Of a stretch of 35,271 bases of DNA, positions 1-35,271 are shown one piece after another. A program made the position numbers and the translations under genes. The stretch comes from Cyanobacteria bacterium FACHB-63 (GTDB lineage: Bacteria > Cyanobacteriota > Cyanobacteriia > Leptolyngbyales > Leptolyngbyaceae), in assembly GCA_014695255.1 (NCBI GenBank), contig JACJNX010000164.1:1-35271 (forward strand), in the 5' to 3' direction. Position 1 is the first letter of the stretch. The number at the start of each line of letters is the position of its first letter. Under the pieces are notes generated by a model, which was given only the letters and a program-made list of their open reading frames with translations, was not told the origin of the DNA and did not search any database.

Positions 1-549
1 AGGGCACTGTTGCGGCTTCTGGCGGGACGAAAGGAGCAACCGAGCGCGGTGATTCTCGATAGTCGCACCCTACAGTCCACGGTCGAAAGCGGTCATCGAG
101 CAGGCTATGACGGTGGAAAACGCAAAAAAGGCAGCAAGGTACACATCGCGGTAGATACCTTGGGTCAACTGTTAGCCCTGCACGTCACACCTGCAAACGA
201 GCAAGACCGCCACCAAGTTGAAGTCTTGGTCGAGCAAGTCCAACAGGTCATGGGCGACAGCGTAGAAGTGGCGTTTGTAGACCAAGCCTATACAGGAGAA
301 CAAGCAGTACAAGCGGCAGAACAACAAGGCATTCGATTAGAAGTGGTAAAACTGCCCGAAGCTAAGAAGGGTTTCATCCTGCTGCCGCGTCGGTGGGTCG
401 TGGAACGTTCTTTTGGCCGGATGTCTCGGTTTCGACGATTAGCACGAGACTATGAGCGATTAGCCGAAACATTAGCGGGCTTCCACCTGATTGCGTTTGC
501 AATGTTGATGGTCAAACAGTTTGTCGAACTCCGATTTCAAAGTGCATAA
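1..549 (+). CDS. IS5-family transposase, C-terminal part (cut by window edge)
   Basis: The reading frame is open to the first base, so the 5' part lies outside the window. What remains is most of a DDE transposase (DDE_Tnp_1 type), the enzyme that cuts and joins the ends of its own insertion sequence. The three acidic catalytic sites are visible in order: the D of ILDSRT, the D of FVDQAYTGE, and the E of VVERSFGRM. The last is followed by the FRRLARDYE pattern typical of IS5-family C-termini. The stop is at 547-549 and the right end of the element should lie within the next few tens of bases, but I could not define its terminal repeat without the left end. It sits directly before a truncated eCIS-like gene end, so its insertion may have broken that locus. 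Confidence 0.85.
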
Positions 550-693
550 CACCCTCTAGACGGAAAAGGGCTGATCTCAGCGAAGCTAGCTGGGGCCAGC
601 TTTGGGTTCGCGATCGATTGCCAATGTCTTTAAGATCTGCGATCGTAGTTCTCTACCCCTTTACGATTACGTCAAAGCTTAAACGATCGATAA

Positions 694-948
694 TCTGCGA
701 TCGTTCGATTTAGTCCTGCGGGTGAAGCCGAGAATTTCGTCTTACTGTTGTGGGGGAGTGAGAGCGATCGTACCGAACTACAAACCCTAAAGCTTGAATC
801 CCCCCAAGCTGAGACGGAGACTTTAAGAGTTCCGCTTAAGGAGATTCGATCGGGTTTGTATTGGATTCAGCTCCAGATTGATGGGGCTGTGAGCATTGTG
901 AAGGAAGCGGAGGGAGGTCGATTTCTAAGTGTGGAGATCTTCTCTTAA
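694..948 (+). pseudogene. Possible DUF4255/Pvc16-like C-terminal remnant
   Basis: After a stop at 691-693 the frame is open to 948 and encodes about 84 residues. They include LLLWGSESDR, a Pro/Glu-rich linker, then LRVPLKEIRSGLYWIQLQID and a final FLSVEIFS. The pattern of VLLL, then a loop, then a 'xxxI(R/A)xGxYxxxxQxDGA' segment recalls the C-terminal beta domain of DUF4255 (Pvc16-like) cap/baseplate-associated proteins of contractile injection systems. That resemblance is from memory and is moderate. There is no good start codon or N-terminal domain, and an IS5 transposase lies immediately upstream, so I read it as the tail of a gene truncated by transposition. It converges on the HEAT-repeat-like gene, with 65 bases between the stops. 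Confidence 0.45.
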
Positions 949-1013
949 CAACACCTGCGTGCCTAGCAGAAACCACGAAAGGCACTTTATAGAATTAGCG
1001 AGCGCAATCATGG

Positions 1014-1640
1014 TCAGCAGTTTCCTGGAAGCAACTGTATTGCCAAGTCTCGAATTACAGGCTCTGAGTCATTATCTGCAATGCTCTGGAGTTGTTGCTG
1101 TGACAAGCAGTTAAGTTGACCTGCCGCTTGCAGGACGTGATAGCGAACTTCGCGGTCTGGGTGATAAATCATCTTGAGAAGTAATGGACAGCAGGATTGA
1201 TCGCCACGGGTCATCAAACCGTCTGCCGCTGCAATCATTGTCTTGTTAGAGTGAGATTGAGTTAATCCCCGAATCAGAGCATTCATTGCTGTGGGGAGGG
1301 GGTGCTGTGCCAGAGCTTCCCCTGCGCTAAGACTGAGGGCTTCAGAAGCCGTTTGCATGACCTTCTCTAGAACAGGGATACTTTCTGAACGACCGAAATA
1401 AGGTAATGCCATAACCACGGGGGTCAAATAAGTTCCAGTATCCACCTGCTCAAGAAGGGCTAGCAGTTTGGGATGAGCATCATCGGCATGATCAAGCAAA
1501 TACTGTAAGGCACGGTCTCGATCTCGCCGGTTTCCAGAGTTGCCGTAGGGCGCGAGCAGACATTGAATTGCGGTGTCTAATTTAGCGGGGTCTGATTTAT
1601 GAGATTGTTCCTGATTACGAGTCCTATCATCTGGCAGCAT
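1014..1640 (-). CDS. HEAT-repeat-like protein, candidate immunity partner of the DUF4157 effector
   Basis: A 208-residue soluble protein with no signal peptide or membrane segment. From about residue 35 it is all helical and fits degenerate HEAT/PBS-lyase-type repeats of about 30 residues, for example the stretches around RALQYLLDHADD, PVLEKVMQTASEALSLSAGE, LLLKMIYHPDREVRYHVLQA and SEPVIRDLAIQLLP. HEAT proteins are protein-binding scaffolds. The gene starts 33 bases after the stop of the 1203-residue DUF4157 protein on the same strand, so the two are probably co-transcribed. Small HEAT proteins directly behind a toxin gene occur as immunity proteins in polymorphic toxin systems; that role here is inference from position. 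It could equally be an accessory subunit of the ATPase/effector operon. Start chosen: ATG at 1640, the only one giving the full repeat array. Confidence 0.7.
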   Translation of the reverse strand: MLPDDRTRNQEQSHKSDPAKLDTAIQCLLAPYGNSGNRRDRDRALQYLLDHADDAHPKLLALLEQVDTGTYLTPVVMALPYFGRSESIPVLEKVMQTASEALSLSAGEALAQHPLPTAMNALIRGLTQSHSNKTMIAAADGLMTRGDQSCCPLLLKMIYHPDREVRYHVLQAAGQLNCLSQQQLQSIADNDSEPVIRDLAIQLLPGNC

Positions 1641-1673
1641 AAGTTTTTACAGAGGTAGAAAAGAACAGCAGGG

Positions 1674-4600
1674 CTATGCCAGGATGTTAGTAGCTTCAGC
1701 AGAAGAGAATTTTTTCCGAATCACCTCTGCAAACGCATCGAGCGCTATCTTCTCAATGCGAGGGTCCTGGCTAAATCGCTTGTAAAGTCCGCGCATTAAA
1801 TTGACTGCAAGGGATGGTTCCCACTCTGCTTTAATTTGATCGATTTGCCATCCTACTGCCTCTCTAGGGTCATAGTTCGATCCTGCAACTTTTTTGTGCT
1901 TTGCTGCATCTTTAGTAGAAGTTTGAGTCCAATAAGGCAGTTCTCGCAGTAGAGAGTAAATTTCGGAGGTGTGATATCCGTAAGATGCCCCTTCTTGCGC
2001 TGGATCGGATGTATAGCCAGGAATTTTAGCGCCTGCTTGCTGAAACAGCGTTAGTTGATAGTTTCCAGTCCGGGAATCAAATTCTGGATGACCAAATAAT
2101 TCATGCACAACTGTGCTGAGGGCATAGGCTGGATTAACCTCAACTGCTTCCACAAACTCAAATCCAACTTCCGCGATCCCAGGCCCTCCCGCCTGTGCAA
2201 ACGCCCCCGGAGCATTTTGATCAATTTCATGAAACGCCAGCTTCAAATTAGAGGCTGTTAGTTTGAGTTCTGGGTGAGTCTTTGCTGTGTAATCTACAAT
2301 CGCTTTAATCGCTTTATTTCCTCTGTCAGTCCATTTTATTTGCTCAGTCGGGGAAAGCTTCTCCCAGCGAGTCTTTGCCATGGGATGATGGAAAGATTTT
2401 TCTGACTCGCTCGCTTTTCGCGCTTCTTCAATTTGAGCGGCTGTAGCAGGAGCACCTCCCGTTTTCTGCTCGGCTGCTTTTTTATTTTCGTCGTAAACGA
2501 ACTTTGCTTCCAGGGCTGCCATCTGCTCATCGGTTTTACCGCTGGAAGCACGTGTTTCAAATTCTTCTACCCATTGCAGCAGCTCTTGCAGAGCATCTTT
2601 GTAGGTTCCTGCTGCATCTGCGGCAGGTAGGGCTTTTAAGACAGCCGTGATGGCACCTTTAGGATAAGCAAAATCAAATGCAGTTCGGCGATCCGCTGGA
2701 GACAGTTTCTGATAGGCATCCAATACCTTTTTCGCCCCAGCAGGCGTGGAAAGGGCGGGATCAGCAAAGATTGTTGCTACAGGTAGGATTTCATCAATCA
2801 GGCGAGTCACTTGCTGGGGCCAGCCGGGCATCGCCTCAAGTGCGCCTTGCTTGAGTGCTTCTAATTCGGTTTTTCCTAACGTCCTTAATCGAGTCCGAAT
2901 ATCAGTTTCATTAAAACCGTTCAGAAATTTAGCAGCTTCCTGCCAGTTGCCCTGTTTTCTGGCATTTTCGTAATTCGAATCCAGATAAGCCGGTCTAGTT
3001 AGTTCAGCAACCTGAGAACCTGCTCCTACCTTTGGATGGTCTAACGCCCCTTGATGAATTGCTCCAATCTCACCTCGACTCCGTTTAGCCAAACGGTCAA
3101 GAATATCCTGTCTATTAAATGTGTTTAGAAATGCAGCAGCTTCTGTCCATTGTTTATTTTTAAGCGCATTTTCATAGTCTTCGTTTAATTTCTTAACCCG
3201 CTCTGCTTCAGGTAAATCGTCCTTCTGAATACACTGACTCACAGAACTAATTGCATCAGGCAAACGCTGAATACGAGCGTTAGGAACTGTCTGTTGCACT
3301 ACATGAGTGAGTTCATGGGCGGTTAATTCATCCTTTGAAGGAACCTTTCCGACACCAAAATAAATATCCTGTCTGTGTGCAAATGCCTGAGCGCTTAGCT
3401 CTCGGTTCATTTGCACTACTTCGCTATCCGTATGCGCCCGTACCTGGCTAAAATCTGCTCCAAAGCGAGGCTCCATGAACGCTCGCGCCACTTCACCTCC
3501 GAGCGATCGCTGCTCTGAATCTGCATTAGCATCAGCAGTTTCGACTTGATGAATTGTTTCGCTATTTCGCTGAATCACTGTTGAGTCTATTTGACGCATG
3601 AGTGGTTTATCTTCTTCCTCATAGGCAGCACACTGGCGTTGCTCTGGCGATCGCATGACCTGATTTGCCACCTTTTCTGCTTCTTGCTCAAAATTGTCTG
3701 AAGGATCGCTAATCGAAACTCCAGCCGAGATTTGTGTTCCTGCAACGGCTCCGTTCGCCTGCTGTACTGTATGCACCACTTCATGAGCAATGAGATGCTG
3801 CCCCGTATTAGAAGTCGGGTTGTAGCTGCCGGAACTGAAGAAAATATTCTGTCCGGTTGTAAATGCGATCGCATTCACTGACCTCGACAGTCGATCGGCT
3901 TCACTGTCCGTATGAATCCGCACACTGGACAGATCGGCTCCTAAATGCTGCTCTAAATGCTGCTGAACCCCTTCATCCAGCTTGCTGCCACTTCCAGATT
4001 TGGCTTGAATGCGCTCGGCGATCGCGTCTCCCACTTCCATTGCCTCTCCATTCTCCTGCCGCTGAATCGGGAAGGGTTGAGGCTGTGGAGGAGCGCCGAT
4101 CGCACTCGGAGAAGATGCACCAAAACCGAACATCGGCGGCAGTAATCTTCCGACATCAAGGTGCATTCCTATCATCAGATTATTGCTGCCTGTGTTCAGT
4201 TCTAGGTGCAGCCAGTTCACACCCGGAACAGGTAATACTCTTCCGTTTAGTTGGTCTAAGGCAAAGCGTCGAGCCGCTGGATTCGCTAGAATTCCAGCAA
4301 TTGCGCCCGCACCAATTACAACCGATGTACTCACAAACCCAATTTGCTCCCCTCTGTTGAGCCGCGACCAGTCTTGAGCAAAGCGACCCATCGTTAGAGT
4401 TTGTAGCGATACGAGTCCGCTTTTGATTTCTGGAACGGCTACCAGCGCTCGTACAAAATCGCCTGCCGTGCCTGTTCGGGGGGACGCAGGAGATTCCGCA
4501 GTTGAGGGCGGATCAGGTTGTTGAGGGGCTGCCTGTCTGAGAATGAGCGATTGGGCAAGCGGAGTCGCCCGTTTTGCGTAGACAGTTGAAGGGGTGCTTT

Positions 4601-5285
4601 CTGATAAGTTGGAAGCATCGTCTGAATCTGGCATTCCACTTAAATCGATTTGACCGAAAGCCGCTTGAATCGCTTCGGGAACTAATTGTTGATCTAACTG
4701 TTGCTCTAGTTGCTGAGCGATCGCTTGCATTTGTGGATCAGGCGCAGTTGCTTCTTGATCGGGAGCCGAGGAGGCATCCGCCTCTTCTCGCTGAACAACC
4801 GTTGGATCTACTTGACGCATGAGTTGCTCATCTTCTTCGCAGGCAGCACATTTGCGCTGTATCTCTGATGGAAAAAGAGAGATTGCAGGTCGGGCTTGCG
4901 GCAAGACAGAAACTTTACTGAAATCGTGACCAGGAAATTGCTTTATGGAAGAAGACACATCGCCAGCAGTTGCCGATCGCATCACTCGATTGACTCGATT
5001 CGATCGCGGTTTAACTAGATCATCAGGTTGACTGACGGATAGATGAGGCAGGAGCGGAATTTGACTAAAGTCGTGCCCAATAAGCCCAAGAAATTGAGAT
5101 TGAGATTGAGTGGTTTGAGGAGATAATTCTAGACCGGGATCGGTCGATCGCTGAATATCAGGCGAAACTTCAGTCGTTGAAACCGTTGAATGTTCTGAGT
5201 TCTGGGTCACGGGCGTAAAAATCGACTGCGATGGATCGGTCGATTGCCCATTGAGCTTCCGTTGTGTTTCGATACGATCGCTCAT
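1674..5285 (-). CDS. Large eCIS-type DUF4157 protein with two DUF4157 domains and a C-terminal HExxGH metallopeptidase-like domain
   Basis: 1203 residues. The N-terminus (1-150) is low complexity and carries two related motifs, IGHDFSQIPLLPHL (about 69-82) and FPGHDFSKVSVLP (about 117-129), then IQRKCAACEED. Residues about 435-510 form a DUF4157 domain (SSVRIHTDSEA, then zinc-binding HEVVH at 501-505). A second module follows: EQEAEKVANQVMR, QCAAYEEED, and a second DUF4157 domain (FSQVRAHTDSE, HELTH at 657-661). Two roughly 45-residue repeats (704-748 and 772-817) share Y-E-N-A-(L/R)-K, W-x-E-A-A-x-F-L-N and Q-G-A-L. The C-terminus contains HELFGH at 1061-1066, an HExxGH motif as in M49 peptidases, with E1108 in SEIYSLLRE as a possible third ligand. 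DUF4157 proteins are widespread cargo or toxin candidates of contractile injection systems; the substrate is unknown. The gene follows the AAA+ ATPase gene by 86 bases on the same strand. Confidence 0.85.
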   Translation of the reverse strand: MSDRIETQRKLNGQSTDPSQSIFTPVTQNSEHSTVSTTEVSPDIQRSTDPGLELSPQTTQSQSQFLGLIGHDFSQIPLLPHLSVSQPDDLVKPRSNRVNRVMRSATAGDVSSSIKQFPGHDFSKVSVLPQARPAISLFPSEIQRKCAACEEDEQLMRQVDPTVVQREEADASSAPDQEATAPDPQMQAIAQQLEQQLDQQLVPEAIQAAFGQIDLSGMPDSDDASNLSESTPSTVYAKRATPLAQSLILRQAAPQQPDPPSTAESPASPRTGTAGDFVRALVAVPEIKSGLVSLQTLTMGRFAQDWSRLNRGEQIGFVSTSVVIGAGAIAGILANPAARRFALDQLNGRVLPVPGVNWLHLELNTGSNNLMIGMHLDVGRLLPPMFGFGASSPSAIGAPPQPQPFPIQRQENGEAMEVGDAIAERIQAKSGSGSKLDEGVQQHLEQHLGADLSSVRIHTDSEADRLSRSVNAIAFTTGQNIFFSSGSYNPTSNTGQHLIAHEVVHTVQQANGAVAGTQISAGVSISDPSDNFEQEAEKVANQVMRSPEQRQCAAYEEEDKPLMRQIDSTVIQRNSETIHQVETADANADSEQRSLGGEVARAFMEPRFGADFSQVRAHTDSEVVQMNRELSAQAFAHRQDIYFGVGKVPSKDELTAHELTHVVQQTVPNARIQRLPDAISSVSQCIQKDDLPEAERVKKLNEDYENALKNKQWTEAAAFLNTFNRQDILDRLAKRSRGEIGAIHQGALDHPKVGAGSQVAELTRPAYLDSNYENARKQGNWQEAAKFLNGFNETDIRTRLRTLGKTELEALKQGALEAMPGWPQQVTRLIDEILPVATIFADPALSTPAGAKKVLDAYQKLSPADRRTAFDFAYPKGAITAVLKALPAADAAGTYKDALQELLQWVEEFETRASSGKTDEQMAALEAKFVYDENKKAAEQKTGGAPATAAQIEEARKASESEKSFHHPMAKTRWEKLSPTEQIKWTDRGNKAIKAIVDYTAKTHPELKLTASNLKLAFHEIDQNAPGAFAQAGGPGIAEVGFEFVEAVEVNPAYALSTVVHELFGHPEFDSRTGNYQLTLFQQAGAKIPGYTSDPAQEGASYGYHTSEIYSLLRELPYWTQTSTKDAAKHKKVAGSNYDPREAVGWQIDQIKAEWEPSLAVNLMRGLYKRFSQDPRIEKIALDAFAEVIRKKFSSAEATNILA

Positions 5286-5348
5286 GCTACTAAACCACAG
5301 TGCTGAAGCGGTATCTTCCGACCATACTATTTGGCTCAGTAAAAAAGA

Positions 5349-5364
5349 TTAGACGGAAGTCTAG
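5349..5364 (-). promoter_or_regulatory. Small hairpin between ATPase and DUF4157 genes, conserved in the second cassette
   Basis: The plus strand reads TAGAC-GGAA-GTCTA, a perfect 5-bp stem with a 4-base loop, starting 8 bases beyond the ATPase stop codon and about 65 bases before the DUF4157 start. The relic cassette has the same stem with loop GAAA at 30045-30058, again 3 bases beyond the ATPase-type stop. Preservation in both copies, while the rest of the intergenic DNA has diverged, suggests a role such as mRNA processing, attenuation or translational tuning. The stem is short and there is no T-run, so it is not a convincing terminator. Confidence 0.35.
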
Positions 5365-5371
5365 TTTAGTT

Positions 5372-7327
5372 TTATATCCATTCTGCAACTTCGGATTCTG
5401 TCAGGTTCTTTTCTAGCTTGGCGTATTCTGTTTTCGCGGCTTGTAAGAGATGCTTCATTTGTACAGGTTCACGCATGTCCGCAGCCAGAAACGCAGCATT
5501 CAAGGCAATATTGCGAATGTTCCCACCTGCAATGTTAAGTTTGGCTAATTTGAGGGCATCAAGTTCCTGAGTCGGTGTCGTAGATGGGAAAATCCGTCGC
5601 CAAATCTCAGCGCGCTGTGTGGAATCTGGAAAAGGAAATTGCACGACAAATCGAATCCGACGCAGGAAAGCAGAATCGAGTGAGCTTTTAAGATTAGTAG
5701 TTAGAACCGCAAGACCGGGATAGCATTCCATACGTTGCAGTAAGTAGCTGACTTCGATGTTGGCATAGCGATCGCGGCTATCTTTCACTTCACTGCGTTT
5801 CCCAAACAGCGCATCTGCCTCATCAAACAAGAGAATTACGCCCCCATCTTCAGCAGCATCAAATACTCGTCGTAAGTTCTTCTCAGTTTCACCGATGTAC
5901 TTACTCACGACCGAAGAGAGATCGACTCGATAGAGATCGAGTTGTAATTCGTGTGCAAGCACTTCGGCGGCTAATGTTTTTCCGGTTCCACTGGCTCCCG
6001 CAAACAGTGCACTAATACCGAGTCCTCGACTGCCTTTTGCGCCAAATCCCCATGTTTCATAAACCGTCGATCGCTGACGAACATGAGCAGCAGCTTCTTT
6101 CAAAATCAAGGTTTGTGCTTCAGGTAAGACGAGATCGTCCCAGTCGGCTCTGGGTTCAATCCGTTGTGCCAGTTCATCTAAACGAGGACGGGCTTGGACT
6201 CGGCAAGCCTCCCAAAGCGTGCTGAAGTCTGATTTCTTTAAACTGGAACACACATTGCGAATGGTTGCGGTATTGAGATTAAACTGAGACACCAGCGTTT
6301 GAAGTTGTTCAGACGACATCTGGTTCGAGAGTGATCGCTGCCAAATGATTCGCTGTTCTGCGATCGTCGGTTTTTCCACTTCAAAATTGACGACCGTTCG
6401 CTGTGGTAATCGTAAGCGATCGCGACTGGAAATAAATAAGAGCGTTGGAGTGCGTTCAATAAAATGGGTGAGACGGTTTAGATACGCAGGCTCAGGGCTT
6501 TCTAACTCATTACAGTCGAATAATAGAACATTTGCATTCAGTCGCGTTTCGCGTTTCCACAATCGGCAGAATTGATCGAGATCGGTCGGACTCGAAGGCA
6601 CAGTTTGAGCGCTCATGATCCAGAGATTCAGATTTAAGCGATCGCAAACGACTGTCGCCAAATAATGTTTTGCTGTAGTTTCCGAACCGCAGAGTTGAAT
6701 CACAGGCGGATCAGGGGACATTAGCGCTTCGGAGAGCACTGTCGCGATCGCATCGGCGAATTGAGCTTGAGACGGCACCAGTTCGTCTGATTTCCAAGCT
6801 CGATTCACTAGTCCGAACAGTCGTGCATCGAGATACTGACTACCAACTAAGTGATGTAGAATTCGCTCATCAATTCGCAGCGGACTGAGCGTGATGGTGT
6901 TGCCTTGCCCGACTTCAATCAATCGGTGATAGCGCAACGGAGCAGCCGGAGTCAGCGCACTCCAGTGAGAATTCGAGAAACTCGTCAACGCTAGACTAAA
7001 TGTTGGATAAGCGCGTTGGGGATCACCGTGAATCGCTACAAAAAGCTGAGAAAAGCGGCTATCGAGTTCCATTCCCGCACACATCAGAAGCAGGTCTCGC
7101 TCGAACGAAGATAGCTCAAACAGGCGCGTGAGTTGATCTAGAGCAGATGGCGCAGGTAAAGCAGCTTGAGCATCGTGTAAAGACTGATGGAGTTGTGTTG
7201 AGTCTTGTATCCATTCAGTCAAACCGAACCGCTCCGCGAGCGTATGTTGAATTTGCGCGATCGCAACACTCAAATAGCGTTGATTAGCAAGTAACCAGGA
7301 ATCAGTGGCAAGCATGAAAGAAGTCAT
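5372..7327 (-). CDS. AAA+ ATPase of contractile injection system type (Pvc15-like)
   Basis: 651 residues. The C-terminal half is a standard AAA+ module: Walker A GASGTGKT at 444-451, Walker B ILLFDEAD around 498-505, sensor-1 TTN at 543-545 and an arginine-finger-like FLRRIRF at 554-560, followed by the helical lid. The N-terminal half holds a second, degenerate AAA-like domain, with GSETTAKH in place of Walker A (about 214-221) and VLLFDCNEL around 267-275. Two-domain ATPases of this kind accompany eCIS gene clusters, where they are thought to act in assembly or cargo handling rather than contraction. The gene lies directly upstream of the DUF4157 effector and its C-terminus is duplicated as a relic at 30062-30184. 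Start: ATG at 7327; an ATG four codons later is also possible. Confidence 0.85.
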   Translation of the reverse strand: MTSFMLATDSWLLANQRYLSVAIAQIQHTLAERFGLTEWIQDSTQLHQSLHDAQAALPAPSALDQLTRLFELSSFERDLLLMCAGMELDSRFSQLFVAIHGDPQRAYPTFSLALTSFSNSHWSALTPAAPLRYHRLIEVGQGNTITLSPLRIDERILHHLVGSQYLDARLFGLVNRAWKSDELVPSQAQFADAIATVLSEALMSPDPPVIQLCGSETTAKHYLATVVCDRLNLNLWIMSAQTVPSSPTDLDQFCRLWKRETRLNANVLLFDCNELESPEPAYLNRLTHFIERTPTLLFISSRDRLRLPQRTVVNFEVEKPTIAEQRIIWQRSLSNQMSSEQLQTLVSQFNLNTATIRNVCSSLKKSDFSTLWEACRVQARPRLDELAQRIEPRADWDDLVLPEAQTLILKEAAAHVRQRSTVYETWGFGAKGSRGLGISALFAGASGTGKTLAAEVLAHELQLDLYRVDLSSVVSKYIGETEKNLRRVFDAAEDGGVILLFDEADALFGKRSEVKDSRDRYANIEVSYLLQRMECYPGLAVLTTNLKSSLDSAFLRRIRFVVQFPFPDSTQRAEIWRRIFPSTTPTQELDALKLAKLNIAGGNIRNIALNAAFLAADMREPVQMKHLLQAAKTEYAKLEKNLTESEVAEWI

Positions 7328-7515
7328 TTTTGACTTTTGTTGTATCTAGAATTCTGGCAATTGACGAGTAAACGACACCAAACGTTAATGTTTCGTATGC
7401 TTGATTATATAAAATACGAAGTGCGATCGCACTATGATAAGTTCAACATCAGGATAGCTTGGTCTTTGTAGCAACGAAAACGGTTTCAAGCAGATTTCAT
7501 TCTTTTCTAAAACGT
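7328..7515. promoter_or_regulatory. Divergent promoter region with HIP1 palindrome
   Basis: This 188-base gap separates the divergent ATPase and FHA-ABC genes and should hold both promoters. It is AT-rich. A TATAAT on the minus strand (7404-7409) is a plausible -10 box for the ATPase operon, and TATGAT on the plus strand (7433-7438) could serve the ABC gene, but I see no well-placed -35 box for either. A 14-bp perfect palindrome, AGTGCGATCGCACT (7420-7433), centred on the HIP1 octamer lies between them. Assignments of promoter boxes are weak. Confidence 0.35.
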
Positions 7516-9957
7516 ATGGTTGAAACAGAATTGCATTCCAACCCAACTCAATACATTGAGTTAAACAATCACGGGCAGATTCTTCGCTTCGCGTTATCTG
7601 ATTTAGAACACCGTTTAGGACGAGACCAGACTTGGGCAGATTTGATCATTCCGAATACTGGCTGGGATGTGGTTTCGAGCCGTCATGCTGTATTTCGCAA
7701 AGCTGGAAACCACTACCACATCTTTGACGGAGACGGACAGTCGCAATTTAGCACGAATGGTTTGTTCGTCAATCACACCCGCATTAAACCCTATGTTGGC
7801 TTTCTACTTGATCAAAGCACTCAACTACAGATTGGTCAGAACCCTCGCAATTCGATTTCACTCACGTATGTTGAACCACAGAATGGTTCAATCACAGCCG
7901 TTCCCAGTCGGTTCTCCCTCGACTTAAAAAGCTTGACACAATTCCCGATCGAACTCGGACGCGAACCTAGTCAGCAATATGCTTCGATGATGTTAGATGC
8001 GCCGTCTGTGTCTCGTCGTCATGCCTCGATCGTTCAACAAGGCAACCAATATCTACTGCGAGACCATAGCACCAATGGAACGTATGTGAATCAACAGAAA
8101 GTCAATCGCACCTGCCTAATTCAAGATGGCGATACGATTCAGATTGGCCCGTTTACATTGCTGTTTCGCAACGAAGTGCTAGAAATCTTCGATCGTGGTG
8201 ATCAATTACGCTTAGATGCAAATCAACTCGTGCGAAGAGTCCAGTATGCCAAGCGTGAAAAAACGATTTTGAACCATGTCAGCTTGGCGATCGAACCCGG
8301 ACAACTCGTTGCACTGGTGGGCGGAAGTGGCGCCGGAAAATCAACTCTGATGAAAACGCTGTTAGGCATTGAGCCGATTACAACGGGCGCGGTCTTTCTC
8401 AACGGAGAAAACCTACATCAAAATTTTGATATCTACCGCTCTGAAATCGGCTATGTCCCGCAAGATGATATCATTCATCAAATGCTAACCGTTGAGGAAG
8501 TTTTAACTTATGCGTGTCAGTTGCGGCTTCCTCCGGATACTTCAGTCAAAGAAACGATTAGCCGGACGCTTAATCAAGTCAGTCTCAGTCATGTTCGCCA
8601 TACGTTAGTTCAAAACCTTAGTGGTGGACAACGCAAACGAGTCAGTATCGCAGTTGAACTATTAGCGAATCCAAAGTTATTTTTCTTAGATGAGCCGACT
8701 TCTGGACTCGATCCGGGATTGGATAAAAAAATGATGTATTTGCTGCGGAGTTTAGCCGATCAGGGACGCACGATCGTTTTAGTCACTCATGCAACTTCAA
8801 ACTTATCCGTGTGCGATCGCGTTGCCTTTATGGGGAGTGGCGGACGGCTCTGCTTCTTTGGCCCACCCAGCGAGGCGATGAGCTTTTTCGAGACTCCTAC
8901 TCAAGACTTTGCAGACATCTACATCAAGCTCGACGAGGGCGAAACCGATCAACAAAGACAGCAATCTGTTGAACAATGGTGGCGCAAATTCGAGCAATCG
9001 AAAGCACATCACTTATATGTAAGAACAGTACTCAGCAGTACTCAAACAAATTCGAGATCGACACGACGATTCCAGAAAACCAATATCTCGCTCCTGCAAC
9101 AAGGGTGGGTTTTGTGCCAGCGCTACTGGAAATTAGTCTTGCGCGATCGCTTTAGTGTGATTCTAATGCTGCTCACGGCTCCGATTGGAATTGCTCTGAT
9201 CACGATTGCTTTGCAAGATCGAACTGTCTTTGTTAAATCCTCACCGCTTAGTGCTTTACAAGCTCCGTTAGCATTGCGAGTTTTGTTTGTCTTTACTTGT
9301 GCAACGTTATGGGTTGGACTCTCAGGAACAGCACAGACAATTGTTCGAGAAGCTAGTATTTACTATCGTGAACGATTGATTAATCTTAGATTAATTCCTT
9401 ATGTCGGCTCGAAGCTATCAATTCACACTGCGATCGCGCTTGTACAAACCAGTTTGATTGTCATTTCAGTGCTACTCGGCTTTAATTCTCCCGAATCAAA
9501 GCTCATTCCATGGATCATCGGGTTTGCCATCACGACGTTTTTGACGTTGCTTGCTAGTGTCAACCTGGGACTATTGATTTCAAGCTTTGTGAAAACAACA
9601 GTTCAAGCAAATAGTGCATTGCCGCTGATTTTGATTCCGCAGATTGTATTTTCTGGCATCTTGTTCGATCTCGATGGCGTGGGACGAATACTTTCTTGGA
9701 CTATGTTGAGTCGTTGGTCGATCGCGGCGTATGGTGCTCTAGTGGATGTCAATGCAATGGTTCCTAAACCTCCGACTGTTCCAGGTGGAAGTTCGTTTCC
9801 ACTCCCGTTTGAACCCAGTTCCACATATGATGCAACCTGGAACAATTTACTGTTAAATTGGACAATTCTCCTCGTCCACAGTTTGGTGTGTTTTGGAATT
9901 GCGATCGTGCAGCAAAAACGCAAGGATGTTTTCAAGCGGACAACTCGTGCAAAATAG
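7516..9957 (+). CDS. FHA-domain ABC transporter (ATPase fused to ABC-2 permease, ABCG type)
   Basis: About 813 residues from ATG 7516; a TTG 57 bases earlier is possible but adds only a non-conserved extension. Two forkhead-associated domains come first: residues ~14-120 (GRDQ, SSRHA), and ~140-215 with the better conserved GREPS, SRRHA and STNGTYVN. FHA domains bind phosphothreonine, so activity may be set by a Ser/Thr kinase. The ABC ATPase follows, with Walker A GGSGAGKST (about 269-277), signature LSGGQ (368-372) and Walker B LFFLDEP (388-394). The C-terminal half holds an ABC-2/ABCG-type permease with several hydrophobic segments. This half-transporter plan, probably dimeric in the plasma membrane, is common in cyanobacteria; the substrate is not predictable. 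Divergent from the eCIS-type operon. Confidence 0.9.
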   Translation: MVETELHSNPTQYIELNNHGQILRFALSDLEHRLGRDQTWADLIIPNTGWDVVSSRHAVFRKAGNHYHIFDGDGQSQFSTNGLFVNHTRIKPYVGFLLDQSTQLQIGQNPRNSISLTYVEPQNGSITAVPSRFSLDLKSLTQFPIELGREPSQQYASMMLDAPSVSRRHASIVQQGNQYLLRDHSTNGTYVNQQKVNRTCLIQDGDTIQIGPFTLLFRNEVLEIFDRGDQLRLDANQLVRRVQYAKREKTILNHVSLAIEPGQLVALVGGSGAGKSTLMKTLLGIEPITTGAVFLNGENLHQNFDIYRSEIGYVPQDDIIHQMLTVEEVLTYACQLRLPPDTSVKETISRTLNQVSLSHVRHTLVQNLSGGQRKRVSIAVELLANPKLFFLDEPTSGLDPGLDKKMMYLLRSLADQGRTIVLVTHATSNLSVCDRVAFMGSGGRLCFFGPPSEAMSFFETPTQDFADIYIKLDEGETDQQRQQSVEQWWRKFEQSKAHHLYVRTVLSSTQTNSRSTRRFQKTNISLLQQGWVLCQRYWKLVLRDRFSVILMLLTAPIGIALITIALQDRTVFVKSSPLSALQAPLALRVLFVFTCATLWVGLSGTAQTIVREASIYYRERLINLRLIPYVGSKLSIHTAIALVQTSLIVISVLLGFNSPESKLIPWIIGFAITTFLTLLASVNLGLLISSFVKTTVQANSALPLILIPQIVFSGILFDLDGVGRILSWTMLSRWSIAAYGALVDVNAMVPKPPTVPGGSSFPLPFEPSSTYDATWNNLLLNWTILLVHSLVCFGIAIVQQKRKDVFKRTTRAK

Positions 9958-9988
9958 GGTTCTGTCACAAGGATTTCTGTTAGTCCTA

Positions 9989-11166
9989 CAACTGGTTGCG
10001 GGTTTTGTTTGAAAGCTGCTGTGAAATCCTAAACAATGAGGTCAGATTGAGCTATTAAAGCAACAGCACAGTCGTTTTCAGTCGTTTCTTTGCTGCTTTA
10101 GCTCATATTCCCGATGTTCAAGGCAGGACCATTCTAGGTCTACGCCACCGAGACCTCAAAAAACATGAACTTCAAAGGAATTAGCCCTGGCAGAGATGCC
10201 GGAGATTGATCAGGCTGTAAGCCAGAGTTTTCAGGGCGTAGTACAACTGGCTGAGGCACTCAAACCGTAGCAGTAAGCGCCGAAACTTGTCTTCCCAAGC
10301 GAACACGCGCTCGATGGTGTGAAACCGTTCCTGAAAGATTGCTGGGTTGAAGATCGGTTTGCGTCCCCGCTTCGAGGTCTTTCTGCCACGTGGATTTGCC
10401 GGAATGTTGGGAATCATGCCTCGGTTGAAAATGGCTTTGCGGTTGGCTCGGCTATCATAGACCCCATCGAGAGAGACGATCGTCTGGTTCAGGTCAAGCC
10501 CGACCTTTTGAGCGATGCGGGTGACTTGCGGCAGGGCTGTCTGCAACAGTGGCGACTCGTTGCGATTGGCGGGTGCGGCAATGAACGGTGCAATCACGTT
10601 GCAGTTGCGGTCACAGAAAGCAACGACTTTATCGCCTTTGAGATGCTTGTGCCCGCTGTATCCGAGATTGTCCCCGCCCTTCTTTGCGGAGGTCGTCGTT
10701 CCATCGCCATGAATGACGCTGATGTCGAGTTGCCCCTTCTGGCAAAGCAGCGACCCAGATTCGGCAAAAATCGCATCAAAGCAGCCTTGGGCTTCAAACC
10801 GCCGAAAGGAACTGTAGATTCGGGTGTAATGGATTTCCGGTCGCCCCGCTTCCGTTTCAATGGGTAGCTCTTTCCACTGACATCCCAGATACAGCAGTTT
10901 CAAGATGGAGTTAAAGATTGCGTGCAACGAGAGCTTCGGCTGCGGCCCCCGAGTTCCCTGCTTCAGATGCGGCAAGACAAATTCCTCGAATTGTTCTAGA
11001 GTCAAATGTGTGGGAATCGATTGCCAGGATTTAGATTCAGCCATCACTCCTCCAATGCTTGTCCAACTCAAAAAGCTGGTGTCACTTTAGCCTGAGTCGA
11101 TAGAAATTGAAGCAGATAGAGGCTTGCAGACAAATTCACCCAGAGAGCGAAACCCGCAACCTGTTG
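9989..11166. mobile_element. Probable IS5-family insertion sequence, about 1.18 kb
   Basis: An imperfect 19-bp inverted repeat flanks the transposase gene: CAACTGGTTGCGGGTTTTG at 9989-10007, and its counterpart (two mismatches) at 11148-11166 on the other strand. That gives a 1178-bp unit, a reasonable size for IS5. I could not identify a convincing target-site duplication, and the left flank between the ABC gene and the repeat is only 31 bases, so the true ends may lie slightly elsewhere. Positions 10008-10180 hold no gene I can support. Confidence 0.5.
10181..11044 (-). CDS. IS5-family transposase, apparently intact
   Basis: 287 residues. The N-terminal third is the DUF4096-type domain (QFEEFVLPHL, then GCQWKELP), followed by a DDE catalytic core with D of VIHGDGTTTS, D of IVSLDGVYDS and E of TIERVFAWEDKFRRL. 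All three catalytic positions are present with no frameshift or internal stop, so the protein may be active on its own element. The start was placed at ATG 11044 because it is preceded by a strong Shine-Dalgarno sequence, GGAGGAGTG; an upstream ATG at 11071 has none. It reads toward the ABC transporter gene. Confidence 0.9.
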   Translation of the reverse strand: MAESKSWQSIPTHLTLEQFEEFVLPHLKQGTRGPQPKLSLHAIFNSILKLLYLGCQWKELPIETEAGRPEIHYTRIYSSFRRFEAQGCFDAIFAESGSLLCQKGQLDISVIHGDGTTTSAKKGGDNLGYSGHKHLKGDKVVAFCDRNCNVIAPFIAAPANRNESPLLQTALPQVTRIAQKVGLDLNQTIVSLDGVYDSRANRKAIFNRGMIPNIPANPRGRKTSKRGRKPIFNPAIFQERFHTIERVFAWEDKFRRLLLRFECLSQLYYALKTLAYSLINLRHLCQG

Positions 11167-11205
11167 ACTTCTTATTCACTATGAAAAGCTTGGCACTCGA
11201 TCGTC

Positions 11206-11237
11206 TTGTACGTTTTTCTGATTTTTGTACGTTTTTC
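11206..11237. repeat. Two direct copies of TTGTACGTTTTTC, period 19
   Basis: The 13-base word TTGTACGTTTTTC occurs at 11206-11218 and again at 11225-11237, just downstream of the AraC-like relic. Two copies in register with a two-turn helical period could be a protein-binding site, but with only two copies chance or replication slippage is as likely. Confidence 0.4.
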
Positions 11238-11372
11238 AGATCATTTGCTGAAACTGTTTCGGAGTGACACCGACAGAGCGCCTAAAGTGACGATGAAAGT
11301 GACTTTAATCCACAAATCCAACTCATCGGGCAATTTCTGAGATCGAAAGGCTCGATCGCGATAATTCTTTCG
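11236..11372 (-). pseudogene. AraC-family regulator, C-terminal relic with two nonsense codons
   Basis: Reading the minus strand up to the TGA at 11236-11238 gives SRSSLSISEIAR-stop-VGFVD-stop-SHFHRHFRRSVGVTPKQFQ. This is the second helix-turn-helix of an AraC/XylS transcription activator, whose usual form is SLSISEIAxxVGFxDQSHFxRxFxxxVGVTPKQF. The two stops, TGA at 11323-11325 and TAA at 11305-11307, fall where the family has glutamine or another tolerant residue. No N-terminal part is recognisable upstream, where unrelated plus-strand coding begins. This is a dead fragment, most likely left by rearrangement around the neighbouring insertion sequence. Confidence 0.75.
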
Positions 11373-11392
11373 CCCGGCTGGGATGGCGAAAT

Positions 11393-11668
11393 ATGACCGC
11401 TGCCATCCGTCAACGATACCGATCTCAATGGTTAGCATTCCGGGCAGAACTAGAAGAGTTCATCACAGAACCGAGTTTCGAGGAAGCCTCGGATGTGTTG
11501 TACTCCTTTGGTCGGCTGGTTTGGAAGTTGATGGGCATTCCGCCTCAGTGGTTAGCTTATCCGACTCTGAGGAAGCATGGAGAGCGATTCGTGGAGACGG
11601 GTTGTATTCGCAGCAGGCGGACTGCGAGGGACGATGCTGCGATCTTTGCTCGGTATTCGACGCACTGA
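11393..11668 (+). CDS. Small conserved-looking hypothetical protein
   Basis: 91 residues, starting at ATG 11393. The product begins TAAIRQRYRSQWLAFRAELE and continues with EEASDVLYSFGRLVWKL, GIPPQWLAYPTLRKHGERF and a basic C-terminus, with no signal peptide or membrane segment. The regular amphipathic helices and high Trp/Arg content look like real protein, and I have an impression of similar small proteins in cyanobacteria encoded beside the family of the next gene, but I cannot name a function. It lies 245 bases before the host ORF at 11914 on the same strand. Bases 11669-11913 hold no gene I can support. Confidence 0.55.
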   Translation: MTAAIRQRYRSQWLAFRAELEEFITEPSFEEASDVLYSFGRLVWKLMGIPPQWLAYPTLRKHGERFVETGCIRSRRTARDDAAIFARYSTH

Positions 11669-11913
11669 CTGAATTTGTTGCCTCAGCTTCAATTGGGTCA
11701 ACCTGAGTAGTTAGGGCGCGACAGGTAGTGGGAAACTTAGCGGCTGAAGCCGCTAAGTCAGCAAATTGCAAAACTTTGCGGCGACTGAAGCGAGACGGAT
11801 TGAGGCGTTCCATGGCTGCATTCTAGATTCTGTGCCTGCCGTTCTGGCATAGCAAACGCTAGCACACTTTGCGAATCAGAAAATAATCTGTATTCCTGCA
11901 CCCTGTAGGGTCA

Positions 11914-12570
11914 ATGGGACTGACGATCGTAGCTGATGGGAGCCGAAGGAACCAGGTGATGACGTGGCGCACGAATCTAGGAGAGCGAGTGCTTGAAGGC
12001 GTTGAGGCAGAAGTATACCTCATGGCGATGCAGGATGCCGTTGGGCATCTTGAGGATATGCAGGATTTAGACGAACCGGAAGCATTAACCGGAGACCGCA
12101 TCTTCGATATTGCTAGCTTTAATCAGAAAATACTGCTACTCCATCGCTGTCTCTGTGCCTTACTCAACCCTGACATCGAGCCTCCAATGCTAACAAACGT
12201 GGTCGAGGCTGCCGCTTACTATCCCTTTGCGTTCTTGGAGATGCGGCTTGAAGATGAGATTTGGATGGAACAAGAAGACCCCGACCAGGATGAGCGATTG
12301 AAATACAACGTCAGGGGCGAAAAATCTCCCTTTGATGGCGATTTAGCCTACTGGAGTGAGCGCAACAGCAAGCTCTACGACGGCAACACCTCTAAAGCCC
12401 TGAAACGGCAAAACCATACATGCGGGTACTGTGGTCTAAAACTGCTCAGTGATGAGAAAGTACATCTACACCATGTAGACGGAAACCGCTCAAATCAGAA
12501 GAAAAGCAATCTTCTAGCCATTCACGAAAGCTGCCACGACCTGATCCACATGAGCAAAACCGCAAGGTAA
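11914..12570 (+). CDS. Chimeric ORF: host hypothetical protein fused to C-terminus (HNH) of a group II intron reverse transcriptase
   Basis: 218 residues of two origins. Residues 1 to about 128 (VADGSRRNQVMTWRTN, ILLLHRCLCALLNP, AAAYYPFAFLEMRLEDE) are acidic and look like a cellular protein of unknown function. From about residue 130 the sequence switches to VRGEKSPFDGDLAYWSERN, then CGYCGLKL, VHLHHVDGN, NLLAIHESCHDLIHMSK. That is the end of a group II intron-encoded protein, with its zinc-binding HNH endonuclease domain. The reverse-transcriptase and maturase parts are missing. Intron domains V and VI follow the stop, so an internal deletion apparently removed the intron's 5' part and most of its ORF, leaving an in-frame fusion. 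Whether the fusion protein is made or useful is unknown; the intron cannot splice. Confidence 0.65.
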   Translation: MGLTIVADGSRRNQVMTWRTNLGERVLEGVEAEVYLMAMQDAVGHLEDMQDLDEPEALTGDRIFDIASFNQKILLLHRCLCALLNPDIEPPMLTNVVEAAAYYPFAFLEMRLEDEIWMEQEDPDQDERLKYNVRGEKSPFDGDLAYWSERNSKLYDGNTSKALKRQNHTCGYCGLKLLSDEKVHLHHVDGNRSNQKKSNLLAIHESCHDLIHMSKTAR

Positions 12571-12577
12571 GAACGTC

Positions 12578-12656
12578 GAAAGCTGGGTGCGGGGAAACCT
12601 GCACGCCCAGATTGAACGGAGAGGGGCAGGGAATAATATCCCTCCTCGACTCCAAC
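12578..12656 (+). ncRNA. Group II intron 3' end: domains V and VI
   Basis: Directly after the HNH stop codon, 12581-12613 folds as a domain V hairpin. It begins with the catalytic triad AGC, has a 5-bp lower stem (CTGGG/CCCAG), a two-base CG bulge on the 3' side, an upper stem TGCGGG/CCTGCA and a GAAA tetraloop. The next ~40 bases (12614-12653) form a second hairpin with a purine-rich 5' arm and a CTCGACTCC 3' arm, as in domain VI, where the A would be the branch point. Domains I-IV are not found upstream, so this is a truncated, splicing-dead intron remnant. The exact 3' splice site (about 12656) is a guess. Confidence 0.7.
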
Positions 12657-12727
12657 AGATTAAGCCGAGAAGCAACAACGAGAAAAGATGTGACGCTAGA
12701 AGCAGGGTCACATGGAGGATATCGCCA

Positions 12728-13630
12728 ATGGGACAGGGATTCGGCAAAGACAAAATCGAACAACGCCATGCCAAACTCGAACAGAAGAAAGATCTGCTCG
12801 TGCGCTTGGACGAAGTGATTGAGTGGGAAGCGTTTCGAGCAAGTTTAGCAACGGTTCACGAGAAACCGCGTAAGAGCAAAGCGGGACGAAAGAACCACGA
12901 TGTGATTCTCATGTTCAAGTTGTTGATCTTGCAGCAGTTGTACAACATCAGCGACGAAGAACTAGAGTATCAAGTGAATGACCGACTCTCGTTCATGCGG
13001 TTTTTGGGCTTGAGCCTTGGGGATGTCGTGCCGGATGCGACGAGTGTGTGGCTGTTCCGTAAACAGTTGCGGGAACCGGGCTTGATTGAGGTGTTGTTTG
13101 AGCAATTTGATGGCTATCTGCGAACTCATGGGTATGAAGCCAAGAGTGGGCAAATTGTCGATGCGACCTTGATTCCCGTTTCCAAGCAACACAATCGTAA
13201 GGAAGACACCGAACAGCTAGAGCAAGGAGAAATTCCGACTGGATGGACGGAGCATCCAAAACGATTTGAACAGCGAGACTTGGATGCACGCTGGACGAAA
13301 AAACACGGCAAAAGCTACTTCGGCTACAAGAGTCATATCAGCATTGATGTGGAGTATGGATTTATCCGGCGGTACGCGGTGACCGACGCGGCAGTGCGTG
13401 ATTCTCAAGTGTTAGGGCAACTGCTCGATGATGAGAACGAAACCGATGCGGTGTGGGCAGATAGTGCTTATCGGTCTGAAACGATTGAAGCGGTGCTACA
13501 ACTGTTGCAGTTTGAGAGTCACCTCCATGAACGCGCCTACCGGAATCATCCCCTGACCGAGCAACAGCAAGCGGACAATCGAGCGCGTTCCAGCATTCGT
13601 GCCAAAGTCGAACACGTTTTCGGCAATTAG
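12728..13630 (+). pseudogene. IS5-family transposase ended early by an amber codon
   Basis: The frame from ATG 12728 (preceded by GGAGG) encodes 300 residues of an IS5-type transposase: N-terminal DUF772-like helices (ILQQLYNISDEELEYQVNDR), D of IVDATLIPV, D of VWADSAYRS and E of IRAKVEHVFG. It stops at TAG 13628-13630, exactly where the family continues. Read through, the next residues are IMTMGGKLVRSIGLDAV, which belong to the same transposase; a CAG-to-TAG change explains this. All three catalytic residues are present, but the missing C-terminal helix probably inactivates it. Beyond about 13675 the same frame passes into a different transposase. The ends of this element are not clear. Confidence 0.75.
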
Positions 13631-13675
13631 ATCATGACGATGGGTGGCAAACTTGTGCGCTCAATTGGGCTAGAT

Positions 13676-14236
13676 GCGGTCGGCGTGATGCTAGACCTGT
13701 CCCGATTCACCTTTGTCGAGACAGTCCAACCGGGCATCAATCTCTACACGGCAGTCATTTGGGCCGTGGCACTCTAACGCGCCGTTCGACTCGCTTATCT
13801 GCTGAATCATCAAGACCCCAAAAAGCCTCGGTTTGTCGTTCTGTTTTCTACCGACGTAGACCAGGATGCCAAAGACATCTACCGCCTGTAACAACTCCGG
13901 TTTCAGGTGGAATCTATTTTCAGAAATGCCAAGCAATTCACGGGACTGCAAGACTGCCAAGCCCGCGACTTGTCCGAACTCGAATTCCACTTCAATCCCT
14001 CACTCACCGCACTCAATCTGGTAAGAGTGGAAGCCCAGCAACAGCACACGGTCGATCCTTCGGAGCTTCGCGCAGCGAATCAACCCTTCATCTTTTCCAG
14101 GGCAAGCCTGAAACGTCGGGCGCTCAATCGTCATCTACTCGAACGGTTTATTGCCAAGTTGGAGTTGGAGCCAACTTCGATTAAATCCCATCCCAACTTT
14201 GAACCTCTAGAGTCCTACAGCGCTATAGCCGCTTAA
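13676..14236 (+). pseudogene. Relic of a second DDE transposase (IS4/IS701-like C-terminus) with two ochre codons
   Basis: In the same frame as the preceding IS5 gene, the sequence reads INLYTAVIWAVAL-stop-RAVRLAYLLNHQ, then PRFVVLFSTDVDQDAKDIYRL-stop-QLRFQVESIFRNAKQFTGL, CQARDLSELEFHFNPSLTAL and a C-terminus ending SYSAIAA. This matches the last part of a transposase group common in cyanobacteria, where the segment with F-R-x-A-K-Q-F-T-G-L carries the catalytic glutamate. The stops are TAA at 13775-13777 and TAA at 13889-13891. With no N-terminal two-thirds and two nonsense codons it is dead. The family label is from memory and could be off at the subgroup level. Confidence 0.7.
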
Positions 14237-14344
14237 TTTTGTCCGGAGTATTGTCGATCGTATCATACTTAAAACGACTGAAAATTCCACTGAACAGATT
14301 GGTAAAAATCTTTCAATTTCCTGCATCATGATTCACTTTGATTG

Positions 14345-15346
14345 TTACTGATTCAGGGGCTCGGTCGGAGTGCTGGCATCGCTGGTCAACACATTCGACA
14401 ACTGCTCCAGAATTTCTCCTCCATCACTGTTCGGCTTGAGCGTAAACAGTAAGCCTGCATGACTTGCAATGCCATCACCACATGCCCCGTCTGCCTGGCT
14501 CGTCACACATACTACAGGGAGACGATTGATTGTACCAGTCGTGAGATAACTCAGCTGATTAGCTTTGCGATACTCCTCGAAGCGTTGCGATACTAGATTA
14601 CAGCGCGTTTGTGGATCAAAGCCTTGATTGGCGAACAGCGTAGAAGCCCACAAAATCACGCCGATTTCACGGTTGTTCAGCTTAGCGATCGTGGTCGGTG
14701 TTCCATTCTTGCTGGCGCATGCAAACGATAGAGTACCTAAACTGAGCTTTTTCACCGTTGCTTTCGTGCTAGATTTTGGGGCTGCACTCGACTTAGGTGC
14801 AGATGGAATGGGATCTTGCGGCGAAGATGCAATCACAGAGGGGAGTGGAGGTGAAACGGGAGGTTCGATCGGAGCCTCTGGCAGCGAGGGATTGACCAGA
14901 GCCTCTGGCTGAAATGGCGGGCTTGCTTGAGCGACGGGCGGTGATTCTGGCTGAAATGGCGGCGGGACAGCTTGAGCGACGGGTGGTGATTCTGGCTGAA
15001 ACGGGGTGCGTGTTGGGATGGATGCTTGTTTAGCATCCACTTCCGCTTGAGCCGCATGGTTTTGAACTACCTCGTCGAATTGTTGCTGCCGCTGCTGTTG
15101 GCGTTGCTCAGCAGCGGCAGCAGCAGCGGCAGTTTGTTGATCGTAACGGTCATTTATTTGTTGATGAACGGCTCGGACAGCACTCAGATCAGTTGAAGGG
15201 GTCTCCGGTTGAAATGGAGGCGGACTCGAACCTTGAGCGATCATAACCGAGGCTCTGACCGCCTGAGCTTCAGCGGGGAGCGCTAAAACGCTCAAACATA
15301 ATGAACCTAGCGTTCCTAGTACCAAAAACAGAAAACGGTGCCACAT
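14345..15346 (-). CDS. Secreted COP23-domain protein with Pro/Gln-rich repeats
   Basis: 333 residues from ATG 15346, chosen because GGAGGAG stands 4 bases upstream and the product then begins with a clean signal peptide (MWHRFLFLVLGTLGSLCLS, cleavage probably after AEAQA). A low-complexity region follows, rich in Gln and Ala, with tandem PPFQPESPPVAQA-type repeats. The last ~130 residues match COP23: FACASKNGTPTTIA, a WAST segment, DPQTRCNLVSQRFEEY, LPVVCVTSQADGACG and LLFTLKP, with several Cys residues likely in disulfides. COP23 was named for a circadian-oscillating membrane protein in cyanobacteria; its biochemical role is unknown. The protein is probably periplasmic or membrane-associated. 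The gene starts 28 bases after the secreted GUN4 gene, suggesting one operon. Confidence 0.8.
   Translation of the reverse strand: MWHRFLFLVLGTLGSLCLSVLALPAEAQAVRASVMIAQGSSPPPFQPETPSTDLSAVRAVHQQINDRYDQQTAAAAAAAEQRQQQRQQQFDEVVQNHAAQAEVDAKQASIPTRTPFQPESPPVAQAVPPPFQPESPPVAQASPPFQPEALVNPSLPEAPIEPPVSPPLPSVIASSPQDPIPSAPKSSAAPKSSTKATVKKLSLGTLSFACASKNGTPTTIAKLNNREIGVILWASTLFANQGFDPQTRCNLVSQRFEEYRKANQLSYLTTGTINRLPVVCVTSQADGACGDGIASHAGLLFTLKPNSDGGEILEQLSNVLTSDASTPTEPLNQ
14900..15010. repeat. Tandem repeats inside the COP23 gene (PPFQPESPPVAQA units)
   Basis: Two to three imperfect copies of a roughly 40-50 base unit occur here; each contains the plus-strand words GATTCTGGCTGAAA and GCTTGAGCGACGGG. At protein level they give FQPESPPVAQA repeated, a flexible proline-rich linker between the signal peptide and the COP23 domain. 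Such repeats commonly vary in number between strains. They are coding and in frame, so not a CRISPR or regulatory array. Confidence 0.65.
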
Positions 15347-15374
15347 AGCTCCTCCAGCTTGATTGTGCAAAGAT

Positions 15375-15887
15375 CTATAAAGTACAAGCCGCAAACTTCT
15401 CGAATCGATGTTCGTTGCCGTCCTGCCAGGCGAGCTTGTAAGGGAGAGAACCTAGCAGTGGAGCTTGATAGTTTGGCGGTTTAAAGTTGCCGCGTCCGTC
15501 GATCCAGCCAACTGTTCTATAGACTTGTTCGGCTTTACGTGCACTCGATTGCTGATAAAGATTCGATTGCACACTAAATCCTTGTTCTCCACTCGTCGCG
15601 CTGCTCCACAACTGGTCAATTTTGAGCAGTTGAGCACAAGAAAAGTTATTCCACTCGGTTAAATTAAATGCACGAGCACGGCTGGATTTTTCACCGGCAA
15701 TTCTCAGCATGAGTTTGTAAGTGACCGTATCGGCGGTTCTAAAATCTCGCTGATTCAGTGCAGATTCTAAGCGAGTGTAATCTTGTTGAATTGAGCCTGC
15801 TTCCGTTGCGGTCATGGAGTGAGTGCCGAAGCACAAGGGACCTAACATTCCCATGACGATTAGAAAGAAATGACGTTTGAATCGCAT
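15375..15887 (-). CDS. Secreted GUN4-domain protein
   Basis: 170 residues, starting at ATG 15887 behind GAGGAAA. The first ~30 residues are a signal peptide (basic MRFKRH, then LIVMGMLGPLCF). The rest is a GUN4-type domain: DYTRLESALNQRDFRTADTV, TYKLMLRIAG, FSCAQLLKIDQLW, GFSVQSNLYQ, then a final LGSLPYKLAW and RFEKFAACTL. Classical Gun4 binds porphyrins and stimulates Mg-chelatase, but these short paralogues lack the extra N-terminal domain and are exported, so a chlorophyll-pathway role is doubtful. It is a close relative of the C-terminal domain of the upstream kinase, down to the shared FAAC ending, and probably arose by domain duplication. Spacing to the kinase is 105 bases and to the COP23 gene 28 bases, same strand. 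Confidence 0.8.
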   Translation of the reverse strand: MRFKRHFFLIVMGMLGPLCFGTHSMTATEAGSIQQDYTRLESALNQRDFRTADTVTYKLMLRIAGEKSSRARAFNLTEWNNFSCAQLLKIDQLWSSATSGEQGFSVQSNLYQQSSARKAEQVYRTVGWIDGRGNFKPPNYQAPLLGSLPYKLAWQDGNEHRFEKFAACTL

Positions 15888-15992
15888 CGTTTCCTCTCAT
15901 AGTTCTAGGCATGGTTTTAGCCGTCAAAATAGAATAGGTGAAGCTTTGAACACCTTATGCACTTGAATCGTCAAGAGCCATTGAACCAATCG

Positions 15993-17432
15993 CTACAACC
16001 TACAAGCTGCAAACTTGTCAAATCGACGCTCGCGTTGATCTGGCCAAGTGAGTTGGTAAGGTAAAGAACCCCGCTGTGGGGCTTGATAGTTTAGCGGTTT
16101 GCGGTTGCCGCTTTGATCCCACCAGCCCACAAGTTTATAAAGTTGTTCGGTATTACGTAAAGCCCTTGTTTGATAAAGATGCAATTGCACACTAAATCCT
16201 TGCTGTCCCTGCGTCGCATCGCGCCAGAGTTGATCGATTCTCATTAACCAATCACAGGGAAATTGTCTCCATTCATCGGTATCAAAGCCCTTCTTCCAGT
16301 TAGATTTCTGACCTGCAATTCCTAGCATCAGTTTGTACGTGGTTTCGTCAGCCGCCCTGAAGTTCCTCTGAGATAATTCAGCCTGTAATTGATTGTAAGT
16401 GCCCTGAAGTTCGCTTGGAAGGGCGGTATAAGGCGATGGACTGGGTGAGATTGAAGGCGCAGAAGTCGGTTGGGCAGCGCGATCATTCGGTGTGGGTTCT
16501 GAAGGTTTGAAAACGAGCAACGCCGCGATCGCTGCGAGTGGAAGCGCGATGCCTATGGCACACGTTCGCGTGACCGCGCTGCCCCATACAACCCACGATT
16601 TGCGCTTCCCTGGGGGTTGAGATAGAGCTTGAACTGCTTGTAGCGCCTGCGATGCTGTGGAATAGCGATCTTTAAAGTAGTAGCGCACCATTGTTGTCAG
16701 CACTGCTGCCAATTTCGGACTGACTGAAGCTCGATGTTGCCAGAGGATTTCTCCTGTCTCCGGATTCTCTTCGAGTTCGCGAGGATGTACCCCAGTCAAC
16801 GCTTGAATCGCAATCATGCCGAGCGCATACAAATCACTATTCGGTCGGGGTCTGCCTTGTCCTTGTTCAGTGGGATAGTAGCCGGGCGTGCCAATTGTAA
16901 TGGTGCGATAACTGATCTCGACTTGAGTGGCTACCACTTGCGGGATCTGTTTGACTGCACCAAAGTCAATCAAGACCAGTTTGCCGTCTGATACACGTCG
17001 AATCAGGTTTTCCGGTTTGAGGTCTCGATGAATCACATTTTGCTGATGCACGTAGACTAATATTCCTAAGACATCGGTGAGCAATTGGATTACCTTTTCT
17101 TCAGTCCACGGTTGTTCGGGCAATATTTCTGTATTCAAGGAATTTCCTTCGATAAATTCCTGAACCAGACAAAACTCTTCGTCTAGATATGCGAACAACT
17201 GAGGAATCTGATCATGTCGTCCCAGTTTTTCTAGCGTTTCGGCTTCACTGTTGAATAATCGCTTTGCCGTATCCAGATGTTCGCCTGCAAAGCGATCGAG
17301 ATAAAGATGTTTGATCACACATTGGGGATTGCCGGGACGACGAATATCCTCACCAATATACGTTTCGCTAAATCCGCCGCCGCCTAAAGCAGCTGTGATT
17401 CGGTAACGCCCATCTAGTACTTGACCAATCAT
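15993..17432 (-). CDS. Transmembrane Ser/Thr protein kinase with C-terminal GUN4 domain
   Basis: 479 residues. Residues 1-270 are a Hanks-type kinase with all key elements: glycine loop ALGGGGFSETY, ATP-binding K41 in CVIKHL, HRDLKPEN at 135-142, DFG at 156-158 and the GTPGYYPTEQ segment. A Lys/Arg stretch (GKRKS) precedes one membrane helix at about 282-308, then a Pro/Ser linker, then a GUN4 domain at about 345-479. With a cytoplasmic N-terminus the GUN4 domain would face the periplasm or lumen and act as the sensor. This arrangement is known in cyanobacteria; the ligand is not. It leads a probable operon with the secreted GUN4 and COP23 genes. A phosphothreonine-reading FHA protein is encoded elsewhere in the window, but nothing links them directly. 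Confidence 0.9.
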   Translation of the reverse strand: MIGQVLDGRYRITAALGGGGFSETYIGEDIRRPGNPQCVIKHLYLDRFAGEHLDTAKRLFNSEAETLEKLGRHDQIPQLFAYLDEEFCLVQEFIEGNSLNTEILPEQPWTEEKVIQLLTDVLGILVYVHQQNVIHRDLKPENLIRRVSDGKLVLIDFGAVKQIPQVVATQVEISYRTITIGTPGYYPTEQGQGRPRPNSDLYALGMIAIQALTGVHPRELEENPETGEILWQHRASVSPKLAAVLTTMVRYYFKDRYSTASQALQAVQALSQPPGKRKSWVVWGSAVTRTCAIGIALPLAAIAALLVFKPSEPTPNDRAAQPTSAPSISPSPSPYTALPSELQGTYNQLQAELSQRNFRAADETTYKLMLGIAGQKSNWKKGFDTDEWRQFPCDWLMRIDQLWRDATQGQQGFSVQLHLYQTRALRNTEQLYKLVGWWDQSGNRKPLNYQAPQRGSLPYQLTWPDQRERRFDKFAACRL

Positions 17433-17788
17433 AAGGATGTGAGGGCTGGGGTCTATGTAAGGTTGATCGTAGAAGAATTCAGAGATTTGACAAAGAGTTT
17501 ACGGAATTGCTTCACGTTCGGTTGAGAGGATATCTGCGATCGCCCAAAACTCTCAACTTTCAGCTAGTGTAATCCCTCATCTGTCACTTCGGCAGGAGCA
17601 AAAGCTGAAAGCCTTACTATATTTGCGTTTTGCTCTTTTGTCATTTTCGAGCCGTAAAAATAGGAAACGCTTGCTATGGCTGGACTTCAGAGTTTGCTTT
17701 AGCGAAAGTAACAAAAGAGGGGTAATACCAAATCGCCAAAGCTAGGCTACAGATGATATAACTCAGAAGTTGCATTCTGTTCGCAGTC
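17433..17788. other. Intergenic region upstream of the kinase operon
   Basis: 356 bases between the kinase start and the IS630-like fragment on the opposite strand. It should contain the kinase promoter on the minus strand and, at its right, the left end of the IS630-like element. I found neither a convincing promoter pair nor a terminal repeat. One HIP1-like CGATCG core (in TGCGATCGCCC) lies near 17538. Confidence 0.4.
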
Positions 17789-18264
17789 ATGGCAGGCGTT
17801 TACAAGCTAGAGATCCACGAAAGTGCCGAAGCACTCAAACAACTGCTGAGAAGTCAGACGAGCGAAGGCAAAGAACGCATCCAGGTGCTGTACCTGCTCC
17901 AGACACAGCAAGCGAAAACGGTACAAGCCGCAGCAGAGTTAGTGGGACGGAACCGGGTCACCGTCCAAGAATGGTTGCAACACTATCGCAAAGGTGGACT
18001 ACAAGGCTTGCTCCAGAGCAAAAAACCGACTGGACGACCTCGCAAGCTTCCGACATGGGCAGAACAAGCGTTGTACAAACGCTTGCAAGACCCGGAAGGC
18101 TTTGAGAGCTACCAAGCGATCTGTGAGTGGTTGGAGCAGACATTGGGACTGACGGTGGCATACAAAACCGTGCATAAACTGGTGCATCAACGGTATGGAG
18201 GATTGCCAAAAGTGCCACGTCCTGTGAGTGTGCAGCAATCGCCTGACCAGGTGGAAGCATATAG
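17789..18264 (+). pseudogene. IS630-like transposase, N-terminal DNA-binding half only
   Basis: The frame from ATG 17789 gives a helix-turn-helix half: KERIQVLYLLQTQQAKTVQ, AAELVGRNRVTVQEWLQHYR, a GRPRK AT-hook-like link, and a winged-helix part ending YKTVHKLVHQRYG and SPDQVEAY. This is the N-terminal region of IS630/Tc1-type transposases. The DDE catalytic half that should follow is absent: after residue ~159 the frame runs into a 132-bp inverted-repeat element, giving about 43 unrelated residues before a stop at 18394. No catalytic half is found beyond the neighbouring IS5 either, so the gene was already truncated or was cut by insertion. Confidence 0.7.
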
Positions 18265-18396
18265 TATTACAGTTGTAGATAGTCTAAATGCGCAATTTCT
18301 AGGCTTATTTTGGCACTCTAATCCCAGAAAAAGCCTGAAAATTGGGACGGTGAAACAGCGCTTTCAGAAGCTGAAAAGATATCTACAACTGTAATA
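18265..18396. mobile_element. 132-bp MITE-like element with 17-bp perfect terminal inverted repeats
   Basis: TATTACAGTTGTAGATA at 18265-18281 recurs as its exact reverse complement at 18380-18396. The 98 bases between show no coding capacity of their own and no further inverted symmetry I could see. Short size, perfect ends and TA-rich flanks fit a miniature inverted-repeat transposable element, possibly mobilised by an IS630/Tc1-type transposase, which targets TA. It interrupts an IS630-like gene. Only one copy is present in this window. Confidence 0.6.
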
Positions 18397-18419
18397 TATA
18401 GAACCCATTTGAGATCTTT

Positions 18420-18976
18420 TTAGGTTGCTAATCGCTTGACCATCAAGCGAATGAAGCAGAGGTTGAGCTTTGCTCTGGCATGGTCTAGCGTCCATTCAAA
18501 GTTCTTGACCAGGTTCTTGCAGCGATCTACCCAACTATTAGATCGCTCAATCACCCACCGCACGGCAATCGGCACAAACCCCGATTTTCCCTGTGCTGCC
18601 TTCTCGGATTTTGAGAGTTTCGCTGCCACCTCAAACTGAATCTTGGTCATGATCTGTGGATAGACTTGCTCAAGCGCCGCTTGAATCGTCTCCGGGTGAT
18701 AGCCGTGGTCGAGCATAATGGTCGTCTTCTCTAGCGCTGAAGGTTTCTGCCGGAAGTAGTCGATGTTGTCGCTCAGCATCTCGATTAACCCCTGGTCATC
18801 CGAAACATTGGCACGAGTACAATGCGTAAAAAATGGAAAGCCTAAACTATCGACAGCGAGATGCCGTTTGATGCCATTTGTCGCTTTGTAGAAACAGAAG
18901 CCGTTCGAGGCATGGCTGGCATTACAAGTATTCTTCACCGCTTGGGAGTCGATGATGATCAGGGTTGTCCATCTCC
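18420..18976 (-). CDS. IS5 transposase, second frame (DDE catalytic part)
   Basis: Continuing from the slippery A-run, this frame reads TTLIIIDSQAVKNTCNAS, then CFYKATNGIKRHLAVDSLGF, ANVSDDQGLIEML, IMLDHGYHPE and WVIERSNSWVDRCKNLVKNFE. The catalytic D (IIDSQ), D (MLDHGY) and E (VIERSNSW) are all present. The stop lies inside the terminal repeat. No good independent start is needed if it is made as a frameshift fusion; a GTG at 18938 is the only nearby in-frame start. Confidence 0.8.
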
Positions 18977-19267
18977 TTTTTTTTTCACTTGTACCCGCAC
19001 TTCACCGTGTAGCGTCTCTAGTAATGCGTCAAATACGCCTGCATCTCGCCATTGCTTGTAGTGCCAGTAGACCGTCGAGTAGGGCGGAAACTCGCTCGGT
19101 AAATCCTGCCGGTGACAGCCGTTTTTCAGTTGATAGAGCATCGCATCGAACAGTTCTCGATGACTCCAGTTCTGAGGTCGCGTCTGTTTCTTTTTCGGCA
19201 GAATCTCGCGCAAGTATGGTTCAAGAACATTCCATTCGGCATCGCTGAGACTGCTGGAGTAGGGCAT
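18959..19267 (-). CDS. IS5 transposase, first frame (DUF4096-type N-terminus)
   Basis: About 102 residues from ATG 19267: MPYSSSLSDAEWNVLEPYL, then ELFDAMLYQLKNGCHRQDLP and YSTVYWHYKQWRDAGVFDAL, the usual N-terminal domain of two-ORF IS5 transposases. It ends VQVKKKGDGQP just after nine consecutive A (plus-strand T at 18977-18985). A -1 slip there joins it to the catalytic frame, the standard programmed frameshift of this group. Confidence 0.8.
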   Translation of the reverse strand: MPYSSSLSDAEWNVLEPYLREILPKKKQTRPQNWSHRELFDAMLYQLKNGCHRQDLPSEFPPYSTVYWHYKQWRDAGVFDALLETLHGEVRVQVKKKGDGQP

Positions 19268-19399
19268 GATCAATCATCTAAATCACCACCCTTACGCTAG
19301 TTTAACTCTCGAAAAGATGTCAAATGGGTTCTATATATGATTGCCCGATTCCCGTGCTTATGCAGTTCGAGGCTCCGAAAAGATCTCAGATAAAAAGCT

Positions 19400-19939
19400 T
19401 CACAAAAATACAAGCTCCGGCAAAATCAGAAACAACAAGTGATTCGGTTCTGCATCAAACCAATCTAACGGAAATTGATAAAACTCATCGTTCACCGATC
19501 GCGTCCATTCGGCACTGGGAAACTGATCATGTCGTAAAATGCCTCGGATCATTATTTCTCCCTGCTCTTCTGAAACCTCAATCACAATATAAAAATGAGC
19601 CGCTAAATCTGGTTTATCCAGCACAAAGCAGGGAATTTGGACGACTTCATCTAACACGTGTTCCGTAGTAATCACACACACACTAAATTCTTTAACGGTA
19701 AGATAACCAACGGCTTCAATATAATTGATGTCCTGATGAATCGCTTGATTCGGCAAGCGATCGCGCAACCACTTCTCCAGTCCTTGCAGCGCCAATGCAT
19801 TCAGATAGGTTTGCCATTTTTTTTCTTCGATGAGCGCAATATTACTGATGCTGCTTGACCATGCAAAATGCTCCGGTTCTAGCCAAACAGCATCTGGGAG
19901 TATTAGCCTAGACTCTGTTGGATAAACTGGACAGCTCAT
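19400..19939 (-). CDS. DUF1822 family protein
   Basis: About 179 residues from ATG 19939, which has a strong GGAGAGAGG ahead of it; an ATG 24 bases upstream does not. The end of the protein is diagnostic of DUF1822, a family I know only from cyanobacteria: FYIVIEVSEEQGEIMIRGIL followed by DWFDAEPNHLLFLILPEL. The middle holds LEKWLRDRLPNQ. No signal peptide, membrane segment or catalytic motif. Function unknown. The start overlaps the end of the preceding gene by 32 bases on the same strand, so the two are translationally coupled and likely act together. Confidence 0.75.
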   Translation of the reverse strand: MSCPVYPTESRLILPDAVWLEPEHFAWSSSISNIALIEEKKWQTYLNALALQGLEKWLRDRLPNQAIHQDINYIEAVGYLTVKEFSVCVITTEHVLDEVVQIPCFVLDKPDLAAHFYIVIEVSEEQGEIMIRGILRHDQFPSAEWTRSVNDEFYQFPLDWFDAEPNHLLFLILPELVFL

Positions 19940-21407
19940 AATCCTCTCTCCTTCTTCGATCATTTAGACAAGTGCGGAGCTGCTGTGCGTAAGGACTATT
20001 CAGCGAGCGCTGCTTTCCAGCTTTAATTTCCTCGACTGCTTCTTGGAAAACTTCTTGATCCGCAAAAGCTTCGATTTGGGCAGCAAGTTCTGTTAAATAA
20101 TCAGGACTGGGATAAAGCGCCGCGAATCCTTTAGCTTGAGCTTTTTTCAGCAGTAAATTTAGCAGGTGTTGAATGGTGCGAGTACGAATTTGGTGGAGCA
20201 AATCTCCTGGATTTAGCACTCGTCTGGCTTGATCCCAACTTGTCATTCCAAGTAAAGGAGCGACCTCTTTGAGCGATTTATTTTCTGTGTAGTAAAGCTG
20301 TAAGCCTGGAATAAATCGATCTGCTAAACTGGCGTATCGTCTGCTATGGTGCAAACGATCAAGTCGATTGCCGAGTTCTTGATCGATTGCTTGAACTAGT
20401 GCTACCTGCAACTGTTGATAAATGAACTCTAGAAATTCTTGCTGTTCGATATCTAACTCATCGATCTCAGTGTGGGGCAAATCAGACCGGGTCACATAAC
20501 TCTGATTATCAACATGGTAGATTTCTAGCGGTTCACGTGACTTCCAAATATCGCACTCTTTCAATTGAACTGCGATTTGCTTTAGAAGTTTTATCAACTC
20601 ATTCGGTGTACTCACAATACCACAAGAATTTCGCAAGCGATTGATCATTTCCTGACATTGTTCCCATGATGGATCAGCAGATTTTTTCGCACCGGGTTGA
20701 TGGCATCGACGACGATCTCGACGATATACAACATGAAACACTTCAACCAAATGACGATCGTGCTCAGATAACCGCTCTAGCTGGGCAGGTCGCACTCGGT
20801 TGAGTAGCGCCCAATCGCTTAAGTGTTGAAATCCAAATTCTGCTAGAAATGCCTTTAATTCAGGATTTTGCCGCGTTTGTAAATATGCCCAATTTTCTAA
20901 GCTCATCCGCGACGATGCATCGATCTGATAAGTTTTCAAAATCTCAACTGAGAAGAACTTATAGGTCATTGGATGAAGCTGTCCCTGATCATCGAGCCTA
21001 AGCTGCGTTTTTTGGTCGAGATCGAGAATCACTGCCGTTTTGCCATCGTCATTCAGCACAAAGGGGAGCAGATCTTGATAGGTGAAGGCTTTGGTATGCC
21101 CAAATAGATAATCAATTTTTCGACAAGCTTTCAAAATCGCCTCTGATACGTAGCAGCGAAGACAAAGTCCTGCCTGAGCACGCTGAATGGGATCGCGGTT
21201 CTTGCTTCCCACACGAAAATTGGCGAGTAGTGCTGCTTCAATATCTTGAGGTTTCAAGCTAGCTTCGGGAGTAAGCGAATTGAGAAATTGAGCCTGAATA
21301 AATTCTTGTGCGAGTGACACACTATAGCATTTGTATTGCAGGTGTTCGGTTGCCAAACTCATTCGCCAGATGTTCCAATATTGAGATAAAGAACTCATGA
21401 CAGGCAT
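19908..21407 (-). CDS. Cyanobacterial conserved protein coupled to DUF1822, possibly sigma-factor-like
   Basis: 499 residues with no membrane segments. The sequence is helical and charged. Segments such as LCLRCYVSEAILKACRKI, LLNRVRPAQLERLSEHDRHLVEVFHVVYRRDRR and SRRYASLADRFIPGLQLYYTENKSLKEVAPLLGMTSWDQARRVL give the impression of a nucleic-acid binding protein. The last of these looks like a sigma-70 region 4 or other helix-turn-helix segment. I recall genes of this kind beside DUF1822 in cyanobacteria, but I cannot assign a firm family. Start ATG 21407; a second ATG three codons on is possible. The 77 bases upstream to the next fragment should contain the promoter. Confidence 0.6.
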   Translation of the reverse strand: MPVMSSLSQYWNIWRMSLATEHLQYKCYSVSLAQEFIQAQFLNSLTPEASLKPQDIEAALLANFRVGSKNRDPIQRAQAGLCLRCYVSEAILKACRKIDYLFGHTKAFTYQDLLPFVLNDDGKTAVILDLDQKTQLRLDDQGQLHPMTYKFFSVEILKTYQIDASSRMSLENWAYLQTRQNPELKAFLAEFGFQHLSDWALLNRVRPAQLERLSEHDRHLVEVFHVVYRRDRRRCHQPGAKKSADPSWEQCQEMINRLRNSCGIVSTPNELIKLLKQIAVQLKECDIWKSREPLEIYHVDNQSYVTRSDLPHTEIDELDIEQQEFLEFIYQQLQVALVQAIDQELGNRLDRLHHSRRYASLADRFIPGLQLYYTENKSLKEVAPLLGMTSWDQARRVLNPGDLLHQIRTRTIQHLLNLLLKKAQAKGFAALYPSPDYLTELAAQIEAFADQEVFQEAVEEIKAGKQRSLNSPYAQQLRTCLNDRRRREDYELSSLSNRV

Positions 21408-21484
21408 CGTTTCTGAAATATTTGGTTCACTAGACTTGTAAGAAATCGTTTGTAAACAAAACTAACGAGAATGCAGATAGAGCA

Positions 21485-21819
21485 ATGGTCGAGCAGAAGG
21501 GGAGCAATAGGAGCTCTCAAACTGTTCCTGTGTTGTATCCCAGCGACCTCAGAGATGCAGAATGGCAAATCATTGAGCCATTGCTGCTGGATAAACCCGT
21601 CGGCAGACCACAGGAAGTGCGTTTGGTCAAAGGACGCAAGCGCTGTATGAGCGTAGATGAACTGGGACTAATGTTGGGCTGTTGTGTGACAGCTGCCCAT
21701 GTTACGGATATTAAGCCGCACCTGCTATTTGGGTGTAGCTATTGGAGCAGTATGAGCGCAGTGCCAAAATTCTGGTCGATCAGAGCTACCGCTCGGATAC
21801 AAGCGCCATGATTCCATAG
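21485..21819 (+). pseudogene. IS5-family transposase relic with internal deletion and frameshift
   Basis: The N-terminal signature YPSDLRDAEWQIIEPLL and DKPVGRP is joined directly to LVKGRKRCMSVDELGLMLG, which belongs well into the catalytic domain, so the middle including the first catalytic Asp is deleted. Near 21730 the frame shifts, and the continuation LLEQYERSAKILVDQSYRSD (containing the second Asp region) ends at TAG 21817-21819. The C-terminal third is absent. It is clearly dead. Confidence 0.75.
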
Positions 21820-22523
21820 ATGTCCAGACGATTAGGCAACAATTGTCGAACTCGCAAGTCCAAAAATACTTAACCGACTTTTACAAACAGTCTCTTAATG
21901 CACGATTGATAGGCTGTGCTTCCAATGCACTAGAGTGCAAAGGAGGATGCGAGTTCTGGTCTCTCATTGTAAAACTCCAAAGGCAGATAAAATAGATAAA
22001 ATTGATTACGTTTATCAAACTCCAAAGTACTTTAATATGTCTACAGGGTTTTCTGTTTTTTCTAAAGTATAGAATTATCATCGTCTGCTGCAAATATACC
22101 GATAGGATTGGCACACAACTATTACCCCGGCAATGCAACAAAGGGCAAAAGCCAATAAAAGCAAAGTTATAATAGGGAAAGAAGCACAACCGCTTTGCTT
22201 GGATTATTTTCTCTCATTGTGTTGTTTGTCCACCGGATCAGTTCTCAATAGCATTGGTAACCGGAACAAGCGGCATGGTAGGTTAAATCTTATCTCGCGT
22301 TCACCGATGCATTGGCGCTCGTACGCTTTCGCCTGTGATCGTTTCGATTTTTCCAAACATCGGGAGGTCACTCGGATTAAGGTTCCCGTCGGGATTCTGA
22401 ACACTTGGTTAGAGCAGCTTTGCTAGGCTACTTGGTGGATAAAGTCGAGCTAAAACCCAGACAAAAATGGTCTGCCACTTTCCCTAAACATATAAGGCAG
22501 GCTTTGTTCTGTAGTCGCGACTT
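21820..22523. other. 700 bases without an assignable gene
   Basis: Bases 21820-21990 have one plus-strand frame open for about 58 codons without a start (DVQTIRQQLSNSQVQKYL, then FYKQSLNARLIGC), which looks protein-like but unidentified. The word AAACTCCAAAG occurs near 21973 and again near 22018, and TCTCTCATTG near 21960 and 22212. From about 22330 to 22510 two plus frames look like one protein broken by a frameshift (HREVTRIKVPVGILNTWLEQ, then LGYLVDKVELKPRQKWSATF). I read the whole stretch as decayed sequence beside the IS5 relic. Confidence 0.4.
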
Positions 22524-23015
22524 CTAGCCGTCAGGAGTGTCCTGTTCCAACAACGAAGTCTCGGTATTGGTTGGTTCTCCTACTGGAGCCTCAGGGGTTG
22601 GTTCTTCTACCACCGCTTCATTTGCTGGCTCTGCCTGAGCCTCACTCGTTGGCTCTTCTATCGGAGTCTCAGCGGTTGGTTCAATCGGCTCCTCGATCGC
22701 AACCACCTCCTGCTCTGCTTCCAACAACGCAGGTGCTGGAGTTTCACTACTGGGCTGAGGATGCAAGAACTCCTTCCAAGCTGCCCTCGCCGCCGCCCCT
22801 AATCGTTTGCCAACTTGAGCGGCTCCCTTCATTGCGGCATTACTGAGTCGTCCCCCCAGCTCTGAGGTTCCCTTCACAATCGACTGCCAATATTTATGCG
22901 CCTCCTGCTCAAAGTGGTCCGGATCGATCAAGCGTTTGTTCTCAACCGAATCCTTCGCCTGCTGAATTGCTTTGAGATACGCAGCACGCGTCAAATTCCC
23001 TGCTGCCCGCAGCAT
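22524..23015 (-). CDS. Small protein with acidic Pro/Glu-rich tail
   Basis: 163 residues from ATG 23015. The first 85 residues are basic and helical: AGNLTRAAYLKAIQQAKDSV, LIDPDHFEQEAHKYWQSIVK, then an Ala/Lys/Gly stretch ending AAWKEF. The rest is a low-complexity tail of IEEP/VEEP/GEPT-type repeats, strongly acidic and presumably disordered. The N-terminal half resembles a small conserved cyanobacterial protein of unknown function. The charge split would suit binding to a partner or nucleic acid. It is the last gene of the minus-strand run that begins with the DUF4157 toxin, 108 bases after the YbjN gene, but the link is positional only. Confidence 0.65.
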   Translation of the reverse strand: MLRAAGNLTRAAYLKAIQQAKDSVENKRLIDPDHFEQEAHKYWQSIVKGTSELGGRLSNAAMKGAAQVGKRLGAAARAAWKEFLHPQPSSETPAPALLEAEQEVVAIEEPIEPTAETPIEEPTSEAQAEPANEAVVEEPTPEAPVGEPTNTETSLLEQDTPDG

Positions 23016-23123
23016 TTCATAATTTGAGCAAAACAGGGGAGCGATCGCGATAGGTATGTGTGGTTAAGTTTCTCGCTATGGAAAATTCCGTAATAGTTGC
23101 TTAACAGTATCAAAGTGTGACTT

Positions 23124-24317
23124 TCAACGGGCAGTTGGGAAACCCTCTCCCTGCTCGATCGCCTGAATAGCTTCTTCGGGTGAAACTCCTGCTTGAAGAA
23201 CAGCTTTGATCCCCGGCAAGTATTCATCCACCATCATGACGTTGGTATAGACAAGACGTTTAATTAAAGCATTGGAGAGATGATCGCCCTCTACATCGAT
23301 ACTGGTTTTGTAGCGAATCTCACCATCGCTCAGATCGAGTTCAAAGTTACCAACAATCAGTCCATAATTTACCCTAGTTAGAAATTCTGCGATCGCTCGC
23401 CGTTTAGTTTTGGGTGCTTTAGCCGGACAAATGGAGTAAAAGACAAATTGCTGCTGGTCTTCTCTGGCTTTGGCATAGCAAGTCCAGCGATCGTGTTTGC
23501 CTTGAAACGCGAGTTGTAAAATTGACTCTCCCTGAAGTTTGGTAAATGCCCAATCATCTTCAGTGAAAAAATCAATCATGACTTGATAGATCGAAGAGTT
23601 ATCCTCAACCACTTCAGCTGCTTCAGCAATGTCGTCTACTAAGTCATTTAATGCCTCCATTGCTTCGTCAATGGCATCTGAAATGGCGCGATCGCCTTCA
23701 TCAAAAGTCGTATTCAACCAATTCTCAAAGGTATTACTAATTTCATCAAGAGTCTTATCTAACTCATCTGAGTTAAGTTCTACAGCATCATCTACTTGCT
23801 CCCGAAAGAAACGAATCATTTGCTGGGCAATGTGTTCACTGGAGAAATTCTGCTGTGTGATCTTTCCAGGATTTAGATAAGCCCAAAAGGTTTGGTAGCC
23901 AATCTCACCCGATGCTTGGGATTGGGTGACGCGCAGAGCATACCAACTTTCGGTATTCAGTAAGGGATGATTGGGTTGAGTTTGGCTGAGAGTTTGCAGG
24001 TAGGCAACCGGGTCTTCTGAGGTTGTACATTCGCTCAAATGAACCAGCAGATCTGGTTGCAAGGTGGCTTCAATTTCAATATCGGGTTCAGGGTGAAAGT
24101 TCTTTGCTGAGAAAGCACCTCGTAATTCAGGCTTGAGGTTGAATAACCCTTCAACTTCGATGCGCTGAAAGGTTTCTAGATTGATCTGGAAAGTGAGACA
24201 GCACTCGTTGACAGGGGTGAGGGTGAGGGTGGACGAGTGGATGGGTAAAGGGGAATGGGAGCGATCATTTAGGGCAATATCTCTGCTTGAGAGACAATGT
24301 TCGGTGTTGGTTATCAT
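23124..24317 (-). CDS. YbjN-domain protein with long N-terminal extension
   Basis: About 397 residues (start at ATG 24317; a GTG two codons earlier is possible). The C-terminal ~150 residues fit the YbjN family: IYQVMIDFFTEDDWAFTKLQ, ILQLAFQGKHDRWTCYAKA, QFVFYSICPAKAP, YGLIVGNFELDLSDGEIRYK, and the closing MVDEYLPGIKAVL. YbjN domains share the fold of type III secretion chaperones. The N-terminal part (THEL-free, no catalytic motif) has a beta-rich section, then the acidic helical segment around DDAVELNSDELDKTLDEIS and EAMEALNDLVDDIAEAAEVV. Its place two genes behind a secreted-type toxin makes an effector-chaperone role attractive, though most cyanobacterial YbjN proteins are not linked to toxins. 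Confidence 0.75.
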   Translation of the reverse strand: MITNTEHCLSSRDIALNDRSHSPLPIHSSTLTLTPVNECCLTFQINLETFQRIEVEGLFNLKPELRGAFSAKNFHPEPDIEIEATLQPDLLVHLSECTTSEDPVAYLQTLSQTQPNHPLLNTESWYALRVTQSQASGEIGYQTFWAYLNPGKITQQNFSSEHIAQQMIRFFREQVDDAVELNSDELDKTLDEISNTFENWLNTTFDEGDRAISDAIDEAMEALNDLVDDIAEAAEVVEDNSSIYQVMIDFFTEDDWAFTKLQGESILQLAFQGKHDRWTCYAKAREDQQQFVFYSICPAKAPKTKRRAIAEFLTRVNYGLIVGNFELDLSDGEIRYKTSIDVEGDHLSNALIKRLVYTNVMMVDEYLPGIKAVLQAGVSPEEAIQAIEQGEGFPTAR

Positions 24318-24411
24318 CTTCACAATCGCCTAGATAAAAGTATTACTTCAAATGAATGAGATTTGTTAAACTCTCACCCAACCAAGCTAATTGTATTTTT
24401 AGGTGAGCGTG

Positions 24412-24726
24412 TCACTTCAGTTCGCTGCTTGTATGATTATGAGGAGCATCTAACTCTTGTATAATTTTTTGAGCTTCTTCTCTAGATAGAGAACAGTCGG
24501 GTTCACTTGATAAATATTCCTCTGGAACAGAGTCAAGCCAATCAGCGAATCTTAGTCTGTATAAAGTATCAAGAAGCAAATCCTCACTTTCTAGCTCTAG
24601 TTGGTCATCTTCCCATTTTTCAGAGCATTCTCGTGCCCATATAGCTAGTTGAGCAGAAGTGATATTGCCTTGTAGCCAACTATAAATTTCTCTAGCAACC
24701 TGGTTTTTAGTCAGATATTTAACCAT
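24412..24726 (-). CDS. Candidate immunity protein for the 1742-residue DUF4157 toxin
   Basis: 104 residues, acidic, no signal peptide or membrane helix. The sequence reads as a small helical bundle: LTKNQVAREIYSWLQGNITS, AQLAIWARECSEKWEDD, LLLDTLYRLRFADWLDSV, then an acidic tail. The start codon is five bases after the toxin stop, with AGGAAGG of the ribosome-binding site inside the toxin's last codons. A small acidic protein tightly coupled behind a large toxin with a variable C-terminus is the standard arrangement for polymorphic toxin immunity. I do not recognise the family, so the role rests on position, size and charge. Confidence 0.65.
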   Translation of the reverse strand: MVKYLTKNQVAREIYSWLQGNITSAQLAIWARECSEKWEDDQLELESEDLLLDTLYRLRFADWLDSVPEEYLSSEPDCSLSREEAQKIIQELDAPHNHTSSELK

Positions 24727-24731
24727 TTGTT

Positions 24732-27700
24732 TTAACTACCTTCCTGAATCCAAGTACCTGTTTTCTGATTAAATTTTGATTTTATCCATGTCTTCGTTAC
24801 TTCATCAAATACACTATCCCAAACCCCTGTTACTTTCCCCGTTTCTGGATCTTTCAAGTAATGCTTTTTAACCTTTACTCCACTGACATGCTCAAGTTCT
24901 ACGCGAACTTGTCGAGGCTTGTTAGTTGCTTTATCAATTGTTTCGTACCATGATCTAACGTTGCCTTCTCTATCCACCTCTTTCACTAACCTTCCGCCAA
25001 GAGATGGTCCTTCAGTTGATGCTGGTATAATCCGTCCATAATAACGAATTTTACCGTTTTGCAGAACTTTGTAAGACTCTGCTTCTTTTGCTCTCTTCTT
25101 GTGCTTTGGAAAATCTTCAGGGTTAACTGTAGATTGATCCTTATCCTTTTGAACTTCGGCTTTTGTTGTCTCTTTTTTCTCAGGGTTAACTTTGCCATAA
25201 ATCGCCCAGTTTTCTCCTTGTGGAATTACCTCTAGTATCTGAAGCCTATAACGTAGCTTGATAGTATATAACATCGGCATGAGCAGCATCTTGCCCACTG
25301 GTTTACCAGTAAATCTGTTAACAGTGGCTACTGCAACTTCGACGGCTCGATCTAGCCGTTGCCTTTTCTCAGCTTCCTTGTCTTTCTCGTCAGGCTTGCT
25401 GCCTTTGCCCTTATTGCTATAACCAGACTCATTAGTATGTTTATCGGCTTTTTGTCCCTTACCGTCCTTCTTTCCAAAGAATCTCTCCTTAAGTTTGCCA
25501 AACTTATCGCGCACTTTCTTCATGCCGCCCTTCAACTTCTGACCAACCTTCTTGGCAGCATTCTTCAGCTTGTCGCCAATCTTCTTCGCAATCTCCTTAA
25601 TCTTGCCACCCACCTTACTTGCTGCGCCGCGCACCTTCTTCAACAGCCAGTTCGACACAAAGTCAATTAACACTACACCCGCCGCCGCCAGCATTGACCC
25701 AAACTGGGGTCCAGAATTGCCTGTCTTCACAGCTTTCATAAATGCCATGAACCGTTCCATTGCTTGCAGAATCTGGCTCACGGTTCCCCAAGCTGCCTGT
25801 AACCCTTCTATGATCACCATCACCGTACCCGCAGCAGGTACGATCATCGATACCAGTTTCTCAACCAGAATTTGAATCAGGGCAGGCGGAATTGCCGCTT
25901 TGATGCCATCCCATGCCATCTGACCCACCTGTCCAAGACTGATGCCGCCCTGCTTCAGCATCTGCCAAACGACCATGCCCAAGCCCAGCACTTCATCTAC
26001 CTTTTGGTTAAACCACTCTTTCACCGCCGTTTGGAAAGCCGTCCACAAGTGGTTCTTGATGCCATCCATCACCCCAGCTGCCAAGTTACGCAGCCATTGT
26101 CCTGGACTTGCCGCAATGTCTTTGATTAGAGCAGCAAAAGCCCCAATCGCGCTGACCACTGCTTTTGCTGCTGAAATCGCACCTTGCACAGCGTTACTCA
26201 CTAGATCCACAGCCAGCATGTAGCCCTTCGCCAAGAGCTTGAGTGCCCCATCCAATGCTTTGCCCAGCAGGTTGAGGGCTGCTTGCACTCCCTTCTTGAG
26301 CGTGTCGGCTAGGAAGTTAACAGCAGCTTCCGCTGCCGTCACTACCGCTTTGATCGCATTGCGGAAACGATCGCGCAATTTCGGGAAAGCTGCCAGCAGT
26401 ACATCGGCGATCGCCATCAACGCCTCACCCACCGCTTTGATGGCAGCGACAATGACTTTGCGAGCTGCTTCAATCACCTCGGTTGCCAATTTCTGCGCTG
26501 TTTCGATCACTAGCTTGACTGCTGCACGAGCCAGTTCCAATGCAGCTTGAATGGCTTGCTTGATGCCGTCAAAGAAGGCTTTAGCTTTATCCGCCAGCCA
26601 ACCAAAGAATCCTTTTGGTTCTTGATCTGCCTTCCGCCGCTCTGCTTCTGCTTTTTCTTCTCCCTTCTGCCGCTCTGCCTCGGCATCTCGATTGCCTTTT
26701 TCAACATGAGCAGCGGCTTGCGTTTCAGCTTGGATTTGTTTCTGCTGCACATCCTGCTTGCCCTTAGTGACGGCAGCATCCGCATCCTTGCGAGACTTGT
26801 CTACTAAATCTGTCTGCTCTTTGTTCCAGTCCGATCGCAGCTTACCCACTTCAGCTTGGGTCTTTTCGCGTTCTTTTGCCTGCAAATCAGCATTTTCTTG
26901 CTGAATTTTGCTAATTTCTTGATTCGATTTGGCTTTCTCTTCTACAACTTTTGCAGCATGTTCCTGTCGCTGGGTGGCGATCTGCGATTGAGCTTGAGCA
27001 ACGGCAGCCTGAATCTCTTGTCCACTTTGCTGCTGGGCAATAATCGAGATGGCATCATCTTCACCGCCTCCTTTGATGTTGCCACCTGCTACCTTAACCC
27101 CACTCTCTGCGCTCGTACCCGTTTCGCCGCCTACCGCTTCTGCCTTAAGAATTTCTTTCGGCACGGTGGGATAGATAGCATTTTCGCCCATCGGCTCAGC
27201 CAAATCTTGCCGCCCTTCAGCGTGTGCCTCTGCCGCACTTTTCTCCAGATTGGCTTTCTGCTCGTTGGCTTGGTTCGGGTCAGCATCACCTTCGAGCTTG
27301 AGCGCTGGGGGAGAACCTGCGGTGACGTTAAGACCAGGATCGCTAGTCGGTATCCTGTTGATCGATGACTTCAGGACTTGCACATCCCCCTCAGAAACCT
27401 TGCCTTCTGCATTGCCCTGAATCGGTGGTAAGGACGAGCGACCTATAGGTGCTGGCGGCAACTTTACAGGCGGTGGTGGTGAAACAGATTTTGCTTCCCC
27501 CTGGGGCGCTTTCTCAAATGGTTTCGGCATTTTAGCAGCAGGCAAAGGCTGATCGCCCGCTGCTGCATCTTTCGTAGCGCCTGAACCTGAGGGACGTTCC
27601 ATCTGCGGTGGATTGGCAGCTAGTTCAGCCTGCTTCTGAGCGATTGAACTGTTGATCGCCGTGGTTACACCTCCCAGCCCTGCTTGAATTTGCGTCGGTG

Positions 27701-29960
27701 GCAACTGACTCAAAGATGCCAGTCCTGATGATGGATCGGCTTGGGAGACATCCGGTACAGGTGGAGTCGGCGGGTCTTCAATCGCCGTACCGCCACCGCC
27801 GCCACCGCCCACATCGCCGCCAGTCGCTGCTGCATCGCCACCACTCCCTACATCTGCAAGGGCGCTTTCAACTTCGCTGCGATCGCTTGAAGGTAGCTGT
27901 ACTCCTTCTGAATCGGCGGCAACAGCTGCAATCTCTTCCTCACTAGGGCCTGCTGTTTCTACTTCGTCTGAGGTTTCGCTGGCTCCGCCTGCACTAACGT
28001 CAGCTCCTGTGTCGCTCGCTGCTGGAGCTGCCGCGTTACCCGTGAGTGGAGCGGGTTGAGCGTCCGAGTCGGGAGTCGCCAAAGTAGCTGCTGCGGTTGG
28101 GGATTGAGGTGATTCTTGTTTACTCGCAGATTCACCACGCTCTAGATTTTGTGGCACTGCATCCTGAGCAGCAGGCAGCTTTGTCCCTTCAGTCGCCTTA
28201 GATTCCGCCCCTTTTTCTGTTTTAGCGCCTTCGCTTTCGAGTTCTACAGATGCACCCTTCAGTTTCGCTGCTCCATCCTCTTGCCCCTGATTGGGCTGAG
28301 CATGATTCTCGTTTGTAGGTACAATGGCATCCGCTTTTGAGGCGGCAACTTCTGGCTTAGGTAGGTTAGTCTTACTTTCATTTACCTGCCTATCCTGCTC
28401 AGATGGTAAGGGAACGGACAGCGCTTGCTCGTTATCTGCTATGTCTTTACCTGCTACACCCTGCTGATCGGGCTGATTAGATGGGGTGGCTACTGCTTTG
28501 AATGGAATCTGGTCTTTGTTCGACTTAATTAGAGTTTCTGCTGTATCGGAGATCGAGCGATGGGGCTGTTCTAGGTCAGGTGAAGCAGAATCGTTTTGGA
28601 TTGGTTCTATTGACAAATTAGAACCCTTGTACTTAGAAGATGCTGAACTATTTTCTTGCGCTTCTTCTTGGTCTTCCCAGGGGTTGTAGGTGGGAAGTTG
28701 CTTGGCTTGAATTCGCACTCGATTGGTTTCTACAGGTTTTCGGCTGACCTGCTTATTTGAAATACTCCCCGTTTGTTGAATGACATGAGTGAGTTCGTGA
28801 GCTAACAGTTGTTTCCCTGGATTCGATCCCGGGTCGTACTGGCCCGCATTAAAGAAAATGTCTTTGCCGTGAGTGAAAGCACGTGCCTGCAACTTTTGGT
28901 TTAGCTGTGCAGCCGTCCCATCGGTATGTACTCGCACTTGACTGAATTCTGCCCCAAAGCGCGGCTCCATGAAGGCACGCATATCATCCGATAACGGGCT
29001 ACCTCCACCTTTGCTTTGGGTAAGTGTTTGTTCTATACCGTTACCTGTTTCAGCGCTGCCATTTTGGGTTGATTGCGATAGGGCAGGTTTCCTTTGGACA
29101 ACCTCTTCTTCTGCTTCGGCAGGTTCAGGGGTTACCATGGGCGGCTCTACCGCTGCATCTTCCCCACCTGCTTCGGGATCCATCTCCTGAGGTTCTGCTG
29201 CCATTGGTAGGTCAGCTTCTGTGCCATTAGCCGCAGATGTGTTTTCTGCAGGAACAGCCACCTGTTCTGGTTCGGGTTCTGGAGCTACCTCTTCCCTACC
29301 TGCTTCAGGTTCCATCTCCTGGGATTCTACCGCTACCGTTGGTGGCTCAGCTTCTGGAGCAGTTTCCTGCTGCGCTTCGGCTGCCTCTGTTAGTGATTCA
29401 GGCTCTACATCTGCCTCGTCTTCAGAGAGCGCTTGTCGCTGAACTAAGGGTGTAGTGACGGTAGCTAGATGATCCGTAGGTACACCAGATTCCACTTTGG
29501 GGTGTATGGGAAACTGGCTGAAATTCTTCCGGTGTATATCCGGAGGAAAAAGTGGTATTGCGTTTGACTGGGTTTGGGGTAAAACAGAAACTTTGCTGAA
29601 GTCATGACCTGGAAATCGCTGTACAGGTGAGGTATTCCTAGAATCTGGCATGCGCATGACCTGCTCAGCAACACGATCTGCTTCCTGCTCAGCTGGCTCA
29701 TCAGGTTGGCTCACTGTCAGATGGGGCAGGAGCGGAATTCGACTAAAGTCGTGTCCAATAAACCTATCCTGGGTAACTTGGGAAGTTTGTTCTGGAGTTT
29801 GTTCTGCCGATCGCTGAATATCAGCCTCAGCTCCGATCGTTTGAGCAGGCGAGGCAGTCGCATGAACCTCGGTAGTTTGGCTTAGAGGCGGGAAAATGGA
29901 CTGCGATGAGTCCCCTGGTCGCCCATTGAGCTTACGTTGTGTCACCAAGTGATCGTTCAT
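24732..29960 (-). CDS. Giant DUF4157 polymorphic-toxin-like protein (eCIS effector candidate)
   Basis: 1742 residues. The N-terminus mirrors the first DUF4157 protein: TQRKLNG, IGHDFSRIPLLPHL (68-81), EQEADRVAEQVMRM (91-104), FPGHDFSKVSVLP (116-128). The DUF4157 domain is at about 325-400 (FSQVRVHTDG; zinc site HELTH 388-392). A long disordered Pro/Glu/Ala region follows (400-960), then a coiled coil (~970-1113), an Ala-rich amphipathic/hydrophobic helical region (~1114-1450) that could insert in membranes, and a Lys/Gly-rich link. Near 1535 comes RAVEVAVATVNRFTGKPVGK, which in my recollection is a recurring pre-toxin motif. The last ~110 residues (IRYYGRIIP, RSWYETIDKATNKPRQVRVE, KKHYLKDPETGKV) form a separate domain, the likely toxin; it may be the 'type 24' polymorphic toxin domain, but I am not certain. 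No N-terminal signal peptide, as expected for injected cargo. Confidence 0.85.
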   Translation of the reverse strand: MNDHLVTQRKLNGRPGDSSQSIFPPLSQTTEVHATASPAQTIGAEADIQRSAEQTPEQTSQVTQDRFIGHDFSRIPLLPHLTVSQPDEPAEQEADRVAEQVMRMPDSRNTSPVQRFPGHDFSKVSVLPQTQSNAIPLFPPDIHRKNFSQFPIHPKVESGVPTDHLATVTTPLVQRQALSEDEADVEPESLTEAAEAQQETAPEAEPPTVAVESQEMEPEAGREEVAPEPEPEQVAVPAENTSAANGTEADLPMAAEPQEMDPEAGGEDAAVEPPMVTPEPAEAEEEVVQRKPALSQSTQNGSAETGNGIEQTLTQSKGGGSPLSDDMRAFMEPRFGAEFSQVRVHTDGTAAQLNQKLQARAFTHGKDIFFNAGQYDPGSNPGKQLLAHELTHVIQQTGSISNKQVSRKPVETNRVRIQAKQLPTYNPWEDQEEAQENSSASSKYKGSNLSIEPIQNDSASPDLEQPHRSISDTAETLIKSNKDQIPFKAVATPSNQPDQQGVAGKDIADNEQALSVPLPSEQDRQVNESKTNLPKPEVAASKADAIVPTNENHAQPNQGQEDGAAKLKGASVELESEGAKTEKGAESKATEGTKLPAAQDAVPQNLERGESASKQESPQSPTAAATLATPDSDAQPAPLTGNAAAPAASDTGADVSAGGASETSDEVETAGPSEEEIAAVAADSEGVQLPSSDRSEVESALADVGSGGDAAATGGDVGGGGGGGTAIEDPPTPPVPDVSQADPSSGLASLSQLPPTQIQAGLGGVTTAINSSIAQKQAELAANPPQMERPSGSGATKDAAAGDQPLPAAKMPKPFEKAPQGEAKSVSPPPPVKLPPAPIGRSSLPPIQGNAEGKVSEGDVQVLKSSINRIPTSDPGLNVTAGSPPALKLEGDADPNQANEQKANLEKSAAEAHAEGRQDLAEPMGENAIYPTVPKEILKAEAVGGETGTSAESGVKVAGGNIKGGGEDDAISIIAQQQSGQEIQAAVAQAQSQIATQRQEHAAKVVEEKAKSNQEISKIQQENADLQAKEREKTQAEVGKLRSDWNKEQTDLVDKSRKDADAAVTKGKQDVQQKQIQAETQAAAHVEKGNRDAEAERQKGEEKAEAERRKADQEPKGFFGWLADKAKAFFDGIKQAIQAALELARAAVKLVIETAQKLATEVIEAARKVIVAAIKAVGEALMAIADVLLAAFPKLRDRFRNAIKAVVTAAEAAVNFLADTLKKGVQAALNLLGKALDGALKLLAKGYMLAVDLVSNAVQGAISAAKAVVSAIGAFAALIKDIAASPGQWLRNLAAGVMDGIKNHLWTAFQTAVKEWFNQKVDEVLGLGMVVWQMLKQGGISLGQVGQMAWDGIKAAIPPALIQILVEKLVSMIVPAAGTVMVIIEGLQAAWGTVSQILQAMERFMAFMKAVKTGNSGPQFGSMLAAAGVVLIDFVSNWLLKKVRGAASKVGGKIKEIAKKIGDKLKNAAKKVGQKLKGGMKKVRDKFGKLKERFFGKKDGKGQKADKHTNESGYSNKGKGSKPDEKDKEAEKRQRLDRAVEVAVATVNRFTGKPVGKMLLMPMLYTIKLRYRLQILEVIPQGENWAIYGKVNPEKKETTKAEVQKDKDQSTVNPEDFPKHKKRAKEAESYKVLQNGKIRYYGRIIPASTEGPSLGGRLVKEVDREGNVRSWYETIDKATNKPRQVRVELEHVSGVKVKKHYLKDPETGKVTGVWDSVFDEVTKTWIKSKFNQKTGTWIQEGS

Positions 29961-30043
29961 ACCCTGCCCTCTCTCGATGCGTAGGGAATCCTCAATCCTG
30001 AAGCGCTATCTATCGAACGTACTACTGAATTGAGCAAAATAAA

Positions 30044-30059
30044 TTAGACGAAAGTCTAG
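30044..30059 (-). promoter_or_regulatory. Second copy of the ATPase-DUF4157 intergenic hairpin
   Basis: TAGAC-GAAA-GTCTA at 30045-30058, 3 bases from the stop of the ATPase relic and about 85 bases before the 1742-residue toxin start. Same stem as at 5350-5363, with the loop differing in one base (GGAA there). Retained although the ATPase gene next to it is destroyed. Confidence 0.35.
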
Positions 30060-30061
30060 GT

Positions 30062-30184
30062 TTAAATCCAGCCTGCTGTCTCGGACTCGGTTAGATTCTT
30101 TTCTAACTTGGCATATTCTGTTTTCGCGGCTTGCAATACATGCTTCATTTGCACCGATTCGCCCGCGTCCGCAGCTAGAAAAGC
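30062..30184 (-). pseudogene. C-terminal relic of a second AAA+ ATPase gene
   Basis: The minus strand encodes AFLAAD, then SVQMKHVLQAAKTEYAKLEK, NLTESETAGWI and a stop. It matches the last ~40 residues of the intact ATPase (AFLAADMREPVQMKHLLQAA... ending NLTESEVAEWI). Over the best 56 bases, 51 are identical at DNA level. Upstream of about 30185 similarity ends abruptly and unrelated plus-strand helicase coding begins, so a deletion removed the first ~610 codons. It shows that the giant toxin was once preceded by its own ATPase, as the other DUF4157 gene still is. Confidence 0.85.
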
Positions 30185-30185
30185 A

Positions 30186-32319
30186 GAAAGCTGGCCCAAA
30201 GAAGATCAGATAGCAGTCAGCGACAAGGAATTACGCCTCCATGTTGAAGGAATGGGTGACCAGCTGGTTGGAGTGATTCAGCGGCTCTGGCGGAGACTTC
30301 AATGGGCATTAGATCAAATGCGTCGCCTGAATGAGTTACGGGTTCAGAAAGGAACCTTAGATCCAGATGAAGATGCCCTTTTCCAACGGTGCGATCGCCT
30401 GATCAAGCGGCTCAAAGGCATTCAGAAGAAACGAAAACAGGATGCAGAAGGATTTGATGATACCAACACCTACAGCGTATTGGCGGCTGAAGGATTCCTA
30501 CCCGGTTACGGGCTAGATACTGGTTCAATCAAAGGCACTGCTCAGACTCCTCGCAGTGCTGGATGGCTCCCCGATTTTGACTTACCTCGTCCCGCAAGTA
30601 TGGCGCTGCGCGAGTATGTTCCCGGCAACTTGATCTATTTGATCTATGCCAATGGTAACCGCTTTGTTCCACGGTTCTTTCATCTTGAGCCAGAAGAACC
30701 CCTCCGTTTCCAGGTTGATATTACCAACGAAGCCATTCGAGAAATGGGAACTGCGGGCACGAGCACCGGGCTATTAGCCTCAACCTTAAAGGCTTTGGCA
30801 ATTTGTAATGTAGACCTCCCGCACCAGTCCAACATCTCCGATGAGGAGGACAACCGTTTTCAGATGCCTGTGACACTATTGGGTTACGAGCAGGACCGAC
30901 ATGATGGAGGATCGGCATACTCCTGGGGAAGTCATACTGTTCTACTGCGTCGTAATGTTCACCTGCGAATGGTCAATATTGGACAACCAGCCTGGTTCGA
31001 GGTGGTAGCTTTGGCTATACCGTTTGCTCTGTTTGCGGACAAAGCCGATCGCCTTTCTCCTCCCAACGAGATCGCGACTTGTTCATTCAGGATCATACTC
31101 AACGCTGTGGCAAACCTGTTGAACCCGTTGGCTTCTATGCCAATATTATCGCCGATGCCCTCACAATTCAGGATTGCGAGAATCGCCAGATTGCCTACAG
31201 CATCATAGAAGCAATTCGGTATGGTGCTGCCAATGTGCTGGATATGGAATTAGACGACCTCCAAATTCTGACGATCGCGTATCCCGGCTCCGAAAGGGTC
31301 GATGTGTTGCTGTACGATCCGATGCCCGGTGGTTCTGGATTGCTAGAGCAGTTATTAGCTCGTTGGACAACGGTAATTTCAGCCGCTTTGGATGTCGTTG
31401 GGAATTGTCCCTCCCAATGTAATACGGCATGTATCGACTGCTTATTCACCTTCCGCAACGCTTACTACCATCGCTATCTCAACCGCCATACAGCATTAGA
31501 AAAGTTGCAGAACTGGGGCGACATTCTCAATCAGAGTCATATCGTTCCGGCCAAACTTCCGAAAGCAGCGCCCAAGGCAGACGCTCAACCTGTCAATGAT
31601 AGAGAGTCCCGTCTCTATGAAATGCTCAAGCGAGCAGGTTTTCCGGAGCCAGCACCACAAAAACCCATTAATTTGGGTCAACCGCTGGGTACTACCAAAC
31701 CTGATTTCTTCTTTGAAGATCCCAATGAAGACCTGGAGGGTATTTGTGTCTATCTGGATGGGATGAGTAAGCATTTACATGGCAATCCAGATACTGCTCA
31801 ACGCGATCGCGCCATCCGGGAGGAACTTCGTAATTCTGAATATGAGGTCATCGAGATTCCTGCGGGTGATCTGGATGATCCTCAGAAGATGGCAAAGTAC
31901 TTCTTCCGTATCGGTAGGATTTTGGTTGGTAAAGCCAAAGCCAAGGATATTCGGGACAATCCTACCTGGTTTGAAGCAACGCCCTCTGCTCCAAATCAAC
32001 AACCTGTTGAATCACCTGCTGAAATTGATTGGAGTTTATTTGAACCCACCTGGCTACCGATTCTAAAGTCACTTGCTGCCGCAGAGGAATCGAGGTCGAT
32101 GGGGGAGAAGATATCGGCGACGAGGGACAAGTTGTAGGAACATGTATCGCTCAGGTGATAAAGGGCAATAACACGCTCCTGATTATTGATGCAACTCGAA
32201 CAGATGCTTCTCAACTCCAGCAGGTGCTGAGCAAGCAAAAGCGTCCCTCGATTGCGATAAACTCTAATCGCCCAGATGCGATCGATCAGATCCTCAACGC
32301 ATTACAGGAGGAAGGCTAA
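30186..32319 (+). pseudogene. DUF1998 helicase-type protein with Vsr/DUF559-like C-terminus, 5'-truncated and twice frameshifted
   Basis: Three frames in succession form one protein. Frame one (30186 to ~31010) has ELRLHVEGMGDQLVGVIQRL, GFLPGYGLDTGS, REYVPGNLIY and RFVPRFFHLEPEEPLRFQ, the linker of DrmB/MrfA/DruE-type helicases. Frame two (~31010-32090) starts with a zinc site, YTVCSVCGQSRSP, and continues into DUF1998: AIRYGAANVLDMELDDLQI, LLYDPMPGGSGLLEQL and the CPSQCNTACIDCLFTFRN cysteines, then a nuclease-like domain (KPDFFFED, ICVYLDGMSKHLHG, IREELRNSEYEVIEIP). Frame three (~32092-32319) is the tail, GEDIGDEGQVVGTCIAQVIK to ALQEEG-stop. Each shift equals one lost base. The helicase motor domains are deleted at the 30185 junction. 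Such proteins unwind DNA in several phage-defence systems. The stop overlaps the next start (TAATG). Confidence 0.75.
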
Positions 32320-32654
32320 TGGTCGTTCTGCTTGGCAAATCTCTCATGACCTCTCTGTCAAAGCTGAATGCGAATGACACGAAGCGCGTCACTGATTTCA
32401 TCGACAAGTTCTATGACAATCCAGTTCATCCCAGCATCAGCCTTGAACGGGTCACGAAGGCAAAGGATGATAACCCCTGGTCTGCTCGCATCACCCAAGG
32501 GCTAAGCGCCATCATCTACAAAGAGGGTAATACTTGGGCGCTGATCTATGCGGGACAGCACGACGATGCTTACGCCTGGGCAAGAGTGCGTCGAGTTGAA
32601 CAGAATGCTAAAACAGGTGCTTTGCAAATCATCGAATTTACAGAGGCGATCTAG
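32319..32654 (+). pseudogene. RelE/ParE-like N-terminal domain of a UvrD-type helicase, cut off by an amber codon
   Basis: 111 residues starting at the ATG that overlaps the upstream stop. MTSLSKLNANDTKRVTDFID, SISLERVTKAKDDNPW, SARITQGLSAIIYKEG and WALIYAGQHDDAYAWARVRR have the shape of a RelE/YoeB/ParE fold, and closely resemble the N-terminal extension seen on some bacterial UvrD-like helicases rather than a free toxin. No antitoxin gene is beside it. After TAG (32652-32654) the same frame continues without another stop (QQFAEKPQNQSGLF, then LLSLGLPPTWL) into the helicase at 32754, so the two were almost certainly one gene and a CAG-to-TAG change split them. Confidence 0.7.
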
Positions 32655-32753
32655 CAGCAGTTTGCCGAGAAGCCTCAGAATCAATCAGGACTGTTTGACG
32701 CTCACAATGACGATTACCTACTAAGTTTAGGCTTACCTCCAACATGGTTAGCA

Positions 32754-34403
32754 GTGATTCGCAAGCTGATCACTGAGGATGACCTGTTGAGCATTTTGGA
32801 AAAACTACCGGAAGAAGTTGCAGAGCGATTTTTGAGATTGGCAGGTGGCGAACTCGTCACCCCTCCCCTGCCTCTACCCCCTGAAAAATCAATCTTCGAG
32901 AACGAAGACACGCAACGACGATTCATTGTGGTTAAGAGTAGTGATGAGATCGCCAAAATTCTGGAAGCTCCCCTAGCAACGTGGATTGGTTTTCTACATC
33001 CCTCCCAGCGCAAATTAGTGACCCATTCCTACAAGGGTCCTGTCAAGGTAACAGGTTCCGCAGGCACAGGGAAAACCGCCGTTGCCATGCATCGAGCGAA
33101 ACATCTGGCACAGCAGGGTAAGAAAGTGCTTGTGACCAGCTTCGTTAAAACTCTCTGTGACAACATCAACCGTAACCTGAAGTTGTTGTGTAGCCCTGAT
33201 GAACTGGCAAACATTACGGTTGGTACAGTTGCCAGTCAAGCAGGGCATATTCTCAAGGAAGGCAATAAGTTCCTGTCCATTGCGAACGACGAAGAAATTC
33301 AATCCCTAATTGCACAAAACTTCTCGTCCACTTGTCCTCTTGACAGTTCTGCACTCTGGCTGGAATGGAAATTTGTAATTCAACTACAGGGAATTGTCGC
33401 GTGGGAGGAGTACCGCTCTGCAAATCGCGCAGGACGTGGGCAACCCTTAAGTGCTAAGGGGCGTAAGCAAGTTTGGCAAATCTTTGAACTCGTTCTTTCC
33501 CAACTGCAAGCCCAGAATAAAACAGATTGGTCTGGATTATACCACCATGCAAGTGACTTAATTGCATCGGGACAAGTTGCAAGCCCTTTTGATGCTGTAA
33601 TTGTGGACGAGACGCAAGACCTCAAGCCACAAGAACTTAAGTTTCTGGCAGCTTTAGCAGGCGTTCGCCCTGCCTCATCAGTTCGCTCAAACAGTTTAAT
33701 GTTAGTTGGGGACGGCGGACAGCGTATCTATCAAGGAAAGCTCAGCCTGAAATCGTTAGGGATTAACGTTCAAGGACGATCCCATGTCTTGAAAATCAAT
33801 TACAGAACTACTGAGCAGATTCGTCAGTTTGCTGACCAAGTGCTTGACGAAGCACAGGATGACCTGGATGGGGGAACTGAACAGCGTTCAGGCACCATTA
33901 GTCTGCTGAATGGTCCTGAACCCGTACTAAAACCTTTTTCTAGTGCAACTGAACAAGCAGACTTTGTAGCTGAAGAAATTTCCCGGCTAACTCAGCAAGG
34001 AATTTTACCGAGCGAAATTGGGATTTTTAGTCGCACAAAAAATCTCCTGAAACCGATCGAAAAGTCTCTGAAGAAGCAGAAAGTTGACTGTATTCGGCTG
34101 GACGACCAAGAAACAGATACCGGAGCTGATGCAGTGAACACAGGCAGCATGCATCGAGCAAAAGGACTTGAATTCAAAGTTGTTTTTGCCGTTTACCTCT
34201 CTGATGATGTAATTCCGTCTCCTCATATCGAGGACGAGAACGATCTCCAGGCTCGTAAAGAGGCACTGGAGCAAGAACAGCATCTGCTCTATGTCAGTAT
34301 TACCCGTGCAAGGGATGCAGTGTATCTATGTTGGAACGGTCAGCCCAGCCGCTTCTTGAAAGGGATCAAGGGTAGTGAATCGATTGATGTAGCAGTATCC
34401 TGA
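32754..34403 (+). CDS. UvrD/Rep-type superfamily 1 helicase
   Basis: 549 residues counted from GTG 32754; the original start was probably the ATG at 32319. Motifs in order: Q-motif-like HPSQRKLV, Walker A GSAGTGKT (101-108), Ia VLVTSFVKTLCDNI, Walker B/II IVDETQDL (about 282-289), III LVGDGGQRIYQG (about 317), IV KINYRTTEQIR, V GSMHRAKGLEFKVV, VI LLYVSITRARDAVYL (about 511). All key residues are intact, so a protein restarted at the GTG might still work, although no good ribosome-binding site is seen. The enzyme would translocate 3'-5' on single-stranded DNA using ATP. It sits between a DUF1998 helicase and an McrC-like gene, 8 bases before the latter, which suggests a nucleic-acid-directed defence operon. 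Confidence 0.85.
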   Translation: MIRKLITEDDLLSILEKLPEEVAERFLRLAGGELVTPPLPLPPEKSIFENEDTQRRFIVVKSSDEIAKILEAPLATWIGFLHPSQRKLVTHSYKGPVKVTGSAGTGKTAVAMHRAKHLAQQGKKVLVTSFVKTLCDNINRNLKLLCSPDELANITVGTVASQAGHILKEGNKFLSIANDEEIQSLIAQNFSSTCPLDSSALWLEWKFVIQLQGIVAWEEYRSANRAGRGQPLSAKGRKQVWQIFELVLSQLQAQNKTDWSGLYHHASDLIASGQVASPFDAVIVDETQDLKPQELKFLAALAGVRPASSVRSNSLMLVGDGGQRIYQGKLSLKSLGINVQGRSHVLKINYRTTEQIRQFADQVLDEAQDDLDGGTEQRSGTISLLNGPEPVLKPFSSATEQADFVAEEISRLTQQGILPSEIGIFSRTKNLLKPIEKSLKKQKVDCIRLDDQETDTGADAVNTGSMHRAKGLEFKVVFAVYLSDDVIPSPHIEDENDLQARKEALEQEQHLLYVSITRARDAVYLCWNGQPSRFLKGIKGSESIDVAVS

Positions 34404-34411
34404 GGTTCTAC

Positions 34412-34645
34412 ATGCTTTGGCAAGGAACATCACGGACTGAAATCACGACCCTCTTCGAGTACGAATCCATAGAGATTCCAGATGGATACGAACGGAAATG
34501 CCTTGAGCAATTATCCAAAACGACAGGAATTGAAATTCTCAAGCCAATTGTCAAAAACGGACAGCTTTTGTTTCAAGCAAGACAGCATGTTGGAGTACTG
34601 CGTCTAGGGAGGCGAACACTTCAAATTCTTCCCAAAATTCACTGA
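34412..34645 (+). pseudogene. McrC-like protein, N-terminal part, ended by an opal codon
   Basis: 77 residues from ATG 34412: ITTLFEYESIEIP, ILKPIVKNGQLLFQARQHVG, VLRLGRRTLQILPKIH, then TGA at 34643-34645. The segment V-G-x-(L/I)-x-x-G-x-x-x-L-x-I-L-P-K-I is the start of McrC-family (DUF2357-related) proteins, the nuclease subunit of McrBC-type modification-dependent restriction. The same frame continues directly after the TGA with the expected McrC sequence, so one base change (for example CGA to TGA) broke the gene. No McrB-type GTPase gene is adjacent. Confidence 0.75.
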
Positions 34646-35188
34646 TCGCATAACCGGGAGCAAAACCAACAGGAAGCCGCCCGTAACTTACTGCTCATGC
34701 TGGATTACACAGGATGTTTGGGAATTCGAGAAGTGAATTTAGCTGCGCTTCAGCGCTCTCAGAATTGGTTTGAAGTCCTAATTTACCTATTTGCGTCGCA
34801 TCTAAAGCGGGAATGGCAGAAAACTGCTCATCATAGCTATCAGCAGATCGATGCCGTACTCCCAGTCTTAAGGGGTAAGTGGCAAATTGCAACACAATTA
34901 AGGCGACCAGAACAAAAGCATTTGTTTAGAGTGACCTATGACGAATTCACGGTAGATAATCCGCTTAACCAGGTTTTTCGCTATGTTGTCGAGAAAGTAT
35001 GGCAGTTGACCCGAGACAGCGGTAATCGCCAGAGTTTAACTGAGTTGAGACATTGGATGGATGAAGTAACGCTTCTACCTGTCGTCACGGCTGACATGGC
35101 AAAACAGATTCAGTTATCGCGCCTCAACACGCGATATAAACCATTGCTCAATCTAGCAGAGAGCATCCCAAATGTGCAAAAAGGCTAG
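34646..35188 (+). pseudogene. McrC-like protein, middle part, truncated by an insertion sequence
   Basis: In frame with the preceding fragment: REQNQQEAARNLLLMLDYTG, FEVLIYLFASHLKREWQ, HHSYQQIDAVLPVLRGKW, FRVTYDEFTVDNPLNQVFRY and SRLNTRYKPLLNLAE. These are conserved McrC stretches (N-Q-Q-E-A-A-R-N-L, the Y-x-x-x-x-x-x-L-P-x-x-R-G-x segment, D-E-x-x-x-x-N-P-x-N). An internal ATG at 34697 could restart it. Similarity stops at about 35160, and the last residues before TAG (35186-35188) come from an insertion-sequence end. The PD-(D/E)XK nuclease active site of McrC lies further toward the C-terminus and is missing, so this gene is inactive. Confidence 0.75.
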
Positions 35189-35271
35189 GCGGCTAAGGTT
35201 CGATTGAGGTACGCACACCGTAAGCGCAACATCTGATTGACATTCTCTCGCCTCCACTGAGCACCCGATAG
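35185..35271 (-). CDS. Transposase C-terminus, ISKra4-like (cut by window edge)
   Basis: The last 27 full codons before a TAG at 35185-35187 read SGAQWRRENVNQMLRLRCAY, then LNRTLAA. The pattern (I/S)-G-A-x-W-x-x-E-N-V-x-x-(M/V)-L-x-x-R-C-A-Y-L-N is, as I recall it, the C-terminus of ISKra4-family transposases. The gene runs in from beyond the window on the minus strand. The element's end probably lies at about 35160-35180, where McrC similarity is lost. Confidence 0.6.
   Translation of the reverse strand, partial: LSGAQWRRENVNQMLRLRCAYLNRTLAA

What the first reader, a model, noticed from the sequence alone, without database searches (positions are those of the whole stretch)
30186..35188. 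Unnamed three-gene defence-like operon: DUF1998 helicase + RelE-UvrD helicase + McrC
Three coupled plus-strand genes (TAATG overlap, then an 8-base gap) combine a DUF1998 zinc-binding helicase with a Vsr/DUF559-like C-terminus, a UvrD-type helicase carrying a RelE-like N-terminal domain, and an McrC-family nuclease without McrB. DUF1998 helicases occur in DISARM, Druantia and MrfAB; McrC normally needs the McrB GTPase motor. A pairing in which McrC is driven by a RelE-tagged UvrD motor does not match any system I can name. The window holds a decayed copy, so intact relatives should be sought elsewhere.
Basis: partly seen in the sequence, partly recalled or inferred. Interest (0 to 1): 0.72.

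Follow-up and report, generated by a model that had tools for sequence, protein, structure and literature searches.

The report
Decayed ARMADA defence operon with McrBC
The three broken genes are the tail end of a bacterial anti-phage system that has already been described (ARMADA), followed by part of a well-known DNA-cutting pair (McrBC) whose other half is found on a separate piece of the same genome, so this looks like an ordinary, inactivated defence locus rather than a new one.

Summary
The three families are there with the stated spacing, but the reading changes. [quoted passage not shown] McrC is not without McrB: in an intact relative, Myxacorys californica WJT36-NPBG1, McrC is followed by an overlapping McrB-type gene (GPPGTGKT, MNTADR), and the window's own genome has an 86% identical McrB remnant at the start of contig C75; the window stops because its contig stops. 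The Myxacorys order, on one strand, is TnsB-TnsC-TniQ, ArmA, ArmB, MkoA, MkoB, ArmC, ArmD, McrC, McrB. The trio was not seen to recur: McrC was found in 1 of 24 distinct ARMADA-like loci (4 of them cut short downstream), and of 386 sampled genomes of the phylum only the window's and Myxacorys passed both searches. A YprA cassette beside McrBC is already in print. The window copy should be dead: no ArmC motor, two frameshifts, stops in ArmD and McrC, and no McrC nuclease motif. The RelE fold is supported by structure prediction.

The parts
30180..32310 (+). ArmC (YprA/DUF1998 helicase) remnant: residues 1214-1930 of 1932, in three frames (30180-30989, 30980-32089, 32068-32310); the half that holds the DEAD and Helicase_C matches in the relative (residues 93-181 and 1020-1088) is absent
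   Evidence: tblastn and genome search with the intact Myxacorys protein: 91%, 85-86% and 59-64% identity; domain places
31208..31444 (+). MZB (DUF1998) zinc-binding domain of ArmC
   Evidence: Pfam PF09369 E 2.5e-11, residues 38-116 of window:31097-32134
31604..31861 (+). Vsr/DUF559-like nuclease region of ArmC (inferred)
   Evidence: Residues read by eye, places; published ArmC ends in a Vsr-type nuclease (PMC12458937); no Pfam match in the relative
32319..34403 (+). ArmD remnant, RelE-UvrD helicase: residues 1-688, one in-frame TAG at 32652-32654
   Evidence: 87% identity to intact ArmD; groups with most ARMADA ArmD proteins in a tree
32319..32651 (+). RelE-fold N-terminal domain of ArmD; the arginine invariant in 51 of 51 aligned relatives (R63) is serine here
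   Evidence: AlphaFold2 model of the relative's domain and PDB searches; alignment A2; window translation
32754..34400 (+). UvrD/GajB-like helicase part of ArmD
   Evidence: Pfam UvrD_C E 2.2e-24 and UvrD-helicase E 1.8e-21; PADLOC C3a187, GajB and RTasHel models
34412..35164 (+). McrC remnant: residues 1-251 of 437, TGA at 34643-34645; the D-I-K stretch at residue 342 of the intact protein (taken, from recall, as the PD-(D/E)xK nuclease motif) is absent
35165..35271 (.). Non-McrC tail up to the contig end; on the minus strand it reads as a 28-aa open frame ending in TAG, possibly a transposase C-terminus (by eye only)
   Evidence: only its own copy found in the genome; translation; no Pfam match

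Best explanation
The finding is the decayed 3' half of an ARMADA anti-phage operon with a McrC-McrB (Type IV restriction) pair directly behind it. In the intact form, ArmA (a DrmD/BrxHII-type SNF2 ATPase), ArmB (a PglX-like DNA methyltransferase), ArmC (a YprA-type SF2 helicase with a DUF1998 zinc domain and a Vsr-like nuclease end) and ArmD (a GajB-like SF1 helicase with a RelE-fold domain) act together against phage without killing the cell; that was shown by others for the E. coli Type II system and is inferred here. The likely route (inferred) is that ArmB marks or checks self DNA and the ArmA/ArmC/ArmD motors act on unmarked DNA. McrC and McrB form the usual GTP-driven nuclease that cuts modified DNA (recalled from the McrBC family), so the two modules would cover unmodified and modified phage genomes (inferred). 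In the window genome what remains of the locus is inactivated.
For: Intact locus G185:C11 (Myxacorys, JAHHHO010000035.1), one strand, in order: ArmA 1095 aa, ArmB, MkoA 1150, MkoB 507, ArmC 1932, ArmD 688, McrC 437, McrB-like 668 aa. ArmA passes the NCBIfam DrmD cut-off (666.5 against 610); ArmB matches a Type IIG REase-MTase model (1535 bits) and DrmMI (E 4.2e-131); ArmC matches DruE3 (E 1.5e-119) far better than DrmA (E 3.1e-14). In a FastTree tree of 52 proteins, window ArmD lies in a 31-row group (local support 99) with 22 of the 23 ARMADA rows and none of the 14 restriction-modification rows that I sampled from 48. An ArmC-type helicase lies within 3.5 kb of RelE-UvrD in 24 distinct loci, Myxacorys included. 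The 668-aa protein has AAA_5, GPPGTGKT and MNTADR. Close McrC relatives stand with a McrB relative, and without ArmC/ArmD in the stretch fetched, in Acaryochloris plasmid pMB05 (25 kb), G193 (12 kb; the two genes are about 1.5 kb apart there) and a viral contig (13 kb). McrB remnant in the own genome. dN/dS of the remnants against Myxacorys is 0.04-0.08 (dS is above 1, so a rough figure), which says that the genes were under selection for most of the divergence and broke late. Literature: PMC12458937 passages and PMC11090510 passages.
Against: Myxacorys ArmC lies on its own deep branch with Thiohalocapsa L092, outside the clade of the E. coli-type proteins, and I had no labelled Type I protein, so the ARMADA type is not settled. 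L092's ArmD, although beside an ArmC, falls on the restriction-modification side, so ArmD type does not follow context strictly. Mokosh genes interrupt the published strict order. The link between contigs C73 and C75 is inferred, not assembled. ArmA and ArmB of this type were not found in the window's genome, only a separate DISARM-like set. The preprint calls the YprA-McrBC association frequent, but I found McrC in only 1 of 24 distinct RelE-UvrD-bearing ARMADA-like loci.
Confidence: 0.88

Rival explanations
1. A distinct three-gene system in which McrC is driven by the RelE-UvrD helicase instead of McrB.
For: Tight coupling with an 8-base gap between ArmD and McrC in both the window and Myxacorys.
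Against: McrB follows McrC in Myxacorys with overlapping frames and survives as a remnant in the own genome; close McrC homologues stand with McrB and without ArmC/ArmD in the fetched stretches L131, L132 and L149; the trio was found in no ARMADA-like locus but Myxacorys (1 of 24 distinct; four of the 24 end within 2 kb downstream).
Confidence: 0.03
2. A layered superoperon: ARMADA, Mokosh and McrBC are transcribed together in the Myxacorys lineage and act as one graded defence, carried by a Tn7-like element.
For: Eight co-directional genes, with gaps of at most about 145 bases or overlaps, behind TnsB-TnsC-TniQ; the ArmC-ArmD-McrC stretch, and less directly McrB, is supported by a second genome.
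Against: One intact example only; gaps of about 145 and 111 bases flank the Mokosh pair; no transcript data; transposon ends and Cas12k were not sought; none of the other loci carried the TnsB or MkoAB set beside ArmC.
Confidence: 0.25
3. A decayed DISARM class 1 locus.
For: ArmA and ArmB match DrmD and DrmMI models.
Against: The helicase and DUF1998 parts are fused in one 1932-aa protein that matches DruE models best; a RelE-UvrD subunit follows it. The PLD protein beside it matches MkoB (E 4.9e-79) and DrmC only weakly (E 6.3e-07). The same genome as the window holds a separate DISARM-like set with helicase and MZB proteins split, on C90.
Confidence: 0.05

Closest known systems
ARMADA Type II (ArmABCD; Bell et al. 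2025 preprint, PMC12458937)
   Same: YprA/DUF1998 helicase followed by a UvrD helicase with a RelE N-terminus; ArmA and ArmB upstream in the same order in the intact relative
   Different: Mokosh genes lie between ArmB and ArmC; ArmC is on a separate deep branch; the window copy is a 3' remnant
McrBC Type IV restriction (census in PMC11090510)
   Same: McrC with the McrBC family match, and an overlapping McrB-type AAA+ gene with MNTADR
   Different: McrC precedes McrB and directly follows ArmD; truncated in the window
Mokosh (MkoA-MkoB)
   Same: PADLOC MkoA E 5e-260 and MkoB E 4.9e-79 in the intact relative
   Different: Nested in the ARMADA order in Myxacorys; in the window only a 24% identical kinase stretch elsewhere (16623-17432) matched MkoA, and MkoB matched nothing
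DISARM class 1 and Druantia III
   Same: Share DrmD/DrmMI-type and DruE-type proteins with this locus
   Different: Split helicase and DUF1998 proteins in DISARM; DruH partner in Druantia III (abstracts); a RelE-UvrD subunit belongs to neither as far as I recall

Membership tests
ARMADA Type II | YprA-type helicase with DUF1998/MZB (ArmC) | tested here: met
   DEAD, Helicase_C and MZB in the intact relative; MZB in the window
ARMADA Type II | ArmD: GajB-like UvrD helicase with RelE N-terminus directly after ArmC | tested here: met
ARMADA Type II | ArmA (BrxHII/RapA-like) and ArmB (PglX-like) present | tested here: met
   Present in Myxacorys; in the window genome the only matches were in a separate DISARM-like set
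ARMADA Type II | Gene order A-B-C-D | tested here: inconclusive
   Order kept, but MkoA-MkoB sit between B and C
ARMADA Type II | C-terminal Vsr-type nuclease in ArmC | tested here: inconclusive
   No Pfam match; residues read by eye
ARMADA Type II | ArmC inside the Type II clade of the YprA tree | tested here: inconclusive
   Own deep branch with L092; no labelled Type I reference
ARMADA Type II | Anti-phage activity | not testable with these tools
   needs phage assays
McrBC Type IV restriction | McrC nuclease of the McrBC family | tested here: met
   E 5e-72 intact, E 9.5e-31 window
McrBC Type IV restriction | McrB AAA+ GTPase with the MNxxD signature beside McrC | tested here: met
   Myxacorys; remnant on own contig C75
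McrBC Type IV restriction | Nuclease residues present in the window copy | tested here: not met
   Window McrC ends at residue 251; D-I-K at 342 of the intact protein; the window copy is a remnant, the family is judged on the relative
DISARM class 1 | Separate DrmA helicase and DrmB DUF1998 proteins | tested here: not met
   Fused 1932-aa ArmC with DEAD, Helicase_C and MZB
Druantia III | DruH partner of DruE | not tested
   No DruH search was made; neighbours in Myxacorys are MkoB and ArmD

The most novel reading that the evidence does not exclude
In one cyanobacterial lineage ARMADA, a nested Mokosh pair and McrBC form a single co-transcribed, layered defence operon that travels as cargo of a Tn7-like (V-K CAST-type TnsB-TnsC-TniQ) element, with McrBC covering modified phage DNA that ARMADA spares.
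Probability: 0.2. Interest if true: 0.45.

Novelty: new member of a known kind. Interest (0 to 1): 0.18.

Why it matters
It removes an apparent anomaly (McrC without its motor) and files the locus under a system described in 2025, which PADLOC-DB 2.0.0 of 2023 scores only through DruE, GajB and other UvrD models. The wider point is that RelE-UvrD (ArmD-type) helicases were seen in two main settings, ARMADA-like loci and BPTD_3080-type restriction-modification loci, so the role of the RelE domain there is a question that can now be tested.

Tried and rejected
McrC driven by RelE-UvrD: rejected, because McrB is present in the relative and as a remnant in the own genome. A recurring trio: not found. 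DISARM: rejected because of the fused helicase-DUF1998 protein. A second close copy in the own genome: none found for ArmC, ArmD or McrC (and one search list only weaker helicase paralogues at 30-41% identity).

Led nowhere or limited: Pfam gave no match for the RelE domain in the window (a sub-threshold ParE_like hit, E 0.082, for the E. coli domain), and PDB sequence search gave only weak RelE3 and YoeB hits (E 0.51, 0.83) below unrelated phosphoprotein and IMP dehydrogenase hits, so the fold rests on the model. The contig-end tails gave no Pfam match. L018 (Synechocystis B12 plasmid) holds ArmB and ArmC pieces close to Myxacorys but no RelE-UvrD in the stretch fetched. Of the 98, 21 had none of the reference neighbours; in 17 of these 21 the held DNA begins less than 4 kb upstream of the gene. 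One intended ArmB reference (L047) was misframed and skipped. The census of downstream genes covers 48 genes of at least 150 aa from 20 of the 24 loci, and one search prints the first 25 of 45 families. MkoA, TnsB and Cas12k were not searched in the window's genome, and Cas12k was not searched in Myxacorys.

Full report
What is there. The window is one whole contig (G000:C73, 35,271 bases). At its right end stand a DUF1998/MZB helicase fragment, a UvrD helicase with a short N-terminal domain, and McrC, with the TAATG overlap and the 8-base gap described. Comparison with an intact relative shows the decay: the helicase keeps residues 1214-1930 of 1932 in three frames, RelE-UvrD is full length with one TAG, and McrC keeps 251 of 437 residues with one TGA. 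The window's RelE part also has serine at a position that is arginine in 51 of 51 aligned relatives. dN/dS of 0.04 to 0.08 against the relative, with dS above 1 and therefore rough, says that the genes were under selection for most of the divergence and broke late.

The intact relative. A search of 386 sampled genomes of the phylum found RelE-UvrD in 15 (E 1e-40 or better) and a McrC relative in 15 (E 1e-30 or better); only the window genome and G185 are in both lists. On one strand its contig holds TnsB, TnsC and TniQ, then ArmA (1095 aa), ArmB, MkoA, MkoB, ArmC (1932 aa), ArmD (688 aa), McrC (437 aa) and a 668-aa AAA_5 protein. The last has GPPGTGKT and MNTADR and is taken as the McrB partner. 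In a search of 42 genomes of the order, 6 had an ArmC-like match at E 1e-30 or better, the window's own fragments included, and only Myxacorys a full one of this type, so the locus is patchy.

McrB is not missing. The window genome has McrB residues 48-667 at 86% identity, with one TAA, at bases 112-1971 of contig C75. C75 begins with about 110 bases that recur at C31 and C6 (81% and 74%). At C31 they end a frame with a Pfam DDE transposase match (E 2.5e-09); the C6 copy looks alike but was not tested. An insertion between McrC and McrB that broke the assembly fits this best, though the link is inferred. Close relatives of this McrC also stand with McrB and without ArmC and ArmD, in the stretches fetched, in an Acaryochloris plasmid, in G193, where about 1.5 kb separates the two genes, and in a viral contig, so McrC-McrB is an independent module.

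What the helicase pair is. In a preprint, Bell et al. (PMC12458937; I saw the abstract and outline, passages, and section 8; [quoted passage not shown] coli. This is the window's pair. An E. coli locus like the published one (Zorya II, a Druantia III-type helicase, then ArmA to ArmD, with ArmA frameshifted) was seen; 526 of 5,426 E. coli genomes hold a match to the ArmC-ArmD DNA of Escherichia sp. E1V33, 518 of them over at least 80% of it. In a FastTree tree of 52 proteins the window's ArmD lies in a 31-row group (local support 99) with 22 of 23 ARMADA rows and none of 14 restriction-modification rows sampled from 48; the 23rd ARMADA row, L092, falls on the restriction-modification side. In a quick tree of 28 helicases Myxacorys ArmC sits with Thiohalocapsa L092 on a deep branch of its own, so its ARMADA type is open.

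How common. Of 98 RelE-UvrD loci (97 distinct), 25 rows (24 distinct) have an ArmC-type helicase within 3.5 kb, 48 have a BPTD_3080-type restriction endonuclease with its methyltransferase (36) or the methyltransferase alone (12), 3 have ArmA or ArmB without ArmC, 1 has BrxL and 21 have none of the references. The sample leans to ArmD relatives of Myxacorys. McrC was found in one distinct locus; in 4 of the 24 ARMADA-like loci the held DNA ends within 2 kb downstream. Among 48 genes downstream of ArmD from 20 of the 24 loci, McrBC matched 1, GmrSD_N 2 and Mrr_cat 1. The YprA cassette next to McrBC is already in print: PMC12458937 says a DISARM-like cassette with a YprA-like helicase is frequently associated with canonical McrBC operons, citing the McrBC census (PMC11090510, passages seen). 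My count is lower than 'frequent', perhaps because my sample was chosen by RelE-UvrD.

How it works. Shown by others for E. coli: ARMADA blocks phage without abortive infection, and mutation of the ArmA and ArmC Walker motifs, the ArmD Walker A motif or the ArmB NPPW motif abolishes protection. Inferred: ArmB sets self from non-self, the motors act on unmarked DNA, and McrBC adds cutting of modified DNA. In the window genome this should not work: the ArmC motor, McrC's nuclease part and McrB's first 47 residues were not found.

Verdict. An ordinary, decayed member of a known kind. The part that remains open is whether the Myxacorys arrangement, with Mokosh nested inside ARMADA, McrBC behind it and a Tn7-like transposition set in front, works or moves as one unit. 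Tn7-like elements are known to carry many defence systems (PMC8649781, passages seen). None of the three papers listed holds both ARMADA and Mokosh, but that search listed only open-licence papers with at least four of its five terms, so a paper with just those two would not show.

Noticed in passing
L020, L022 and 46 further loci: RelE-UvrD (ArmD-type) helicases sit in the neighbourhood of BPTD_3080-like restriction endonuclease plus methyltransferase (36 loci) or the methyltransferase alone (12 loci) in 48 of 98 loci, a second setting for this protein; NCBIfam NF046055 was tested for L020 only. The 14 of these sampled for the tree fall together, with one ARMADA-context protein (L092) beside them.
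   Followed up: partly
L147:8549-12710 (G185:C11:27048-31209): TnsB, TnsC and TniQ, best matched by V-K CAST models, lie directly upstream of ArmA in Myxacorys; Cas12k and transposon ends were not sought.
   Followed up: partly
G000:C90:55182-69451 (L165:3183-17452): The window's genome has a DISARM-like set on one strand: SNF2 helicase, MmeI/Eco57I-type methyltransferase, Uma2 protein, helicase, MZB protein and PLD protein (Pfam).
   Followed up: partly
L026:8449-11013 and L034:5211-7121: GmrSD-type Type IV restriction genes sit between ArmC and ArmD (L026) or after ArmD (L034).
   Followed up: partly
L025, L026, L092: ArmC and ArmD trees disagree: Myxacorys ArmC pairs with Thiohalocapsa L092, but its ArmD lies with L026 and L045, which suggests swapping of subunits.
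   Followed up: partly
L018:918-9911: Synechocystis B12 plasmid holds ArmB and ArmC pieces of the Myxacorys type in several frames, without RelE-UvrD in the stretch fetched.
   Followed up: no
window 24732-29960 (-): A 1742-aa protein with an eCIS core domain (PF13699, E 7.5e-34) lies just upstream of the remnant.
   Followed up: no
window 15993-17432 (-): A protein kinase fused to a GUN4-like domain; its kinase part is what MkoA matches weakly in the window.
   Followed up: no
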